From Phycisphaerales bacterium (GTDB lineage: Bacteria; Planctomycetota; Phycisphaerae; Phycisphaerales; SM1A02): a stretch of 64,000 bases of DNA. The notes under the pieces are model-generated. The model did no database searches. It was not told where the DNA came from and was given only the letters and a program-made list of their open reading frames with translations. The translations under genes were made by a program, and so were the position numbers. The stretch spans positions 62,001 through 126,000 of the forward strand of contig JAKVBU010000011.1 of assembly GCA_022446885.1 (NCBI GenBank), read 5' to 3'. Shown here piece by piece: positions 1-64,000 of the stretch; within the stretch, counting starts at the first letter, position 1, and the number at the start of each line of letters is the position of its first letter.

Positions 1-1051
1 GGGCCCCGCGTACGCCGACGAAATGCATACGACCGTCAAAGGCGGGCTCCTGCCACCATGTCCAGGCGCCAGCGGGGCCGATGCGCTCGAGCCCTCCGGT
101 GCGCCAGGCGGGCATGCGCAGCAGCACGTCTCCGCCGCCGCTGATCTGCATGCGCCGCTGATATCCGGCGAGCGGCCCCATCGTGACTGCGCCCGCTTCT
201 TCGGTGATATCCGTCGAACCCACCTTGTAGTGAATGGCCGCTCGACGCCCACCAACATCTGTGCCGGCCAGCTTGGCCTGAATCGGGCGCCCGTCATGCT
301 CAAACACTGGCACGTCGGGTACCAAATGAATCAGTCGGCCCTGCAGATCGAGCGCGGTTCCGCCCCGTCCATCCCAGTCTGTGCGGCGAACGAACGCCCC
401 CTGCCGTGTGCCCAGCAAGCGAACATCGTCGCCGCGATACACAAATGACAATCCATCGGGATTACCCGCAACCAAACCGCGCGGGATCTCCCCCATGCCG
501 ATGTAGTGCTCGGGCAGTTTGCCGCGAACCACCACCGGCTTGTCTTCAACTGTGAGCACGGCATCTGCCTCATCAACCTGCACGCGCTCAGGCCCCAACG
601 ACTGCACGTGAGAAACGACTGCCTTGATTTGTGCCGGCGACAGTGTGCGTGCGAAGCCGGGCATGGGCGTGCCGGGAATACCGCTTCGAACAACTCGAGC
701 GATCGCCTCTTGCGTGTCTCCAAAAGAAAACCCGCCGGCTTTGAAGGAGCGGGCGGGTCGGTCAAGCACACGTGTGCCTTTGCCGTCTCCGCTGTCGCCA
801 TGGCAGGAGGCACACTGGGCCATGTAGATCATGTGCCCACTGGCGGGCGATGCCGTGGCCGTGGCCACATGGGCAGATTGCTCGAGTGAGGGAGGCGAAT
901 AGTTCGGCCCGGAGTGATCCGGAATAGTCATCGACCAGGTGGTGTAGATGATGATGAACGACACCAGCGGAACGACAATGAACAGGCAGAAGAGGCAGAT
1001 TCCGATGTCTCGGATCTTCTCCTGCGTCGTCTTGGGTTCATGGGAAGACAT
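1..1051 (-). CDS. Membrane-anchored cytochrome c, 3' end cut by window edge
   Basis: About 350 residues are visible; the C-terminus lies outside the window. An N-terminal transmembrane helix (about residues 12-37) is followed by a short linker and a class I cytochrome c domain with the heme motif CASCH at residues 80-84 and a likely axial Met in GTPMPGF near residue 130. This layout fits a periplasmic electron carrier tethered to the inner membrane. The roughly 210 residues after the heme domain (domain rich in Gly, Arg and Trp) match nothing I recognise. The start ATG at 1051 is the first Met before the helix. The next gene upstream on this strand is the A-type Fe-S carrier, 36 bases away, so co-transcription is possible. 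The redox partner is unknown. Confidence 0.85.
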   Translation of the reverse strand, partial: MSSHEPKTTQEKIRDIGICLFCLFIVVPLVSFIIIYTTWSMTIPDHSGPNYSPPSLEQSAHVATATASPASGHMIYMAQCASCHGDSGDGKGTRVLDRPARSFKAGGFSFGDTQEAIARVVRSGIPGTPMPGFARTLSPAQIKAVVSHVQSLGPERVQVDEADAVLTVEDKPVVVRGKLPEHYIGMGEIPRGLVAGNPDGLSFVYRGDDVRLLGTRQGAFVRRTDWDGRGGTALDLQGRLIHLVPDVPVFEHDGRPIQAKLAGTDVGGRRAAIHYKVGSTDITEEAGAVTMGPLAGYQRRMQISGGGDVLLRMPAWRTGGLERIGPAGAWTWWQEPAFDGRMHFVGVRGA

Positions 1052-1087
1052 GGGGGGAAGATAGTCGAAAGTCGAGCGTCGAAAGGA

Positions 1088-1462
1088 TCAGGCTGAGAAG
1101 GACGAGCCACACCCACAGGTGTTCGTGGCGTTGGGGTTGTTGAACACGAAGCCCCGCCCCATGATCTCGTCCTTGAAGTCGATCGTTGTGCCATTCAGAT
1201 AGAGGTAGCTCTTGGGATCGCAGACCACCTTGAGCGTAAAGGCCTCGGAGTCCTCTCCCTCGGCAGCAGGCACCTCGTACTCGTAGGTCCACGTCTCGTC
1301 TGAAGCCTTGGTCGTCTCGGTGAGATCGAGCAGGTATGAGAACCCGCTACACCCCCCGCCCTTCACGCCCACACGCAGCCGGATCGAGCCTGGGTCGAGG
1401 TCCTGCTGACGAACAATTTGGGCAACTTCACGGGCAGCTGTATCGGTGACGGTAACGGACAT
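1088..1462 (-). CDS. sufA: A-type Fe-S cluster carrier (IscA/SufA/ErpA family)
   Basis: A protein of 124 residues of the HesB/IscA family, which receives nascent Fe-S clusters from the scaffold and passes them to apo-proteins. The three ligand cysteines are visible: one in GGGCSGFSY and two in the C-terminal CGCG motif. The start at 1462 (MSVTVTD) is preferred over an in-frame ATG 33 bases upstream, because family members begin just before this segment. It is transcribed divergently from sufB with 112 bases between them, so it is most likely the SUF-system carrier. SufA, IscA and ErpA cannot be told apart by sequence alone; the symbol rests on the neighbourhood. Confidence 0.9.
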   Translation of the reverse strand: MSVTVTDTAAREVAQIVRQQDLDPGSIRLRVGVKGGGCSGFSYLLDLTETTKASDETWTYEYEVPAAEGEDSEAFTLKVVCDPKSYLYLNGTTIDFKDEIMGRGFVFNNPNATNTCGCGSSFSA

Positions 1463-1493
1463 GCATCGGGCTCCAAATGAGGTCTGACAGGGC

Positions 1494-1499
1494 ATTGTA
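1494..1499 (-). promoter_or_regulatory. Candidate -10 of the A-type carrier gene
   Basis: TACAAT on the minus strand, 31 bases before the start at 1462 and preceded by GGA. No good -35 is seen at the usual distance. On the plus strand TAGAAT at 1536-1541 lies 33 bases before sufB and could serve that direction. I could not find a clear inverted repeat for an IscR or SufR type regulator in the 112-base gap. Confidence 0.3.
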
Positions 1500-1574
1500 T
1501 CCGTGTTGGCAGGGCACGAGAAGGGCGTATCAGACTAGAATGATTCCAATCTTAGGACCCTCGACCTCACCGCC

Positions 1575-3038
1575 ATGTCAGACGATCCCAACGCACTTCT
1601 GGACACCTGGGCCGAGACCAGCGACTACCGCTGGGGCTTCACCACCGACATCGAATCCGAGACCCTCCCGCCGGGTCTGGATGAAGACGTCATCCGCAAA
1701 ATTAGCGCCATAAAGCGTGAGCCCGAGTGGATGCTCCAGTTCCGGCTGGATGCCTTCGCTCATTGGAAGACGATGCCCGAGCCAGACTGGGCCCACTTCC
1801 CCGATCGACCTTGGGGCCCGCTCGACTACCAAGCGATCTCCTACTACTCGGCGCCCAAGACCGACGCAGATCGGCCCAAGAGCCTCGACGAAGTGGACCC
1901 CAAACTACTTGAGACCTACGAGAAGCTGGGCATCCCGCTGGAAGAGCGAGCCGCGCTGGCGGGCGTCGCTGTGGATGCGGTGTTCGACAGCGTGTCCGTT
2001 GCAACTACCTTCCGCGACACCCTCAAGGAAGCGGGCGTCATCTTCTGCTCCTTCTCTGAGGCGGTGCAGGAGTACCCGGAACTGGTCCAGAAGTACCTGG
2101 GCAGTGTGGTGCCATCGAAGGACAACTTCTTCGCAGCCCTGAATGCCGCGGTGTTTACTGACGGCTCCTTCGTGTTCGTCCCCAAGGGCGTGGCATGCCC
2201 CATGGAACTGAGCACGTACTTCCGGATCAACGCCATGAACACCGGCCAATTCGAACGCACGTTGATCGTGTGCGACGAAGGCGCAAGCGTGTCGTATCTG
2301 GAAGGCTGCACCGCCCCTCAACGCGACGAGAATCAATTGCACGCCGCCGTCGTGGAACTGATCGCCGAGACCGACGCAACGATCAAGTACTCCACCATCC
2401 AGAACTGGTATCCCGGTGATGAAGACGGCAAGGGTGGCATCTACAACTTCGTAACCAAGCGGGGCCTGTGCCGAGGCGACCGCTCGCACATCTCCTGGAC
2501 GCAAGTTGAGACTGGATCGGCCATCACCTGGAAGTACCCATCGTGCGTGCTCAAAGGCGATGACTCCAGCGGCGAGTTCTATTCAGTCGCGCTGACGAAC
2601 ATGCGGCAGCAGGCTGACACCGGAACCAAGATGGTGCACATCGGCCGAAACACAACGAGCAACATCGTCTCCAAGGGCATCAGCGCTGGACATGGCCAGA
2701 ACACCTACCGAGGGCTGGTCAAAGTTCGTCCCGGCGCCACCAATGTCCGCAACTTCACCCAGTGTGACTCGATGCTCATGGGTAGCGAGTGCGGCGCCCA
2801 CACCTTCCCGGTCATCGAAGTCGAGAATGACACCGCCATCGTCGAGCATGAGGCGACCACGACTCGAATCGGCGAAGACAAGATCTTTTATCTGAACCAA
2901 CGCGGCCTGACTACGGAAGAGGCCGTCTCCATGATCGTCAATGGTTTCTGTCGCGAAGTGCTGGCCGAGTTGCCCATGGAGTTCGCGGTTGAAGCAAGAA
3001 AGCTGCTCGAAGTGAGCCTCGAAGACAGCGTCGGCTGA
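1575..3038 (+). CDS. sufB: Fe-S cluster assembly scaffold protein SufB
   Basis: At 487 residues it has the usual SufB length. SufB is the cytosolic scaffold on which sulfur and iron are assembled, working as a SufB-SufC2-SufD complex. The beta-helix core carries the family segments [13 protein letters not shown] and, near the C-terminus, [16 protein letters not shown] and [16 protein letters not shown]. It is the first gene of a tight operon sufB-C-D-S-T-Rieske; sufC begins 12 bases after its stop. The start ATG at 1575 gives the normal N-terminus ([12 protein letters not shown]). Nothing looks truncated. Confidence 0.97.
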
Positions 3039-3050
3039 GGAGCCCTCCCC

Positions 3051-3815
3051 GTGTCCCTGCTTGAAATTCGCAATCTGCATGCCACCGTCGAAGGCGTCGA
3101 GATCCTCAAGGGCATCGACCTCACCATCGAAGCGGGCAGCGTTCACTCGATCATGGGCCCCAACGGCTCCGGCAAGAGCACCTTGGCCAAGGTACTCGCC
3201 GGCGACGAGGTCTACGAGGTTACCGAAGGCGCCGTCCTGCTCGACGGCGAAGACCTTCTGGAGATGGAAGCTGACGAGCGAGCTCGATCAGGCATCTTCA
3301 TGGCCTTCCAGTACCCGGTCGAGATTCCTGGCGTGAGCACCAAGTACTTCCTCCGTGCAGCGGTCAACGCAGTTCGTTCGCACCGTGGCCTTGACCCACT
3401 CGACGCCGTGGGCTTCCTGAAGATGGTCAAGGAACGAGCACCAATGGTAGACCTTGATCCGACGCTGCTCGACCGATCCGTCAATGAGGGCTTCTCCGGC
3501 GGCGAGAAGAAGCGGGCCGAAGTGTTCCAGATGGCCATGCTCGAACCGAGCATGTGCGTGCTCGACGAGACAGACTCCGGCCTCGACATCGACGCCCTGA
3601 AGGTGGTGGCCGACGGTGTCAATGCCTTGCGCAGCCCCGATCGAGGATTCGTCGTGATCACGCACTACCAGCGGTTGCTGGAGTACATCGTGCCCGATCA
3701 TGTACACGTGCTGGTGGACGGCCGCATCGCTCGCAGCGGCGGCAAGGAACTGGCCTTCGAGTTGGAAGAGAAGGGGTACAGCTGGATCGAGCAGGGCTCG
3801 GCCTGCGGTTGCTGA
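3051..3815 (+). CDS. sufC: Fe-S assembly ATPase SufC
   Basis: An ABC-type ATPase of 254 residues that drives the SufBC2D complex; unlike transporters it is soluble. Walker A is GPNGSGKST (about residues 34-42), the signature is FSGGEKKR rather than LSGGQ, which is typical of SufC, and Walker B is CVLDETDSGLD. The start is GTG at 3051 (MSLLEIRNL), 12 bases after the sufB stop. The sufD start follows its stop by a single base, so translational coupling is likely. Confidence 0.97.
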   Translation: MSLLEIRNLHATVEGVEILKGIDLTIEAGSVHSIMGPNGSGKSTLAKVLAGDEVYEVTEGAVLLDGEDLLEMEADERARSGIFMAFQYPVEIPGVSTKYFLRAAVNAVRSHRGLDPLDAVGFLKMVKERAPMVDLDPTLLDRSVNEGFSGGEKKRAEVFQMAMLEPSMCVLDETDSGLDIDALKVVADGVNALRSPDRGFVVITHYQRLLEYIVPDHVHVLVDGRIARSGGKELAFELEEKGYSWIEQGSACGC

Positions 3816-3816
3816 C

Positions 3817-5073
3817 ATGACCACCATGACCAGATTCGCAGATGCCCTGATGGCAGCAGTCAATGGCGATGAGGGCCGCGAGGCAGCGCTGGCTCGATTC
3901 AATGATCGTGGTTGGCCCACCCGCCGCGACGAGGCCTTTCGCTACCTCGACCTGCGCCCCCTGCATGGTGTTGACTGGGCGCTGAGCGGCGCCCAGCGAG
4001 CCGACGAGTGCGTCGGCCTTGAGCTGCCCGGCGCCATCACGCTCGTGTTCGTGGGTGGTCGGTTCGATGAAGCCGCATCCGACCCCATGCCCGAAGGCGT
4101 TTCCATCGGCAACTGCCATGACTCCATCGCTGCCGACGTAGACCCGTTCACCGACCTGTGTCTGGCGGCTTGCGATCAGACATTGCACATCAAGATCGAG
4201 GCCGAGGTCAGCCTGTCGGGCCCCCTGCACATCGTGCATGAGACTCGGTCAGATGAACCAATGCTCTCTGCCCAGCGATGTGTGATCAGTGCCCAAGCGA
4301 ATTCAAGTTGCGTCGTCGTCGAGTCGATCCGGCTCGAAGGCAATGTGCTCTGTACACCAGTGACCGAGATCTCCGCTGCCCCAGAGGCTCGAGTTGAGTT
4401 CGCACGGATCATCGATGGAACCGAAGACGCATGGTGCTGTGGAACGATAGCAGTGCGGGCCGAAGCCGACGCCGTCGTACACGCCTCGGCTATTCCCTTC
4501 GGCGGCTGTGTGAATCGCACGCGGCTGGAGTCCACGCTCGCAGGTGAGCACGCCCATGTGGATCTTCGTGGATTGGGCGTGGCTGGCGGAAACCGGCACG
4601 TGGAGACTGTGTTGAGCGTGCGACACGCGGCCCCCGACTGCACCAGCAACATGCTCTTCAAACACGTGCTGGGCGATACGGCCCGAGCGTCCTTCACCGG
4701 CCGCATCAACGTGGACGAAGGTGCGCACGGCACCGATGCCGTGCAGACCAGTCGAAACATGCTGCTCTCCGATGGCGCCAAGGCATGGAGTCGCCCGCAA
4801 CTGGAAATCTACGCCGACGACGTCAAGTGCACCCACGGCTCGACCACTGGTCGACCGGATGCCGAGGCCGACTTCTACCTGCGTGCCCGCGGCATTGATC
4901 CCGGCACCACAGCCAGCCTCTTGGTGTGGGCCTTCGCCGCCGAAGTACTTGATGAACTTGAGCCCTCGGCCCTGCGTGTTCAAGCCGCCAGCCGCCTGCT
5001 CGATCAGTTGCCCGGCGGCGACAAACTCGACCCCACCGTAGTTGCGCCCGACGCCGAGCCTGACGCGACATGA
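3817..5073 (+). CDS. sufD: Fe-S assembly protein SufD
   Basis: A protein of 418 residues, the SufB paralogue that completes the SufBC2D scaffold and is needed for iron entry. The C-terminal half carries the shared SufB/SufD beta-helix: VDEGAHGTDAVQTSRNMLLS, the conserved CTHGSTTG turn and YLRARGID. I placed the start at ATG 3817, one base after sufC, rather than at an upstream in-frame ATG inside sufC. The stop overlaps the sufS start in an ATGA. Confidence 0.93.
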   Translation: MTTMTRFADALMAAVNGDEGREAALARFNDRGWPTRRDEAFRYLDLRPLHGVDWALSGAQRADECVGLELPGAITLVFVGGRFDEAASDPMPEGVSIGNCHDSIAADVDPFTDLCLAACDQTLHIKIEAEVSLSGPLHIVHETRSDEPMLSAQRCVISAQANSSCVVVESIRLEGNVLCTPVTEISAAPEARVEFARIIDGTEDAWCCGTIAVRAEADAVVHASAIPFGGCVNRTRLESTLAGEHAHVDLRGLGVAGGNRHVETVLSVRHAAPDCTSNMLFKHVLGDTARASFTGRINVDEGAHGTDAVQTSRNMLLSDGAKAWSRPQLEIYADDVKCTHGSTTGRPDAEADFYLRARGIDPGTTASLLVWAFAAEVLDELEPSALRVQAASRLLDQLPGGDKLDPTVVAPDAEPDAT

Positions 5074-6314
5074 GCGTCTCCACCGCGATCGGCCCGGACC
5101 AGATCGCGGCGATCCGCGCCGATCTGCCGGCACTGGCGCGGCGTGTTCATGACGACGTGCCGGCGGTGTATCTCGACGCAGCCGCCTCGACACCACGAGC
5201 CAAACCGGTCATCGAGGCGGTGCGAGCCTTTGATGAACAGTTCCCTGCAAATGTGCATCGGGCCACTCATCAGATGGCTTCAGAAGCAACAGAAGCGTTC
5301 GAAGCGGCACGAGCTGATGTAGCCCGCTTTATCAGCGCGGCCGCTCCGGGCGAAGTCGTCTTCACCCGGGGAACGACCGAAGCCATCAATCTATTCGCCA
5401 ATACGTGGGGCGCATCGTCGCTGCAGGCTGGCGATGAAGTGCTCATCACCGCGCTTGAGCACCATGCAAACATCGTGCCCTGGCAACTGCTGGCCCAACG
5501 CACTGGGTGCGTGCTGAGCGTGATCGACTGTGAAGACGATGGATCGATCGACACCGAGCGAGCCTTGTCCTGTTTCAGCGATCGCACTCGGCTGCTCTCG
5601 GTCACCTGGATCAGCAACGCGCTGGGCACGATCGTGGACATCGAACCCCTGATCGCCCACGCCCGCTCACGCGGCATCACGACGCTTGTGGACGCCGCCC
5701 AGGCCGTGGGCCATCGCCCTGTTGACGTGCGGGCACTGGGCGCAGATGCCATCGCCTTCAGCGGGCACAAGATGTTCGGCCCCACCGGCATCGGTTGCCT
5801 CTGGGCACATGGTGAATTGCTGGATTCGCTCCCACCATGGCAAGGTGGCGGGGAGATGATCGACACCGTCTCCTTCGACGGCTCGACGTGGAATACCCCG
5901 CCGTGGCGGTTCGAAGCGGGCACTCCGAATATCTCTGGTGCGATCGGGTTGGGCGCTGCAGTTCGGTGGTTGGAGCACATCGGCATGGATGCAGTCGCAG
6001 CACATGACCTCGCTGTCACCGGCGATCTGGCTCGTCGGCTGAGCGGCATCGATCGTGTTCGTCTGGTGGGTACCCCTACCCACAGAAGTGGCGCCGTGAG
6101 TTTCGTGGTGGACGGCATACACCCGGCAGATTGCGGCATGCTGCTGGATCGACACGGCATTGCTGTGCGAACCGGGCACCACTGCGCCGAACCCATCATG
6201 CGTCGCATGGGTGTGTCTGGAACCGTTCGAGCGTCCACCGGCTGCTTTACAAGCGTGGACGACATCGATCGAATCGAACAGGCATTGACCCGAGTCATCG
6301 AGGTGTTCGGATGA
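5070..6314 (+). CDS. sufS: Cysteine desulfurase SufS (group II)
   Basis: A PLP enzyme of 414 residues that takes sulfur from L-cysteine as a persulfide and supplies it to the SUF scaffold. The PLP lysine is K234 in SGHKMFGPTG; the catalytic cysteine is C372 in RTGHHCAEP, the short loop of group II enzymes. The usual TRGTTEAIN and HHANIVPWQ segments are present. It overlaps sufD and sufT by ATGA junctions. No sufE or sufU is seen here, so the persulfide acceptor is not obvious. A second, NifS-type desulfurase lies at the far end of the window. Confidence 0.97.
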   Translation: MSVSTAIGPDQIAAIRADLPALARRVHDDVPAVYLDAAASTPRAKPVIEAVRAFDEQFPANVHRATHQMASEATEAFEAARADVARFISAAAPGEVVFTRGTTEAINLFANTWGASSLQAGDEVLITALEHHANIVPWQLLAQRTGCVLSVIDCEDDGSIDTERALSCFSDRTRLLSVTWISNALGTIVDIEPLIAHARSRGITTLVDAAQAVGHRPVDVRALGADAIAFSGHKMFGPTGIGCLWAHGELLDSLPPWQGGGEMIDTVSFDGSTWNTPPWRFEAGTPNISGAIGLGAAVRWLEHIGMDAVAAHDLAVTGDLARRLSGIDRVRLVGTPTHRSGAVSFVVDGIHPADCGMLLDRHGIAVRTGHHCAEPIMRRMGVSGTVRASTGCFTSVDDIDRIEQALTRVIEVFG

Positions 6315-6724
6315 CCGATGGCAGCGATACCTGCGGGCCCCCGGATCGTGATGCGATTATTGCCGCAGTGAAAACGGTGCAGGACCCGGAGATCCCCGTA
6401 GACCTGTATGAACTGGGCCTGATCTACGAACTCGACGTGGATGATCTCGGCGCCGTTCGAATCGTCATGACGCTGACCACGCCAAATTGCCCCGTCGCCG
6501 AGACCATGCCCGGCATGGTGGAGAAGGCGGTGCGCACCGTGGCGGGCGTGCGTGATGTGCACATTGATCTGGTCTTTGATCCACCGTGGGACCCATCACG
6601 TATGAGTGAGGCGGCGAAACTTGAACTCGACTTCACCGGCAAGTTCGACCCGGCGGCGATCTCGCGGCGAAAGTCAACCCCCCTGACCGTCAACAGAAGG
6701 AATCGCCCCGATGGCCGAAGGTGA
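6311..6724 (+). CDS. sufT: SufT, MIP18/DUF59-family Fe-S maturation factor
   Basis: The protein has 137 residues. The DUF59 core is clear: AVKTVQDPEIPVDLYELGLI, then LTTPNCPVAE with the conserved cysteine, then a VHIDLVFDPPWDPSRMS segment. SufT proteins help mature Fe-S proteins and commonly sit in suf operons. The start at 6311 overlaps the sufS stop (ATGA); an in-frame ATG 180 bases upstream lies inside sufS and is ignored. The C-terminal tail (about 30 residues, rich in Arg and Lys) extends past the usual domain and overlaps the Rieske gene by 14 bases. Confidence 0.92.
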   Translation: MTDGSDTCGPPDRDAIIAAVKTVQDPEIPVDLYELGLIYELDVDDLGAVRIVMTLTTPNCPVAETMPGMVEKAVRTVAGVRDVHIDLVFDPPWDPSRMSEAAKLELDFTGKFDPAAISRRKSTPLTVNRRNRPDGRR

Positions 6725-7028
6725 ATTCGTGAAGGTCGCCATGGTCGAAGATGTACAGCCGGGCATTCCCTTGGCTGTGCAGGCTGGAGGCCACAAGTTG
6801 GCCATGTGCAACATCGACGGTGAGATGTACGCAATCGACGAGATGTGCACGCATGCCGATGCCAGTCTGTGCGATGGCGATATCGAGGGTTGCTCCATTG
6901 TGTGCCCGCTTCACTTTGGCTCCTTCGACATCAAGACGGGCGAAGCTCTCGACCCCCCTGCTTGCGTCAATCTGAAGACGTGGGAGACGAAGGTCGTAGA
7001 GGGCGAAGTGCACGTTCGCATCAACTGA
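6711..7028 (+). CDS. Small soluble Rieske-type ferredoxin
   Basis: The 105 residues form a single Rieske [2Fe-2S] domain. The two Cys-His pairs are CTHADA and CPLHFGSFD, spaced as in the NirD/bacterial Rieske-ferredoxin group. There is no signal peptide or membrane helix, so it is cytosolic. Overlap with sufT by 14 bases and position at the end of the suf operon suggest either an electron donor for cluster assembly or a client made together with the machinery. That role is inference. Rieske ferredoxins also serve aromatic dioxygenases, but none is nearby. Confidence 0.9.
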   Translation: MAEGEFVKVAMVEDVQPGIPLAVQAGGHKLAMCNIDGEMYAIDEMCTHADASLCDGDIEGCSIVCPLHFGSFDIKTGEALDPPACVNLKTWETKVVEGEVHVRIN

Positions 7029-7033
7029 TGCGA

Positions 7034-7828
7034 TTACGGACTGCAGAGCCCCCATGCCTCCAGCACACGCAGCAGGTCGGTGAGGTTCACTCGTCGATCG
7101 TGATTGACGTCACTTGGGCACGGCTGCGGGCACACACCGCTTCCGCATGCCGCATCTTCATGCCAGTAACCGCCCGCATCGAGACAGGCCAGCGATGTCG
7201 TCTGCACACAGAACTCGCCCAGACAACAAGCGCCACCAGGCGCATCGCAATCTGCCCGAATGGAAACAACGGGGCCATCCCACCAACCGATGCCCTCGCC
7301 GTGAAAGCCGCAGCGCAGTAGCCGTGGTGAAGATTCGTGGCAGGTGATGGCGCCCGACCCCCCGCCCTCATTGCCGTGAAACCAGCAATCTGCGAGCAGT
7401 GGCTGGCCATGGCTCATCCAGATCGCAGGCCCCACGTCAGCCTGATTGCCGACAATGATGCACCTGCTGATGGTGGGCGAGGCGTGGTCAAGGCACAGGC
7501 CGCCACCTCGTCTGATGCCACCCTCAGACCACGTGCCACCCCCGCCTGCAATGGTCAGATCGCTGATGGTCGTCTTATTGGTCTCACCAGAAATCAGACA
7601 GATGACACTGCTCGATTCGGTGCCCAACAGCAGCGTGTGCTCGGCGCTGTCCCCTCGCAGGGTGATGGCCTTGCCGCGAAGATCCACCGGGCCATGGTGA
7701 ATGCCAACGCTCAACAGAACCGTGTCACCGGGTGCGGCCAGATCTACGCCTGCCTGTGGGTCTGGCGCGTCGCCGGGAACATTGATGATGGCGCCACTCA
7801 CAGTGAGCACGAGGGATGTGATGAGCAT
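7034..7828 (-). CDS. Secreted right-handed beta-helix protein with C-terminal dockerin-like motif
   Basis: A protein of 264 residues with an N-terminal hydrophobic signal segment. Residues about 30-190 show the short repeating pattern of parallel beta-helix proteins (NosD/pectate-lyase-like: ITLRGDS, TISDLTIAGG, TISRCIIVGN). A Cys-rich stretch follows (GGACCLGEFC...GGYW...C), a type common in Phycisphaerae exoproteins, and then PSDVNHDRRVNLTDLLRVL, half of a type I dockerin calcium loop-helix. Such C-termini are thought to be sorting or attachment tags in this group. No catalytic residues can be assigned. It ends 5 bases from the convergent Rieske gene. Confidence 0.8.
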   Translation of the reverse strand: MLITSLVLTVSGAIINVPGDAPDPQAGVDLAAPGDTVLLSVGIHHGPVDLRGKAITLRGDSAEHTLLLGTESSSVICLISGETNKTTISDLTIAGGGGTWSEGGIRRGGGLCLDHASPTISRCIIVGNQADVGPAIWMSHGQPLLADCWFHGNEGGGSGAITCHESSPRLLRCGFHGEGIGWWDGPVVSIRADCDAPGGACCLGEFCVQTTSLACLDAGGYWHEDAACGSGVCPQPCPSDVNHDRRVNLTDLLRVLEAWGLCSP

Positions 7829-7834
7829 CCCGGC

Positions 7835-7840
7835 AGGCTA
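7835..7840 (-). promoter_or_regulatory. Candidate -10 for leaderless dockerin gene
   Basis: TAGCCT on the minus strand with only 6 bases between it and the ATG at 7828, so transcription would begin at the A of the start codon. No Shine-Dalgarno sequence fits in the space. Confidence 0.45.
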
Positions 7841-7892
7841 GATTCGACGCTTTGCCCTCAAAGGCCAACGTGCCAAAGAGCAGGCGAGCACT

Positions 7893-9011
7893 TCACTCAT
7901 AGACGATGACGGCTTCCCGAGTGAGCCGGCAATTGGGCCCCAATTGCCAATGAACGCCCTCGCCGGGGTCGGTCAACTGCTGCATCGTGACAAACCACGA
8001 GTCACCCTTGGGGCCGATGTCCTTCAGGATGACCCGCGAATCGGGCACTGGCATCCAGCGGCCCTCAAGATCAGCCCAGCTTGTTGGCGGCTCGCCCTCG
8101 GTCTCAATGTACTGCTCAATGGCCGTCTGCAATCGGCGAAGGATCGTGCGGGGCACGACCTGATCATCTGGAACAAATGGACGGGTGCCCGGCGGTGCAT
8201 CAACAAACTGCACCGAGCCCCAGTACTCGGGCCGATGCATGTCGATGGCATCCTGAGGCGTCCAAACCCAGTTGTCTTCCTTGACGCCTTCGGGTTTCAC
8301 GTAGGCGCCATCGACGATCTCCAGCGGCCATTGCACACGAGAAAAGTTCGCCGCCCAGATGTCACCGGGCCCAGGTGGACAGGGCACGTTGGACACGTCG
8401 GCAAAGCTCGACCAAGGAATCGCCACTTCAACCGTCCAGCCGCTGTCCTGATCAGACGGGTCGTTGATCGTGCCCTCAACATGTATGCCGGTCTTGAGGC
8501 CGACCATGTCCCAAGGAATGTCGAATGTGCCTCCACAGCGGTAGCCGCGGGTCAGACGTAGATCGAATTCCGTGCCCAGCACGTTGATCTCAAACTCGTC
8601 GTAGTCAACATTGTCACGATCGGGATCGACGAAGATCTCCCAGTCGTTGTCGCGATAGATGATCGAGTCACGCTCGGTGAGGGTGCCCCACAGATGTGGT
8701 TCATCCATCCAGCAGCCGAAGTAGAAGTACTCGTCGTCCCACAGCATGGCCGAGCGTGTGTCGAATTCAGGGCGTGGCTTTCGGTCACCCTCAATGTCGA
8801 TATAGAGGTCGGTACGGGGGGCCTGCAGCCAGATGGGCTCATCGAGTTTGCCGTCGATCTTCAGCGGCTGTGGCGCTCGCCCGACAACGTAAACGCGAGG
8901 ATGATCGTCAGGCAGCGTGCCCTGCACCTGAACTGCCACGGGCGCAGCACAGCCGCCGCCGAGAACGGCGGTCAACAGCAGCATGCCGGTGGTGGATCGG
9001 CCCCACTCCAT
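7893..9011 (-). CDS. Lipoprotein with CBM9-like sugar-binding domain
   Basis: The protein has 372 residues. The N-terminus has a lipobox (LGGGC, Cys near residue 21), so it should be anchored to a membrane facing the periplasm or outside. Residues about 45-260 look like the family 9 carbohydrate-binding fold of bacterial sugar-processing proteins: KIDGKLDEPIW, ARTDLYID, WDDEYFYFGCWMDEP, DNDWEIFVDPDRDN and WTVEVAIPWSSF. The last 100 residues are a separate region with no motif I recognise. No catalytic domain is seen, so it may bind glycans for uptake or for attachment. The neighbours do not point to a substrate. Confidence 0.8.
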   Translation of the reverse strand: MEWGRSTTGMLLLTAVLGGGCAAPVAVQVQGTLPDDHPRVYVVGRAPQPLKIDGKLDEPIWLQAPRTDLYIDIEGDRKPRPEFDTRSAMLWDDEYFYFGCWMDEPHLWGTLTERDSIIYRDNDWEIFVDPDRDNVDYDEFEINVLGTEFDLRLTRGYRCGGTFDIPWDMVGLKTGIHVEGTINDPSDQDSGWTVEVAIPWSSFADVSNVPCPPGPGDIWAANFSRVQWPLEIVDGAYVKPEGVKEDNWVWTPQDAIDMHRPEYWGSVQFVDAPPGTRPFVPDDQVVPRTILRRLQTAIEQYIETEGEPPTSWADLEGRWMPVPDSRVILKDIGPKGDSWFVTMQQLTDPGEGVHWQLGPNCRLTREAVIVYE

Positions 9012-9017
9012 CCCATC

Positions 9018-9023
9018 AGAGTA
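9018..9023 (-). promoter_or_regulatory. Candidate -10 for leaderless CBM9 lipoprotein gene
   Basis: TACTCT on the minus strand, 6 bases before the ATG at 9011. The gene is divergent from moaA, whose own candidate hexamer TACCAT lies at 9050-9055. Confidence 0.45.
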
Positions 9024-9070
9024 CGCGAGACGAACCCGCTTCGCCCCCCTACCATCGGGCCATTGCTCTC

Positions 9071-10114
9071 ATGTCGCTCGCACTACCCCAATTCGACCGC
9101 AGCCGACCTGATCCAGCCCCGTCCAGAACACATGGGGCCATGCTGGACAGCCACGGTCGGGTGATTCGAGACCTCAGACTGAGCGTCACTGACAGGTGCA
9201 ACTTCAGATGCACCTACTGCATGGAACCCGACGAGCGATTCCTGCCCAAGCGGTCGCTGTTGAGCCTTCACGACTACCTGCAGATCGTGGATGTCTGCAT
9301 CGGATTGGGCGTTCGCAAGTTGCGACTTACCGGCGGCGAGCCCACGCTCTATGGCGATCTCGATGCGCTCATCGAGCGCGTGGGCCAGCGACAACTCGAC
9401 GACATCGCGCTGACGACCAACGGCTGGTCGCTCGATGCTGATCGAGCCGCCACCTGGCGAGCCGCCGGGCTCAACCGGATCACCTTCTCGCTCGACACAT
9501 TGCGAGAGGATCGCATGGCGGCCATCACACGTTCGACGACCTCCGTCGAGACGGTGCTGTCGTCGATTGAGACTGCCCGGCAGGCTGGATTCCCGAGACC
9601 CAAAGTAAACGTGGTCATGCAACGAGGGGTGAATGACGATGAGGCGATCGACTTCGCCCAACTGGCCCGCGAGCGCGATCTCGATGTTCGCTTCATCGAG
9701 TTCATGCCTCTTGACTCGGGCCGCCACTGGGATCGCGACATCGTCGTCACCGCTGCTGAAACTCGCAGCGCCATTGAAGCGGCACTGCCGCTACAGCCAG
9801 TAGACGCCCTGCATGACGCCCAGACCAGCGTGAACATGGCCTTTGCTGATGTCGCCCCTGGTCGAATTGGGTTCATTGCCCCGGTCTCGGCACCCTTCTG
9901 TGGCGCGTGCAATCGACTGCGGGTTACAGCTGAGGGCATGGTTCGCCCCTGCCTGTTTTCCCGTCGGGAGTGGAATCTGCGTCCGATGCTTGGCGACGCA
10001 GCATCACTGGCCGCCTTCCTGCAAGACGTCACGTGGACCAAACAGGCCGGTCACGGCATCGGCTCCGAGGCCTTTGAGCAACCTGAGCGGGGCATGCGAG
10101 CCATCGGCGGCTGA
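9071..10114 (+). CDS. moaA: GTP 3',8-cyclase MoaA (molybdopterin synthesis)
   Basis: At 347 residues, this is a radical SAM enzyme that makes 3',8-cyclo-GTP, the first step of molybdenum cofactor synthesis. The N-terminal cluster motif is CNFRCTYCM; the C-terminal cluster cysteines are in CGACNRLRVTAEGMVRPCLF; the chain ends in Gly-Gly, which the MoaA reaction needs. TGGEPTLY is the SAM-binding GGE motif. The start could be 9071 or the in-frame ATG at 9140; the first leaves an unusual Pro/Arg-rich leader of about 20 residues. The partner moaC is not in the window. Confidence 0.95.
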   Translation: MSLALPQFDRSRPDPAPSRTHGAMLDSHGRVIRDLRLSVTDRCNFRCTYCMEPDERFLPKRSLLSLHDYLQIVDVCIGLGVRKLRLTGGEPTLYGDLDALIERVGQRQLDDIALTTNGWSLDADRAATWRAAGLNRITFSLDTLREDRMAAITRSTTSVETVLSSIETARQAGFPRPKVNVVMQRGVNDDEAIDFAQLARERDLDVRFIEFMPLDSGRHWDRDIVVTAAETRSAIEAALPLQPVDALHDAQTSVNMAFADVAPGRIGFIAPVSAPFCGACNRLRVTAEGMVRPCLFSRREWNLRPMLGDAASLAAFLQDVTWTKQAGHGIGSEAFEQPERGMRAIGG

Positions 10115-10150
10115 ATACCCAGCGCCTCCACGCCCGGGCGACTTCTTGGG

Positions 10151-10156
10151 TAGGCT
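10151..10156 (+). promoter_or_regulatory. Candidate -10 for DUF368 gene
   Basis: TAGGCT followed by 9 bases and then the ATG at 10166; the leader would be about 3 bases. The same hexamer precedes glxK and dut. Confidence 0.4.
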
Positions 10157-10165
10157 GCCGCCCCA

Positions 10166-11140
10166 ATGATCTCTCTCATGACTGCAGTTCGATGCCTCAT
10201 CGGCGGTGTTCTGATGGGGCTGGCGAATCTTGTCCCAGGTATCAGCGGCGGCACCATGCTGCTGGCCTGTGGGGTCTATCGGCGGTTCGTGGACGCCGTT
10301 GCCCGAGTCACCACCTTCCGCTGGTCGATGCAGGCCCTGGCTGTGCTCGCCGTGATTGCAACTGGCGCGGGGGCCGCGATCCTGCTGGGGGCGGGTCTTG
10401 TCAGCGAATTGGTGATCGAAAACCGTTGGGGCACATTCAGCGTGTTCCTGGGTCTGACGCTGGGTGGCATTCCGCTGGTCTGGTCGCTGGTGAAGCCCTG
10501 GCGGACCTCGTCAATCATCACCTGCCTCATCGCAGTTCTCGCCATGGCCCTGCTCGCCTTTGCCCCCGCATCGCTTGGGGCGCAGGCTGGTTCGAATTGG
10601 GTCCTCCTGTTCATCGCTGGCCTGCTGGGCGGCGCAGCCATGGTGCTGCCCGGACTCAGCGGGGCCTACCTGCTGCTCATCCTCGGCCAGTACGTGGTCA
10701 TTCTCAGTTCGATTGAAATGTTGCTCGAAGGTGGCTCGATGGGCGAGGCGATGCGTGTCTTGGTGCCGGTAGGGTGCGGCGCCGTGGTGGGCATCGTTGG
10801 CATCAGCAATCTGATGAAGTGGCTCCTGCAGCGATTCCCCCACGGCACACATGGGTTCCTGTTGGGGTTGCTGGCAGGTGCCGTCTTTGGCCTGTGGCCG
10901 TTCTACGAGTACCGCACGCCTGATGTAGGGCAGGTCATTCGAGGGCAGGAAGTCACCCAGGACTGGATTGACACGCCCAAAAACCGCAAGCACTGGCCCA
11001 CAGCCGTGTTTTCGCCCTCTGGAGGGCAAGTGGCAGGCGCCTTCGCACTTGGGCTCATCGGATTCGCCGGATCGGTCTCCATTGGCCGCCTGGGGGCCCG
11101 GGAGGCCTCTGGTGAGGGCGTCACGACTAAACGCAACTGA
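10166..11140 (+). CDS. DUF368 polytopic membrane protein, probable polyprenyl-phosphate transporter
   Basis: It has 324 residues, with about eight to ten hydrophobic helices. The family hallmark is near the N-terminus (GLANLVPGISGGTM) and is repeated in inverted form around LPGLSGAYLLLILGQY near residue 170. DUF368 proteins have been shown in other bacteria to recycle undecaprenyl phosphate across the inner membrane for wall and surface glycan synthesis; transfer of that role here is by family. A loop after residue 245 (GQVIRGQEVTQDWIDTPKNR) is soluble. The gene stands alone, and its transcript could read into the small-RNA island downstream. Confidence 0.88.
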   Translation: MISLMTAVRCLIGGVLMGLANLVPGISGGTMLLACGVYRRFVDAVARVTTFRWSMQALAVLAVIATGAGAAILLGAGLVSELVIENRWGTFSVFLGLTLGGIPLVWSLVKPWRTSSIITCLIAVLAMALLAFAPASLGAQAGSNWVLLFIAGLLGGAAMVLPGLSGAYLLLILGQYVVILSSIEMLLEGGSMGEAMRVLVPVGCGAVVGIVGISNLMKWLLQRFPHGTHGFLLGLLAGAVFGLWPFYEYRTPDVGQVIRGQEVTQDWIDTPKNRKHWPTAVFSPSGGQVAGAFALGLIGFAGSVSIGRLGAREASGEGVTTKRN

Positions 11141-11214
11141 CTGTCACCACGGTGATTGGCACTGCTGCCACAAAAAATGACTGCGAATGTGCCCCATGAG
11201 CAAACCCGGGGCTG

Positions 11215-11328
11215 GTAGTGGCGTATCAAAGGCACATCGCTGGTGATCAAACACGCCAGCAACCTCATCTCGCTCCTCTCTCCTCTCTCCACCAACGGCC
11301 CCGTGCAAACGGGGCCGTTGGTGTTTTT
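11215..11328 (+). ncRNA. Candidate small RNA A with C/U-rich tract and terminator
   Basis: This stretch cannot be coding across its 3' half because it ends in a perfect 15-bp hairpin and U run. Ahead of the hairpin is a tract of about 22 bases (11269-11290) made almost only of C and U, rich in CUCCUCUC, which could pair with AGGAG-type ribosome binding sites. A second copy with the same order of elements lies about 275 bases downstream. The 5' end is a guess: GTAGT at 11215 is where visible similarity with copy B begins. An alternative is that it is merely the 3' UTR of the DUF368 mRNA. Confidence 0.5.
11290..11328 (+). terminator. Rho-independent terminator A
   Basis: Perfect inverted repeat: the left arm at 11290-11304 and right arm at 11309-11323 pair over 15 bases around a GCAA tetraloop, followed by five T at 11324-11328. 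The orientation is plus strand only; there is no matching T run on the other side. It is far stronger than anything seen after other genes in the window. Confidence 0.9.
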
Positions 11329-11487
11329 GAGCCCCAAAGCTGGGATGGTGGGCGGCTCAGAACAGACGCTGCCCACGACACAGCCGCCGCCTGCACAGAT
11401 TGAGCCCTGCTTCAACGGCGTTTCTGGCCCAAAAACAGCGACTGTCAGAAAATTCGCACTGAAGCCACACATCCCAGCGAGTGCTCC
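11329..11487 (+). other. Spacer between the two candidate small RNAs
   Basis: I see no ORF with a family match and no clear promoter hexamer. If copy B is transcribed independently its promoter must lie here; TTGGGG and similar weak boxes are not convincing. Confidence 0.5.
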
Positions 11488-11620
11488 GTAGTTGGGGGTG
11501 AAGCCAATGACAGGCACCTGCAAGACGCCTGAACAAGATCATTCGCTTCCTCTCTCCTACTCGACTCCTCTCCTCATCTCCAACCATCGGCCCTGCTTAG
11601 GCAGGGCCGATGGTGTTTTT
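11488..11620 (+). ncRNA. Candidate small RNA B, paralogue of A
   Basis: Similar to copy A in order and sequence: GTAGT, a CAA-ACGCC-CAA-CAT-CGCT series, CCTCTCTCC, a longer C/U tract (11547-11582) and a hairpin plus U run. The stem sequences differ at several positions yet both pair perfectly, so the structure is kept while sequence drifts, as expected of a duplicated RNA gene. The function is unknown; the C/U tract could act as an anti-Shine-Dalgarno seed. A tandem terminator arrangement is the alternative. Confidence 0.5.
11583..11620 (+). terminator. Rho-independent terminator B
   Basis: A 14-bp perfect stem (11583-11596 with 11601-11614) with a TTAG loop, then G and five T at 11616-11620. 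Compared with terminator A the stem shows paired changes, for example GCCCCGT against GCCCTGC, with compensating changes on the other arm. Confidence 0.9.
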
Positions 11621-11862
11621 CTCCCTCGCCTATCTCACTGCCCTTGGATCACCTGTTGTCGCCAGCAATGAAGCAATCGCCCCCTTCCGCCTCCACCCCG
11701 CGTTGGCAACTTGCGGAGGCCAATGAACAAACACGCTCGTCGAACACCCCGTGCAGCGCCTGATTCGGGCTGTTTGGCCCCAATAGTGAAGCACGCTGCC
11801 GTGACTGGCCGAGATTGCCTGCGGAGACTGACCCTCCGCCATGGACGGCTTCGGGAGCAGCG
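11621..11862. other. Non-coding stretch before small hypothetical gene
   Basis: No ORF with a plausible product on either strand and no third hairpin. A minus-strand ORF of 145 codons spans this region and the next gene but has no recognisable protein character. Confidence 0.4.
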
Positions 11863-12126
11863 ATGACAGAGGCAAAACGACTGCGAGCCAAGGCGCAGCA
11901 TCTTCGCAAGCATCTCCTGCAGCAACAGGAGATGCTCGATGCGTCGCTTGCGGCAAACGGAACGGATGACCCGATTCGGCATGTCACCGGCCGCTCTTCG
12001 CTGGAGCAGGCCATCGAGTCAACCAACGAGATGATCCGCAGCATCGATCGCATCCTGCACGAGGAGGTGCCGGCACCGATCGTCACTTCGGTGCGAGGAT
12101 TTTCGAGGCTTCGCGTGGGCGCCTGA
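11863..12126 (+). CDS. Small hypothetical coiled-coil-like protein
   Basis: A protein of 87 residues. Start ATG 11863 has GGGAG five bases upstream, better than the in-frame ATG at 11815. The protein is predicted from composition to be two helices: a basic N-terminal one (KRLRAKAQHLRKHLLQQQEML) and a second one (SLEQAIESTNEMIRSIDRIL) separated by a short turn, ending in a Val-rich tail. No family is recognised. It has no membrane segment. It could be a small regulatory or structural protein; that it is a gene at all rests on the ribosome site and helical pattern. Confidence 0.55.
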   Translation: MTEAKRLRAKAQHLRKHLLQQQEMLDASLAANGTDDPIRHVTGRSSLEQAIESTNEMIRSIDRILHEEVPAPIVTSVRGFSRLRVGA

Positions 12127-12174
12127 GCCCTTCGACCTCATCACGCCAATCTCTGCATCGGCGCCCCCTCCTGC

Positions 12175-12180
12175 TAGGCT
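12175..12180 (+). promoter_or_regulatory. Candidate -10 for leaderless dut
   Basis: TAGGCT followed by 7 bases and then the ATG at 12188. The preceding small gene ends 49 bases upstream of this hexamer. Confidence 0.45.
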
Positions 12181-12187
12181 TCGAAGC

Positions 12188-12634
12188 ATGTCCATTCGAC
12201 CGACGTTGGCCGTGCAGAAGTTGCACCAGAATGCCCAAGTGCCTCGCCTGCAAAGCGAAGGCGCCGCCGGCATGGACCTCCACGCCTGCCTCGATCAACC
12301 CATCACAATTGCTCCAGGCGACATTCACCGCATCAGCATTGGCATCGCCATCGCGCTGCCAGCGGGACATGAGGGGCAAGTTCGCCCTCGCTCAGGGCTC
12401 GCCTCTCGCCATGGCATCACGTTACCCAATGCCCCTGGAACCATCGATGAGGATTATCGCGGCGAAGTACAGGTGCCCCTCATCAATCTCGGGCGAGAGC
12501 CATTCACGATCGAGCCGGGCATGCGCATCGCCCAACTTGTCATTGCACCTGTGACTCAATGCGATTCGATTGAAGTGTCCTCGCTGGACGCAACCGCGCG
12601 CGGCAGGAGTGGATTCGGTTCGACCGGCGTCTGA
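12188..12634 (+). CDS. dut: dUTP diphosphatase (trimeric dUTPase)
   Basis: The enzyme, of 148 residues, hydrolyses dUTP to dUMP and pyrophosphate, keeping uracil out of DNA and feeding thymidylate synthesis. All five trimeric dUTPase motifs are visible: AGMDLHA, RPRSGLA, NAPGTIDEDYRGE with the catalytic Asp and the uracil-selecting Tyr, RIAQLVI, and the C-terminal RGRSGFGSTG arm. Full length. It is convergent with the deacetylase gene, with 2 bases between the two stops. Confidence 0.97.
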   Translation: MSIRPTLAVQKLHQNAQVPRLQSEGAAGMDLHACLDQPITIAPGDIHRISIGIAIALPAGHEGQVRPRSGLASRHGITLPNAPGTIDEDYRGEVQVPLINLGREPFTIEPGMRIAQLVIAPVTQCDSIEVSSLDATARGRSGFGSTGV

Positions 12635-12636
12635 AC

Positions 12637-13317
12637 CTACAGCGGTAGCCGGTCAAGGCCACTGAGCCCCAATGGCTCCTTGGCGAAGAAGGGTTCAGCT
12701 GCATTGGTTCCGATTCGGCTTCCGTAGAAGTGATTTGCGCTGGCAAGCCAGTCAACCACTCGGCGGTTCTTCTCGGGCAGAACGAATTGCGTCTCATAGG
12801 CGAGGATTGAGGCGCGTTTGCAGTCTTCAAAGCCGGTGATGTCCAGCAGAAAGGACGGCTGAGGAATCACCCGCAGGTGGGTGCAGTAATAGTGAAAGAG
12901 CCAGCGCGGATACACGGGCTCACCGGGTAGGTCGATCTTGGTCAGTTTGGCGTCGAAGCGAGCGTCTTCCACAATTCGGGTTGTCGCCCGATGATCGGGG
13001 TGCGCATCCTCAGGGTGCGGCACGAAGAGCACATCCGGCTGATGTTCTCGAATGATGCCGGCGACCGCGTGCCTCGCCTCAAGCGTGTGCGTCACACTGC
13101 GATTGGGCAGCCCGACCTGCACTCTCGACACCCCGAGCACTTGGGCAGCCACGCTCGCCTCTTTCGCCCGTGTGATGGGATCGCCGTAGGGTGTGGGCTC
13201 GCCATCGGTCATGTCCACCAAGACGACGTCGTGCCCCTCGCTGGCCATGCGGGCGATCGTTCCGCCCATGCCTAGTTCTTGATCGTCAGGATGGGGGCCG
13301 AAGACGAGTACACGCAT
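12637..13317 (-). CDS. bshB1: PIG-L family deacetylase, probable BshB1 (bacillithiol synthesis)
   Basis: A zinc-dependent N-acetyl hydrolase of 226 residues. Metal ligands are in PHPDDQELG near the N-terminus and in HPEDAHPDHR near residue 105. The C-terminal HFYGSRIGTNAAEPFFAKEPLGL matches BshB1 enzymes, which deacetylate GlcNAc-malate on the way to the thiol bacillithiol. Neighbouring genes do not include bshA or bshC, so the pathway cannot be confirmed here; a general GlcNAc-conjugate deacetylase is the alternative. A hypothetical gene precedes it by 14 bases. Confidence 0.87.
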   Translation of the reverse strand: MRVLVFGPHPDDQELGMGGTIARMASEGHDVVLVDMTDGEPTPYGDPITRAKEASVAAQVLGVSRVQVGLPNRSVTHTLEARHAVAGIIREHQPDVLFVPHPEDAHPDHRATTRIVEDARFDAKLTKIDLPGEPVYPRWLFHYYCTHLRVIPQPSFLLDITGFEDCKRASILAYETQFVLPEKNRRVVDWLASANHFYGSRIGTNAAEPFFAKEPLGLSGLDRLPL

Positions 13318-13331
13318 GGGTCAATGGTAGG

Positions 13332-14492
13332 TCAAGCCCCGGCGCGGCGACGCTCCAGCATTCGCTGCGCCTCCGTCATGGACGGCACCGTGTGCAAGTC
13401 GATGGGTGACTCCATGCCCATCGATTCGGCTCGCAGCAACTCCACCTCGGACACATCACCCTCTGCAATCAACGATTCGATCAAATCGTCTGCCAGTAGA
13501 TCGCCGGACAATTCTCCAACGCGACGCATGCGATCCAGCAGGGCCACTGTCTGTGCGTCCGGAAGCGAACGACCGACCTGTGCCACGATCGATCGCCCCA
13601 GCCGATTGAGACGGAGGTCATCAGCCTGCAGCAGCGCGCGCGATGTCTCCAAGGCCGGGCCATGGGCCACCAGCAAATCGATTGCCCGTCGCACCTGCTG
13701 CGTTTCGACCGCCTCCGCAACCGACGCCCGCAGCTGCTTCATGGCATCGGTGGCATCACGCACGCGAAGATCGTCGAGCGCAGCCAACGCACGTGCTGCC
13801 CCTAGCCGACGCTCCACTCGACTGAACAAGATGGTGGAACCTGGGTGAAGCAGCGGGTCATCAACACGTTCCAGCCAGTGCCTGGCCATCGCCAGCCCCT
13901 CAACGGCATCAGCCGCTTCAGTCAGAACAGCGATTCGGTCGATTCGGTCTCTTCCATCGGGAAACGCATCCTTCCCAGTTCGTCGAGCAGCTTCCACTGC
14001 CCGATCCATCGCAGCATCTACAAGCGGCGAACTGGGATTGAATGCCGGCAGTTCGCGCTGCAATGCGTCAATGGCACCCTTGTGGCGAAGTCGCCGGGCG
14101 AGTTCCTCAAACGGACCCATGCGATTGCCGGTGCGCCGCTTGGGAACCAGCAGCACCGCTGCAACGCCCGGAAGGGTGGCAGCCTGCGAGTACGAACTCA
14201 ATTGCGCATCGACCGCATCGCAGAATGCAGACATCTCATCTGGATCGAGATGGCCGTCATGCTTGATTGAGTGCTCGATCTGATTGAGCGCATCAATCCA
14301 TGCGGCGGCCAACGCCAATTGTGGCCCTGGAGAGTCTCCATGGTCGAGCAACCCTGCCGCCAGCAGTTCACAGAGCGAGGCCATCACCCGCGCCCGCAGG
14401 CCATCATCGGAACCCTCGACGATGTCCGCCTCGTGCCGCTCTCGACGAGCACGCAGCATCCCCAGGTCGCGCCTGACCCAGGCGGGCGCCAT
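13332..14492 (-). CDS. Hypothetical helical protein downstream of truA
   Basis: A protein of 386 residues without signal peptide or membrane helix. It is largely alpha-helical by eye, with many Leu/Ala/Arg heptad-like stretches and short repeated units (DALNQIEHSIK, ALAALDDLRVRD, LLQADDLRLNRL). The ATG at 14492 overlaps the truA stop as TGATG, so it is translated after truA; the GTG at 14495 is also possible. No family is recognised. Its place in the truA-bshB1 run suggests a housekeeping role, but nothing more can be said. Confidence 0.7.
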   Translation of the reverse strand: MAPAWVRRDLGMLRARRERHEADIVEGSDDGLRARVMASLCELLAAGLLDHGDSPGPQLALAAAWIDALNQIEHSIKHDGHLDPDEMSAFCDAVDAQLSSYSQAATLPGVAAVLLVPKRRTGNRMGPFEELARRLRHKGAIDALQRELPAFNPSSPLVDAAMDRAVEAARRTGKDAFPDGRDRIDRIAVLTEAADAVEGLAMARHWLERVDDPLLHPGSTILFSRVERRLGAARALAALDDLRVRDATDAMKQLRASVAEAVETQQVRRAIDLLVAHGPALETSRALLQADDLRLNRLGRSIVAQVGRSLPDAQTVALLDRMRRVGELSGDLLADDLIESLIAEGDVSEVELLRAESMGMESPIDLHTVPSMTEAQRMLERRRAGA

Positions 14493-15310
14493 CACGCCTC
14501 AGCCCGCTGGCGGGCCAGTTGCTTCTGGCGACCGCAGCCTGGTTCGCCATAGCGAATCCACTGCAGACACAATCCCTCGGGAGGCATGGTCATGCCCGCC
14601 TGGTCGCGTCGAGTTGACGCCAATGTCGCCGGGATCGAATCGACAGCCCGCCGACCAGAACCGATCTCAATCAGTGTTCCCGCGATGATGCGCACCATGT
14701 TCCAGAGGAAGCCCTCGCCCGAAACATCGATCTGAACCCGGCCCTCGCTTGTTGCCTCGACCGTGCAGGCGTGCACCTCTCGAGTCGTTGACTCACGCGT
14801 CTGGTTCACACGGGTGAACGCCGCAAAATCGTGCCGGCCAACGATGTCGCCGGCAGCCTGCTGCATCAGACGCACGTTGAGATCGTGCGCGGTCCAGGCC
14901 GTGTAGAACCGATCAAACAACGGCCGAGTGCTGGCCTCGCGTCGCCCATGCGCAATGCAGTATCGATAGCCCTTGGCCTCGACGTCACCGATGATGTTGA
15001 AGGCTTCGGGCACAACCTCTGCCTTCAGTACCTGGATGTCATCCGGAAGCCTCGATGTGACCGCAGCAGGCAATCGCTCCAAGGGGACGGGGCTCTCGCC
15101 GTCAAAGGCTGCGACCTGCCCCACAGCATGCACACCTGAATCGGTACGCGAGGCGCCGAACACATTGACCGGTGATCGCAGAACGGCTCGCACCGCCTCC
15201 TCCAGCACACCTTGAGCCGTACGCAACGGCGGTGCACCGGGCGGATGCTGCTTCTGCCAGCCATGGAAGGCCGTTCCGTCGTATGCCACCGTCAGCTTGT
15301 ACCGCGGCAT
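14492..15310 (-). CDS. truA: tRNA pseudouridine(38-40) synthase TruA
   Basis: The enzyme has 272 residues. It isomerises U38-U40 in the tRNA anticodon arm. The catalytic Asp is in GASRTDSGVHAVGQVAAF; AYDGTAFHGWQ at the N-terminus, KGYRYCIAHG and FLWNMVRIIAGTLIEIGSGR are the remaining family blocks. Full length. It follows the P-loop gene by 9 bases and overlaps the next gene by one, so the three form a transcription unit. Confidence 0.96.
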   Translation of the reverse strand: MPRYKLTVAYDGTAFHGWQKQHPPGAPPLRTAQGVLEEAVRAVLRSPVNVFGASRTDSGVHAVGQVAAFDGESPVPLERLPAAVTSRLPDDIQVLKAEVVPEAFNIIGDVEAKGYRYCIAHGRREASTRPLFDRFYTAWTAHDLNVRLMQQAAGDIVGRHDFAAFTRVNQTRESTTREVHACTVEATSEGRVQIDVSGEGFLWNMVRIIAGTLIEIGSGRRAVDSIPATLASTRRDQAGMTMPPEGLCLQWIRYGEPGCGRQKQLARQRAEA

Positions 15311-15319
15311 GTGTGTATC

Positions 15320-16453
15320 TCAATGGCCGAAGAGCGACCCGGGCTGAGCGAACATTCCAGCGGACTCGAAGTACTCCAATGCCGCATCGACATCGGGGAA
15401 GATCTTCGTAGCCGTCTCGGTGATGAATGGCGAAGGGGCCTTCGCCGGCTTCCACACGACGTAGACCTCTTTGGTGTGCTCCCATGCGTGCTGCAGTTCT
15501 CGCTCCACACCAGATGAGAGGCCGGGGATTCCCCCGGGCAACTCCGGCACCAGCGACACGATCATGTCGCTCTGATCGATGAGTTTGAAGTCACGCATGT
15601 AGATTTGGCCATCTACATCACCGGCGATGTCGAGCACTTCACGCACCCGCACCTTCACATCGGTGCCTTCCCGACCACCGAATGCGTGCGGCGTGACATC
15701 CAGCCAATCCTTGCCGTCTTTGGCTGCCTCGATGGCCCGATCGAGCAGCAGTTTTTCATCGACATCTGCGGGATCAAACGTAATGAAGTGCTCGGCCAAG
15801 GCGGCTCGGAACCGACCGATCTCCTCGAGCACATCAGGCATGTCTACAACATGACTCATGGGAAACGACGGATACACCTTCCGCATCTCCGGACGAGTGA
15901 TCAGCCTCGCGCAAGTGTTCACAGTGTCTTGCTCACGGCCGCGGCTGAGAATGTAGAAGCGATCGCGGCAGCCCATGGCCGCGGCCAGCAGCTCGGTCAC
16001 GATGATCTCTTCCTCACGCCAAACGATGCAGTCTTTCAAGGTGGCGTCGATCTCGTGCCCCTGATGCAGTCGGTGGTGCACCATCTCAATGTTGTCCAGC
16101 AGGCAGATGAACATGTCTGGCTTGAGCATTTCCATCTGGTCGAAGTCGAAGGCGCTGAACAGCCCATGCCGCCAGCGGAAGGTGGCATGTGTGTTCACCA
16201 CGACATCGGGGTGTTCCGATGCTGGCGACGTCTGTGAGATGATGTCCTTGAATGCTGCTCGGCGTAAGGTTGCCAATCGGCTCAGGGGAAGATCAAGGAT
16301 TCGCCCGTCGCGAATGTCGGGCGCCTCACGGTACATCATGTCGCCCACGTGGAACGACTCGATCGGCCTGCCTCGTTCGGCGCACACTGACTGGACGGCT
16401 TCCAGATAGGGCTTCTTGTCGATCCCGATCTGCCCGGTAATGACTGCTCGCAT
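15320..16453 (-). CDS. P-loop kinase-like protein with C-terminal deoxyribosyltransferase-like domain
   Basis: A protein of 377 residues. The N-terminus (MRAVITGQIGIDKKPY) is a nucleotide-binding loop of the GxxGxxKK kind, as in adenylate-kinase-like and dNK-like proteins; DMFICLLDNIEMVHHRL and later segments fit a nucleotide kinase fold. Residues about 290-377 (DFKLIDQSDMIVSLVPE, then SGVERELQHAWEHTKEVYVV) have the pattern of nucleoside 2-deoxyribosyltransferases: Asp on a substrate loop, then GxxxE before a helix. Start ATG 16453 has GGAGG 8 bases upstream; longer ORF starts lack support. The true function is unknown; nucleotide salvage or nucleotide-signal handling is inference. Confidence 0.6.
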   Translation of the reverse strand: MRAVITGQIGIDKKPYLEAVQSVCAERGRPIESFHVGDMMYREAPDIRDGRILDLPLSRLATLRRAAFKDIISQTSPASEHPDVVVNTHATFRWRHGLFSAFDFDQMEMLKPDMFICLLDNIEMVHHRLHQGHEIDATLKDCIVWREEEIIVTELLAAAMGCRDRFYILSRGREQDTVNTCARLITRPEMRKVYPSFPMSHVVDMPDVLEEIGRFRAALAEHFITFDPADVDEKLLLDRAIEAAKDGKDWLDVTPHAFGGREGTDVKVRVREVLDIAGDVDGQIYMRDFKLIDQSDMIVSLVPELPGGIPGLSSGVERELQHAWEHTKEVYVVWKPAKAPSPFITETATKIFPDVDAALEYFESAGMFAQPGSLFGH

Positions 16454-16472
16454 GGCGGTCCTCCAGCGGGCG

Positions 16473-16478
16473 ATTCTA
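16473..16478 (-). promoter_or_regulatory. Candidate -10 of the P-loop/truA operon
   Basis: TAGAAT on the minus strand, 19 bases before ATG 16453. The leader of about 12 bases includes GGAGG. The hexamer lies against the stop of the upstream VTT-domain gene. Confidence 0.4.
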
Positions 16479-17159
16479 TCAGGGCGTCGTGGTCGATCGC
16501 TGCTTGCGTAGCCATCGCATGCGTGCCCGAGGTGCCCCTTCCCGGCGAAGACGGCGGACAATCAGCGTCATGAACACCGCCACGGCGATCAGCACGCCGC
16601 CGGCAATGGACCACTCAAGCACGGCGAATCCATCACGTGACGCAAGACCTCGCCCCACGAGCACCCCGAACCCCAACTGCATGGGGGCGGTCAGCAACAC
16701 ACATCCCCAGGTGGCAAGACAGAAGTGCAGCCGTTTCAGATGCATCAAGCCAGCAACGGTGATCACTGGCGTCCGCCCGCCGGGCACAAATCGCGCGGCC
16801 ACGATGGCCCATACGCCCCGCTGGTCAATCTGGTGCTTCACCTGTAGCAAGCGACGCGGGTGCAGTGCCCGCCTTACCCGCCTGCGATGCAACAACCTGT
16901 TGCCGAAGTGGTAGCACAACATGAACCAGATGATGTCGGCAGTCGTGACACCGGCCCAGGATGCGATGAGCGTCGGCACCCAGACTTCCGGGCCCAGCGC
17001 ATTGGGGCCCATTGACGCCTCTCCGATGATGATGCCGGCCGCGATGTTGACCGGGTCCTCACCAATGGGAATGCCCACTGCACTGGCCATCAGCAACATG
17101 AACACGATCAGCGGCAGTACCGCCTGATACTCACGCAGAAACTCTTCAACAAAGCCCAT
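16479..17159 (-). CDS. VTT-domain (DedA/SNARE-associated) membrane protein 1
   Basis: The protein has 226 residues. It has the DedA/VTT architecture: an N-terminal helix, a hairpin entering the membrane with GIPIGEDPVN, and the family motif ARFVPGGRTPVITVAGL. DedA members act in lipid carrier recycling and membrane homeostasis. Start ATG 17159 overlaps the stop of the upstream paralogue (TGATG). The C-terminal basic tail ends RARMRWLRK, nearly the same as the tail of the paralogue, showing common origin. The N-terminus is shorter than in the paralogue. It is the downstream member of a two-gene operon. Confidence 0.88.
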   Translation of the reverse strand: MGFVEEFLREYQAVLPLIVFMLLMASAVGIPIGEDPVNIAAGIIIGEASMGPNALGPEVWVPTLIASWAGVTTADIIWFMLCYHFGNRLLHRRRVRRALHPRRLLQVKHQIDQRGVWAIVAARFVPGGRTPVITVAGLMHLKRLHFCLATWGCVLLTAPMQLGFGVLVGRGLASRDGFAVLEWSIAGGVLIAVAVFMTLIVRRLRREGAPRARMRWLRKQRSTTTP

Positions 17160-17968
17160 CAGCTTGGTACCACTCCACGAGCTGCGTCCCGCAACCAACG
17201 CATGCGGGCACGAGGTCGGCGGCTCTTCTTTCGTCTGTGCCACCAGATAGCGGCGACGATCAACGCCACACCAATTCCGATGAGCACGGCATGCTCAATG
17301 TGCGCGCTGCTGCTTGAACTAGTCAGGCCCTTGGCGATGAGCCACCCCACCAGCAACTGCCAGCCAACACTCTTGGCAGCACCCAGAGCTTCGCCAGCGA
17401 GGAACGGTCGCACCTTCATGTGGGCCAGCCCCGCAGCGGTGATGGTGGGTGTTCTCGCTGCCGGAAGCACGCGACCCATCACGATCACCCACATACCCCA
17501 GCGATCGAGCAGATGCTTGATCTCGAGAATGCGGCGAGGGTGGAACATGCGGCGGAAGAACTTCTTTCGAAGCAGCACGTGGGCGTATCGCCGAACCAGC
17601 AGCATCCAGATGAGGTCCGCGAGCACGACGGCGGCCCAGATGAGGCCGAGCGTCCACCACAAATCGAACACACCTCTGGCCACGAGGAAGCCCGCGGGAA
17701 TGACCAGAATCTCCTCGCTCACCGGAATCCCCACACCCGCCAGCAGAATGATGCCCGCCAGGACAGCCGGCCCCCACACCCCCATCGGTCCGACCCAATC
17801 GGCCACAGCCTGCTCGGCCTTGCCTGAGATGGAGTGGCCCTCGTGCATCTTCTGGGCGGCCTCGTGCCCCGCCTCAGGCCCAGCCTCCCAGCCAAGGCAG
17901 ACCAGGGTGCACACCAACAGCAGCAGCAGCGGCCGCAGGCGTCCTGATATGTACTCGGAGGGCTTCAT
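17159..17968 (-). CDS. VTT-domain (DedA-like) membrane protein 2
   Basis: The protein has 269 residues. A signal-anchor (LRPLLLLLVCTLVCLGW) is followed by a periplasmic His/Glu-rich segment of about 35 residues (EAGPEAGHEAAQKMHEGH), which could bind a metal, and then the VTT domain with GIPVSEEILVIPAG and GRVLPAARTPTITAAGLAHM. The tail (RPRARMRWLRDAA) repeats that of the neighbour. It is divergent from glycerate kinase with 35 bases between the starts. Start ATG 17968 is preferred to the upstream in-frame ATG at 18001. Confidence 0.87.
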   Translation of the reverse strand: MKPSEYISGRLRPLLLLLVCTLVCLGWEAGPEAGHEAAQKMHEGHSISGKAEQAVADWVGPMGVWGPAVLAGIILLAGVGIPVSEEILVIPAGFLVARGVFDLWWTLGLIWAAVVLADLIWMLLVRRYAHVLLRKKFFRRMFHPRRILEIKHLLDRWGMWVIVMGRVLPAARTPTITAAGLAHMKVRPFLAGEALGAAKSVGWQLLVGWLIAKGLTSSSSSAHIEHAVLIGIGVALIVAAIWWHRRKKSRRPRARMRWLRDAARGVVPS

Positions 17969-17977
17969 GGTGCGGGC

Positions 17978-17983
17978 AGTGTA
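17978..17983 (-). promoter_or_regulatory. Candidate -10 for VTT operon
   Basis: TACACT on the minus strand, 9 bases before ATG 17968. It shares the 35-base divergent gap with the glycerate kinase promoter at 17992-17997. Confidence 0.4.
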
Positions 17984-17991
17984 GAAGCACG

Positions 17992-17997
17992 TAGGCT
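17992..17997 (+). promoter_or_regulatory. Candidate -10 for leaderless glxK
   Basis: TAGGCT, 6 bases before ATG 18004; a transcript would start at the initiation codon itself. Confidence 0.45.
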
Positions 17998-18003
17998 GCA
18001 CGA

Positions 18004-19101
18004 ATGCTGGTTCTCTGCGCTCCAGATGCTTTCAAGGGAACGCTGTCCGCCGCTCATGCTGCGGCGGCCATGGCGCAGGGCGTCGAATTGGCCGGACATG
18101 AGGCGATCCAACTGCCGGTCGCTGATGGCGGGGAAGGTACGGCTGAGGTGCTTCTGGGCTCACTCGGCGGCGAGATGCACCACGTGGAGACGACCGATCC
18201 ACTGCATCGCCCCATTGAAGGCTGGTGGGTGCAATTGCCTGACGGTCGTGCCGTGGTAGAGACCGCGGTCGCCTCCGGCCTTCCACTCCTGGGGGCGGCC
18301 GATCGAAATCCGATGGTCGCCTCCAGTTGGGGCACAGGGCAATTGATCGCCGCCGCGATGGACGCCGGTGCTACGAGCGTGTTGCTGGGCGTCGGCGGAA
18401 CTGCCACGGTTGATGGCGGATGCGGCATGCTGCAGGCACTGGGCGTCGAGTGGCTCGATGCACAGGCCACCCCGCTCAGGCAGCCGTTGACGCCGGAGCG
18501 CATGTTGGAGATTGCCTCAGTACGAGCGACTGAGCCCCTGCCCGACATCACCGCTCTCGTTGACACGATTGTGACGCTGGAGGGAGCCGCAGAGGTCTTC
18601 GCGCCCCAGAAAGGCGCCAATACCCGGCAGGTCGAACAACTTCAAGAAGCGCTCTCACATCTGGTGACTCAGATTGATCCGGGCGGCAAGGCTTCATCTA
18701 CCCCCGGAAGTGGAGCCGGAGGTGGCATCGCGTTCGCCGCTGCCGCCATGGGCGGGGAGATTGTCTCTGGTGCGGAGTGTGTGCTGGAGTCGATGCAGTT
18801 CCAAAGTCACGCGGCCAATGCCGATCTCGTCTTGACCGGGGAAGGGTGCCTTGATGGACAGACCGCCACAGGGAAAGCCCCATTGGCGGTTGCGCAAATG
18901 GCCCATCGTGCAGGTCGGCCCTGCGTGGCATTGGCCGGGTGCTTCGGCAGCGGGGTGGACCACCTGTTGCAGGATGCGTGCCTGGACGATGCCTGGTCGC
19001 TGCTGGATCATGTGCCAATTGAGGTCGCCATGGGTCAGCCTGCCGAGGCAATCACCCGAGTGACACGCACATGCATCGAGGCATGGGCCTCAGCTCATTG
19101 A
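18004..19101 (+). CDS. glxK: Glycerate kinase (GlxK/GarK family)
   Basis: This kinase of 365 residues phosphorylates D-glycerate, normally to 2-phosphoglycerate in this family, joining glyoxylate and sugar-acid catabolism to glycolysis. Family blocks: APDAFKGTLSA at the N-terminus, PVADGGEGTAE, GVGGTATVDGGCGMLQALG, PGSGAGGGIAFA, and LTGEGCLDGQTATGKAP near residue 285. Full length. The 3' end overlaps the convergent uridylyltransferase gene by 12 bases. Confidence 0.95.
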   Translation: MLVLCAPDAFKGTLSAAHAAAAMAQGVELAGHEAIQLPVADGGEGTAEVLLGSLGGEMHHVETTDPLHRPIEGWWVQLPDGRAVVETAVASGLPLLGAADRNPMVASSWGTGQLIAAAMDAGATSVLLGVGGTATVDGGCGMLQALGVEWLDAQATPLRQPLTPERMLEIASVRATEPLPDITALVDTIVTLEGAAEVFAPQKGANTRQVEQLQEALSHLVTQIDPGGKASSTPGSGAGGGIAFAAAAMGGEIVSGAECVLESMQFQSHAANADLVLTGEGCLDGQTATGKAPLAVAQMAHRAGRPCVALAGCFGSGVDHLLQDACLDDAWSLLDHVPIEVAMGQPAEAITRVTRTCIEAWASAH

Positions 19102-20526
19102 CGTGCCGGCCTCAATGAGCACGTCCGCCCCGGCATCCACGCTCTTGGGGAGCGCTGACGCATCAAGATCCTCGGGCCACTGGCCGCACAACGGCGAGAC
19201 TTCGACCCGAGCCTGGGGCGAGCCATCATCTGCTCTGGGAATCGAGACGCCGGCCTGTTCCAGCCACGATGCGTGAAGCTCGATCTGCATTCGGCCGCTG
19301 GAGACAACCGAGTCTTCGCCGGTCGAGTTCTTGATCGGGGCGAACTCCTGCGCCCGATCCACCTCCAGAAGCACCGGGCGAGAGGCCATCGGCAGCGCAT
19401 CGAACACGAAGCGTTCAAGTTTGACCGCATTGGGTGACTCCGGGGTGACAATCCGGCCTCGATCAGGGCACCAGAAGGGCACCTTCTTGTGGGCCAGATG
19501 CCAAGGCAACGAGCCGTCGGTTCCTTCCGCAACGGTTCGAATGAACTCAACACCCAACATGTGCACGGCGATGTTTGCTGCTCGCCACTTGAGCTCACCC
19601 GATTCGTCGGTTTGAGCCGCCATCTCAGGGCCGAGATCCGAATACTCGCGCACCGCCATGCCCTCGGGAGTCTTCACGAACACGCCGACCTTCTCACCGG
19701 CATGGGCTCGCGAGACGATCTTGGAACTGAATTCCTGTGACGAACTCCCCTCATTGGCATGCAGCCCGATGAATGTTGGATCGAGGGCCCGAACGAGCGG
19801 GTTGTCGATCTGCACCCATGACAGTGCCCGCACACCCCGCCGCTCCATGTGCTCAAGCGCCCCGCTCTGCAGCAGGGCACCGAAAGCACCTCCATGACCG
19901 TCCGGGCTCAGGGCCAGCCGGTCAGGCGCAGCCAACAGCAGCCGACCTGTTTCCGCATCAAGCGCAGGCATCATGCCTTGTGGAAACACCTGCACCAAAC
20001 TTCGATCCAACCCGAAGCAGCGGTTGTCGATCAAGAACGAGCGCGTGGCTGCGTCGTTCTCAACGCTGGTCATGATGTACCAGCGGATCGTGCAACCCCA
20101 TCGCTGCTGGGTCGCCACAATGCGCTCGGCCAGCACTTGAAAGAGCGACTTGCCCGTGATTGGGGTCGCAGGGAACGTGCCCTTGGGGCCATTCCACCCA
20201 AGCCTCGTGCCCTGTCCACCGGCGACAGTGAACAAGGCGACCTCGCCACCACGCAGCATCGCCTCGCCCCGCTCGCGTGCGCCCAGATCCTTGGCCTCGG
20301 GGACACGCAAGGCTGTCGGCGGCGTCCAATCACCAGCGTCCTCTTGCCCAGATGACGAAGCAGCAACAAGCTGCTGCAGCTCGTCGAAATGGGACCACGG
20401 CACCGCATCCAGCGACTGGGCCAACCGAGCTTGCCCGGCTTCATCCAACTCCTGCGCGGCGGCAACAATGTGCGTCTGACCGCATGCCGAGGCACGTTCG
20501 AGATGGTGCTCCAGCGAGGCCCTCAC
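19090..20526 (-). CDS. UTP-sugar-1-phosphate uridylyltransferase (UDPGP family)
   Basis: This nucleotidyltransferase of 478 residues belongs to the eukaryote-type UDPGP family, which includes UDP-GlcNAc pyrophosphorylase (UAP1/AGX) and UDP-sugar pyrophosphorylases. The nucleotide loop VAGGQGTRLGWNGPKGTFP, then LSPDGHGGAF and QIDNPLV, are in family order. NIAVHMLG and the KKVPFW segment resemble UAP1, so UDP-GlcNAc or UDP-GalNAc synthesis is the best guess; the sugar cannot be fixed by sequence. The start is GTG at 20526, overlapping the phoU stop in a GTGA. Confidence 0.88.
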   Translation of the reverse strand: MRASLEHHLERASACGQTHIVAAAQELDEAGQARLAQSLDAVPWSHFDELQQLVAASSSGQEDAGDWTPPTALRVPEAKDLGARERGEAMLRGGEVALFTVAGGQGTRLGWNGPKGTFPATPITGKSLFQVLAERIVATQQRWGCTIRWYIMTSVENDAATRSFLIDNRCFGLDRSLVQVFPQGMMPALDAETGRLLLAAPDRLALSPDGHGGAFGALLQSGALEHMERRGVRALSWVQIDNPLVRALDPTFIGLHANEGSSSQEFSSKIVSRAHAGEKVGVFVKTPEGMAVREYSDLGPEMAAQTDESGELKWRAANIAVHMLGVEFIRTVAEGTDGSLPWHLAHKKVPFWCPDRGRIVTPESPNAVKLERFVFDALPMASRPVLLEVDRAQEFAPIKNSTGEDSVVSSGRMQIELHASWLEQAGVSIPRADDGSPQARVEVSPLCGQWPEDLDASALPKSVDAGADVLIEAGTSMS

Positions 20527-21203
20527 GACTCGTCGCGAGCATCCGGAGGGGCCGGATCGGTCCAGCCAGTGGGGAGATGTCGCACGATGTTGCCAGTCTC
20601 CAGATAGATGGTCTGTTCACAGACATTCGTGCAGTGATCAGCGATTCGCTCAACAGCTCGAACCATGGACAGCAGGGCGATCGCCGCTCTGGTCTCCATC
20701 GCGCCTGATGCCAGTGACTGCTGCGCGGCCGTCACGATCTCGGCCTTGAATGCCTCAACCGTGTCATCGAAGTACAGCACACGCCGGCCAAGCGAGGTGT
20801 CTCGCCGCTCAAGGGCATCGATGGCATCTCGCAACATGCCAACGACGCTGTTTGCCATCACCCGAACCGTGGGTGGAATCTGAACATCTGACGAGGTGGC
20901 CTCGGCGATGTCCACGGCGCAATCGGCCATCCGCTCCAGCTCGTTGTTCACCTTGACGATCGTGAGCACGCTGCGAAGGGCGTACTCCCCTTCCACACCC
21001 TGCCCCAGCAGCGCGATACACCGCCGCTCTATCTCGACGTCAACATGGTCCACGGTCGCATCAGCCACGACGACCCGCTTGGCGGCTTCAACATCGTGCT
21101 CAAAGAAGGCCTCGACCGCCTCCAGAACCAATGAGGTGACACGTTCCCCTTGATCAAAGAGCGTTCGCCAGATGTCGTCCAGCTGTGTTCCGGCGTCGGC
21201 CAT
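20523..21203 (-). CDS. phoU: PhoU-type phosphate regulator
   Basis: At 226 residues it is of usual length. Two three-helix repeats carry the PhoU metal-binding motifs: VNNELERMADCAVDIAE in the first repeat and MVRAVERIADHCTNVCEQTIYL in the second. PhoU signals phosphate status from the Pst transporter to the PhoR kinase. There are no pst or pho genes beside it; its operon partner is the uridylyltransferase, which is unusual. It is divergent from pdxJ; TATACT at 21256-21261 on this strand could be its -10 with a leader of about 45 bases containing GAGGA. Confidence 0.93.
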   Translation of the reverse strand: MADAGTQLDDIWRTLFDQGERVTSLVLEAVEAFFEHDVEAAKRVVVADATVDHVDVEIERRCIALLGQGVEGEYALRSVLTIVKVNNELERMADCAVDIAEATSSDVQIPPTVRVMANSVVGMLRDAIDALERRDTSLGRRVLYFDDTVEAFKAEIVTAAQQSLASGAMETRAAIALLSMVRAVERIADHCTNVCEQTIYLETGNIVRHLPTGWTDPAPPDARDES

Positions 21204-21255
21204 GCCGCGATCCTCGGATCAAGGGATCAAGATCCAGTGCGAAGGGGTGGGGCGG

Positions 21256-21263
21256 AGTATAGA
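21256..21263. promoter_or_regulatory. Overlapping divergent -10 elements, phoU and pdxJ
   Basis: AGTATAGA reads TATACT on the minus strand (phoU) and TATAGA on the plus strand (pdxJ). The two hexamers share four positions, so one stretch may open for both directions. The plus-strand hexamer lacks the final T and is the weaker one. Confidence 0.35.
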
Positions 21264-21279
21264 CCCGCCGGGGGCTACC

Positions 21280-22032
21280 ATGCCCCAACGAATGGCCCGT
21301 GTCAGTGTGAATATCGACCACATCGCGACCATCCGGCAAGCCCGCCGGACTTGGGAGCCCGACCCCGTCGCCGCCGCCGCCGAAGTCGAGGCCGGGGGCG
21401 CTGCGGGGGTGACGGTTCATCTGCGCGAAGATCGCCGCCACATTCAAGACGCCGATGTGGAACAACTGGCCCGCACCGTGCGGCTCCCACTGAATCTGGA
21501 GATAGCCGCAACCAGTGAGATGGTGAACATCGCGCGGCACATCAAGCCCGCCACCGCGATGCTCGTGCCTGAAGGCCGCCTGGAGATCACCACCGAGGGA
21601 GGGTTGGATGTCGCAGGGCAGCAATCCCGGTTGCAGGAAGTGGTTGCATCACTCCGAGAAGCGGGCATTCCCGCCAGCGCCTTCATCGACGCCCAATTGG
21701 AACAGGTAGAAGCAGCCGCGAGTTGCGGTTTTGCGATCTGCGAAGTGCACACTGGCCCATGGGCGCACGCCTTCCACGACGATCCTGATGCTGACTCCAC
21801 CTTGGCCGAGTTGGCCACAGTCGCGCAAGCCGGTAAGGCCATCATTGAGGCGGGCATGCAGTTCAACGCCGGACACGCACTGGGCTACGCCAACGTGGCC
21901 CCTGTTGCATCGCTACCGGGCCTGCACGAGTTGCATATCGGCCATGCCATCGTCAGCCGCGCCGTCTTCAGTTCCCTGCGAGTTGCTGTGAGCGACATGG
22001 TGGCCATCGTCGAGGCAAGTCAGACAACATGA
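21280..22032 (+). CDS. pdxJ: Pyridoxine 5'-phosphate synthase PdxJ
   Basis: A TIM-barrel enzyme of 250 residues that condenses 1-deoxyxylulose 5-phosphate with 3-amino-2-oxopropyl phosphate in vitamin B6 synthesis. Blocks: VNIDHIATIRQARR, GVTVHLREDRRHIQD, LNLEIAATSEM, VPEGRLEITTEGGLDV, and AGHALGYANV. ATG 21280 (MPQRMARV) follows GGGGG by 5 bases; ATG 21292 would give the more usual length. Longer starts overlap the phoU 5' region. The stop overlaps the Nudix gene by ATGA. pdxA is not in the window. Confidence 0.95.
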   Translation: MPQRMARVSVNIDHIATIRQARRTWEPDPVAAAAEVEAGGAAGVTVHLREDRRHIQDADVEQLARTVRLPLNLEIAATSEMVNIARHIKPATAMLVPEGRLEITTEGGLDVAGQQSRLQEVVASLREAGIPASAFIDAQLEQVEAAASCGFAICEVHTGPWAHAFHDDPDADSTLAELATVAQAGKAIIEAGMQFNAGHALGYANVAPVASLPGLHELHIGHAIVSRAVFSSLRVAVSDMVAIVEASQTT

Positions 22033-22568
22033 CAGACCCAACCGACCTCTCAGGATCAGATCTTCCCTACCGCATCGCCGTGCTCTGCTACCTGCGCGAT
22101 GCTCAGGGGCGCCAACTCATGCTGCATCGGGCCAAGCCGCCAAACAGCGGCCTCTACTCGCCCATTGGAGGCAAACTTGAACCGGCCACCGGCGAGAGCC
22201 CCCACCAGTGCGCTGTTCGGGAAATCTTCGAGGAGACCGGTCTGCAATTGCAGGTGAGCGACGTGCGACTGGCGGGCATGGTCGCCGAGACTGCCTATGA
22301 AGGGGCGGGCCATTGGCTGCTGTTCCTCTTCGACGTCACTCGTACGATCGGCCATGACGAGATTCAGGACATGGAGTTCGACGAAGGCACGATGGAGTGG
22401 ATCGAAATGGAGCGGATCGCTGATCTGCCGCTGCCTGAGACCGACCGGTCAATCATCTGGCCTCTGGTGCGACGCCATCAGGATGGGTTCTTCAGTTGCC
22501 ACATCGACTGCCGCAACGATCCGATGACCTGGACGCTCGATGAATCTACCGAGTCAGTCGCCCGCTGA
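22029..22568 (+). CDS. Nudix hydrolase
   Basis: A protein of 179 residues. The Nudix box is present, AVREIFEETGLQL with E seven residues before RE, but the spacing between its first Gly and that Glu is two residues longer than the textbook pattern. The family cleaves nucleoside diphosphates linked to another group; the N-terminal YRIAVLCYLRD and the position after pdxJ do not show the substrate. MutT-like sanitation of oxidised nucleotides is one possibility. Translation is coupled to pdxJ by an ATGA overlap. The 3' end overlaps the convergent epimerase gene by 15 bases. Confidence 0.9.
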   Translation: MTDPTDLSGSDLPYRIAVLCYLRDAQGRQLMLHRAKPPNSGLYSPIGGKLEPATGESPHQCAVREIFEETGLQLQVSDVRLAGMVAETAYEGAGHWLLFLFDVTRTIGHDEIQDMEFDEGTMEWIEMERIADLPLPETDRSIIWPLVRRHQDGFFSCHIDCRNDPMTWTLDESTESVAR

Positions 22569-23705
22569 CACCTGCCAGATCTCCAGCAGCGCCCGCGGAA
22601 TGTGGAAGGCGCCCTTCCACAAGTCACCCTTGTGCAGACTCGACGGACTGCCGTCGCGCCGCAGATACCCGAAGTATTCCGGGCCGTCTGGATCCTTGCA
22701 GTGCGCATCGATCCACGACTGCACCTGGACGGCCCGATCGTGCCATGCTTGTTCACCTGTGCACCGCCATGCACGAAGCATCGCAACGACGGCTTCGAAC
22801 TGCGGCCACCAGAACTTCATCTCATGCCAGTACTCGACCACCGGCTTTCCCGAGACATCGACAAAGGACAACAGACCACCGTGCTCGGTGTCCCAGCCTC
22901 GCTCGAATGACCACGCCAGCATTTGAACGCCCTGATCGGCCAGCGAATCATCACTTCGGTGCAGCGCCTCCGCCAACACGAAACTTGCCGCTTCGATGGC
23001 ATGACCGGGGTTGAGTTGCCGCCCGGCAGCATGGTCGATGAGTTCCCCGTCCAGATCGGTCATCTCAAGCACAGCGCCCAATTCCGGTTTGACGAACCGA
23101 TCGATTCGATCCAGGCAGGTGTCGATCCGCCGCTCAACGCCTGCGGGGGATCCCGCATCGCGAAACACCTGCAGCACATTGAGCATGATCAAGGGAAGCC
23201 CGAGCCCCTCGGCTGGCCGGGTCCGAACATCCACCTTGGGCTCGATGGTGGTCTCCCCTTCCAGCACAGCCCAGATTGCATCGAGCAGCGTCTCGCCCCG
23301 ATGGCAAAGTGACTCATCCTCGAGCAATGCCCCCAACTCAACTGCGGCCATGGCGGTGAAACACTCGCTGAACCAATACCGACGGCGACGCAATGGACGC
23401 CCGTCTCCAGTGATGCTGAAGAACATCCGCCCATCAGTGTCGAAGCCGCTTCGCTCCAAAAGTGCCCAAGATGACTTGGCGGCTTCCACCCACTCAGGCC
23501 TGTGCTCCACCCGCCGACAGAGGTGGGCGAGCATCCAAGCCCACCGCCCCTGGGCCCAGACCGACTTGTCGGTGTCGAACACGTCGCCAATGCGATCCAA
23601 ATGGGTGTGCAGCCCACCGTGCGTTGGGTCCATGCCCTTCTCCAGCCAGAAGGGCAGGCAGTCATCCAGCAAAGATGCCCGGGCAGAAGGGCCGAGATCG
23701 CTCAT
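22554..23705 (-). CDS. N-acylglucosamine 2-epimerase family protein (AGE)
   Basis: The protein has 383 residues and the (alpha/alpha)6-barrel AGE family pattern: THGGLHTHLDRIG, WAQGRWAWMLAHL, RRRYWFSECF, EGLGLPLIMLNVLQ, LNPGHAIEAASFVL and the C-terminal EYWHEMKFWWPQFEAVVA and HKGDLWKGAFHIPRALL. AGE enzymes interconvert GlcNAc and ManNAc; relatives act on cellobiose or mannose. Overlap with nanA (ATGA) points to the ManNAc step of sialic acid breakdown, replacing the nanE/nanK route. The substrate is inferred from context. Confidence 0.9.
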   Translation of the reverse strand: MSDLGPSARASLLDDCLPFWLEKGMDPTHGGLHTHLDRIGDVFDTDKSVWAQGRWAWMLAHLCRRVEHRPEWVEAAKSSWALLERSGFDTDGRMFFSITGDGRPLRRRRYWFSECFTAMAAVELGALLEDESLCHRGETLLDAIWAVLEGETTIEPKVDVRTRPAEGLGLPLIMLNVLQVFRDAGSPAGVERRIDTCLDRIDRFVKPELGAVLEMTDLDGELIDHAAGRQLNPGHAIEAASFVLAEALHRSDDSLADQGVQMLAWSFERGWDTEHGGLLSFVDVSGKPVVEYWHEMKFWWPQFEAVVAMLRAWRCTGEQAWHDRAVQVQSWIDAHCKDPDGPEYFGYLRRDGSPSSLHKGDLWKGAFHIPRALLEIWQVSAGD

Positions 23706-24622
23706 GGCGATAGTGGCCTGGCGAACACGTCCATCTGGGCGACTGCATCGTGGAACGCTGCCAAGGCACCATCGCTCGGGCCAGTCTCATTGCTACGAGG
23801 CCGACCAACATCGACGCCCATCCAGCCCATGATCGCCTTTGCGCCATCGAGCACACCAATGCGCACGAGCTCCCGCACGAACATCACTGCATCGACGTTC
23901 GCCGCTCTGGCAGCGGCCATGTCTCCGGAGTCAAACGCACTTCGAATTCGTTGGTAGACGGGCGCCGCGTAGTTGTAGGTGCTGCCGACGGCCCCTCGGA
24001 TGCCGATGGCCAAGGCACCCAGCAGCATCTCGTCTCGCCCCATGAGCATCTGGCAACGCCCCTCGCCAACCGTCATGGCTCGAGTCAAGGTGGCGAGATC
24101 CTCGTTCGTGTACTTGGCCCCGGCCAGTGTCGGAAGGGCGTCCATCGCCGTTTCCAACAGCTCATCCAGCGGCACATCAATGCCCGTCAACGACGGCATG
24201 TCGTAGTAGAACAGTGGCGTGGCCCCGGCGGCTTCGGCCACCGGCTGCAGGTACCCAAGCACACCGTCGATACTGTGAACCCCTGCACCGGGTTCAACCA
24301 GACACGAGATGGCGTCAAGGCCAATTGCTGCGGCATGCTGGGCCAGCGTGCATGCATCATGTACGCCCACCCCGCCGACGTGTGCGATCAGGGTCAGCGA
24401 GTCTCCTGAAGCCTCAGCCCAGGCATCGATGAGACGACGACGCTCATCAAGAGATAGTGCGAACCACTCGCCGGTTGAACCGCCGACAAACACCCCGATC
24501 AAGTTCTGCTCCATGAAGAGGGCGGCCTGGTCGTTGATCCGGTCCAACGCCAACTCTCCAGCCGAGTCAAAGGGCGTGTGAGCAGCGGCGATGAGTCCAT
24601 CCAATGTCGGCAGGCACGTCAT
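23702..24622 (-). CDS. nanA: N-acetylneuraminate lyase (DapA/NAL superfamily)
   Basis: A class I aldolase of 306 residues, cleaving sialic acid to ManNAc and pyruvate. Evidence for NAL rather than DapA: VGGSTGEWFALSLDERR (the GSTGE carboxylate loop), LFYYDMPSLTG with the proton-relay Tyr, GAKYTNED with the Schiff-base Lys, and GRDEMLLGALAIGIRGAVGSTYN, close to known lyases. The pattern looks nearer to vertebrate NPL than to E. coli NanA, by eye only. Start ATG 24622 leaves 25 bases to the divergent symporter start. It is the first gene of a two-gene operon with the epimerase. Confidence 0.9.
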   Translation of the reverse strand: MTCLPTLDGLIAAAHTPFDSAGELALDRINDQAALFMEQNLIGVFVGGSTGEWFALSLDERRRLIDAWAEASGDSLTLIAHVGGVGVHDACTLAQHAAAIGLDAISCLVEPGAGVHSIDGVLGYLQPVAEAAGATPLFYYDMPSLTGIDVPLDELLETAMDALPTLAGAKYTNEDLATLTRAMTVGEGRCQMLMGRDEMLLGALAIGIRGAVGSTYNYAAPVYQRIRSAFDSGDMAAARAANVDAVMFVRELVRIGVLDGAKAIMGWMGVDVGRPRSNETGPSDGALAAFHDAVAQMDVFARPLSP

Positions 24623-24630
24623 CGGGGCGC

Positions 24631-24640
24631 ACTCTAGACT
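24631..24640. promoter_or_regulatory. Symmetric bidirectional -10 of the sialate locus
   Basis: ACTCTAGACT reads TAGACT on the plus strand (24635-24640; 7 bases to ATG 24648) and TAGAGT on the minus strand (24636-24631; 8 bases to ATG 24622). Both hexamers share the CTAG centre, so one melted segment can serve both genes and both mRNAs would be almost leaderless. I found no -35 box on either side. Confidence 0.55.
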
Positions 24641-24647
24641 CCTTGCC

Positions 24648-27209
24648 ATGTTGCTGCCTGCCCTTCTCGCGCTGAGTTCGATCGCCGCAACCGTCGACTT
24701 CTCCCAACTGCCGCCGTGGCCCGGCGGCAAGGGCATGGCCGGACCGGCAGCAGGCATCAGCGATGACCATCTGATTGTTGCTGGAGGCGCTAATTTTCCC
24801 CATGCGCCACTCTGGGAGACGGACAAGGTCTGGCACGACGACATCTGGGTGCTGGAGCTCCCTGACGGCGGCTGGTCGAAGCTCGAGACGACCTTGCCCG
24901 AACCACTGGCGTATGCCGTCTCGATCACCCACCCAAAACAAGGACTGATCATCGCTGGCGGCGACGACGGCGAGCAGGCCAGCGCTGGCGTGATGCGACT
25001 TGCGCTGCAGGATGGTGTCCTGACTGTTTCTCACCTCCCTGACATGCCAGCGGCTCGCACCGCCGCGGCGGGCACCCTGATTGGCGACACCCTCTGGATC
25101 TTCGGGGGCCAGTCTGAAATCGGGGCCGAGACGGCCCAGCAGAGCCTTTGGTCATTGAACCTGAAGAAGGAAGATGCCCAGTGGAAGGTGCACCAGCCGC
25201 TGCCGGGCGCGGGCAGGATCCTGCCGGTCGTTGGCGCAAGCACCGGCCAGTTGTTCGTGTTCAGCGGCGCAAGCCTCACCGAGGGGAAACGCACCTACCT
25301 GCAGGATGTCTGGGCTTTCAATCCCAGCAACAACCAGTGGGCACAACTTGACGACATGCCTCGACCGGCTGTCGCTGCCCCCTCGCCAGCCCCGTTGCTG
25401 GGGCACGACATGCTGCTGATCATTGGCGGTGACGACGGCTCGCAGGCCGGGCAGGCAAACACACTCAAAGATGATCACCCGGGGTTCAGCGACGAGTTAC
25501 TGAGTTACTGCACGACCACCGGCATCTGGAGAGGAGAGGGCACATTCCCCAGATCAAACACTGGTACGCCCGGCGATCCGGCAACCAGTGTCTGGCCCAC
25601 GGTGACCGTTCCCGTCGTCCCTTGGCAGGGAGAGTGGATTCTGCCGATGGGCGAAATGCGGCCACGCGTTCGATCGCTCCAGACGCATCGGCTCTCGGTC
25701 GAGATGCCCAGCGGCATGCTGGCGACGCTCGATTGGATCGCCATCGCCCTGTACTTACTCGCGCTGCTGATCATGGGCATCTACTTCGCAGGACGCGAAA
25801 AGGGCACAGATGACTTCTTTCTCGGTGGCCGACGTGTGCCATGGTGGGCGGCGGGCATTTCCATCTTCGCCACCCAACTGAGCGCCATCACCTTCGTCTC
25901 GATTCCGGCCAAGGCCTACAGCACCGACTGGGTGTACTTCATCCAGAGCCTCGGAATTTTCCTGATGGCCCCGGTCGTTGCCTACCTGTTCCTGCCCTTC
26001 TACCGGCGACTTCGACTCACAACGGCCTATGAGTTTCTGGAACGTCGCTTTGGCGTGTCGGTCAGACTGCTGGGCAGCGCTCAGTTCATCCTGAGTCAGA
26101 CCGGCCGTGTCGCAGTGGTGGTGTTCCTGCCGGCGCTTGCGCTGGCTGCGGTCACCGGCATCGACATCATCCTCTGCATCTCTTTGATGGGCCTGCTGTC
26201 GATCGTCTACACGGTGATGGGCGGCATCGAGGTCGTCATCTGGTCGGACGTTCTGCAGACCATCGTGCTCATTGGTGGCGCAATCGTGGCGGCAGGCGTC
26301 ATGCTCACCGGTATTCCTGGAGGCTGGGACGGCTTCATCCAAGAAGCCTCACAGGCGGGCAAGTTTGATCTCATCCACCCGGGCTGGAGCATCGCCGAGC
26401 CGGTGCTCTACGTGGTGCTGCTGGGCTCGATCTTCAACAACATCATTCCCTACACCTCCGATCAGGCTGTGGTGCAGCGCTACCTGACCACCCCTGATGA
26501 GTCCGCTGCCCGCCGTGCCATCTGGACCGGCGGCATTCTCGCCATTCCAGCCAGCGTGCTCTTCTTCGGCCTGGGCACACTGTTGTGGGCCTTCTATCGG
26601 TCCAATCCGGGCGATCTGGAACCGCTCGCCGGGATCGATCAGATTCTGCCCTGGTTTGTCGTGAATGAACTGCCTGCTGGTGTCAGCGGGCTGATCATTG
26701 CCGCCGTTTTCGCTGCAGCCATGAGCAGCATCGACTCGAGCATGAACTCGGTGTCCACCGCATTCACGACAGACTTCTACCGGCGATTCAAGCCGGGCAT
26801 GAACGACGAACAGGCTTTGCGTCTGGCCCGATGGGTCACGGCGATCTTCGGCATCGTGGGCACGGCTGCCGCAATTCTCATTGCCAGCCTCGACGTCAAG
26901 AGCGTGCTTGACTTGTGGTTCAAGGTGTTGGGCCTCTTTGCCAGTGGCCTGTGTGGGCTGTTCTTCTTGGGCATCTTCACCAAACGCCCGGGCACGGCAG
27001 CAGCGATTGCAGGCCTCGTCGTGAGCGCTCTGGTGAACCTTGTCGTGGGCGCATTCACCGACATCAACGGACTCATGATCGCTGGCATTGGTATCGCTGC
27101 CTGCGTCGGCACCGGCGTGGTGGTGGGCCTCTGGTGGCCCTCGACCAAAGATCTCACGGGACTCACGCTGATGTCGATGCCGCCAAGACCAGTGAGCAAG
27201 GCAAGCTAA
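24648..27209 (+). CDS. Kelch mutarotase (NanM-like) fused to Na+:solute symporter
   Basis: A protein of 853 residues. Signal peptide (LLPALLALSSIAAT), then a kelch beta-propeller to about residue 350 with repeated GG...W units (VAGGANFPHAP, IIAGGDDGEQ, WIFGGQSEIG, IIGGDDGSQ), resembling N-acetylneuraminate mutarotase NanM in its cyclically permuted form. From about residue 356 an SSS transporter begins, with about 13 helices (FFLGGRRVPWWAAGISIFATQLSAITF is the SSS signature). Reading is continuous with no frameshift. The propeller would face the periplasm and hand the preferred anomer to the transporter. Divergent from nanA, so sialic acid is the likely cargo. Confidence 0.88.
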   Translation: MLLPALLALSSIAATVDFSQLPPWPGGKGMAGPAAGISDDHLIVAGGANFPHAPLWETDKVWHDDIWVLELPDGGWSKLETTLPEPLAYAVSITHPKQGLIIAGGDDGEQASAGVMRLALQDGVLTVSHLPDMPAARTAAAGTLIGDTLWIFGGQSEIGAETAQQSLWSLNLKKEDAQWKVHQPLPGAGRILPVVGASTGQLFVFSGASLTEGKRTYLQDVWAFNPSNNQWAQLDDMPRPAVAAPSPAPLLGHDMLLIIGGDDGSQAGQANTLKDDHPGFSDELLSYCTTTGIWRGEGTFPRSNTGTPGDPATSVWPTVTVPVVPWQGEWILPMGEMRPRVRSLQTHRLSVEMPSGMLATLDWIAIALYLLALLIMGIYFAGREKGTDDFFLGGRRVPWWAAGISIFATQLSAITFVSIPAKAYSTDWVYFIQSLGIFLMAPVVAYLFLPFYRRLRLTTAYEFLERRFGVSVRLLGSAQFILSQTGRVAVVVFLPALALAAVTGIDIILCISLMGLLSIVYTVMGGIEVVIWSDVLQTIVLIGGAIVAAGVMLTGIPGGWDGFIQEASQAGKFDLIHPGWSIAEPVLYVVLLGSIFNNIIPYTSDQAVVQRYLTTPDESAARRAIWTGGILAIPASVLFFGLGTLLWAFYRSNPGDLEPLAGIDQILPWFVVNELPAGVSGLIIAAVFAAAMSSIDSSMNSVSTAFTTDFYRRFKPGMNDEQALRLARWVTAIFGIVGTAAAILIASLDVKSVLDLWFKVLGLFASGLCGLFFLGIFTKRPGTAAAIAGLVVSALVNLVVGAFTDINGLMIAGIGIAACVGTGVVVGLWWPSTKDLTGLTLMSMPPRPVSKAS

Positions 27210-27226
27210 GCAGCAAGACAGGCTGA

Positions 27227-28591
27227 TCAGCAGGCAAGGCCCGCTGCTCGAGCGACGCGTTGGGCCAGCTCGCTTGCCCCCTGGCGATCACTCGCCTCGG
27301 CGATCAAGCGAGCGATCGGCTCGGTGTTGCTCGGGCGCAGGTGCACCCAACCTTGGTCCAGATCGATGCGTACACCGTCGGAGTCGTCGATCTGTTCCTC
27401 GGCAAATGCCCTCTGCAATCGCTCCAATGCTGGCTCAAGGGCGTCGCGATCAGGCAGCGGTACCTTTTGCTTCACCATGGCGTAGGACGGCAGTTGATCG
27501 ACGAGTTGCGAGAGCGTCGCCTGCTCAGCTGCCATCAGATCCAGCACGAGCGCCATGCCGGACAGCGAGTCTCGCACCCAGGTGACCTCGGGCAAAATGA
27601 CACCACCGTTTCCCTCACCACCGATCAGGGCAGACTGTTCACGCATGGCCTGCGCCACATTGGCCTCGCCGACAGCCGTCCGAACAACGGTGGATCCGAA
27701 CCGCTGAGCAACATCGTCGATCATCCGGCTGGTCGACAGATTCGCCGCAGCGACGCCGGGCCGATCTCGCAGCACGGCCCAAGCAGCCAATGCAAGCGTG
27801 TATTCCTCGCCGATGTACCGCCCCTGTTCATCGAGTAGCGCGAGGCGATCTGCATCGGGGTCCTGCACGAACCCTACGGCGGCGCCGGCCTGGACAACCT
27901 TCGGCCCCACTTGAGCGAGGTTCTCCGCCGTTGGTTCAGGTGAGCGCGGGAAGGCTCCATCTGGCTCTGCTTCCAAATGCACGAGATCACAGCCCATCGC
28001 TTCAAGCAGTCTGCGCCCTGCCGGGCCCCCAGCACCTCGAACCGAGTCCAGCAGCACACGCGGCGCTGCACTCGCCACTCGCATTGGAGGGATGCGCCCC
28101 AGCACCTTGGCCACGTGCGTGTCGTTGGCACGACCCTCGAAGGGCACGTCTTCGGTGACTTGAGCATCGATGCCCTCGGGGCCACCGGCGTTGTATCGCT
28201 CGACAATCGACCCGGCCAGATCCGCCGGTGGCGCTGTGCCTCGGTGATCCAGAAGTTTGACGCCGTTCCACTGACCGGGATTGTGCGATGCGGTGATCAG
28301 CACGCCACCGGCAGCCTGCAGAGCGCCGATGACCACACCCGCGGTCGGGGTGGCGACGATGCCGAGGTCCACCACGCGGCAGCCAATACTCGTCAAGGCT
28401 GACGCGGCAGCAGCCCCGAGCGCCGCCCCGCTGGGACGAGAGTCTCGACCAATCACGACCAGTGGATCACTGTGCTCGGCCTTGAGTCGCTCCCCCCAAC
28501 AGGCAGCCAGCCGAGCGGCAACCTGCGGTGTCATGGTGGACCCAACAATGCCCCGGCAGCCGGAAATGCCCAGCATGAATGGATCGCTCAC
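27227..28591 (-). CDS. Phosphohexomutase (PGM/PMM/GlmM superfamily)
   Basis: A mutase of 454 residues. The four active-site loops are in order: TASHNPGQWNG with the phosphoserine, DPDADRLAL metal loop, GEGNGGVILP sugar loop, and RPSNTEPIARL phosphate loop. Near the N-terminus FGISGCRGIVG-type sequence begins the fold. The sugar loop GEGNGG differs from the GEQSGH of GlmM, so phosphomannomutase/phosphoglucomutase or a mixed activity is likelier. GTG 28591 overlaps the PTPS-like stop (GTGA). It ends 17 bases from the convergent symporter gene. Confidence 0.92.
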   Translation of the reverse strand: MSDPFMLGISGCRGIVGSTMTPQVAARLAACWGERLKAEHSDPLVVIGRDSRPSGAALGAAAASALTSIGCRVVDLGIVATPTAGVVIGALQAAGGVLITASHNPGQWNGVKLLDHRGTAPPADLAGSIVERYNAGGPEGIDAQVTEDVPFEGRANDTHVAKVLGRIPPMRVASAAPRVLLDSVRGAGGPAGRRLLEAMGCDLVHLEAEPDGAFPRSPEPTAENLAQVGPKVVQAGAAVGFVQDPDADRLALLDEQGRYIGEEYTLALAAWAVLRDRPGVAAANLSTSRMIDDVAQRFGSTVVRTAVGEANVAQAMREQSALIGGEGNGGVILPEVTWVRDSLSGMALVLDLMAAEQATLSQLVDQLPSYAMVKQKVPLPDRDALEPALERLQRAFAEEQIDDSDGVRIDLDQGWVHLRPSNTEPIARLIAEASDRQGASELAQRVARAAGLAC

Positions 28592-28998
28592 GAATCGGCT
28601 CCCGAAGTTGACTCATCTGTGTGCAGTGTCTTGGTGCAGAAGGCTTCGCACCCCGGCGCTTCGGTCACGGCAGCCTCGATCCGCGTGATTGCCGAACCTG
28701 CTCCGTCAGCCATGCCCTCTGCAATGAACTGGGCCACATGTTCCGCCGTGGGATTGACCTTGTCGAAAGGTGGCGTGGCATTCAGATCAGCATCGTGGAA
28801 GGGCTTGATCAGGCGGTCAAGCTGTTGTTCCAGCACATGAAAGTCGCACAGCAGCCCTTCGCTGTCGAGCGTCGGGCCCGACACTTGTACGCGAATGCGC
28901 CAGTCGTGCTCATGTGGCGTCTCAAGTTCGCCGGCGATGACGATGGCATGAGTGGCTCGCACTCGTCGCTCAACCTGAAGGCGGTACATCCCGCCCAT
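28588..28998 (-). CDS. PTPS/QueD-like protein lacking the catalytic cysteine
   Basis: A protein of 136 residues in the 6-pyruvoyl-tetrahydropterin synthase fold, with the zinc ligands THA near residue 17 and HEHDW near 29-33, the NPTAEHVAQF segment and the EAP strand near the C-terminus. The nucleophilic Cys that lies four residues before HGH in QueD is Leu here, and the usual DH of the DHxxLN motif reads HD. So a normal 6-carboxytetrahydropterin synthase reaction is doubtful. No queC, queE or folE is nearby. Either a divergent pterin enzyme or a retired one. Coupled to the mutase by overlap. Confidence 0.75.
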   Translation of the reverse strand: MGGMYRLQVERRVRATHAIVIAGELETPHEHDWRIRVQVSGPTLDSEGLLCDFHVLEQQLDRLIKPFHDADLNATPPFDKVNPTAEHVAQFIAEGMADGAGSAITRIEAAVTEAPGCEAFCTKTLHTDESTSGADS

Positions 28999-29016
28999 TG
29001 TAGATCCCCGGGCGGC

Positions 29017-29577
29017 TCAGCGACCTTCCCACGCCGCGATCCGGGGGCGAGCTGATCCTGTGAACCGGAGGGGTGGCGTCTGATCGCCTTCCAGATCGAG
29101 ACCGGTCACGAGTTCTGGTTCGACCACCAGGTCCATGGTGGCGTTCATGAGCCATCGCCCGTCATGAAAGTCGAGCCGAAACGGCTGCAATGTGCCCCCG
29201 GAGTCCAATGCCTGCGTCACGCCCTCGAGCAAGGCATGGGTGCCGTCTGTGCCTGTCCAAGTCAATTCCGAGGTTGTGGCGTCCCAGGCCAGCGTGACCC
29301 AGTCGCCCTCGGGCATCTGAATGGCAAGACAGTCGCTCTCGATTGAGGTCTCGGAAGGGCTGGAGGGAAGCGGGCCGAAATCCACGCCGCCTCGGACCAT
29401 CGCCTGCAGACGTTCGATGATGATTCGGCCTTGCACCCCAGCCGAAACCTGCTCCGCTGATGCACGATACGCCCTGAATCCCATGTCGAGCGCGACCATC
29501 ACAGCGATCATCAACAGTGCAGCGAGCACCAATGAAATGAGCAGTTCAATGAGACTGAATCCACGTGTTCGCCTCAC
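29017..29577 (-). CDS. Pseudopilin with N-methylation motif (PilW/GspJ-like)
   Basis: A protein of 186 residues. The N-terminus is a short basic leader, then GFSLIELLISLVLAALLM, the type IV prepilin cleavage site and hydrophobic helix with Glu at position 5. GTG 29577 overlaps the PilX-like stop (GTGA) and gives a 5-residue leader (MRRTRG), better than upstream starts in the other gene. The size and the lack of a second motif suggest a minor pseudopilin of the GspJ/PilW class. It is the last gene of the secretion/pilus operon. Confidence 0.85.
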   Translation of the reverse strand: MRRTRGFSLIELLISLVLAALLMIAVMVALDMGFRAYRASAEQVSAGVQGRIIIERLQAMVRGGVDFGPLPSSPSETSIESDCLAIQMPEGDWVTLAWDATTSELTWTGTDGTHALLEGVTQALDSGGTLQPFRLDFHDGRWLMNATMDLVVEPELVTGLDLEGDQTPPLRFTGSARPRIAAWEGR

Positions 29578-31913
29578 AGCGACCCGCCCTCCATGTATGA
29601 ACTCGGATCGGCAGCGCACTGGATTGGCCAGGGAATGCCGTCGGGCAACTGGGCATCGGCGTCGTAGCGAAGTCGAATGTGCCCGTAGCCATTGAATTGT
29701 GGATCGGATGGATCCACACCCTCGCCGTCTCCATCATCATCACTGAAGTACCCGATGGTGGTGTTGAAGGCATCTGGCGTTCCGCCGTACCAAAGCGGCC
29801 CTTGCTCGGACTCGGGCCGGAATGTCATGAGCAGTGTGCCGTGGACATCCGCAGAACCGCGCACATCCATGATGCCACTCACGATCGTGCCTGTGAGTTG
29901 CACATGGGCGTTGCCGTTGTCAAATGGACCAACATCGACAGACCAGCCCGGCAACATCATCGTGCTCTTGGCGAGTTCCTCGCGATCGCTCTCGGAGATT
30001 CCGTACAAGCTCATTCGCAAGATGCCGCCGTCGGGCTGGGCCAGCAGGTCGGGATCGTCAGGATCAATGAAGATCCGGGTGTCTCCAGTGAGTTGCACCT
30101 TGTTGCGCCAGTGCGTGTACTGCAGAGGTCGTTCCCCGGCAATCGAACCGAGAAACGTGCAAGATTCGAATCGAATGTTGTTGGACTCAGCCTTCGTGTC
30201 CGTGGGCAGTGCAGGGAACCCCGGCGCCTCGGGAAGTTCCTCGAATCGCTCCTGAATCACACCGCCTTGGCCGTACTCCCGTGATCCCAGGTAGTTCCAA
30301 TTGGGATTGGTGCACTGTTCCTCTGTGTCGATCCAGGTCACGCCCAGGAATGTGCAGTCTTCGAACAAGGCGTTTGTTCCACGCGGAATGACGACATTCG
30401 TGAACTGCATGTTGCGGTAGACGGGCCGGTCATAGAGGTCATACGCGCCGATGCTTCCGAATGGCACGGTCTCCGGGTCGGTTGTCTCCCCGCTCCACCC
30501 ACCATTGGATGCCACTTGAGCGCTGAACGAAGGTGAGGCTGCGGCAGTTGACTCGAACCAAGTAGTCGAGTTGGAGAACATGTCGTTCGTGATCTCGACC
30601 ATGTGGGGGGAACCCACGTTGAAGGTGGCGGCGACATCGAGAGCGCCGGGATCAACAGGCCCCTGCACGGTCGTTTGCCACGGACCGCCGCGGGCTGACT
30701 CCCAGTCGTTGCCATCTACGGCAAAGCTCAGTTCACCCTTGATCTTGGCGTATTGATCCAGTGCGTCGATTCGACCGTCATTCCAACCTGCTGCTGTATC
30801 GAGCGCGTCGATGACACCATCGTCGTTTCGATCCGGACGAGCCCCGTCAAGCAGCGTCCCCAACTGCGGGTCGTCGGTGAACTCCTCCGGCAGGGCACCA
30901 TGACCGGCGAGAAATGCCAGATCCTGATCATGCACAACGGTTCCATCACCATCGGCGTCGTAGAACGTCAGGAAGATGTCGAGATCGTCCACGTAGCCAT
31001 CACCGTTTCTGTCTGTCAACCCGCCTCCTGTCAAACCATTGGATTCCGTCGGGTGATCTGGACGCAGGCGATTGTCGCCATCTACGTCGTACGCCAGAAT
31101 CTGTGCCTGCAGGTTGTTCAGAACGATGTCCATCGCAATGTTCACATCGCTGAAGTCCGACAGCACAACCAGCGGATCACCATGCGTGGCCGTGAGTTCC
31201 CCCGGCAGCGTTCCGTAGAACGTGCCGACCGGGCCATCAATTGTGACGTTCTTGCCAATCATGATCCGCGTGGGACTGAGGAGCGCGAACTCGATCTTCT
31301 TCTCCAGATCAAATCGCATGGTCAATGTTCGAACGATGTCCCGCTCGTGTCCCTGACTGGTCACCAGTACAGCATCGTCTTGCCACTCGTATCGAAGACG
31401 GAACCAAGGTGCATCGCCCCCACCATGCAATGGAATGCCCGGTGATCGCATCCATGCTTCAGCGCCGTTCAGTTCCAGAGACACCGGGGTGCCATCATCC
31501 AGCACAAGCCCATGATCATCTGCGTGCTCGTGTGCATCGTGAACGGCATGCAGTAGACCTGTCCCGCTCGGAGACGAGACGGTGTAGCCTTGAGGGCCTG
31601 ACACCAAAACAGTGCCGTCGGAGGGCGTCCAGGTGCCATCCCACAGGCGAGCCCCGAACCCGCCTGATGTGGTGCCACGTTCGATGATGTACCTGGCTGC
31701 TTCCAGCCGAAGTCGCCGCGCGGCGTAGTGCAGGCCGCTCTCTGCCGCACTGATTGCCCGTGACACAGACACAGCGCTCTCGGCCGTTCGAACATTGCCA
31801 TCCGCAACGACGGCCATGGCTGTGACCACTGATGCAAAGAGCACCAGGAACATCATGGCAAGCACGCTCGTGATGCCTCTTCGACGCCAGCTACGGGATT
31901 GTTGATTCACCAT
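29574..31913 (-). CDS. Large PilX-like minor pilin with EF-hand-type calcium loops
   Basis: A protein of 779 residues, far longer than the usual 150-250 residue PilX. The N-terminus (RRRGITSVLAMMFLVLFASVV, then RTAESAVSVSRAISAAESGLHYA) is the PilX_N pattern. Residues about 270-380 hold several calcium-type loops DxDxDG (DVDGDNRLRPD, DRNGDGYVDD, DADGDGTVVHD, DRNDDGVIDALD), followed by long beta-rich segments with NNIRFESCTFLG-like turns. It may be a pilus-tip adhesin or a surface protein exported by the system. It overlaps both neighbours by 4 and 7 bases. Confidence 0.8.
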   Translation of the reverse strand: MVNQQSRSWRRRGITSVLAMMFLVLFASVVTAMAVVADGNVRTAESAVSVSRAISAAESGLHYAARRLRLEAARYIIERGTTSGGFGARLWDGTWTPSDGTVLVSGPQGYTVSSPSGTGLLHAVHDAHEHADDHGLVLDDGTPVSLELNGAEAWMRSPGIPLHGGGDAPWFRLRYEWQDDAVLVTSQGHERDIVRTLTMRFDLEKKIEFALLSPTRIMIGKNVTIDGPVGTFYGTLPGELTATHGDPLVVLSDFSDVNIAMDIVLNNLQAQILAYDVDGDNRLRPDHPTESNGLTGGGLTDRNGDGYVDDLDIFLTFYDADGDGTVVHDQDLAFLAGHGALPEEFTDDPQLGTLLDGARPDRNDDGVIDALDTAAGWNDGRIDALDQYAKIKGELSFAVDGNDWESARGGPWQTTVQGPVDPGALDVAATFNVGSPHMVEITNDMFSNSTTWFESTAAASPSFSAQVASNGGWSGETTDPETVPFGSIGAYDLYDRPVYRNMQFTNVVIPRGTNALFEDCTFLGVTWIDTEEQCTNPNWNYLGSREYGQGGVIQERFEELPEAPGFPALPTDTKAESNNIRFESCTFLGSIAGERPLQYTHWRNKVQLTGDTRIFIDPDDPDLLAQPDGGILRMSLYGISESDREELAKSTMMLPGWSVDVGPFDNGNAHVQLTGTIVSGIMDVRGSADVHGTLLMTFRPESEQGPLWYGGTPDAFNTTIGYFSDDDGDGEGVDPSDPQFNGYGHIRLRYDADAQLPDGIPWPIQCAADPSSYMEGGSL

Positions 31914-32434
31914 GACTGCACCCAGGTCACAGACGTGACCAGTTCTGGAGCCTCGCCCGGACCAGGCGGAGCCGACACATCGACCCGTACTCGAAGCACA
32001 TCAGTTGCTCCGGCAGGTACGACCACTGAGAGATCGCCGGGGTCCACCGGCTCGACCGTGACCTCCTGTCGCCACCCATCCATGTCTGGAATCACGTTGC
32101 CACCGCCGTCGATGGGCCCCGTGGCTCCCTCAAACACACATCCGTCAAAATCGTCGATGTCGTCGAAGTCGGCGACAATCGTCTCTCCCGGTTCGAGGCC
32201 CCACCACGCTGTCCCGGTAACAGGATCCCATGGGGCCAGATTGAAGCATCGCTCGCGAATCTCATTGCCCAGACGAGCGGCACGCGCCGCACGCTCACCC
32301 CACCGGTTTTGCCGATGGACCGTTTCCTGAACGAGCACCATCGCCAGCACGCCCGTGCCCACAATGACAACCGCCAATGCCGTCTCGACAAGTGTGAATC
32401 CTCGTCGGGGCAGTCTGTTTCCTGTGTGCTTCAT
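31907..32434 (-). CDS. Pseudopilin (PilV/GspI-like)
   Basis: A protein of 175 residues. The prepilin motif is RRGFTLVETALAVVIVGTGVLAMV, Glu at position 5 after the cleavage Gly, the VIVGTGVLA tail being typical of PilV/GspI. The rest is a globular domain with two cysteines that could form a disulfide. Start ATG 32434 overlaps the gspF stop by ATGA. Confidence 0.87.
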   Translation of the reverse strand: MKHTGNRLPRRGFTLVETALAVVIVGTGVLAMVLVQETVHRQNRWGERAARAARLGNEIRERCFNLAPWDPVTGTAWWGLEPGETIVADFDDIDDFDGCVFEGATGPIDGGGNVIPDMDGWRQEVTVEPVDPGDLSVVVPAGATDVLRVRVDVSAPPGPGEAPELVTSVTWVQSW

Positions 32435-33660
32435 CCGCTGACGATCGAACTCATCTTGAAGATGGGAAGAATGATGGCCATTGCGATAAATCCCACGAGC
32501 GATCCCATGGCGACGATGAGAATCGGCTCGATCATGCTGGTCATGGTCTTGATGGCGTCCTTGAGCACGCGGAGGTAGTACTCGGCGATTTCCTCGAGTA
32601 CTTCGCCCAAACGGCCAGACTCTTCACCGGCCCCAACCATTTGGACGACACTTCGGGGCAGCAGCGATGTGTGTTCCAACTCGTCATTGATCCGTCGTCC
32701 CTCACGAACCGAGCGGCCCACTTTCCGCCAGAGTCGCTTGTAGTGCGAATTCCCAGAGATGTCACCCGTGACATCGAGTGAGTCGAGCACCGGCACACCG
32801 GCATTGAGCAGTTCGCCCATGGTCTGCAATGAACGACTCACATACAGCGCCCTGAACATCGGGCCAAAGAGCGGCACTCGGAGCCTGAACTTGTCCCACC
32901 AGAGCCGACCGGGCGTTGTCTTGATGAAACCGAGAAACGAGATCCCGCCCATGCAGGCCCCGATCAAAGGCACCCACCAGTTGGACACCATCCAATCGGA
33001 GAGGCCCATGAGGAAGAGTGTCGGCCCAGGCAGCACGTCCTCCTTCCCGTCGAACACCATCGCAAATCGCGGCAGCACGAAGGTGAGCAGGAACACGGTT
33101 ACCGAAACGGCCATGATCGCGATCACACCCGGATAGATGCTGGCACCCACCACCATCTTTCGAGTTTCAAGCTGCTGCTGCAGGAAAGCCGCGATGCGGT
33201 CCAGCATTCGGCCGAATGCACCGGACATCTCAGATGCCTTCACCATGTTCACATAGAGCGGATTGAATTGCCGCGGATGCGCACTGAGCGCCTCGGAGAA
33301 CGACTTGCCACTTTCGACATCAGCACGAATCTGCTCGAGAATCCCCTTGAATCGCGCATTGCTCGTCTGCTCGGCAATCCCCTCCAACGCCTGCCGGAGA
33401 TTGATTCCTGCACGGATCATCACCGCCAATTGGGTGGTGAAGTCGAGGATGTCCTTTCGAGTGGGGCCACTGCCGGCATTGAGCACCTCCCAGACACGTT
33501 GCCAATTGACTCGTGCCGAGATGGGTACGGGCACAAGACGCAGCACATGCTGTCCCTGTTCACGAAGCGTGGCTGCGGCAGCTGACGCACTTTGGGCGGT
33601 CAGTTCGCCGCCTTCAATGCGGCCTGACTCGAGGCGAGCCTGATAGCGATAGACGGGCAT
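32431..33660 (-). CDS. Type II secretion/type IV pilus platform protein (GspF/PilC)
   Basis: An inner-membrane protein of 409 residues. Two GspF domains: residues about 70-195 and 270-400, each with the KASEMSG...LDRIA or GAGEESGRLGEVLEEIAEYY helix pair. Three membrane helices (near 170-190, 220-240, 375-400) fit the family. It is the scaffold on which the pilus ATPases act. It lies 12 bases after pilT. No ATPase of the assembly (PilB/GspE) type is in the window. Confidence 0.93.
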   Translation of the reverse strand: MPVYRYQARLESGRIEGGELTAQSASAAAATLREQGQHVLRLVPVPISARVNWQRVWEVLNAGSGPTRKDILDFTTQLAVMIRAGINLRQALEGIAEQTSNARFKGILEQIRADVESGKSFSEALSAHPRQFNPLYVNMVKASEMSGAFGRMLDRIAAFLQQQLETRKMVVGASIYPGVIAIMAVSVTVFLLTFVLPRFAMVFDGKEDVLPGPTLFLMGLSDWMVSNWWVPLIGACMGGISFLGFIKTTPGRLWWDKFRLRVPLFGPMFRALYVSRSLQTMGELLNAGVPVLDSLDVTGDISGNSHYKRLWRKVGRSVREGRRINDELEHTSLLPRSVVQMVGAGEESGRLGEVLEEIAEYYLRVLKDAIKTMTSMIEPILIVAMGSLVGFIAMAIILPIFKMSSIVSG

Positions 33661-33672
33661 GGGTCCATTTCC

Positions 33673-34728
33673 TCAGGCGGCCATGGCCCGATCCAGCGCC
33701 TCCGGGTGCGAGGCATGCGCCAGAGCATCCTCACGAGAGACGAGTCCGTTGAAAAACAACTCCGCGATTGATCCGTCAAGTGAGACCATGCCGAGCCGTC
33801 GGCTGGTCTCAATGACATTGGGAATCTCGAACGTGCGTGCTTCGCGAATGAGATTTCGCACGGCCGGTGTGCAGAGCAGAATCTCGACAGCCGGCACCAT
33901 GCCCGGACGATCGATCCGGCTCATGAGCGTCTGTGAGACCACTGCCTGCAGTGTGTTTCCGAGCATTGAACGAACCTGGTTCTGCTGCCCGGATGGGTAC
34001 ATGTCGATGATGCGCTCGACAGTTTGGGAGGCGTTCACGGTGTGCAGCGTGGACATCACCAGATGGCCGGTTTCCGCTGCACTCATGGCCAGCGCCGTCG
34101 TTTCCAGATCTCGCATCTCGCCAACGAGGATGATGTCCGGATCCTGCCGCAGGGCGTGTTTCAGCCCGGAGGCAAAGGACGGCAGGTCTTGGCCCAGTTC
34201 ACGCTGTTCGATCAGACACTTGTCGCTGGTGAACGTGTACTCCACCGGGTCTTCAAGTGTGATGATGTGCTTTCGATGCTGCTCGTTCATGCAGGCGATG
34301 AGTGCTGCCAGCGTGGTTGACTTGCCTGAGCCTGTGTCTCCGGTGACAAGCACAAGGCCTCTTGGTAGTTGGGCGAGCGTCTCGATGACTGGAGGCAGAC
34401 TCAGCGATGCCAACTGGGGCACCTTCTCGTTCACGGTCCGCATGGCAATCGCCGCTGAACCGCGTTGTCGATGAATGTTGACCCGATATCTCCCCAGCCC
34501 TTCGACGGCATAGGACAGATCAACGTCTTGTTGCTCAGACAGACGAGCCCGTTGGGTCTCATTGGCCACCACATCGATCCACCGCTCTACGACCTCAGCC
34601 GCGAGTTGGGGCGCCTCTTGGGGCGTCATCTGCGTGTTGATTCGGAAGATTGGCGGATGGCCGGCGACGAGATGGATGTCGCTGGCCCCGAGTTCATCGG
34701 CCTTGTGCAGAATGTCGATGAGATCCAT
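33673..34728 (-). CDS. pilT: Twitching/retraction ATPase PilT family
   Basis: A hexameric ATPase of 351 residues that takes pilus fibres apart. Walker A GDTGSGKSTT (near residue 130), Asp box ITLEDPVEY, Walker B DPDIILVGEMRD and His box GHLVMSTLHTVNA are all in place; AIRNLIRE-type sequence near the C-terminus is the PilT signature (here AVRNLIREAR). ATG 34728 has GGTGGAG 8 bases upstream; the longer start is not needed. First gene of the operon pilT-gspF-pilV-pilX-pilW. Whether pili or a secretion system is built cannot be decided. Confidence 0.94.
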   Translation of the reverse strand: MDLIDILHKADELGASDIHLVAGHPPIFRINTQMTPQEAPQLAAEVVERWIDVVANETQRARLSEQQDVDLSYAVEGLGRYRVNIHRQRGSAAIAMRTVNEKVPQLASLSLPPVIETLAQLPRGLVLVTGDTGSGKSTTLAALIACMNEQHRKHIITLEDPVEYTFTSDKCLIEQRELGQDLPSFASGLKHALRQDPDIILVGEMRDLETTALAMSAAETGHLVMSTLHTVNASQTVERIIDMYPSGQQNQVRSMLGNTLQAVVSQTLMSRIDRPGMVPAVEILLCTPAVRNLIREARTFEIPNVIETSRRLGMVSLDGSIAELFFNGLVSREDALAHASHPEALDRAMAA

Positions 34729-34836
34729 GCGAAGCGCTCCACCGAAACAGACTCGGCAGAGCATTCATCGGATTGACTTCGCGGCCGGTCCACCTGCAGC
34801 AGCCCGGTGGAGCGCCGCACGTGCCGGCAGTAGGGA

Positions 34837-35328
34837 TCAATCGGATTCTGCGGAAGCCTCCGCAGGGCGATCGAGCGTCACATGTCCCCCAAACGGCGCC
34901 GACGGCCTGTACCCGAGTTCCGCGAGCGTCTCGTCGAACACACCGTTTCCAATGTAGACCAGCGACCCGGACAGGCTGCAGGGCAGCGACTGAGGCGGCG
35001 CTCCGCCGGGCCAGCCACCAGCCGGCGCCCGCACGACGATCGGAAGCGTTGCCTCACGGTCAATCCCTGGCGAGAGCACCAATTCACCCGCGTGCCGCCC
35101 CGTCCATCCTCGATCGCCCGACTGAACGCTGTAGTGATACTCCAGCAGTTCGATCTCCAGCGATCCTGTATTCCTGATGTTCACCTGCACTTCACCGGCG
35201 ATGGCCTCGTCAGAAATCTGGGTCAAGACGCCTGTGGTCGCCAGAGAGACGCGAGGCTCGCTGGTGCAGGCGAACCCCATGGCGGCGAGGAGGGGCATGC
35301 AGAGCCAGAATGCAGGAGGTGTTCGCAT
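34837..35328 (-). CDS. Small lipoprotein with LEA/WHy-like beta domain
   Basis: A lipoprotein of 163 residues. The lipobox AMGFAC places a lipidated Cys near residue 21. The mature part has the rhythm of a single immunoglobulin-like or LEA-14 type domain (GEVQVNIRNTGSLEIELLEYHYSVQ), with two cysteines. The family is uncertain. The gene is divergent from the large beta-propeller gene and 108 bases upstream of pilT on the same strand. Confidence 0.65.
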   Translation of the reverse strand: MRTPPAFWLCMPLLAAMGFACTSEPRVSLATTGVLTQISDEAIAGEVQVNIRNTGSLEIELLEYHYSVQSGDRGWTGRHAGELVLSPGIDREATLPIVVRAPAGGWPGGAPPQSLPCSLSGSLVYIGNGVFDETLAELGYRPSAPFGGHVTLDRPAEASAESD

Positions 35329-35334
35329 GGCGGC

Positions 35335-35340
35335 ACTCTA
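35335..35340 (-). promoter_or_regulatory. Candidate -10 for leaderless lipoprotein gene
   Basis: TAGAGT on the minus strand, 6 bases before ATG 35328. Confidence 0.45.
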
Positions 35341-35362
35341 CTGCACCGACCTTGTCCGTCCG

Positions 35363-35368
35363 TAGAAT
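35363..35368 (+). promoter_or_regulatory. Candidate -10 for leaderless beta-propeller gene
   Basis: TAGAAT, 8 bases before ATG 35377, in the 48-base gap with the divergent lipoprotein gene. Confidence 0.45.
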
Positions 35369-35376
35369 CGGGCGCC

Positions 35377-38300
35377 ATGCTCGGATTGCTCCCTGCTGTC
35401 ATCACCTGCCTCCTGTCGGCCCAAGATGCCGAGGCTGTATTCGTGGACCATGCTCCACTGGTCGAGAGAACGCTGCAGCAGGTCATGGAGGGGTCGATCG
35501 AGCACGACCGCCGCATTGAGTTGCTTCGTTCACTCCATACGGAGCACGGAAGGCGCCTGACGCCCCGAGACACATCAGACACCGATCTATTCGTGCAAGT
35601 TGACTCACTCCTGCAGCAGATCGCGGCTGAGCGGCCTGAGTTGATGGAGGCGATCACTGCAGACTCAACCGATCCAATCCTGCACGCACGTCGGGCTGCG
35701 GCCTTGGGCGCACTCATGTCGGCCCGCCGATGGCTGGAGGAGACAGATGGACTTGGCTCCACTCGATCACAACTGAAGCGTCTCCCAGCAGCGATCCACG
35801 GCCACAGCACCATCCGCACAGGCGATCGAGTTCCCGACGATCTCGTGGACGCACCGATGTGGCAGAGGGAAGGCGGCGGCAACGAGGCAATGGCCCTGTT
35901 GCTCCCAGACACGTTGATCATCGCAGGATCTGATCACATCAAAGCACTCGACGTACTCACCGGGGAGCAGAAGTGGCATGTTGAGGAGAGGGCCTCGAAC
36001 GCCCTCTCTTCGACGCCGTCGCACGGTGGTGTCCAGATGCTCACAGCGGTACCCGGCGGCGACTTCATTGTCTGGAGAGGGCAGCCGGTTTCGACGGGGT
36101 TTGAGGGAAGCGGACAGGTGTATCGAATGGCTGCCGACACCGGCCATGTTCAGTGGAGGTTTGACCCCGCCCAGCTCGATGACGCGCGAGGCCTGATTCG
36201 ACCGTCAGGAGGGCCTGTCGTTGCTGACGGATCCGTGTTCATACCGATGCGTCGTCACGGCCGAGCGATGCAGGTCGAGTCATGGCTGCTCTCGCTGGAT
36301 CTGGAGACCGGCCAGCAGAATTGGGCCCGTTGGCTGGGATCGGCAGGCGCGGCAGTTCGAGGCGTGGTCTGGCCCGGCGACACCATCCTGCCAGGCGAAC
36401 GAGCACTGTTCATTCAGACCGGAACCGGGGTGCTGGCTTCCATCGATCCCAGAGCGGGAGACATCGACTGGCTGCGTCGGATGACCCCGGGCCGTTGGCG
36501 GGCCCGAGACGTCACCGCGCCCCCGCCGTGGGCGTTGTTCGCCCCGATTCAGATCGGGGGGCATCTGATTACCCGTGCCTCAGACGGAAGACGGTTGCTC
36601 GTGCTCGATCCCCGCACCGGGGACATTCACGCATCTCATGAGACGAGCGACCAATCTGATCTTGCTGGTGTACACACAGTGCATGCGCTGGATGGGGCCG
36701 GCCTCTTGACTGTTGGTCGATCATTGAACCGATGGCAAGTGACGCCTGAGGGAACTTTGGAACGAGTCTGGACCTGGAGAGACGACTCTGGCGCTGTGCC
36801 CAGTGGCAGATCTCACATCACAGACACCGAAGTGCTTCTGCCGCTGGGCGACCAGTTGATCGCCCTGCATCTGGATGACGGACGCCCACTTCGAGCGCTG
36901 CACAATCCCGGCGGAGGACACGCGATCAGCGCAGATGGACTCATTGCAATGTCGTCGGGCCAGTCACTGAGTCTGCTTGGTGGCCTGAACGCTGCCCTGA
37001 CTCGCTTGAGGGCTCGGACAAGCCGTGATCCTGATGACATCGACGCCCACATCGGGATCATCGCGCTGGTAGTGCGAGCGGCTCGAGCAGATCTGACACG
37101 CAAGCACCTGCCTGGGGCCATGACCGCCGCGTCGGCTCAGCACCCATCCGCTGGGGTAGATTTGGCCATCTCATCGATGCAGGTGCTCGATGCATCTCTC
37201 CCCGATGATCAGGCGCTGATCGATGCGGCAATTGCAGTGATTCCCGATGGCACACCTGACAAGGCTCGCCTTCTGCTGGCTCGGGGTGACTGGATCGAGC
37301 CAACCAGTACCGACGCCGCGATTGAGAGTTGGCTGGCAGCCGATGCGTTGGCCGCCTCAGAGGCGTGGGCCGTTGAGCATGGTGTGCATGCCCCTGTCGC
37401 TGCACTGGTGACTCGCAGGCTTGCGCGGCACGGACTGAACCACGCTGCCAATTGGCCCCCGCCATCCGATCAAGACGGGCCAGCGCTGCGGGCATGTGTT
37501 GCCAGAGGTGACGCGTCTCGAAGCCAAGCCCTGGCCCTCTTGTCACGAGCACAGGGCATGGAGGCAATTGCGGTTGCGCATGTGGCTGGGTTCGATCCTG
37601 ATCGCATTGAAGCCATGCGGGACGTGGTGGCTCCGGCCCTGACTGACGGGCTGGAGACTCGACGGGTGCAAGGCGGGTGGGCATCTCTACCAATTGACGA
37701 GGGCATGATGCTGCGTGAGGGCACATCGATCACATGGCATGAGTCCCCGCTGACCGATGCACTCTGGTCCATGGTGCTCGACGGAACCCCTGACGAGGTT
37801 GTTGCCATCGACGATGATCAGATCGTCATCACACTCGATGAGCTCGACGGCGGTCGCCGGCTTCAGGCAAGGCAAAGAGACACCGGAGATCTGATCTGGA
37901 ACTTGGAGCTGGACCAACTGGGGCCGGACATTGACCCGCCGATTGTGATCGCCGCCACGCCCACCGTCGCAGCCCTCGCAGGCCGGGCCGGCATCACCAT
38001 TGTCGATCTGAAAGCTGGCAGACCTCTACCTGGGGCCCCTGCCGGTTTGCCGCTGGATGCACTCTCGGTGCACGGTGATCTCCTGCTGTTGCTCGATGAT
38101 CAGACACGTGGCCGCACCGTGCTTCAGGTCATTGACGAGCAAGGGCGATCCCATCATTGGCCCCTGCCCCCGATGATTCCAAATGCCAATTGGATCAATC
38201 GGGGACCGCTCGGGGGCGTCGCGGTGGGCAATGCCGATTCGGTCGCATTCGCTCCAGCTCTAGGCGATGCGTGGTGGTGGTCTGCTCGCGATGAGACCAC

Positions 38301-38826
38301 AGATTCACTCCGCGGCGCGATCGTGCTTCCAGACGCCATCATCACCCGAACTTCGACCTCGCTGGTTCACCGCCGCAGCCCTGAGACAGGTGCGCTGCTG
38401 GGCCGTGTTGAGACACCCCTTGGACGCAGTGAGGCTGTCGTCACCGACTTGCTGCACTTGGGCGATGGCCTTCTTGTGGTGACCGATCAGGGTGTGCTGC
38501 GCCTTGGCGCGGATGGCGCCACGCTCTGGGCCGATGCTGGCGAACATCTCACGCCACCGATCCTGGCCACTGTGGCAGGCGATGAGACCGTCGTCTTCCA
38601 TGCCCGTGACGTTCTGCACGACACCCTGCTCCCAATGGAAGACCGGACGATCCATCAGGTACGTCGCCTGGACCAGCATGGTCGCCTGATGGAGACGATT
38701 GACCTGTTCCCGATGGCCGGTAGAATTCGGCGCGCCAAACCACTTGGCGGCGGGCTGCTCATTTCCGATGATCTCGACACATGGCTCGTGCCGATCTCAT
38801 CACCCCAAGGAACCTCCCCCATCTGA
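35377..38826 (+). CDS. Large secreted PQQ-like beta-propeller protein
   Basis: A protein of 1149 residues. Signal-like N-terminus (LGLLPAVITCLLSAQDAEA). Residues about 180-530 and about 790-1140 contain repeated W-rich propeller blades of the PQQ-like/BamB type (LDVLTGEQKWHVE, LDLETGQQNWARWLG, LVLDPRTGDIHASHE, RDTGDLIWNLELDQ). The middle (about 550-780) is helical and Ala-rich, resembling repeat scaffolds. No catalytic residues or PQQ-ligand set can be identified, so binding rather than catalysis is likely. Upstream ATGs in frame overlap the divergent lipoprotein gene. It may be coupled to the acidic protein downstream, which starts 16 bases after its stop. Confidence 0.8.
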   Translation: MLGLLPAVITCLLSAQDAEAVFVDHAPLVERTLQQVMEGSIEHDRRIELLRSLHTEHGRRLTPRDTSDTDLFVQVDSLLQQIAAERPELMEAITADSTDPILHARRAAALGALMSARRWLEETDGLGSTRSQLKRLPAAIHGHSTIRTGDRVPDDLVDAPMWQREGGGNEAMALLLPDTLIIAGSDHIKALDVLTGEQKWHVEERASNALSSTPSHGGVQMLTAVPGGDFIVWRGQPVSTGFEGSGQVYRMAADTGHVQWRFDPAQLDDARGLIRPSGGPVVADGSVFIPMRRHGRAMQVESWLLSLDLETGQQNWARWLGSAGAAVRGVVWPGDTILPGERALFIQTGTGVLASIDPRAGDIDWLRRMTPGRWRARDVTAPPPWALFAPIQIGGHLITRASDGRRLLVLDPRTGDIHASHETSDQSDLAGVHTVHALDGAGLLTVGRSLNRWQVTPEGTLERVWTWRDDSGAVPSGRSHITDTEVLLPLGDQLIALHLDDGRPLRALHNPGGGHAISADGLIAMSSGQSLSLLGGLNAALTRLRARTSRDPDDIDAHIGIIALVVRAARADLTRKHLPGAMTAASAQHPSAGVDLAISSMQVLDASLPDDQALIDAAIAVIPDGTPDKARLLLARGDWIEPTSTDAAIESWLAADALAASEAWAVEHGVHAPVAALVTRRLARHGLNHAANWPPPSDQDGPALRACVARGDASRSQALALLSRAQGMEAIAVAHVAGFDPDRIEAMRDVVAPALTDGLETRRVQGGWASLPIDEGMMLREGTSITWHESPLTDALWSMVLDGTPDEVVAIDDDQIVITLDELDGGRRLQARQRDTGDLIWNLELDQLGPDIDPPIVIAATPTVAALAGRAGITIVDLKAGRPLPGAPAGLPLDALSVHGDLLLLLDDQTRGRTVLQVIDEQGRSHHWPLPPMIPNANWINRGPLGGVAVGNADSVAFAPALGDAWWWSARDETTDSLRGAIVLPDAIITRTSTSLVHRRSPETGALLGRVETPLGRSEAVVTDLLHLGDGLLVVTDQGVLRLGADGATLWADAGEHLTPPILATVAGDETVVFHARDVLHDTLLPMEDRTIHQVRRLDQHGRLMETIDLFPMAGRIRRAKPLGGGLLISDDLDTWLVPISSPQGTSPI

Positions 38827-38842
38827 AGAAGGGTCACCTGAC

Positions 38843-39073
38843 TTGAGCGACACCTACAACGACGATCGATCTGACGCAGAGGGGCAGGACTCGTCTGGGC
38901 AGGGTGATGACGCCGATCGCATCGTCATCACTGACGACGAAACCCCGGTTAACGAGGATCCAGATGGGCTCGACGAGCACGACGATGACGAAGACGATCT
39001 GGACGACGATGAAGATGTGCCACGAGATGATGATCGTGACGACTGGCTTGATGATCTTGACGACGAAGACTGA
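38843..39073 (+). CDS. Extremely acidic small protein, TTG start
   Basis: A protein of 76 residues, of which 39 are Asp or Glu (32 Asp, 7 Glu). From residue 43 on the sequence is mainly Asp runs. The start is TTG at 38843 with GAAGGG 8 bases upstream; an ATG upstream in the same frame lies within the propeller gene. Comparable low-complexity acidic tails occur in bacterial RNA polymerase delta subunits and histone-chaperone-like proteins, but no such domain is visible here. It lies between the propeller gene and convergent lpxA. The function is unknown and the gene call rests on the ORF and ribosome site. Confidence 0.5.
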   Translation: MSDTYNDDRSDAEGQDSSGQGDDADRIVITDDETPVNEDPDGLDEHDDDEDDLDDDEDVPRDDDRDDWLDDLDDED

Positions 39074-39083
39074 TGCTCGCTAC

Positions 39084-39908
39084 TCAGCGAGTTCGTGACC
39101 ATCGATCGTCACGTCGTACAGCCTCGCGAGCGCGACCATGTGTGCCGTCGCCAGCCGCCTCAATCGCATCGCACAACTCGAGCACGATCGGCGTATCGGT
39201 GTGCGCCGCCCGCAGATCTGGCAGCCGGTCCTTTGCTGGTGCGGCATCGCGGAATAGACGCTTGAAACACGCCTTGAGTTGGTCGATGTCGTTGCCGTCA
39301 ACTCCAGCTCGAACGAGGCCGATCGTATTGACCGCCCTGACTTCAGCGGGGTGACCTTCGACGATCACGAAGGGTGGCACATCGCGGGCCACTCTCGCCA
39401 TTCCACCCACGAATGCCAAACGGCCTATGGTCGCATAGTGGTGCACGCCTGCGCCTCCACCGATTGCGGACCCGTCGCCCATGATGACGTGACCGGCCAG
39501 CATCACCTGGTTGGCAATCGTCACGTGGTCACCAATGATGCAGTCGTGCGCCACATGGCTGCCAACCATCACGAGACAGTCGGACCCAATGACAGTCTCA
39601 CCGCCGCCGTTTCCGGTTCCGCGGTGCATCGTGACGTGCTCACGGATATCGTTCCGGTCCCCGAGTCGCAACACGGTGCGCTCACCATGAAACTTTCGAT
39701 CCTGCGGTTCGCCGCCAAGCGCGGTAAAGGGGTGAATGGTGTTCTCCCGCCCCATGATCGTGTTGCAATTGACATGCACGTGCTCCATGAGCACGCACCC
39801 ATCACCGATCTCCACGTCAGGGCCGACAATGCTGAATGCCCCGATCTGAACATTCTCGCCCAGTTGGGCGGAGTCGTGAATGATGGCGGTCGGATGGATG
39901 CAAGACAT
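39084..39908 (-). CDS. lpxA: UDP-N-acetylglucosamine acyltransferase LpxA
   Basis: A protein of 274 residues. It adds the first acyl chain to UDP-GlcNAc in lipid A synthesis. A left-handed beta-helix of hexapeptide repeats starts with IHPTAIIHDSAQLGENVQIG; the catalytic His is in GSHVAHDCIIGDHVTIANQV; the C-terminal helical part follows. Start ATG 39908 is 5 bases after the LpxC-FabZ stop. It is the last gene of the bamA-lpx operon as read here; lpxB is absent. Confidence 0.95.
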   Translation of the reverse strand: MSCIHPTAIIHDSAQLGENVQIGAFSIVGPDVEIGDGCVLMEHVHVNCNTIMGRENTIHPFTALGGEPQDRKFHGERTVLRLGDRNDIREHVTMHRGTGNGGGETVIGSDCLVMVGSHVAHDCIIGDHVTIANQVMLAGHVIMGDGSAIGGGAGVHHYATIGRLAFVGGMARVARDVPPFVIVEGHPAEVRAVNTIGLVRAGVDGNDIDQLKACFKRLFRDAAPAKDRLPDLRAAHTDTPIVLELCDAIEAAGDGTHGRAREAVRRDDRWSRTR

Positions 39909-39913
39909 GAAGG

Positions 39914-41269
39914 CTACTCCGACTCCGCATCGACCATCATGAAACGAATCGAGGCTTCTGCCGCGGGCTTGTCACCCACGAACGCCCGACAGTCTATGGA
40001 CGCCATCCTCGATGATGCTCGAACTGTGCGAGCCTCCAGAATCAACTGATCACCGGGCGTGACCGGGTGACGCAACTTCACCTTGTCCAAACTGAGGAGC
40101 ACGGCAATCTTCCCGATTGTCTCCAGCCGCTGACTCAGCAGGAGCCCGCCAAGCTGCGCCATGGCCTCGACAATCAGCACACCGGGCATGATCGGGGTCT
40201 TGGGATAGTGGCCTCCGAAGAACGGCTCGTTGATCGTGACGTTTTTCACGCCCACGGCACGCTCATCGCCCTCCATCTCCAACACTCGATCCACGAGCAA
40301 CATTGGGTATCGATGCGGCATGATCCGCTGAATGGCACGAATGTCCATCATGCATGTGTCGCGCATGGCGGTTGCCGCGACACTCGTTGATGCTTGTTCA
40401 CGCAGAGCTGCCGCGAGCTTGCGGTTGAGCGAGTGCCCACTGCGAGATGCCACGATCCGACCCTGAATGGCAGCGCCTGCCAGCGACAGGTCTCCAATCA
40501 TGTCGAGCACCTTGTGCCGCACTGGTTCATCGTCGAACCGCCAAGCGTTATCGATTGGCCCCTCCTCACCCACAACAAGCACCTCCGAAGGGGAGAGGTG
40601 CGTGCACATACCCTTGGACTGCAGTGCCTGCGCTTCTTCAGCCAGCGAGTAGGTTCGAGCTCTCGCAATGTCGCGTCGGTAGTTGTCGGGCGTCAGGTCG
40701 AATGCGAATGCCTGCCGAGGGATTCGGTCGGCCTGCTGCCCGTAATCAAGCTCATAGACGACATGCAAACCCTGCCCCGAAGCCGGGAAGGCAGCGATCA
40801 TCGCGTCACCCTCTTCGATGACGAGCGGCGCCTCAATCTTGATCGTGGACCGCGGCACCTCCTGATTGACGAGTCCGACCGGATCAATCGCTGCGATGAA
40901 GGGGTCGGCACTACCGTCGCCCAACGGCACTTCCTGTGCATCAAGTCTGAGTAGGGCGTTGTCGATGCCCAGACCTGCCAGCGCACTGAGGCAGTGCTCC
41001 ACCGTCTCCACAACGACTTCGCCTGACGCCACGGCTGACCGCCGCGGCCGGTCTACACACTGATCGACACTGGCTGGAATCCGAACCGGCGGATCGAGAT
41101 CTGTCCGCTCGAACACGATGCCGTGATCTGGATCGGCCGGCTCGATAGAGAGCGTCACAGGCGCGCCTGACATCAACCCCCGACCCTCGACCGACACCGT
41201 GTCGGCCACGGTGTGCTGTGTCGGGGTTGGCGGTTCGACGACCGGTCGCGGTGTGCTCTGCCGTTCCAT
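39914..41269 (-). CDS. LpxC-FabZ bifunctional fusion
   Basis: A protein of 451 residues. Residues 1 to about 300 are UDP-3-O-acyl-GlcNAc deacetylase: zinc ligands EHCLSALAGLGI, then HKVLDMIGD with His and Asp, then SGHSLNRKL as the catalytic His region. Residues about 305-451 are a FabZ dehydratase hot-dog fold: IMPHRYPMLLVDRVLEME, active-site GHYPKTPIMPGVLIVEAMAQLGG. The fusion joins fatty-acid elongation to lipid A synthesis and is known from Bacteroidetes and some Planctomycetota. It overlaps no neighbour and is 8 bases from lpxD. Confidence 0.96.
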   Translation of the reverse strand: MERQSTPRPVVEPPTPTQHTVADTVSVEGRGLMSGAPVTLSIEPADPDHGIVFERTDLDPPVRIPASVDQCVDRPRRSAVASGEVVVETVEHCLSALAGLGIDNALLRLDAQEVPLGDGSADPFIAAIDPVGLVNQEVPRSTIKIEAPLVIEEGDAMIAAFPASGQGLHVVYELDYGQQADRIPRQAFAFDLTPDNYRRDIARARTYSLAEEAQALQSKGMCTHLSPSEVLVVGEEGPIDNAWRFDDEPVRHKVLDMIGDLSLAGAAIQGRIVASRSGHSLNRKLAAALREQASTSVAATAMRDTCMMDIRAIQRIMPHRYPMLLVDRVLEMEGDERAVGVKNVTINEPFFGGHYPKTPIMPGVLIVEAMAQLGGLLLSQRLETIGKIAVLLSLDKVKLRHPVTPGDQLILEARTVRASSRMASIDCRAFVGDKPAAEASIRFMMVDAESE

Positions 41270-41277
41270 GAAGTCGA

Positions 41278-42249
41278 TCAGCCACTGCTCGCCTTCATTG
41301 AGGCGATCAGTTCGGGAAGTCTACGCAGGGCGGCCACCTCCCGCAATTTGTCCTTCAATGGAATGGCCGGAGTCCCTCCTACGACGGCCCCGTCAGGAAT
41401 ATCCCGCATGACGCCCGAAGAAGCGGCGATCTTGGCCCCCACACCAATCTGCAGGTGTTGGGCGATACCGACCTGGGCCCCGATCATGGCACCGTCTCCG
41501 ATTTCCACCGATCCAGCGATGCCTGTCTGAGCGGCAATCACGATGTTTCGGCCCAGCGTGCAATTGTGAGCCACCTGCACCATGTTGTCCAACTTGGTGC
41601 CATCGCCTATCCGGGTCGATCCGAACTTCGCTCGATCGATACAACAGCCCGAACCAATCTCGACATCCTCGCCAATGATGACGTTGCCCAGATGAGGCAC
41701 TCGGCGCAAGCCATTGATTGCCGGATCTGGTCGATAGCCGAAGCCCTCGCCTCCGATCGTGCAGTTGGGCTGCAGAATAGACCTTGCTCCTACTCGGCAT
41801 CCATCGGCGACATACACGCCGGCGTGCACCTGTACGTCGTCACCCAGAACGACATCGGCTGCAATGACGGCCCCGGCGCCCACATGTACGTTCTTGCCCA
41901 TTTTCGCTGAAGGATGGACGGTGGCCAAGTCGTGCACACCCGGTTCGACGGCGGGGCGCATGTGCCCATGTGCAGCCTCGAGCACCGCGATCATCGCGAT
42001 GTCGGCATCCTTCACCTGAATCAGCGCCCGCCCTTCCCCAGCCCCACCTGGGACCTCAATGCCTTCGCTCACCAGCGCCGCAGAGGCATTGCTCTCGGTC
42101 CACCGGTCGGCCCATCGCTGTGAAGTAATGAATGTGAGAGCGCCTTCGCTCGCGTCTTCCAGCGCGTCGATGCTGGTCAACTGAGCGTCCGCCTCGCCAA
42201 GGAGGGTTCCCTCGAGCAGTCCGGCCAGCTCACCAGCCGTTGTTCGCAT
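41278..42249 (-). CDS. lpxD: UDP-3-O-acylglucosamine N-acyltransferase LpxD (copy 1)
   Basis: A protein of 323 residues. N-terminal substrate-binding domain (AGELAGLLEGTLLGEADAQLTSIDALEDA), then hexapeptide repeats (VHPSAKMGKNVHVGAGAVI, GEGFGYRPDP) and the catalytic His in NMVQVAHNCTLG. ATG 42249 fits the family start; an in-frame GTG at 42279 would overlap the ompH stop. A second lpxD is found 3.8 kb away on the other strand and differs in its repeat region, so the two may use different acyl donors or sites. Confidence 0.93.
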   Translation of the reverse strand: MRTTAGELAGLLEGTLLGEADAQLTSIDALEDASEGALTFITSQRWADRWTESNASAALVSEGIEVPGGAGEGRALIQVKDADIAMIAVLEAAHGHMRPAVEPGVHDLATVHPSAKMGKNVHVGAGAVIAADVVLGDDVQVHAGVYVADGCRVGARSILQPNCTIGGEGFGYRPDPAINGLRRVPHLGNVIIGEDVEIGSGCCIDRAKFGSTRIGDGTKLDNMVQVAHNCTLGRNIVIAAQTGIAGSVEIGDGAMIGAQVGIAQHLQIGVGAKIAASSGVMRDIPDGAVVGGTPAIPLKDKLREVAALRRLPELIASMKASSG

Positions 42250-42271
42250 GGACTTTGCATCGACCAAAGGG

Positions 42272-42880
42272 TCAACCACCAGAGCGATGACTGTCGTTCA
42301 TCGCCTTGATCAGCGCCTCTGTCACGTCCATCGACTCGGCGGCAAACAACACCCGCCTCGAAGAGATCATCGCGATGGGATCAGTGCTGTCCTCCGGAAT
42401 TGGATCGACGCCATCATCGACCAAGACCATGTCGTAGCCATTGGCCTTGGCGAAGGTGCCAGCTGCAACTCGAATCGACTCGTACAGATCGCGAATACGG
42501 CGAGACTCCATCTGTTGCATTCGCCGTTCGGACATCTGCAGGCTGGCCTCGAACTCGATCGCGGCCAGTTGCAGGTCTCGCAGCGCACTGCGGTGACGCT
42601 CACTGGACTCTGGATAGTCTTCGAGGTCGGCTTGCAGGTCTTCGATCGACGTACGACGAGCTGCCGCATCGGCCTGTGCCGCCTCGCCCATGGCCACCTT
42701 TTCCTCCTGGAACTCGGTCCAGGCATCGAGCCCATTGAAGACGGTGCCAAGATCCACGACTGCGACGGTCGTGGGCTTGGGGGCCAATCGGCCCGCGGCA
42801 GCTACCAGTGCGAGGACACCGATCACAACGGCCGCCTTGCGGAGGCGGCCACCTCTGCGTGATTCAGACGTCTTGTTCAT
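42272..42880 (-). CDS. OmpH/Skp-family periplasmic chaperone 1
   Basis: A protein of 202 residues. N-terminal membrane-spanning signal (KAAVVIGVLALVAAAG) and then the Skp pattern: VAVVDLGTVFNGLDAWTEFQEE, a long helical hairpin of about 100 residues, and FAKANGYDMVLVDDGVD. Skp traps unfolded outer-membrane proteins on their way to BamA. It follows a second OmpH gene by 19 bases. Start ATG 42880 is preferred over the ATG 12 bases upstream. Confidence 0.9.
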   Translation of the reverse strand: MNKTSESRRGGRLRKAAVVIGVLALVAAAGRLAPKPTTVAVVDLGTVFNGLDAWTEFQEEKVAMGEAAQADAAARRTSIEDLQADLEDYPESSERHRSALRDLQLAAIEFEASLQMSERRMQQMESRRIRDLYESIRVAAGTFAKANGYDMVLVDDGVDPIPEDSTDPIAMISSRRVLFAAESMDVTEALIKAMNDSHRSGG

Positions 42881-42899
42881 GAGATGCTCCATCGGTGCT

Positions 42900-43532
42900 T
42901 CAGCGGCTCGTGGCCGTCTCGTTGTATGCGTTGTTCATGCGAAGGATCAACGACTCGGTGATGTCCACCTTCGGAGAGGCGAACATCACCCGGCGCTGAG
43001 CGATCTGCTCTTCCACTTGTGTAGCCCGAGCCACGCGAGCCTCCGGATTGACCCGGATCGGTGTCGCGTTGTCGTTCACCAGCACGATGTCGATTCCGTT
43101 GGCCTGGGCCAAATCACCCACTGCCGCCACGATTCGCTGGTAGAGATTCTGCTGCAACAGCGACAGTTCCACATCGAGTTGCCGGGCTGCGAACTGATCA
43201 AATGCGATGGCCTTGATGCCCTTGGCGTCGATCTCGTCCATGATCGCCTGCTGGGCATCGGGATCAGTGGTCTCCTCGAGCCGCTCCTGCAGTTGGCGAA
43301 TCTCCGACGTCCGGGAGTCCGCTTGCGACTTGAACTCCTCGAACTTCGAGCGGAGTTCCGCCTCGGCGTCAGCCCTTTCAAGCAGCCCTTCGAGCACGGC
43401 TGTTGGATTGACTACAGCAACTACGGTCTTGTCAGCAAGCGTGTGCGAGGTGCCCCGGGCCGCCGTGACGGCGATCGTCCCGGTGACAATGAGCGCTGCT
43501 CCTACGAGCATGATGTGTCGAATTCGAAACAT
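42900..43532 (-). CDS. OmpH/Skp-family periplasmic chaperone 2
   Basis: A protein of 210 residues. Signal peptide (IMLVGAALIVTGTIAV), then VVAVVNPTAVLEGLLERADAEAELRSKF, helical arm and DLAQANGIDIVLVNDNATPI. It is clearly a relative of its neighbour but shares little sequence beyond the family core, so the duplication is old. Both ends (RRVMFASPKVDITESLI here, RRVLFAAESMDVTEALI there) are conserved. It lies 30 bases after bamA. Confidence 0.9.
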   Translation of the reverse strand: MFRIRHIMLVGAALIVTGTIAVTAARGTSHTLADKTVVAVVNPTAVLEGLLERADAEAELRSKFEEFKSQADSRTSEIRQLQERLEETTDPDAQQAIMDEIDAKGIKAIAFDQFAARQLDVELSLLQQNLYQRIVAAVGDLAQANGIDIVLVNDNATPIRVNPEARVARATQVEEQIAQRRVMFASPKVDITESLILRMNNAYNETATSR

Positions 43533-43562
43533 GATCAGGCTTCTCCTGCCGCAGGAGCGGCA

Positions 43563-45920
43563 TCAGAACGGAAGGTCTGCAGCGAAACTGAACAGTTGGG
43601 TCCTGTCCTCAGGTTGCTTGAGTATCGGGAACCCGAAATCGAATGCCAGCGGAGCCGAGCCAAGCGCCGCAATATACACCCGGAATCCAAACCCCACCGA
43701 CGCCCTGTAGGGGGCCAGACCTGTCCTCGTGTTGACGGTGCCTGTATCTGTCCAGAGCACGCCATCAAGGAACTCACCCACCAACGGGAACTGGTACTGG
43801 CCGCCGACAAAGCACATCAGATCGCCGCCGACAACCGTATCCACCGGTACGCCGTTGAGTGTGCCCTTGGGGCCTATCCCCCGGAAATGGAAGCCTCGGA
43901 AGGAACGACCGCCCATGTAGAACTTCTCGTAGTTGGGGGCTGCTCCGCCAAAGATCAGGCCAAAGCGGCCGTCCAGCCGGAGTGTTGATGGCCGCCCGAG
44001 AAAGTCGCGGTCGAGCAGAAGATAGGTCGTGTAGTTGACGGTAGACCGGTTGAACTTCACATTGCCCGCAAACGCGCCGTAGTTGGAATAGGACAGTGCC
44101 AGCCGGCTTCCCGCTGTCGGCCGCATGAACGAATTCAGTGTGGTCCGCACCAATGACCCACCCAGGCTCACCAGATTGTCCGGGCCGGTGTCGGCACGAA
44201 CTTGATCAGGGGCGTCGTCAGCGATCTCAGTCAAGCGAACGTTGGTGTACTCCAGCCTCAGATCGCCGTACCAGATGTCACCCAATCGTCGGCTGACGGT
44301 CATCCCGCCGTAGAGCCGCTGTTCCGTGTATTGCTCGTAGATTCGGCGGTAGAACCCGCCTGCACCACCCAGTGAGATGGGTGTGTCGAGGAATCGCGGT
44401 TCAGTCAGCGAAATGTCGTACGAGAAGATCTCGGTGCCGGGCTGGAAGTTCATGGCAAACTTCTGGCCGGCACCACGCAGGGCGCGTCCGGCAAAGAACT
44501 CGCCCAGCGTCTGAGGCGCATCGGCCACATCGAAGTTGTTCTGCGTGAGTGAGATGTTGCCCAGCACGCCCGAATCGGACCCCAGACCAACGCCGAAGTT
44601 GATCGAACCCGTGTTCTTCTCCTTCACCTCGATGAGCACATCTCGCTCACCGGGGTGATCAGGGTCCTCACGCTGCACCCGCACCTTGGCCTCACTAAAG
44701 AGGCCCGACTGAGTGATTCGCTCTTCTGTCCGCTTGAGCTCGCGCACGTCGAATCGGTGGCCTGGCGCCAATTGGGTCATCCCCCGGATGACCCGATCCT
44801 GCGTCAGTGTGTTTCCGGTGATGTTCACCAGGCCGACGTCAGCAACTCGCCCCTCGTCAATCTGAACGAGCAAGTCGATCTCGGTCGTGTCACCAAGCCG
44901 AATTGGCTCTGCCCTGACATGGGTGTCCAGCCACCCCATCACGCCATAGGCGTCTCGCACGGCGTCCATTGAGCGGCGGACGAGATCTGCACGAAACGCG
45001 TCGCCAACCTTGATGGTCATCATGGCGGCGACCTGCGATCTGGAGAGACCTTCCGTGGGGCCGCCCTCAACCGTGCGAACCTGAATTCGCCCGACCGTGT
45101 ACCTCTGCCCCTCTTCAACCAGGAATATGACCTTCGCTTCACGTTGATCCGGACTGATCTCCACTGTTCGATCCACCCGAACGTCGATCCAGCCGCGGTC
45201 TCGATAGAACGCCGTGAGCTTGCCCACGTCCTTCGTGAGTTCGTCCTCATCAAGCGCTGCTCGCTCGAGCAACGGGATCCAAGTGGACGTCTCGATTTGA
45301 GCCCGGAGCTTCTTATCGGTGAAGGCCCGCGTACCGACAAACTCGATCGCTCGAATTCGCACGCGAGGCCCTTCGATCACCTCGTAGATGAGCACACCAT
45401 CGTCTGAAAGCTGCTTCTGATCGACGGTGATCTCGACGAGGTAGAACCCCTTGGCCTTGTACATGTCCTCCATCAGGCGGACACCACGCTGGATCAGGAA
45501 GTCATCCCGTGGCGACCCACGGTGCAGCCCGGTGGGAGCCAGTAGCGCCCCATCATCGAGCATGCTGTTCCCGACCACGGAGACTTCAGCGAGCAACTCC
45601 TCCTCCTGGAAGAGATATCGCAGCACAACCGTTCCATCGGTTTGCAGCTCGGCCACGACATCGATGCTCTTGAAATCGCCCAGTCGGGTCAGGCGATTGA
45701 CGTCTCCACGGGCGGTCTCGGGGTCATAGGCCTGCCCCACCCGGGAACGGATGTTGTTGAGCACTTTCTGCTCGGACACACGCCGAAGCCCATGCAACTG
45801 GATGTCGCTTACCGGCCGATCTGCCAGTTGATCATCGGCGACAGCAACCTGTGTGAACAAGGGCCCTGAAGGGGCCGCCAGCACAAGCAGTCCAACGACG
45901 ATCGCAATCAGGGGACGCAT
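43563..45920 (-). CDS. bamA: Outer-membrane assembly factor BamA (Omp85)
   Basis: A protein of 785 residues. Signal peptide, POTRA repeats from about residue 35 (VSDIQLHGLRRVSEQKVLNNIRSRVG begins the first; VRIRAIEFVGTRAFTDKKLRAQIETS a later one) and a C-terminal 16-strand barrel. The barrel insertion motif of loop 6 is visible near the C-terminus (GGRSFRGFHFRGIGP, of the VRGF/Y type), and the chain ends in an aromatic residue, as in other outer-membrane proteins. The start at 45920 gives the signal peptide; upstream sequence in frame is dispensable. Confidence 0.95.
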   Translation of the reverse strand: MRPLIAIVVGLLVLAAPSGPLFTQVAVADDQLADRPVSDIQLHGLRRVSEQKVLNNIRSRVGQAYDPETARGDVNRLTRLGDFKSIDVVAELQTDGTVVLRYLFQEEELLAEVSVVGNSMLDDGALLAPTGLHRGSPRDDFLIQRGVRLMEDMYKAKGFYLVEITVDQKQLSDDGVLIYEVIEGPRVRIRAIEFVGTRAFTDKKLRAQIETSTWIPLLERAALDEDELTKDVGKLTAFYRDRGWIDVRVDRTVEISPDQREAKVIFLVEEGQRYTVGRIQVRTVEGGPTEGLSRSQVAAMMTIKVGDAFRADLVRRSMDAVRDAYGVMGWLDTHVRAEPIRLGDTTEIDLLVQIDEGRVADVGLVNITGNTLTQDRVIRGMTQLAPGHRFDVRELKRTEERITQSGLFSEAKVRVQREDPDHPGERDVLIEVKEKNTGSINFGVGLGSDSGVLGNISLTQNNFDVADAPQTLGEFFAGRALRGAGQKFAMNFQPGTEIFSYDISLTEPRFLDTPISLGGAGGFYRRIYEQYTEQRLYGGMTVSRRLGDIWYGDLRLEYTNVRLTEIADDAPDQVRADTGPDNLVSLGGSLVRTTLNSFMRPTAGSRLALSYSNYGAFAGNVKFNRSTVNYTTYLLLDRDFLGRPSTLRLDGRFGLIFGGAAPNYEKFYMGGRSFRGFHFRGIGPKGTLNGVPVDTVVGGDLMCFVGGQYQFPLVGEFLDGVLWTDTGTVNTRTGLAPYRASVGFGFRVYIAALGSAPLAFDFGFPILKQPEDRTQLFSFAADLPF

Positions 45921-45933
45921 TCCAGCTGATTGA

Positions 45934-45939
45934 AGTGTA
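45934..45939 (-). promoter_or_regulatory. Candidate -10 for bamA operon
   Basis: TACACT on the minus strand, 13 bases before ATG 45920. In the other direction TACGCT at 45980-45985 lies 14 bases before the second lpxD. Confidence 0.35.
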
Positions 45940-45999
45940 CCCGGCCCACCTGCCTCATCGCCGCGGCCGGGGGCTGTGATACGCTGCCCACTTGGCACC

Positions 46000-47067
46000 A
46001 TGACAGCCCCCAGAACATTGCAGGATCTCGCCCAGTCACTCGGGGCCACGCTGGAGGGCGACGGGTCAGCGGTGGTTTCCAGATGCCGTGGCATCGCTGA
46101 TGCCCAAGCTGGCGATCTGACCTTTCTGGCCAACGCCCGCTACCGCGACCATGTCAAATCCACCAAGGCCACGGCGATCCTGATCGATCAAAGCTCACCT
46201 TGCCCGGACGGACTCTCTGCACTGCGGTGCGACGACCCATATCTGGCCTTCCGCAACGCGATGATCGAGCTCCACGGGTGGCGTGAGCATCCCGAACCGA
46301 TGGCCAGTACCGACGGCGTCAGCGAGAAGGCCGCCGTTCACCCCACGGCCTCGGTCGGCGATGGCACGCGGGTGCACCCATTCGCGGTCATCGACGAAGG
46401 GGCTCAGGTTGGGCGTGACTGCACGATCTATCCCGGGGCCTACATCGGCGTCAATGCCCGAGTTGGCGATGGTTGCCTGCTCTTCCCCAACTGCGTGATC
46501 TATGACGGCGTCCAATTGGGCGACCGCGTCACCGTGCATGGCGGCACGGTCGTTGGATCGGATGGCTTCGGATATGCCACAGCGGGCGGTGTGCACCACA
46601 AGATCCCCCAGCAGGGCACGGTTCGAGTCGAGAGTGATGTGGAATTCGGCGGCAATTGCGCCATTGAGCGTGCGGCCATGGGCGAGACCGTGGTGGGAGA
46701 GGGCACCAAATTCGCCGATCTCATCTCGATTGGCCACGGCACGACCATCGGGGCACATTGTCTCCTCGTTTCACTGGTAGGGGTCGCCGGCAGCGTCACG
46801 ATGGGCAATCACGTGGTGCTCGGAGGGCAGGTCGGCATTGCAGGCCATCTTCGAATCGGCGATGGCGTACGGGCCTTGGCCCAGTCGGGCATCGCCGGTG
46901 ATATTGAGTCCGGGCAGATTGTGGGCGGTGCCCCTGCAATTCCAGCTGATCAGGCCAAACGGAACTTCATGGCCATGGCGTCACTGTCACAGCTGCTCAA
47001 GCGAGTACGCAAGCTCGAACGTGAAGCCGACAGGCGCAGCGCAGCGGCTCAAGACGACGAGCGGTAG
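46000..47067 (+). CDS. lpxD: LpxD-family acyltransferase (copy 2)
   Basis: A protein of 355 residues, divergent from bamA. N-terminal domain (LQDLAQSLGATLEGDGSAVVSRCRGIADAQAGDLTFLAN) and repeats (IGVNARVGDGCLLFPNCVIYDGVQLGDRVTVHGG, SDGFGYATAGGVHHKI) match LpxD; the catalytic His lies in ISIGHGTTIG rather than in the usual VAHN context. It has a C-terminal extension of about 30 charged residues. The copy may act on a different lipid A position or on another amino sugar. The 3' end overlaps gcvT by 19 bases. Start ATG 46000 replaces a longer start at 45976. Confidence 0.9.
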   Translation: MTAPRTLQDLAQSLGATLEGDGSAVVSRCRGIADAQAGDLTFLANARYRDHVKSTKATAILIDQSSPCPDGLSALRCDDPYLAFRNAMIELHGWREHPEPMASTDGVSEKAAVHPTASVGDGTRVHPFAVIDEGAQVGRDCTIYPGAYIGVNARVGDGCLLFPNCVIYDGVQLGDRVTVHGGTVVGSDGFGYATAGGVHHKIPQQGTVRVESDVEFGGNCAIERAAMGETVVGEGTKFADLISIGHGTTIGAHCLLVSLVGVAGSVTMGNHVVLGGQVGIAGHLRIGDGVRALAQSGIAGDIESGQIVGGAPAIPADQAKRNFMAMASLSQLLKRVRKLEREADRRSAAAQDDER

Positions 47068-48164
47068 TCGAAGGGCAGTTTGCAGACGACTGCCGGGGTG
47101 GTGGACCGACCCAGATCAACCTCGACCTGCGTCCCCACCTGGGCGTGATCCATCTGCATGTGGGCCATGGCGATCGAAGCATCAAGCGAAGGGCTCAGGC
47201 ACCCGCTGGTGATCGTGCCGACCACCGATGAACCTGCCTGCACCGACATGCCTTGCCTGGCAGCTCGCCGCCCCTCCAGCAGCAGCCCACGCAGCGTGGT
47301 CTTCGGGCCTGCCTCTTGGATCTTCTGCAGCGCCTCTTGCCCGATGAAGCCGCCGGGCTTGTCGAGGCTCACCGCAAAATCCAGCCCTGCAGACAACGGA
47401 TCCGTGTGCTCATCAATCTCGTGCCCGTACAGGGCCATGCCCGCCTCCAGTCGAAGGGAGTCTCTGGCGCCAAGACCGCAGGGCTTGACCACAGACTGCC
47501 CTTCTTCAAGATTTCCGAGCATCATCTTCACTGCCTTTGATGCCAAGGCCCGTGGCAAGATGGCCTCGATGCCGTCCTCTCCGGTGTACCCGGTCCGGGA
47601 GATGAGAAACTTGGCGATGAGCACCTGCTTGGTTTGGAATCGATATCGCTTGAGGTCAGGAATCGAACGGGAGAAGCGCCCGATCAAGTCCATCACGTTT
47701 GGCCCTTGCACCGCGACCATGGCCGTCGTCGTCGTCTCATCTGTCATCTTGAAGACAGAAGTGCCCTTGCAGGCGCCGACGTGATCGATGATCTTGATGC
47801 GGTTGGCCGCATTGCAGACCATCAGGCACTCCGCTTCGTCCACGCGGTAGACCAGCACATCGTCCCGGCACCCCCCCTGCTCGTTGCACACGATTCCGTA
47901 TCGCACCTGCCCCGGAGCCATGTCAACCACGTTGCGGGTGACGAGTCGGTCGAGAAACGCCACTGCATCACGACCCTTGAATCGCAGTCGCCCCATGTGG
48001 GAGACGTCGAACAGCCCGCCACTGGATCGCACCTGCCGGTGCTCGTCGATGATCGACCCGTAGTGCAGGGGCATCGACCACCCGGAGTAATCGACGAGCT
48101 TCCCGCCGTGGTCAATGTGGAATTGGTGGAAGGGCGTGGTCTGCAGTTCGGTCGCGGTTGCCAT
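47049..48164 (-). CDS. gcvT: Aminomethyltransferase GcvT (glycine cleavage T-protein)
   Basis: A protein of 371 residues. It passes the aminomethyl carbon of glycine from the lipoyl H-protein to tetrahydrofolate. Blocks: LVDYSGWSMPLHYG, VSHMGRLRFKG, GYTGEDGIEAIL, SLRLEAGMALYGHEID, and RGLLLEGR. The last blocks differ from YgfZ-type relatives. gcvH and gcvP are not in the window. The start ATG at 48164 is at the expected place. Confidence 0.93.
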   Translation of the reverse strand: MATATELQTTPFHQFHIDHGGKLVDYSGWSMPLHYGSIIDEHRQVRSSGGLFDVSHMGRLRFKGRDAVAFLDRLVTRNVVDMAPGQVRYGIVCNEQGGCRDDVLVYRVDEAECLMVCNAANRIKIIDHVGACKGTSVFKMTDETTTTAMVAVQGPNVMDLIGRFSRSIPDLKRYRFQTKQVLIAKFLISRTGYTGEDGIEAILPRALASKAVKMMLGNLEEGQSVVKPCGLGARDSLRLEAGMALYGHEIDEHTDPLSAGLDFAVSLDKPGGFIGQEALQKIQEAGPKTTLRGLLLEGRRAARQGMSVQAGSSVVGTITSGCLSPSLDASIAMAHMQMDHAQVGTQVEVDLGRSTTPAVVCKLPFDYRSSS

Positions 48165-48203
48165 CGCGGAATGGTATCCACAGATGGGTACTGCCGACCG
48201 TCG

Positions 48204-49061
48204 TCAGGAGGCCTTTCGTTGGGCGTACCCCGGACGGGCACGCTGGCTGAGTCGCTTTTGGATGCGCTGGAGCGTTTCCATCTCGATCTGCCTGACCCGT
48301 TCTCTCGTGAGCCCGATGACGGCACCGATCTGCTTGAGCGTCAGAGGAGACTGCCCCTCCAGGCCGAATCGCAGCTTCAGTACCCGGCGATCGCGATCGG
48401 CGAGTTCCTCGATGACTTCCAACACCACCTCAAGATCGTCGTTTCGTTCGACACTCGTCTCGGGCCGGCTGTTTCGTTGATCCTCAAGGACCTCCGTGAA
48501 GTCCAGTGAGTCGCCATCGTCGCTCATGCCGGTACGTCGAGCGGATCGGCGAGTCTGCATCGCCTGCACAACGATCTCAGCCTTCCGGCGTGGCAACTCC
48601 AACACCTTGGCCGTCTCGTCAATCGTCGGTGGGCGGCCCAGGTCCTCTTCCAGCCTCGCCGACTCACGGCGCCATCGCCCGATGAGCTCAACCATGTAGG
48701 CCGGCACATGAATCGGTTGCGTGGCGTTGAGCAGCATCCGCTTGATCGCCTGCTTGATCCACCAGGCCGCGTACGTTGAGAATCTCGCGCCCTGGGCGGG
48801 GTCAAATCCCTCAACCGCTCGAATGAGTCCGATATTCCCCTCTTCAATGAGGTCGCTCAGGGGCATGCCTCGGTGGATGAACTGCTTGCCGATCGCCACA
48901 ACCAGCCGCAGATTGGCCCGAATCATGCGGTCTTTGGACTCCAGACAGCCATCGTTGATGATCCGCCAACCGAGTTCTCGCTCCTGCAAGGGGGTCAGCA
49001 GGGGCACCTCGTTGATGTCTCGCAGATACGTCTCAAGATTCCGGTCGTTGAATCGTGCCAT
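48204..49061 (-). CDS. RNA polymerase sigma factor, sigma70 family (RpoD-like, without region 1.1)
   Basis: A protein of 285 residues. Region 1.2 (LETYLRDINEVPLLTPLQERELGWRI), regions 2.1-2.4 (RLVVAIGKQFIHRGMPLSDLIEEGNIGLIRAVEGFDP, FSTYAAWWIKQAIKRML), region 3 and region 4.2 (LTLKQIGAVIGLTRERVRQIEMETL) are complete. Length and absence of the acidic 1.1 domain suggest a group 2 or small primary-type factor recognising -10/-35 promoters like the housekeeping one. It follows a palindrome and hairpin region. Start ATG 49061 has GAGG 6 bases upstream; an upstream in-frame ATG at 49115 is possible. Confidence 0.94.
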   Translation of the reverse strand: MARFNDRNLETYLRDINEVPLLTPLQERELGWRIINDGCLESKDRMIRANLRLVVAIGKQFIHRGMPLSDLIEEGNIGLIRAVEGFDPAQGARFSTYAAWWIKQAIKRMLLNATQPIHVPAYMVELIGRWRRESARLEEDLGRPPTIDETAKVLELPRRKAEIVVQAMQTRRSARRTGMSDDGDSLDFTEVLEDQRNSRPETSVERNDDLEVVLEVIEELADRDRRVLKLRFGLEGQSPLTLKQIGAVIGLTRERVRQIEMETLQRIQKRLSQRARPGYAQRKAS

Positions 49062-49095
49062 CGTTGCCTCAGCGTCGTCCCTGTTCCAATGCCCT

Positions 49096-49110
49096 GTCCA
49101 TGACATGGAC
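49096..49110. promoter_or_regulatory. 15-base perfect palindrome upstream of sigma gene
   Basis: GTCCATG-A-CATGGAC, two 7-base arms around one base, 35 bases before the sigma start. It has the size of a repressor site. It also includes an alternative ATG start context, so a coding explanation is possible if the longer sigma start is used. Confidence 0.35.
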
Positions 49111-49121
49111 TCCATAAGCCC

Positions 49122-49157
49122 GTCTGCCGCCGCGATATACGCGGGCCTCCGGCAGAC
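49122..49157 (-). promoter_or_regulatory. Long hairpin in sigma/UVR intergenic gap
   Basis: GTCTGCCG (49122-49129) pairs with CGGCAGAC (49150-49157), and inside it CCGCG with CGCGG around ATATA, with a 5-base bulge. No T run follows, so it is not a terminator. On the minus strand it would be in the 5' leader of the sigma gene, where it could affect translation. Confidence 0.35.
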
Positions 49158-49294
49158 AGTGGAGCCATGGCTCGGCGCACAGCATCGACTCGACTATGCC
49201 GCCGCTTGAGCCACGTGTGCCGTATTTGCGGGACTTGAGGGCGTTTCTCGCCTCAAGTGCCCGCACCACCCGAAATCAGGACAGGATTCCCCTC

Positions 49295-50002
49295 GTGAGC
49301 GACTCGCATGACATTTCAATCCCACTTGAAGCCTGGGCCTGGGATCCCGCTGGGCTCAATGCCAGGCAGATCCAGTTGAACGACGGCCGGCAGGTGATTC
49401 AGGTCCGTCTGGAACTGGGCCTGCTGCAGATGGAAATGACCGGTCGCCCCGATGGAACGCGACCGCAGGGCCAGGAGACCTGGCTGGATGTCGCGATCAA
49501 AGGAGGCGATTCATCGCTCACCGAGGATGCCCTACAAGCCTCGATTCGAGCCGAGATTCTCCAGCTCTTCCAACGAGTCGCAGCAGCACGGGCCCTCGGC
49601 ATTGCCCAGTTGGTGCTTCATGACGCCGACGGCATTCTAAAGCGAATGGACTGGTGCCACGGCGAGGGCGACGATGCCGCCCGAATCGAGTCGCTTCGCC
49701 CACAGGCGCTTCTACTGCGAGCGCGGGCCGGGGCGGAACTCGCGATGGCTGCTGGTCGCCCGGACGCCGCCCGTAAAGCGCTCGCCAGCGGGCTTGAGGA
49801 TCTCTCCCAGTGCCTGCCACATGACCAGTTCGACGCCCGCCCGGAAGTCGCTGCGCTACGAGAAATGCACGCCTTGCTCGTGCCTCGGCTGCCTGCATCC
49901 CAACGGGTCGAACTGCAGACTCGATTGGCCGAAGCGCTGGCGAGTGAGAACTACGAACTCGCTGCGATCCTGCGAAACGAGATCCGTCAGTTGCTCGACT
50001 GA
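49295..50002 (+). CDS. UVR-domain protein
   Basis: A protein of 235 residues. The C-terminus (SQRVELQTRLAEALASENYELAAILRNEIRQL) is a UvrB/UvrC-type UVR motif, found also in McsA and Clp regulators as a protein-protein contact. The rest (VIQVRLELGLLQMEMTGRPDGTRPQG, then a helical part) is not recognised; a short conserved LGLLQMEMTGRPDG element appears in other Planctomycetota by memory only. GTG 49295 has AGGACAGGA 6 bases upstream. Divergent from the sigma factor. A role in protein quality control or nucleotide excision repair is open. Confidence 0.75.
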   Translation: MSDSHDISIPLEAWAWDPAGLNARQIQLNDGRQVIQVRLELGLLQMEMTGRPDGTRPQGQETWLDVAIKGGDSSLTEDALQASIRAEILQLFQRVAAARALGIAQLVLHDADGILKRMDWCHGEGDDAARIESLRPQALLLRARAGAELAMAAGRPDAARKALASGLEDLSQCLPHDQFDARPEVAALREMHALLVPRLPASQRVELQTRLAEALASENYELAAILRNEIRQLLD

Positions 50003-52077
50003 ATTGCCGCCTGAATTGGCCCCGCCCACACTGTGCCTCCCAGATCGGGAGCTGCATGTCGCAATCGCTCCACTCGCGCCCGCAGTTCAGCATCCGGCCG
50101 TCCTGCCCACCGGGCCAGTTGCAGCATCCGCAACTGTGCCAACCACCACCGGTCCGGCCCCGCATCCACCGGAGCCGCCGCGAGCGTTCGATACAGCACC
50201 ATTGCTTCCTCACGCTGCTCGGGCTCGGGGGCATCCGACAGCAACTCGGCCAACCCAAACATGGCATTCGCAGCCGTAGGGTGCGACTGCAAGATGGCTC
50301 GATAGCGATCTGGCTCCCCGCGACCATCCAGCCTGAGTGCATCAGCGATCAGCAGCCGATCGGCGAGATCTCCATCGTCGAGATACTTCAGCAGCAAGGG
50401 CGTCAGTTCCCGAAGCCCTCGAGCGTCTGCAGGTGCAGGTGTTGGTGATCGATCTGCCCCATCCCCCATCACCGCCATCGCACGCTCGAGCAAGAGCCGC
50501 CGAACCTCACTGGGCGCGTGGGCGTGGAGCGCGGCAACGGGCTGAGCCCCTTCTCCAAGTCGAAGGGCCAATCGGGCCCTGAGCCAAAGTGCGTCGCCTG
50601 TGTCCAGATGCACTGCGGCCTCATCAGCGTCAAGCAGTTCTCCTGCCTCGTCCAGTCGATCGCGTTCGATTGCATGATCGATGAGCGCCGCCAACGTCCA
50701 CCCGGCGGCCAACTGAGCCAGTTCAACCCGACTGGCGTCCTGTCTGTCAGTCATGGCGGCAGCCGCCGCCGCGCGAAGCCGCTGTACCTGTGGGGCCATT
50801 GCATCCAGATCGAGTCGCCCCAACTGGGCAGCCGCTGCCGCAAGCGCAGCCGTCTGCAGCGACGACCCCGGTGGCACCTTCACCCACGCCGTGACAGCGC
50901 CTTTGATGTCTCCAGCGCGGCGAGCCTGTACTCCGGCCGCGACACTCGACACTTCTCTCTGAGGCAATTCGATGAGCCGATCGATCACTCCACCGTCGTC
51001 CGCATCGGCGGCAAGACCCAATGCCCAGGCAGCTGCCCGTCGGGCTGCAGTCGAATCTCCCGCCGCACCGGCGTGGGCCCACGCGGCCATGGCACGTGTC
51101 ATCTCGCCCCGCGACTCCAGTGCCCGCGCTGCCCGACGAGAGGCCACTCGAGCCCATGGTGCTGCCGCAGATTCGACCGGCGCCGACGCCCAAGCGGCCA
51201 GATCGCCTCGTGTCACCATGGCCGCTGCATGCGTAGCGCGGCCCAGCGCCGTTCGGGCAAAGGGAAGCCCGTCCGCCTCAGGTAGTGCAGCCATTCGGTC
51301 TGCGAGCAGCGCGGCAGATTCGTCTTCCGACCAACCCCCCGCGACCAGCATCGGCAACGCGTCGGCAAGCAGCGCCTCTGAGGCCGAGACATCTGATACA
51401 TCTCGAGCCCGAGACTCTGCAAACAAGAGCACCTGCCAAGGGGCTTCGGGCTGGGGCCACTGACCGGCCCCGAGCATTCTTCGCTTGGCCAGTTGAGCCA
51501 ACCATCGTTCTGTCACCTCGCCCTGCTGCACAAGCATGGAGTGGCGATCAGAGCCTGCTCCAAGATCCCCAGCCGCATCGGCCGCCCACGCCGCAAGCCG
51601 AAGCAGTCGCGGATGGGCTCGCCTCAATGAGAGCCCCTGCCAAGCATTGTGAGCGTCGGCTGGCGCCACCTCACCCAATGCTGCCAGCAGCGTGATGGCC
51701 CCAGCGCGGAACGGCAGCAGTTGATGATGTCTCGACCCGGGCTCAAGTACACCCTCAAGCGCACCGAACATTGCGCCTGCTAGTTGGGCGGTCTCTTCAC
51801 GCTCAGCCGGTGTGCTGATGTCAAGAAGGACACGCTCGGGGGCCAGAGATTGAGACCAAGCCAATGTCAGCAGGGATCGACTGAGCTCCAGGGCCGCTGC
51901 CGCCCGGTCTCGCTCACTCTCGGCTGCATCGAGCGCAGCGCGGTCAGCCGCAAGCCGCGCCTCAATCAACGCCGGCCGTGCAGCCGGAGCCGCCGCCATG
52001 ACATCTTCCATGGTTGGCGCATCCGCCATGGCCACAGAGGCAACACTCGCCATCAAAGCGAACAACCCCGAGGTCAC
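49987..52077 (-). CDS. Large secreted Ala-rich repeat protein of the ExbBD operon
   Basis: A protein of 696 residues. Signal peptide at the start (TSGLFALMASVASVAMADA). The rest is alpha-helical with repeated A/L/R-rich units of about 35 residues, typical of TPR or SEL1-like solenoids (for example LAGGAMFGALEGVLEPG, ALLLRRA-like stretches); exact repeat borders cannot be set by eye. No enzyme motif. GTG 52077 overlaps the exbD stop (GTGA). As the last member of the motor operon it probably is the periplasmic partner of the ExbB-ExbD-VWA complex. The 3' end overlaps the UVR gene by 16 bases. Confidence 0.75.
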   Translation of the reverse strand: MTSGLFALMASVASVAMADAPTMEDVMAAAPAARPALIEARLAADRAALDAAESERDRAAAALELSRSLLTLAWSQSLAPERVLLDISTPAEREETAQLAGAMFGALEGVLEPGSRHHQLLPFRAGAITLLAALGEVAPADAHNAWQGLSLRRAHPRLLRLAAWAADAAGDLGAGSDRHSMLVQQGEVTERWLAQLAKRRMLGAGQWPQPEAPWQVLLFAESRARDVSDVSASEALLADALPMLVAGGWSEDESAALLADRMAALPEADGLPFARTALGRATHAAAMVTRGDLAAWASAPVESAAAPWARVASRRAARALESRGEMTRAMAAWAHAGAAGDSTAARRAAAWALGLAADADDGGVIDRLIELPQREVSSVAAGVQARRAGDIKGAVTAWVKVPPGSSLQTAALAAAAAQLGRLDLDAMAPQVQRLRAAAAAAMTDRQDASRVELAQLAAGWTLAALIDHAIERDRLDEAGELLDADEAAVHLDTGDALWLRARLALRLGEGAQPVAALHAHAPSEVRRLLLERAMAVMGDGADRSPTPAPADARGLRELTPLLLKYLDDGDLADRLLIADALRLDGRGEPDRYRAILQSHPTAANAMFGLAELLSDAPEPEQREEAMVLYRTLAAAPVDAGPDRWWLAQLRMLQLARWAGRPDAELRARVERLRHAAPDLGGTVWAGPIQAAIQSSN

Positions 52078-52523
52078 GAACCACCTCGCTCGTCGATACG
52101 CACGTTCGAATAGCCCGCCGTGATGGCGGCATTGAATGCCTCCACTGCGCCGGCCCAACCTGCCGAGGGTGAAACGAGGATTTCAACCGGGTGGTCAGGT
52201 GTGAACTTGGCGGCCCCGCCCTCGCCACGCAGGTTGGCCAACTGCTGCTGCAGGCTGACAACGGACCCGGTCGGCACGCCGTAGCCGGGGATGTTGTAGA
52301 GGGGCTTGGCTCGTGACCCAGGTGCGAGCACTTCCACCCTGAGAGGCGTGTCTTTCAAACTGAACGCCTCGCTGCCGATGCGGCGATCAGGTAGGTCCAT
52401 TCGGAACGTCTCTTCAGCTGGAGAGAAGTCCGTGGCCACCATGAAGTAGATCAACAACAGAAACACCACATCAATCATCGAAGCGATGTTCAGCCCCATC
52501 TGAACTGGCGTGCGTCGCCTCAT
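52074..52523 (-). CDS. exbD: ExbD/TolR-like proton channel subunit 2
   Basis: A protein of 149 residues. One N-terminal helix with the channel Asp (NIASMIDVVFLLLIYFMVATDF, Asp near residue 18), then a periplasmic domain of about 100 residues, typical of ExbD/TolR. It differs strongly from the other ExbD upstream, so the motor has two distinct subunits, as in some TonB systems. It overlaps its upstream neighbour by ATGA and the downstream gene by GTGA. Confidence 0.92.
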   Translation of the reverse strand: MRRRTPVQMGLNIASMIDVVFLLLIYFMVATDFSPAEETFRMDLPDRRIGSEAFSLKDTPLRVEVLAPGSRAKPLYNIPGYGVPTGSVVSLQQQLANLRGEGGAAKFTPDHPVEILVSPSAGWAGAVEAFNAAITAGYSNVRIDERGGS

Positions 52524-52975
52524 CGGGGCCGCTCCACCGCCAATTCGACGCGGACTGGTACCGCAAGGCCCGCTTCTGCTGCGGCCCGGCGAGCCAAGTG
52601 CAACACCGGCAGCACGCCACCGCTGCGAGCACGCCGATCTGCGCGAATCACCACCGCTGTTGTGGGATCAGCCAACAGATGGGCCGCCAAGGCGTGACGC
52701 AGCGCGTTGCGTCCATCCTGATCTGTCGCATGCGTCGTGCCATCCAGCCGATACCCCGCGGCCTCACCATCATCACCGGGCACAACGTTGACGACGGCAG
52801 TTGACCGCTCCATCGGCGGTGCGCTCAATGCCGGGTCTGGCATGGGCAGGTCCATCGGCACGCGGTCCAAATCGACGACTCGGGACACCAGCACGAAAAA
52901 CACGATCAGCAGAAACACCACATCCACGAGGGGTGTGATGCCTGGCACCGAAATGTGCTGACGTGACGTTCGCAT
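52520..52975 (-). CDS. exbD: ExbD/TolR-like proton channel subunit 1
   Basis: A protein of 151 residues. N-terminal helix with ITPLVDVVFLLIVFFVLVSRVV, the channel Asp near residue 18, followed by a periplasmic domain with VIRADRRA typical of ExbD. The gene is 3 bases after exbB and overlaps the second exbD by ATGA. Confidence 0.92.
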   Translation of the reverse strand: MRTSRQHISVPGITPLVDVVFLLIVFFVLVSRVVDLDRVPMDLPMPDPALSAPPMERSTAVVNVVPGDDGEAAGYRLDGTTHATDQDGRNALRHALAAHLLADPTTAVVIRADRRARSGGVLPVLHLARRAAAEAGLAVPVRVELAVERPR

Positions 52976-52978
52976 GCC

Positions 52979-53686
52979 TCAGCTGTCAGAACTACGTGCG
53001 CCTCGCTGCAGTCGTCCGAGCAGTTGTTCGGCGCCCAGCAGCGCTTCAGTGGCATGGCCGTCGAGCCGCTGACGAAGAATTGCGTATGCCGCCATGGATG
53101 GAATTGCGACCACCAACCCCCAGAAGGTCGTGGTCAGCGCTGTGCCGATGCCCCCGGCCAGTTCAACCGCATCAGCAGCGCCGCCCGAAATCACGATCGC
53201 GTGAAAGGCGAGAATCATGCCGTAGACAGTGCCGAAGAGCCCGATCATCGGGCTCACCTGACCAAGCACATTGAGTACTTCCAGTCGCCTTGATCGGCCG
53301 GTGAGTGCGGCGTCCGCAGCCTGTTCGAGCGCTCGGCGCATGGCCGCATGCCCAGAAGGCGCTTGGCTGAATGAGTCTCGGAGGATTCGCGCAAGAAAAG
53401 ACCGGTCTTCCTTCACCCGGCGAATAGCGTCCTTGAAGTTTCCCGACTTGAAGTCTTCCCGCAAGGCACCGAACAGTGACTCTGGAATGAGATCGCTGCG
53501 GCGCGTGTCCATGAGCATGGCCAACACGAGCCCGAGTGCGACGGCAGAGAGGCACAGCAGCAGCCAGGTGACCGACGTGCCGATGATCTCGATCCCGCCA
53601 TCGGCATTTCTGCTCAGGAAAAAGGTGGCGGCAAAACTTCTCGATGGCCCAACCGTGGTCGAGAGCATCAGAACGGACAGGGTCAT
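52979..53686 (-). CDS. exbB: ExbB/TolQ/MotA-like motor protein
   Basis: A protein of 235 residues. Three membrane helices; the family core is LEVLNVLGQVSPMIGLFGTVYGMILAF in the second, and AGGIGTALTTTFWGLVVAIPSMAAYAIL in the third. It forms the pentameric stator that, with ExbD dimers, turns proton flow into motion. ATG 53686 overlaps the VWA gene stop by ATGA. The N-terminal periplasmic part includes a Gly-Phe-rich segment and is not typical. Confidence 0.93.
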   Translation of the reverse strand: MTLSVLMLSTTVGPSRSFAATFFLSRNADGGIEIIGTSVTWLLLCLSAVALGLVLAMLMDTRRSDLIPESLFGALREDFKSGNFKDAIRRVKEDRSFLARILRDSFSQAPSGHAAMRRALEQAADAALTGRSRRLEVLNVLGQVSPMIGLFGTVYGMILAFHAIVISGGAADAVELAGGIGTALTTTFWGLVVAIPSMAAYAILRQRLDGHATEALLGAEQLLGRLQRGARSSDS

Positions 53687-54609
53687 GGATCCAACTCCTC
53701 GTATGTGACGAGATGCACCGGCCCACCCCCATGCTCGTGAGCAATGGCGCTCAGCAGCGGGTCGGGCTGGGTTTGAGCGTCCTCAACAAGTTGGACGCAT
53801 TGAATGTGAGTTCGGGAGGCACCGCCAGCAGAGGCAGCGGCTGAAGCCTGACGGAGCGCCTCAAGTACTTCCTCAGTGTCGAGACTGAAACTGGTGGATG
53901 CGTCCATGCCGGCGGACAGCAGGACAATGGTCGAAGGGTCGAATGCAATTGCAGTCTGAAGCGCCTTGACTGGGTCGGAGCCCAGCCCCGGTCCGCCGCC
54001 CCATCGGTTGTAGTCACGCAGGAACTCCAGCGCTCGAGCCCGATGGCGTGGTTTGGCCGGGTGGGGACGGCCCGGATAGGCCACGATCGCCTCGTCACCC
54101 TTGAACAGGACAACCGCAAACTCGTCCGTCGGCCGCATGCCCTTGAGCGCTCGCTCCAATTCAGCAATCACATCGTGGAACCAGGGGATCATCGTGCCGC
54201 TGGCATCGAGCACGAAGACGACGTCACCCGGAGGCAGGTCGGACCCGGCGAACAATGTGGCCATGGGGATCGCTCCCACTGGCCCAGCTGGCAATTCCAG
54301 CGGCGCTTGAGCCTGACGTGGTGGCAGTTCCTGAACGATGTCTGGAACTGGTGTGGGTGGGCTCGGGGCCGGGCCCGGGCCGGGTAGTTCCAGTGGCTGC
54401 ACCTCTACGACGGCTGACAGGTCTGCAGCAGGCAGCCCGGCTTCGACAATCGGCGCTGGTGCTCGCTCCTCCATCCGGATGATGGTCCACGTCAAGGTGA
54501 AACCCAGCAGAATCAGCGCTACATGAACCCCGAGCGACACAGCCCAGGGGAGCGCTGAGGCCGCTCGCCTTTGCGTGCCAGAGGTCTTCTTGGATGATGC
54601 ATCAACCAC
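53683..54609 (-). CDS. VWA-domain protein with TonB-like N-terminal anchor and Pro-rich spacer
   Basis: A protein of 308 residues. Residues about 20-42 form a single inner-membrane helix of the TonB kind (AVSLGVHVALILLGFTL). Residues about 65-115 are Pro-rich (PGPGPAPSPPTPVPDIVQELPPR), again as in TonB. In place of a TonB C-terminus there is a von Willebrand A domain: VVFVLDASGTM is the MIDAS DxSxT motif, and VVLLSAGMDA-like strands follow. So a motor-coupled arm may hold a metal-dependent adhesion domain. It starts with GTG at 54609 and is the first gene of the operon. Confidence 0.85.
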   Translation of the reverse strand: MVDASSKKTSGTQRRAASALPWAVSLGVHVALILLGFTLTWTIIRMEERAPAPIVEAGLPAADLSAVVEVQPLELPGPGPAPSPPTPVPDIVQELPPRQAQAPLELPAGPVGAIPMATLFAGSDLPPGDVVFVLDASGTMIPWFHDVIAELERALKGMRPTDEFAVVLFKGDEAIVAYPGRPHPAKPRHRARALEFLRDYNRWGGGPGLGSDPVKALQTAIAFDPSTIVLLSAGMDASTSFSLDTEEVLEALRQASAAASAGGASRTHIQCVQLVEDAQTQPDPLLSAIAHEHGGGPVHLVTYEELDP

Positions 54610-54617
54610 GTCGTGTC

Positions 54618-54623
54618 AGGATA
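54618..54623 (-). promoter_or_regulatory. Candidate -10 for leaderless VWA/Exb operon
   Basis: TATCCT on the minus strand, 8 bases before the GTG at 54609. If used, a GTG codon would open a leaderless message. Confidence 0.4.
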
Positions 54624-54665
54624 CGTTCACGTGTCCGCACAACATGTCCACTGCCCCAAAGGGCG

Positions 54666-55283
54666 TCAGTGAACCTCGTCGTCTGAGGCTGGGGATCCCC
54701 CTTCGTGTTCCGTTCTGGCGAACAGCAGGTGATCCAGCGAAATCCGACCCGGACCGGAGCCCAACAGGCCCAGCCCCACAATGATCCCCAGCATCTGCAT
54801 GTACAGCAGGGCGAAAGACGGCGTATTCGCGGCCCAAAGGAATGGTGATTGATCGAACATCGCCCCACCCTCGATCGAGAGGGCCCACAGCATCGTGCCC
54901 AGCACGATCGCTGAGCCCAGCGCCCAAACTCGTGTCAACAGCCCAACGACCAACAGGGCCCCGCCGATCAAGGCAAGAAGGGCGAGGATCCAGGCCAGCA
55001 CCAGCGCCCCCTCATCCACACCGGCTTTGTACAGATGCAGAGCGGATTCTGTCACCCCAGAACGCTTGAGCACCGCTTCGGCTTTCACCTGTTTGTCGCC
55101 GTCCTCGCCTGCCGTCGAGGGTTCAGTGGAGACCGCTGGGTCCCCCTCGAGCAGTTTCACATCTTGCGTTGGCAACTCGACTTCACCCGTCACCTGGTGC
55201 CATCCGACGAAGAACAGCCCCGAGCCGAGCACGACTCGAGCGAGCAGGAGAAACACACAGCAGCGAAAGCCGCACTTCTTCAT
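54666..55283 (-). CDS. DoxX-family membrane protein with large periplasmic insert
   Basis: A protein of 205 residues. Four membrane helices; helix 1 (FLLLARVVLGSGLFFVGWHQVTG) carries the DoxX R/G/F pattern; the others follow at about 92-110, 115-135 and 150-170. Between helices 1 and 2 there is an acidic insert of about 50 residues (VKLLEGDPAVSTEPSTAGEDGDKQ), not usual for DoxX. Family members are linked to thiol and redox complexes, but the partner here is unknown. It stands 56 bases upstream of the VWA gene. Confidence 0.8.
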   Translation of the reverse strand: MKKCGFRCCVFLLLARVVLGSGLFFVGWHQVTGEVELPTQDVKLLEGDPAVSTEPSTAGEDGDKQVKAEAVLKRSGVTESALHLYKAGVDEGALVLAWILALLALIGGALLVVGLLTRVWALGSAIVLGTMLWALSIEGGAMFDQSPFLWAANTPSFALLYMQMLGIIVGLGLLGSGPGRISLDHLLFARTEHEGGSPASDDEVH

Positions 55284-55344
55284 TGACGCAAAGTCCTTCG
55301 GCCGCCTTGCCGTGGGCCTTTCATGAGGGGATCATCCAGCGTAC

Positions 55345-55426
<82 letters not shown>

Positions 55427-55467
55427 GTGTACCTTTCGTGGCAGCCTCTCCAGGAGCCCCTCTCGGC

Positions 55468-56808
55468 ATGAGTACCCGGCACATCGATGACTGGAGATCG
55501 CTCCCAGTTGCGCATCAGCCCCCATGGCCTGACGAGGCGGCCCTGGCGGAGGCCACAGGTGAGTTGGCCAAGTTGCCGCCGCTGGTCACGTCATGGGAGA
55601 TCGAGACGCTCAAGAGTCAATTGGCCCAAGCCGCACGGGGGGAGCGGTTCCTGTTGCAGGGCGGAGATTGCGCTGAGTCCTTCGCGGAGTGCACGTCGGA
55701 CGTCATCGCCAACAAGCTCAAGATCCTGCTGCAAATGTCACTGGTGCTCGTACACGGCACGCACCGCCCGGTCATCCGGGTAGGGCGATTCGCCGGGCAG
55801 TACGCAAAGCCTAGATCCAGCAGCACCGAGTCTCGAGACGACCAGACATTGCCCTCGTTCTATGGCGACAACGTCAATCGTCCGCAGTTCGAAGAGGCGG
55901 CACGCAGGCCAGATCCTTGGCGATTGCTGCGTGGATATGAGCGGTCCGCCATGACGCTGAATTTCATCCGAGCATTGGTGGGTGGTGGCTTCGCGGATCT
56001 GCACCACCCCGAGTACTGGGATCTGGGATTTGTTCAGCATGCAGACCGCCGCGAGGAATACGCCGGGCTCATCGAGCGAATCTCCAGCTCACTCTCATTC
56101 ATGGAGACGCTCTCAGGACACAACGCGGCCGATCTAAGCCGTGTTGACTTCTTCACCAGCCACGAAGGCCTGCTGCTCAACTATGAGGCAGCGCTCACGA
56201 GGGCAGTGCCACGCCGCCAGGGACACTGGCTGCTGTCCACCCACTTCCCTTGGATCGGCATGCGTACGGCTCAGGTGGACGAAGCCCATGTGGCGTTCTT
56301 CAGCCAGATCCAGAATCCGATCGCGGTGAAAGTCGGGCCCGACATGCCCATCGCCGATTTGAACACGTGGATCAAGAAGCTGCTGGCAGCCTTGCATCCA
56401 GACGACGAGCCTGGCCGTCTGACCCTGATCCACCGCTTCGGTGCAGCAAAAACCGCCGAGTATCTGCCCGCGTTGATCGAAGCTGTCCAGAAGACCCAAA
56501 AGACGGTGCTGTTTGTTTGCGATCCCATGCACGGCAACACTCGCACTACAGCGGATGGCCTGAAGACACGGCGATTCGAAGACATCCTGCTTGAATTGGA
56601 GCAGACCATCGAGGTGCATGCCGCCTTGGGCTCGGTCTTCGGCGGCATTCACATCGAACTGACCGGCGACAACGTCACCGAGTGCACCGGCGGCGCTCGT
56701 GGCCTGCGAGACCAGGACCTCCATGAGGGATATCGCACCATGGTCGACCCGAGGCTCAATGCCGAACAGGCGCTTGAACTGGCGATGCTGGTGGCCCGCC
56801 GCAGTTGA
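55468..56808 (+). CDS. aroG: Class II DAHP synthase (shikimate pathway)
   Basis: An enzyme of 446 residues that condenses PEP and erythrose 4-phosphate, the first step to aromatic amino acids. Blocks of the plant/mycobacterial type II class: LLQGGDCAESFAECTSD with metal Cys, RVGRFAGQYAKPRSS, YWDLGFVQHA, GMRTAQVDEAHVAFF, VKVGPDMPI, FVCDPMHGNT and GGIHIELTGDNVTECTGG. The start at 55468 lies 42 bases after the tRNA; an upstream in-frame ATG falls inside the tRNA and is rejected. Confidence 0.96.
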   Translation: MSTRHIDDWRSLPVAHQPPWPDEAALAEATGELAKLPPLVTSWEIETLKSQLAQAARGERFLLQGGDCAESFAECTSDVIANKLKILLQMSLVLVHGTHRPVIRVGRFAGQYAKPRSSSTESRDDQTLPSFYGDNVNRPQFEEAARRPDPWRLLRGYERSAMTLNFIRALVGGGFADLHHPEYWDLGFVQHADRREEYAGLIERISSSLSFMETLSGHNAADLSRVDFFTSHEGLLLNYEAALTRAVPRRQGHWLLSTHFPWIGMRTAQVDEAHVAFFSQIQNPIAVKVGPDMPIADLNTWIKKLLAALHPDDEPGRLTLIHRFGAAKTAEYLPALIEAVQKTQKTVLFVCDPMHGNTRTTADGLKTRRFEDILLELEQTIEVHAALGSVFGGIHIELTGDNVTECTGGARGLRDQDLHEGYRTMVDPRLNAEQALELAMLVARRS

Positions 56809-56826
56809 TGGCCCTGCAGCAGCCGG

Positions 56827-57528
56827 TCAAACGACCAATGCGGTTGTGAACCCGACGAAGAACATCGCCGCCCCCAGCAGCGTCTCGCCATCGCCTTCAT
56901 GGGCTTCAACGAGCAGTTCCTCGATCACCAGCCAGATGAGCGCCGCGGTACCGAATGCCAGCAATGACGTGAGCCACCAACCCTTGAGCGCGTCTGCAAG
57001 CTGCCAACCCGCCGCCCCGCCACCGATCAGGATCGCCCCCAGCCCCAGGCTCAGCAAACACACCTGAAGTCCCTTCCCGCGGCTCGACGCCGCGACGGCC
57101 AGGCCTATGAACAGGGTCTCGATGGCCACCGCCACACCAAGCAACAGGCCCCCTTCCTCACCTGCAGCGACGCCTAGAGAGATGAGTAGCCCGTCGATCA
57201 CCAGATCCACAGCCAACGCGATCAGGAAGCCAATCGAGATGCCCGCGATTGCGCTGTGGCCCGACGCGCGCCCCTGATCATCTTCCCGCCCTCGCAGCCC
57301 CCGCAAGGCCAACATGAGTCCTGCCCCAAGGGCCAATCCGACGATGATGGCGCTTGAGTGTGCCTGGGCCTCCATGACCGGCACCAGTTCAACTGCAATC
57401 GCCCCGAACACCACACCGCCGGCCAGATGTTGGGCCCCAGCACGAACTCGACGCCCCGGTGACAACCACACGCCGGCCAGAACACCGACAATCAGGGCAC
57501 CGGCTGAAACGAACACAATCCACGGCAC
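56827..57528 (-). CDS. ZIP-like metal transporter with altered ligand residues
   Basis: A protein of 233 residues. About eight helices with the ZIP layout (GVVFGAIAVELVPVMEA, then AVDLVIDGLLIS, then GVAVAIETLFIGLAVA). In classical ZIP proteins helices 4 and 5 carry HNxxDG and HExPEG; here the His residues are Asp and Glu respectively, so the metal preference or even the function is uncertain. GTG 57528 has GGGAGGA 8 bases upstream. It is divergent from the ketosynthase pair with 57 bases between. Confidence 0.75.
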   Translation of the reverse strand: MPWIVFVSAGALIVGVLAGVWLSPGRRVRAGAQHLAGGVVFGAIAVELVPVMEAQAHSSAIIVGLALGAGLMLALRGLRGREDDQGRASGHSAIAGISIGFLIALAVDLVIDGLLISLGVAAGEEGGLLLGVAVAIETLFIGLAVAASSRGKGLQVCLLSLGLGAILIGGGAAGWQLADALKGWWLTSLLAFGTAALIWLVIEELLVEAHEGDGETLLGAAMFFVGFTTALVV

Positions 57529-57571
57529 TGCTGCGTCCTCCCACCTGCCCGGTCGGGGCGGCCGGTGGGGC

Positions 57572-57578
57572 TACACTA
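57572..57578. promoter_or_regulatory. Overlapping divergent -10 elements, ketosynthase pair and ZIP-like gene
   Basis: TACACT on the plus strand (57572-57577; 8 bases before ATG 57586) and TAGTGT on the minus strand (57578-57573; leader about 39 bases with GGGAGGA for the ZIP-like gene). Confidence 0.45.
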
Positions 57579-57585
57579 CCGCCCC

Positions 57586-58896
57586 ATGTCACGCACAGTT
57601 GGCATCAGCGGAATCGGCCCCGTCTCGACCTTCGGCATTGGCATCGACCCTCTGTGGGAGGCATTGCTGGCAGGTCGCACCGGGATCGATACCGTCGGCC
57701 AGTTCGATGCGTCGGCCTTTGGCTGCCCGCTGGCTGCTGAATTGGGCCCGGACATGCTCTCGATCAGATCAATCGTGCCAAAGCACTACCGCAAGGCGAC
57801 GAAGGTGATGTGTCGAGACATCGAGCTTGCCATCGCTGGTGCAGTGGCGGCGCTCGATGATGCAGCTTTGACGACGGCCGGCACCGACAAAGACTCACCT
57901 CCGACCATCGAGCCGCATCGCATGGGATGCCAGATCGGCGCAGGGCTGATCTGCTCCGACGTCAATGAGTTGGGCGCAGCACTTGTCACCAGTCAACTTG
58001 AGGACGGCTCTTTCGACCTGGACCACTGGGGCCGCGAGGGGATGCAGAATCTCACGCCGCTGTGGCTGCTCAAGTCTCTGCCAAACATGCTGGCCTGCCA
58101 TGTGACGATCGTGCACGACTGTCGTGGTCCATCCAACACGATCACCTGTTGGGAGTCTTCGGCAGCCCTCTCTCTGGCTGAGTCGGTCAGAGTCATTCAG
58201 CGAGGCGCTGCTGATGCGTGCCTCTCTGGCGGCGCCGAGAGTCGGCAGAACGTATTGGCATTCCACCGTCAGGCTGAAGCAGGCCGGTTGACCGACGGCG
58301 CACGTGGCGCTGAACAGGCGGTGCTGCCGTTCCACCCTGACGCCGACGGCTGCGTGCTGGGCGAAGGTGGTGGTCTGGTAGTGGTAGAAGCTGTCGATCA
58401 CGCCGCCGCTCGAGGCCGAGCAGTGGATGCGATCATCGAGGGTGTAGGCATTACTCAGACCATCGATGACTGGACCGGGGTTGGTGCCTCGGGTGAGTCG
58501 ATCGCAGATGCCATCGAGCAGGCTTTGTCACAGGCCGGGCTCGACGCCGACGCCATCGATGCCGTCATCCCATTTGGCAGTGGCATTGCCGCGATTGACA
58601 CCGCCGAGCGAGATGCGCTCCACCGCGTGTTTGGTGATCGAGCCGCTGAACTGGAGCTGGTTCTGCTGGTGCCGGCCGTCGGCAACTGCTGCAGCGGGCA
58701 TGGGTCGATTCAACTGGCCGTGGCGGTGCAGTGCCTCAAGACTGGCATGCTGCCTGCTCGCCGAGGAAGTGAGGCCATCGACGGTCTCAATGCCGCCCCA
58801 CTTGACGCTCGCCAAACAAACCCTCGCCACATGCTGGTGCTCAGCGCCAGCCTTGGCGGCCAGAACACGGCCGTCATCCTGGGAGGTGCCTCATGA
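57586..58896 (+). CDS. Ketosynthase-like chain-length-factor homologue, all catalytic residues replaced
   Basis: A protein of 436 residues with the full KAS II fold. Gapless alignment with the downstream enzyme between RGP and RG shows the nucleophilic Cys replaced by Glu (E190, in TCWESS). The first His (HGTGT in active enzymes) is Phe (F330, in IPFGSG), and the second His is Asn (N367, in VGNCCSG). This matches KS-beta/chain-length factors of type II polyketide systems, where Cys is usually Gln. It overlaps the active KS gene by ATGA, so the two probably form a heterodimer. Start ATG 57586 has its hexamer 8 bases upstream. Confidence 0.85.
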   Translation: MSRTVGISGIGPVSTFGIGIDPLWEALLAGRTGIDTVGQFDASAFGCPLAAELGPDMLSIRSIVPKHYRKATKVMCRDIELAIAGAVAALDDAALTTAGTDKDSPPTIEPHRMGCQIGAGLICSDVNELGAALVTSQLEDGSFDLDHWGREGMQNLTPLWLLKSLPNMLACHVTIVHDCRGPSNTITCWESSAALSLAESVRVIQRGAADACLSGGAESRQNVLAFHRQAEAGRLTDGARGAEQAVLPFHPDADGCVLGEGGGLVVVEAVDHAAARGRAVDAIIEGVGITQTIDDWTGVGASGESIADAIEQALSQAGLDADAIDAVIPFGSGIAAIDTAERDALHRVFGDRAAELELVLLVPAVGNCCSGHGSIQLAVAVQCLKTGMLPARRGSEAIDGLNAAPLDARQTNPRHMLVLSASLGGQNTAVILGGAS

Positions 58897-60203
58897 GCGA
58901 TCGTACGCGGGTCGTCGTCACCGGTGCCGGCTGGATCACGCCTCTAGGCCATGATCTTGAGAGTGTCTGGGCTCGTTTGCAGAATGGTGAGACTGCCGTC
59001 TCTCCCATCGATCGCTTTCAGGCCGGGTCTTTCCCCACGACATTTGCCAATCAGGTTCGAGGGTACGACTGGACGACCTCGGTCAAGGATGCAGACCGCC
59101 ACGGCGTGATCGGCGCCCACACCGGGTTCGCACTGGGCGCAGCGAGGCAGGCATGGTCCATGGCCGGGCTCGACGAAGCTGCGGCAGATCCACGTCGAAT
59201 CGGCATCTACCTCGCGTCGGGAGAGGGTGTGCTCGACTTCGATTCCTACCAACGCACCAGCCTCTCGGCATGGAACAAGGACCTTCGGGCGATCAACGAC
59301 AGCCAGTGGCATGACACTGCTGTTGATGCCATCGACGGTGCCTACGAGTTGGCTCAGGAGCCCAACATGCCCATGGCCCACATCGCCAGGGAGTTTGGCA
59401 TCCGAGGCCCTGCCTTCAATTGCCTCACAGCATGCGCCGCCAGCAATCAGGCCATTGGCGAGGCTTGCGATCTCATCCGACGAGGCGACGCCGATGTGAT
59501 GATCTCCGGCGGCACGCACACCATGTTGCATGTGCTGGGCATTACAGGATTCAACAGACTGACGGCGCTCTCCACTCGCAATGACGACATCCCCCGCGCA
59601 TCGAGGCCCTTCAGCCGCAGCCGAGATGGATTTGTGATGGGGGAAGGTTCCGGCATCATCGTGCTGGAATCAGAAGCCCATGCCCGCGCTCGAGGCGCCC
59701 AGATTCTGGGTGAAGTCACGGGGTACGGGTCTACTGCAGACGCATACCGCATCACCGACATTCACCCCGAGGGGCGTGGTCCCTGCGCAGCAATGCGTGA
59801 AGCCCTGGCCGATGCGGGCATCGATCTCTCACATTCGACTGACGCCCCCCCTGTGCAGTACATCAGTGCACACGGCACCGGCACGCAGGAAAACGACAAG
59901 ATCGAAACCAGAGCCGTCAAGACGGTGTTCGGCGATCTGGCCCCCAGCATTCCCATGACCAGCATCAAGTCGATGATGGGTCACCTGATCTGTGCGGCCG
60001 GCGCCGTTGAGTTCATCACCTGCCTGCTGATCATGCGAGACGGCGTCATCCCGCCAACGATCAATCTGAATGACCCCGATCCGGATCTGGATCTGGACTA
60101 TGTGCCCAACGAAGCCCGATCCGCTCCAGTAGACACCTGTCTCAGCAATGCGTTCGGATTCGGCGGTCAAAATGACACGTTGATCGTGTCCAGAGTGGAC
60201 TGA
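58893..60203 (+). CDS. Beta-ketoacyl synthase II, catalytic partner (FabF-like)
   Basis: A protein of 436 residues. The triad is complete: C181 in TACAASNQ, H327 in SAHGTGTQENDK and H364 in KSMMGHLICAAG. It would condense malonyl-ACP with an acyl chain. Together with its catalytically dead neighbour it resembles a KS-alpha/KS-beta pair of type II PKS, aryl-polyene or ladderane-type systems, rather than a single primary-metabolism FabF. No ACP, ketoreductase or other polyketide genes follow, so they must act from elsewhere. Confidence 0.9.
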   Translation: MSDRTRVVVTGAGWITPLGHDLESVWARLQNGETAVSPIDRFQAGSFPTTFANQVRGYDWTTSVKDADRHGVIGAHTGFALGAARQAWSMAGLDEAAADPRRIGIYLASGEGVLDFDSYQRTSLSAWNKDLRAINDSQWHDTAVDAIDGAYELAQEPNMPMAHIAREFGIRGPAFNCLTACAASNQAIGEACDLIRRGDADVMISGGTHTMLHVLGITGFNRLTALSTRNDDIPRASRPFSRSRDGFVMGEGSGIIVLESEAHARARGAQILGEVTGYGSTADAYRITDIHPEGRGPCAAMREALADAGIDLSHSTDAPPVQYISAHGTGTQENDKIETRAVKTVFGDLAPSIPMTSIKSMMGHLICAAGAVEFITCLLIMRDGVIPPTINLNDPDPDLDLDYVPNEARSAPVDTCLSNAFGFGGQNDTLIVSRVD

Positions 60204-60242
60204 TCCGGCGTTTTGTGAGGACTCGAGACCGGCTTGCACCGG

Positions 60243-60248
60243 TACACT
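60243..60248 (+). promoter_or_regulatory. Candidate -10 of large secreted protein
   Basis: TACACT, 40 bases before ATG 60289, just after the ketosynthase stop; the leader contains GAGAGTGAG. Weaker evidence than the short-leader cases. Confidence 0.3.
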
Positions 60249-60288
60249 TGAGTCTGACCCAGGGGGGCCTTGGATCGAGAGTGAGACG

Positions 60289-63200
60289 ATGCTGCTGCGT
60301 TCAATGACGACAACGCTGTCGGGACTGCTGGTGATCGGCGCGGTGCACGCCCATCAGCGGAGCCCTGTACGGGCGAAGCCTCGGCCGATGTCTCCAATCG
60401 ATCTGCTCCAGCGAGCCCCGGCAAAGCCAGCCAAGCCCTCATTCGAACTACAGTCGAATCTGCCAGCGGCACCACGACAAGGCACACTTCGCATCGACGG
60501 CATCGTGCCCGGTGAGCGACTCGGCGGCGCAGTCGCCATCGACGACTCCAATCTCCTCATTGGGGTGTATAGCGCCGACCGGCCAATCGGCATTGCAGAC
60601 TTCAGTTCCGGCGCAGGCGCTGGCACTGTGCAGGCCCACACATTTTCAGGCACGCTCTGGCCCACCGATGACGTTCTCGCCCCGGGCAGCGAGGGACGAA
60701 TCGTGATCGACGAGGCCGAAGTAGCCGACGACGCCTTCGGACGATCAGTTGACATCGATGGAACGACTGCCATCACTGGCATGCCCGGCGACGATCAGGC
60801 CGCAGGTTGGGCCGGGGCCGGCGCTGTACTTGAGCGTTCCGGCAGCGGCTGGCGGGTCGCGAGCAAACTGGTTCCTAACACAGGCCAGTTGGGGGTCAAC
60901 TCTGTGTCCGGCTGGCAGGTGGGCCGATCCGTCGCCATCGACGGTGACATCATTGCGTTGGGGGCCCCGAGAGCGAGTTTCGCCGGCAAGACTGGCCAGC
61001 AGTATGCCGAAGCCGGTGCAGTCCTGATCTATCGGCGACAAGGCACGGGATGGGCCTTCGAGGCCATGTTGACCTCGGCCACACCGGGCAACTTCGAGCA
61101 ATTCGGCCTGAGCATCGATCTCGATGCGGGCATGCTCGTGGTTGGCATTCCCAATGCCGATTCAACCAGCGACAGCAATGGCAATCAAGGTGCAATTGAG
61201 GTCTTCAGTTCCTCAAGCGGCCAGTGGCAGCGCCTCAACCGGATGCAGTCACCCGTGTTCACAACACCGGGCGCGAGATTTGGTGCATCGGTCGCCATCA
61301 ATGGCAGCTCGATCGCGGTTGGCGAACCAGGATTCGCTGTGGAGCGAGGTCGGGCATGGGTGCTCGAACAGGCGTTCGACGGCGACACAGACTGGACACA
61401 GGTCACATCACTCGACCTGCTGGTGGCTACACCGCCGGGCATTCCCGGTGGCGCCATGATGGGCTCATCAATTGCCATGACGGACTGCACCGTGGTCGTG
61501 GGCGGACCCGGAAATGGTGTTGTTGAGTCGTTCACCGGTCAGGTGTGGGCATTCACGAGGGCTGCAAACAGCGCCGACTCCTGGTCCTACTTGAACATAG
61601 GCCTGGTGGGGCAGGAACCCGGAGACGGATACGGCGACGCGGTTGCGGTCAGCAGCTCGTTCATCGCCGTTGGCGCCTGGCTGGGTGGGGCGGATGATGC
61701 CGGGTCGGTGTCCCTGGTGCACGTCTCATGTGACTGCGACGGCGATGGTGTGCCCGACATTGAACAAATTGCGCTTGATGGTGAGCTCGACTGCAATGGC
61801 GACGGCATGATCGACAGTTGCCAACTCGTATTCGATCCTGCACTCGATTGCGACTCCAATGGTGTGCTCGACGACTGCCAGTTCGAACCACCTGGAGCGT
61901 TCGAGTGGCCCGTGACGGCTGGTGGAAACGGCAATTACTACCGGGTGTTCACCCCAAGTTCGCCAATCGACCGAGCAACCGCCGTTTCGCTCGCTGAGGC
62001 TGCTGGCGGAGGCTTGGCCTCGCTCGACGCAACCCTCGAGGCCGCATGGGTCGCAACTCGATCGGAGCATGATCCCGATGAAGACGGCACGCTCTGGCTT
62101 GGTGCCTCACAGAGCCCCACTGCCACCCAGCCCGAGAGCGGATGGGCTTGGGATGACGCCATGCCCTGGTCCTACAGCGCATGGGCCACAGGTATGCCCG
62201 ATGATCTCGACGGCGTCGAGGATCACGAGGCCGACGCGCTGATCGTGTCGGAGGCCTCGGGCACACTGTGGGTTTGGGCTGACATCAACGAGACATCCAC
62301 GGCCGACGGGCTCGTCATCGAATACAAGCCAAACTGCGATAGAGATGCGGCGCTGGACGCCTGCCAAATCGCTGAAGACCCCTCCCTTGATTGCGATCTC
62401 GATGGACGGCTGGACAGTTGCCAATTGGAAGAAGGGTCTGGCTCCGACTGCGACAACAATGGCCAGCTCGATAGTTGTGACATTGTCGCCGGGCTGGCCG
62501 AAGACTGTGATGAAGACGGCATCATCGACAGCTGCGCTTTGGGTAACGGTTCGGCTCAAGACTGCAATGCCAACGGGCTGCCCGATGCCTGCGACATTCT
62601 CGAGGGCACCAGCGACGACATCGACGGCGACGGCATCCCTGATGAATGCCAGGAACTGAGCATCAACGAGGTGCTCAGTGAGCCTTCAGACCTCAATGGC
62701 GACGGGTTCGCTGACGCTTCCGACACCTTCGTTGAGATCCTCAACCGAACCGGCGACGAGATCGACCTCAGCGGGTGGAGATTGACGCTGGACGGCAGCA
62801 CATGGCACGTCTTCCCCGAAGACAGCCTCATCGCGGAGGGATGCGTTGGGGTAGTCACCGGTGGTGGCAGCCCCACTGAGACGGCATTCGGAACCGGCCT
62901 GCTCCAAGCCGCCACTTGGGGCTTCCTGTACCAGATTCCCGACCCGGGTGATGGCACGACACACACCGTCGCGCTGCGTGACGCCGACAACCAGTTTGTC
63001 ACCAGCCTCACATACAGCAGTGCCGTCAGTGGCGTTGGCATCTCTTCCGTTCGTTGCCCTGACATCACCGGCCCCGTCACGGATCATTGGACGTGCTCGG
63101 GCATCTCGAACTCACCGGGGCGTGATGTCAACGGCACGCTGCTCAGTGGCTGCCCGGCCCCGGAGAACGATCCCGACGGCGATGGAATACTCGACCCCTT

Positions 63201-63741
63201 CGACAACTGTCCCAATCACGCCAACTTCAATCAGGCGGATTGCGATGGCGATGGCATCGGCGACGCCTGCGCCGTTGCGATGGGCGTAGACAGCGACTGC
63301 GATGGAAATGGAGAGCCGGACACCTGCGAGTTGCTCGATGGGACGATGGAAGATTGCAACGCCAACGGCCTCCCGGACATTTGTGAGATCGCAAACGATC
63401 CGCAACTCGACTGCAATGAGTCTGGATGGCTGGACGACTGTGAGATCGCCTGGGGATGGGAAACGGATTGCAACGAGAACAATCTTGTGGACTGGTGCGA
63501 GCTCGACGAGATTGGTGGCGACTGCGACTTCGACGGCATTCTTGATGTCTGCGAAGATCCCGGCGACGTGGAAGGTGGCCCGGATCTCAATGGCGACTGC
63601 CTGGTCGACGTGCAAGACCTGGTCATCGTGCTCAATGACCTCGGGTGTCAGGCACCAGCCTTTTGTATCGGCGACATCGATGGCGATGGCGACACCGACA
63701 CGTACGACCTGCTGCTGATCTACGAACAGATCAACGGCTGA
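60289..63741 (+). CDS. Giant secreted protein: FG-GAP, C-type-lectin-like, lamin-tail-like and dockerin-like domains
   Basis: A protein of 1150 residues. Signal peptide (TTTLSGLLVIGAVHA); FG-GAP-type repeats to about 475 (FGRSVDIDGTTAITGMPGDD pattern); calcium-type repeats DCNGDGMIDSCQ (480-535 and 680-790); C-type lectin-like domain about 535-680 (YYRVFTP...LWLGASQSPT...LWVWADI); lamin-tail-like domain about 790-935 (INEVLSEPSDLNGDG...VEILNRTGDEIDLSGWRLTL); more repeats with paired Cys; and a C-terminal dockerin-like pair (PDLNGDCLVDVQDLVIVL; DIDGDGDTDTYDLLLI). An adhesion or glycan-binding surface protein is likely. The 3' end overlaps the cysteine desulfurase gene by 11 bases. Confidence 0.85.
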   Translation: MLLRSMTTTLSGLLVIGAVHAHQRSPVRAKPRPMSPIDLLQRAPAKPAKPSFELQSNLPAAPRQGTLRIDGIVPGERLGGAVAIDDSNLLIGVYSADRPIGIADFSSGAGAGTVQAHTFSGTLWPTDDVLAPGSEGRIVIDEAEVADDAFGRSVDIDGTTAITGMPGDDQAAGWAGAGAVLERSGSGWRVASKLVPNTGQLGVNSVSGWQVGRSVAIDGDIIALGAPRASFAGKTGQQYAEAGAVLIYRRQGTGWAFEAMLTSATPGNFEQFGLSIDLDAGMLVVGIPNADSTSDSNGNQGAIEVFSSSSGQWQRLNRMQSPVFTTPGARFGASVAINGSSIAVGEPGFAVERGRAWVLEQAFDGDTDWTQVTSLDLLVATPPGIPGGAMMGSSIAMTDCTVVVGGPGNGVVESFTGQVWAFTRAANSADSWSYLNIGLVGQEPGDGYGDAVAVSSSFIAVGAWLGGADDAGSVSLVHVSCDCDGDGVPDIEQIALDGELDCNGDGMIDSCQLVFDPALDCDSNGVLDDCQFEPPGAFEWPVTAGGNGNYYRVFTPSSPIDRATAVSLAEAAGGGLASLDATLEAAWVATRSEHDPDEDGTLWLGASQSPTATQPESGWAWDDAMPWSYSAWATGMPDDLDGVEDHEADALIVSEASGTLWVWADINETSTADGLVIEYKPNCDRDAALDACQIAEDPSLDCDLDGRLDSCQLEEGSGSDCDNNGQLDSCDIVAGLAEDCDEDGIIDSCALGNGSAQDCNANGLPDACDILEGTSDDIDGDGIPDECQELSINEVLSEPSDLNGDGFADASDTFVEILNRTGDEIDLSGWRLTLDGSTWHVFPEDSLIAEGCVGVVTGGGSPTETAFGTGLLQAATWGFLYQIPDPGDGTTHTVALRDADNQFVTSLTYSSAVSGVGISSVRCPDITGPVTDHWTCSGISNSPGRDVNGTLLSGCPAPENDPDGDGILDPFDNCPNHANFNQADCDGDGIGDACAVAMGVDSDCDGNGEPDTCELLDGTMEDCNANGLPDICEIANDPQLDCNESGWLDDCEIAWGWETDCNENNLVDWCELDEIGGDCDFDGILDVCEDPGDVEGGPDLNGDCLVDVQDLVIVLNDLGCQAPAFCIGDIDGDGDTDTYDLLLIYEQING

Positions 63742-64000
63742 TCGCTTCAAACGCCTTGATTGCACGCTCGACACATGCCGCGGTTGTGTGTGCCCCGAGA
63801 CTCAGTCGAACCGCTGCAGATGCCGCCGCTTCGCTCAGCCCCATCGCGGCGAGTACATGGCTGGGGCCTGGTTGAGCGGATGAACAAGCCGCCCCGGTGC
63901 TGCATGCCACATCAGGCAGGAGTTGGGGCACCGGCTCAGGCCGCCCGATTGCCAGCGAGCAGTTTGTGATGCCAGGAAGCCGCGCTGCCCCATCGCCATT
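63731..64000 (-). CDS. NifS/IscS-type cysteine desulfurase, 5' part outside window
   Basis: Only the C-terminal 89 residues are visible. CSTGAACSS has the catalytic Cys in the group I loop (SSGSACSS-like), followed by PSHVLAAMGLSEAAASAAVRLSLGAHTT, matching NifS/IscS. It differs from SufS near the window start, so the genome has at least two desulfurases. The enzyme may serve thiouridine or another sulfur pathway rather than Fe-S assembly. Nothing of its upstream context can be seen. Confidence 0.9.
   Translation of the reverse strand, partial: NGDGAARLPGITNCSLAIGRPEPVPQLLPDVACSTGAACSSAQPGPSHVLAAMGLSEAAASAAVRLSLGAHTTAACVERAIKAFEAISR

Follow-up and report, generated by a model that had tools for sequence, protein, structure and literature searches.

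The interval between a DUF368 gene and a dUTPase gene in this planctomycete raises the question of what two similar C/U-rich units are, which factor drives them and what their pyrimidine tracts do. In this study, we analyzed the units within the window (the whole stretch of DNA examined, 64,000 nucleotides) and compared them with other genomes of the family, order and phylum. The locus is arranged as follows:

10166–11140, + strand: upstream DUF368 / VCA0040-like gene, PopT-type polyprenyl-phosphate translocase (popT; Pfam PF04018, E = 1.7e-40)
11201–11328, + strand: unit 1, promoter to terminator
11466–11621, + strand: unit 2, promoter to terminator
11863–12126, + strand: small conserved ORF, 3' of the units (87 aa from the ATG at 11863; 103 aa if the start is 11815)
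12188–12634, + strand: dUTPase gene (dut)

Both units thus lie between the DUF368 gene and the small ORF and dut. The DUF368 product scored 104.3 bits with the NCBIfam PopT model, under the 400-bit cut-off; according to PMC9876793, DUF368 proteins are candidate undecaprenyl-phosphate translocases. Pfam gave no match for the small ORF (11815–12126), and an Rfam scan of the window at gathering thresholds returned tRNA only. Both units beat dinucleotide shuffles in folding (z = -6.67 for unit 1 and -6.55 for unit 2).

The original prediction described two small-RNA candidates built from the same words in the same order (CAA-ACGCC-CAT-CGCT-CCTCTCTCC) and closed by perfect hairpins of 14–15 bp plus five T, and all of these are indeed present in both copies. 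Outside the tract and terminator, the two units align poorly with each other. Their predicted parts are:

11233–11328, + strand: unit 1 small RNA, with a putative 5' end 6 nt past the -10 hexamer
11239–11260, + strand: unit 1 5' hairpin GCTGGTG...CGCCAGC (z = -4.47, mononucleotide shuffles)
11268–11289, + strand: unit 1 C/U tract, predicted single-stranded (mean unpaired probability 0.85, taken over 11268–11293 and so including four stem bases)
11290–11328, + strand: unit 1 intrinsic terminator (15 bp perfect stem 11290–11323, TTTTT)
11498–11621, + strand: unit 2 small RNA, with a putative 5' end
11547–11582, + strand: unit 2 C/U-rich stretch, able to pair with the 5' domain through its 5' part
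11583–11620, + strand: unit 2 intrinsic terminator (14 bp perfect stem 11583–11614, GTTTTT)

For the unit 2 tract, a 17-nt part scored 0.55 unpaired. Four terminator-like sites were found between 10900 and 12000 on both strands, versus 1.2 (sd 1.0) in shuffled sequences.

We then considered how widely such units occur. Three genomes of the genus were compared, and in the same place after the DUF368 gene two tandem units were present in G001 and one in G002. A covariance model of the tract and terminator only (R1, five sequences) was searched against 121 genomes of the family and produced 17 matches at E ≤ 1e-5 outside the genus; all 17 were read, and 15 of them were complete units with a promoter. 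The R1 matches L050 and L051 were rejected as units, as they look like gene-end terminators without tract and promoter together, and another seven (L054, L055, L056, L059, L060, L062 and L066) were rejected by eye as members. A second model (R2), built from 23 whole units of 15 genomes, was searched against 181 family genomes. Matches at E ≤ 0.001 occurred in 53 of them, and full-length matches of at least 41 bits in 21, representing six of 45 genera (g1, g46, g47, g52, g5 and g8), with G006:C44 and G089:C49 counted on score alone. Units 1 and 2, both of which helped to build R2, scored E = 1.8e-19 and 8.6e-24, respectively. Each locus contained one to three copies. The R2 match L098 in G193 (39.5 bits) was rejected for want of a promoter and L100 was rejected by eye; no unit was seen by eye in the approximately 330 nt downstream of 21 DUF368 loci of other genera (L015–L035).

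Two wider samples, which overlap each other and the family, covered the order (301 genomes) and the phylum (392 genomes). Outside the family, full-length R2 matches in these samples reached only 25.3–28.4 bits, and the best match of any kind (38.5 bits) covered only model positions 93–153. R2 matches at E ≤ 0.001 were present in 24 genomes of the same order outside the family; the two read by eye (L107 and L108) consisted of tract and terminator only and were rejected as members. Conservation was thus found in one family only and not in Planctomycetota at large, as covered by the order and phylum samples. The covariance searches, a check envisaged when the elements were first noticed, revealed conservation beyond the hairpins and outside this genome, in six genera of this one family.

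Some further C/U-rich sequences were observed in g19. Three loci (L099, L101 and L103) have a short hairpin, a C/U tract and a G+C-rich terminator behind a different upstream sequence, and might be divergent members. Two others (L061, approximately 1371–1570, and L064, approximately 1371–1560) share a longer RNA-like sequence (GTGGAACTGCCGATAACC...) that ends in a TTCTC-repeat tract and a terminator, for which Rfam gave no match at threshold.

Thirty RNAs of the family were scored for structure, with the start set 6 nt after the -10 hexamer, and their predicted lengths ranged from 95 to 137 nt. A 5' hairpin was usual in g1, g46, g47 and g52, and there was little or none in g5 and g8; for 23 of the 30 RNAs, the 5' part folded more stably (z < -1) than its mononucleotide shuffles did. 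The C/U stretch as scored was 13–62 nt long (median 25.5), its unpaired probability had a median of 0.80 (range 0.34–0.99), and in the predicted folds it was a linker before the terminator and not part of hairpin loops. In the terminator, compensatory changes were found at 14 of 15 pairs (alignment A5, 23 rows), which supports the earlier view that the structure is kept by selection. For the 5' hairpin, no covariation was obtained by alignment, as A6 and A7 fail to line up the 3' arms.

With regard to expression, a promoter-like signature, [A/C]A[A/C]AC followed after exactly 16 nt by nRTA, was present upstream of all 32 units checked with the relaxed pattern. Its putative elements in the window are:

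11201–11205, + strand: unit 1 -35 element CAAAC, followed by the 16-nt spacer 11206–11221
11222–11227, + strand: unit 1 -10 element CGTATC; GTAGT (11215–11219) falls within the spacer and precedes this element by 7 nt
11466–11470, + strand: unit 2 -35 element CACAC, followed by the spacer 11471–11486
11487–11492, + strand: unit 2 -10 element CGTAGT, which includes GTAGT

In the 16-nt register common to all units, GTAGT is part of the putative -10 element of unit 2 and is out of register in unit 1; its initial assignment as a word of the RNA unit was thus rejected. A spacing of 16 occurred in 22 of 23 upstream regions, compared with at most three in each of 200 mononucleotide shuffles, and the 23rd region (G081u1) has CGTAAC at spacing 16 as well; a spacing of 14 occurred in 11 of the 23 (ACACAC phase), and every other spacing in five or fewer. 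The 32 units comprise these 23 and nine later ones (three in G196, one each in G194, G009, G064, G091 and G067, and a weaker one in G116), the nine being biased towards the promoter since they came from a model with promoter columns. Among the 23, G089 and G006 were weaker R1 matches picked partly for a visible promoter, and G081u3 is a tandem neighbor. Six other MAMAC-N16-CGTAG sites in the own genome were all within stop-free frames of at least 150 codons, and a scan of the locus for sigma70 sites found none. Judged from its sequence, the promoter of the units looks ECF-sigma-like, with short elements at fixed spacing, a layout resembling that of ECF-sigma promoters such as those of SigW. 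That the units are genuine genes for small RNAs, each under a promoter of its own, is very probable. The same promoter was also observed in G116 (L106, 1501–1633, - strand) before an RNA whose C/U tract is short and whose terminator is of the GTCGACC type.

The explanation that we favor, with a probability of about 0.5, is an ECF-driven regulon with an anti-Shine-Dalgarno-like RNA arm. Each unit would encode one small RNA, with transcription starting from an ECF-sigma-type promoter ([A/C]A[A/C]AC-N16-nRTA) and stopping at an intrinsic terminator, neither of them shared with another gene. Once active, an extracytoplasmic-stress sigma, for which the best candidate is the product of G000:C34:797–1339 (whose own gene has the same promoter class), would drive its own gene, the small RNAs, genes for envelope and secreted proteins, and the gene for an RpoS/RpoD-like sigma. 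The RNA, roughly 95–125 nt in this genome, would carry a hairpin in its 5' part, followed by a C/U tract (CUCCUCUCUCC repeats) that stays largely unpaired and by the terminator; base pairing of this tract to Shine-Dalgarno sequences (AGGAG/GAGGAG) would block translation of selected mRNAs. The small RNAs would then be the repressive arm of an envelope-stress regulon, and tandem copies may raise the dose or split the targets.

Which sigma factor reads the promoter was approached through co-occurrence. Sigma region 2 was matched 13 times in the own genome, one gene being the best candidate:

G000:C34:797–1339: candidate ECF sigma gene, with conserved GCACACAC...CACATAGTTG upstream, common to the G002 ortholog

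At a cut-off of at least 170 bits, orthologs were found in 34 of the 181 family genomes (eight genera), namely in 17 of 21 RNA-bearing genomes versus 17 of 160 others. At the genus level the ratio was 5/6 for RNA-bearing versus 3/39 for other genera (Fisher p = 2.6e-4, shared ancestry ignored). No ortholog was found in four RNA-bearing genomes, i.e. G001, G085 (99% complete, with a clear unit), G089 and G101, and 12 of the 17 genomes with the ECF gene and no accepted unit belong to g19, which has the other C/U-rich candidates. The promoter class itself preceded the ECF gene at 15 of the 34 loci read: at N16 in g47 (6/6) and g5 (2/2), and at N17, some sites being readable as N15, in g1 (2/2) and g46 (5/7). 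It was not found in g19 (0/12), g12 (0/1) and g15 (0/1, 350 nt searched), nor in g8 (0/3, one of which retains a -10-like CATAG); the fact that g8 bears RNAs counts against the ECF link and slightly lowered our estimate both for this link and for the favored explanation. Where present, the site lies 244–436 nt before the core motif, and thus a long leader would be expected for the ECF mRNA; at the loci inspected, GAGGAG or AGGAG mostly stands at the end of this leader, ahead of the start codon. At L134, L135, L137–L141, L143–L149 and L151 (g1, g46, g47 and g5), the leader seems to be approximately 150–350 nt long, parts of it are alike between genomes, and it could hold a regulatory element. 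On balance, the chance that the units are controlled by this ECF ortholog seems slightly below even.

We also searched for other genes with the promoter. The pattern MACAC-N17-RTAGNNGG had 94 matches, spread over 17 of the 18 genomes searched, versus 91 for the reversed control, which means that there was no genome-wide bulk enrichment. What speaks for a regulon is that matches recur in front of related genes; 40 of the 94, chosen partly for such recurrence, were examined. The promoter preceded one protein family in all six g47 genomes (L164–L168 and L186; L165, the one member scanned, matched FecR with 25.3 bits, cut-off 24) and another family in five g47 genomes (the member scanned, L200, is an amidohydrolase whose ORF begins approximately 400 nt downstream). 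It also preceded a GT2 family in three genomes, of which L171 was scanned, and, in both G001 and G002, the gene for an RpoS/RpoD-like sigma. Apparently secreted proteins were likewise among the recurrent cases, and beta-helix, FG-GAP and HD-domain proteins were among the single ones. We infer that genes of these kinds would be expected under the control of an envelope-stress sigma. Four sites in the window fit the strict pattern, namely those of unit 2 and of a sigma gene and another two at 16383–16409 and 23932–23957 (both + strand). The sigma gene and its promoter are:

48204–49115, - strand: RpoS/RpoD-like sigma factor gene (Pfam Sigma70_r2, r4 and r1_2)
49194–49219, - strand: putative promoter CACAC-N16-CATAG before this gene, with similar ones at its G002 and G001 counterparts

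The best NCBIfam model for its product was RpoS (237.7 bits, below the cut-off of 378.7). From its upstream sequence, this gene is a probable fellow member of the regulon. A promoter shared by a sigma gene and small RNAs would also allow a sigma cascade. Overall, the small-RNA case is stronger than in the original prediction, which had missed the promoter class, the sigma link and the wider regulon.

The same observations bear on another possibility, namely that a different sigma factor, such as the RpoS/RpoD-like protein encoded at 48204–49115, reads the promoter and that the RNAs are an output of stationary phase or general stress. The presence of the same N16 promoter before that gene, the RNA-bearing G085 and three other genomes in which the ECF ortholog was not found, the situation in g8 and the number of sigma-region-2 matches in the genome would all agree with it. 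However, the short elements at fixed spacing look closer to ECF promoters of the SigW type than to sigma70 sites, and the ECF gene co-occurs with the RNAs; we regard this possibility as doubtful, although it is the most serious one.

With respect to the tract, its core CUCCU is complementary to the AGGAG Shine-Dalgarno consensus and is predicted to be largely single-stranded, and a 16S 3' end from the family (L056) carries CCTCCTTTCT. Pairing was computed against 56 predicted window genes, with starts chosen partly by Shine-Dalgarno strength and hence biased: the medians were -14.7 kcal/mol at starts and -10.7 kcal/mol in coding sequence versus -13.2 kcal/mol for the shuffled tract at starts (unit 1), and -15.9 and -13.0 versus -15.8 kcal/mol (unit 2). 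As shuffled tracts pair nearly equally well, the pairing at start sites is largely explained by composition. Hfq (PF17209) was found in none of 61 genomes, the own genome included, and the control was positive in 5 of 14. We lean, by a small degree, towards anti-Shine-Dalgarno repression in trans by the tract.

Alternatively, the RNAs might serve as sponges or scaffolds whose C/U tract binds an RNA-binding protein and not mRNAs. A long, repetitive tract of such variable length (13–62 nt) is beyond the need of one seed, which would fit this role, as would the failure to detect Hfq; but the tract is inherently complementary to the purine-rich Shine-Dalgarno core, and we consider protein binding unlikely. 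A bolder version of the ribosome-site reading is that the tract imitates, in portable form, the anti-Shine-Dalgarno tail of the 16S RNA and is no seed for a few mRNAs: under envelope stress, the sigma factor would flood the cell with tandem RNAs that compete with ribosomes for AGGAG sites in general, acting as a global, chaperone-free brake on translation. Tract length and copy number would set the strength of this brake, and the GAGGAG of the ECF mRNA would provide negative feedback. This is speculative and seems somewhat less likely still.

The position of the units after popT suggests another explanation, in which they are tandem terminators or 3'-UTR elements of popT, the small RNA is a processing by-product and the C/U tract aids termination or end protection. 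Indeed, there is no other + strand terminator-like site from the popT stop (11140) to 11290, so unit 1 probably ends the popT mRNA too, and popT adjoins the units at the g1, g47 and g52 loci and one g46 locus. Relatives of the small ORF (11815–12126) accompany the units in g1, g46, g47 and g52, where dut lies downstream of them. On the other hand, every one of the 32 units has its own predicted promoter, and the gene-end terminators L050 and L051 lack the combination of tract and promoter. In addition, popT was not found in at least 1.4 kb of flank upstream of the g46 units L041 and L089 (that of L042 and L048, also g46, being too short to judge), and the g5 and g8 loci, likewise covered for at least 1.4 kb upstream, showed neither popT nor the small ORF nor dut. 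We thus rejected the view that the units are only a popT 3'-UTR element, and the by-product explanation as a whole appears improbable; the earlier expectation of RNAs separate from the DUF368 mRNA agrees with these predictions. That tract and hairpins act only at the DNA level, or reflect neutral expansion of a repeat with no role as RNA, is highly improbable: tract length does vary strongly, like that of slippage-prone repeats, but compensatory changes, fixed promoter spacing and the same architecture in six genera speak against this view.

Returning to the ECF-driven RNA arm, the present RNAs resemble known systems in layout and match none by sequence at threshold. A permissive Rfam scan of 16 loci gave six matches, all below gathering scores, including the RybB model on L044 (28.1 bits versus 40, tract and terminator only) and the ylbH model on the opposite strand of L058 (28.1 bits versus 50). 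PMC4132741 describes LhrC1-5 of Listeria monocytogenes as multicopy sRNAs with CU-rich motifs, induced by envelope stress, with one CU-rich motif single-stranded between two stem-loops and predicted pairing to the Shine-Dalgarno region. Multiple related copies and a CU-rich single strand between two stem-loops are shared by the present units (g5 and g8 without a clear 5' stem). In contrast with LhrC, which depends on LisRK and has three UCCC motifs in near-identical copies, the present units have a promoter that looks ECF-type and one long tract in diverged copies; they match no Rfam family at threshold, the permissive scan of the 16 loci gave no LhrC, and Hfq was not detected in the 61 genomes searched. 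The seed of RybB lies at its 5' end, whereas the present RNAs would use the tract. RybB, MicA and MicL form the repressive arm of the envelope-stress ECF sigma of E. coli, sigma-E (RpoE), as presented in PMC8103513. The present units would be similar as a repressive arm if their fixed-spacing ECF-like promoter (32 of 32 units) is read by the candidate ECF sigma; they differ in that the Hfq dependence of that arm has no counterpart here (PF17209 in 0 of 61 genomes). The CCUCCUCCC anti-Shine-Dalgarno RNAs SmelA075 and SmelA099 (Alphaproteobacteria, Rhizobiales) have, according to PMC3927594, a repeated C/U anti-Shine-Dalgarno sequence and variable stems. The repeated sequence is a likeness, whereas their motif is in hairpin loops of one RNA and the present tract is linear, with a promoter and terminator per copy. 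The same CCUCCUCCC motif is carried by CcsR. In PMC8307010, CcsR1-4 of Rhodobacter are placed under alternative sigma factors, with sigma-sRNA feedback loops, and are transcribed with an upstream gene, whereas the present units have their own predicted promoters.

As they have no Rfam match at threshold, the units appear to be an undescribed sRNA family of uncultured planctomycetes; sRNAs of this group had no description among the matches listed in our literature searches. To our knowledge, little is known about regulation in this lineage, for which the units would outline an ECF-like regulon together with C/U-tract riboregulation without detectable Hfq.
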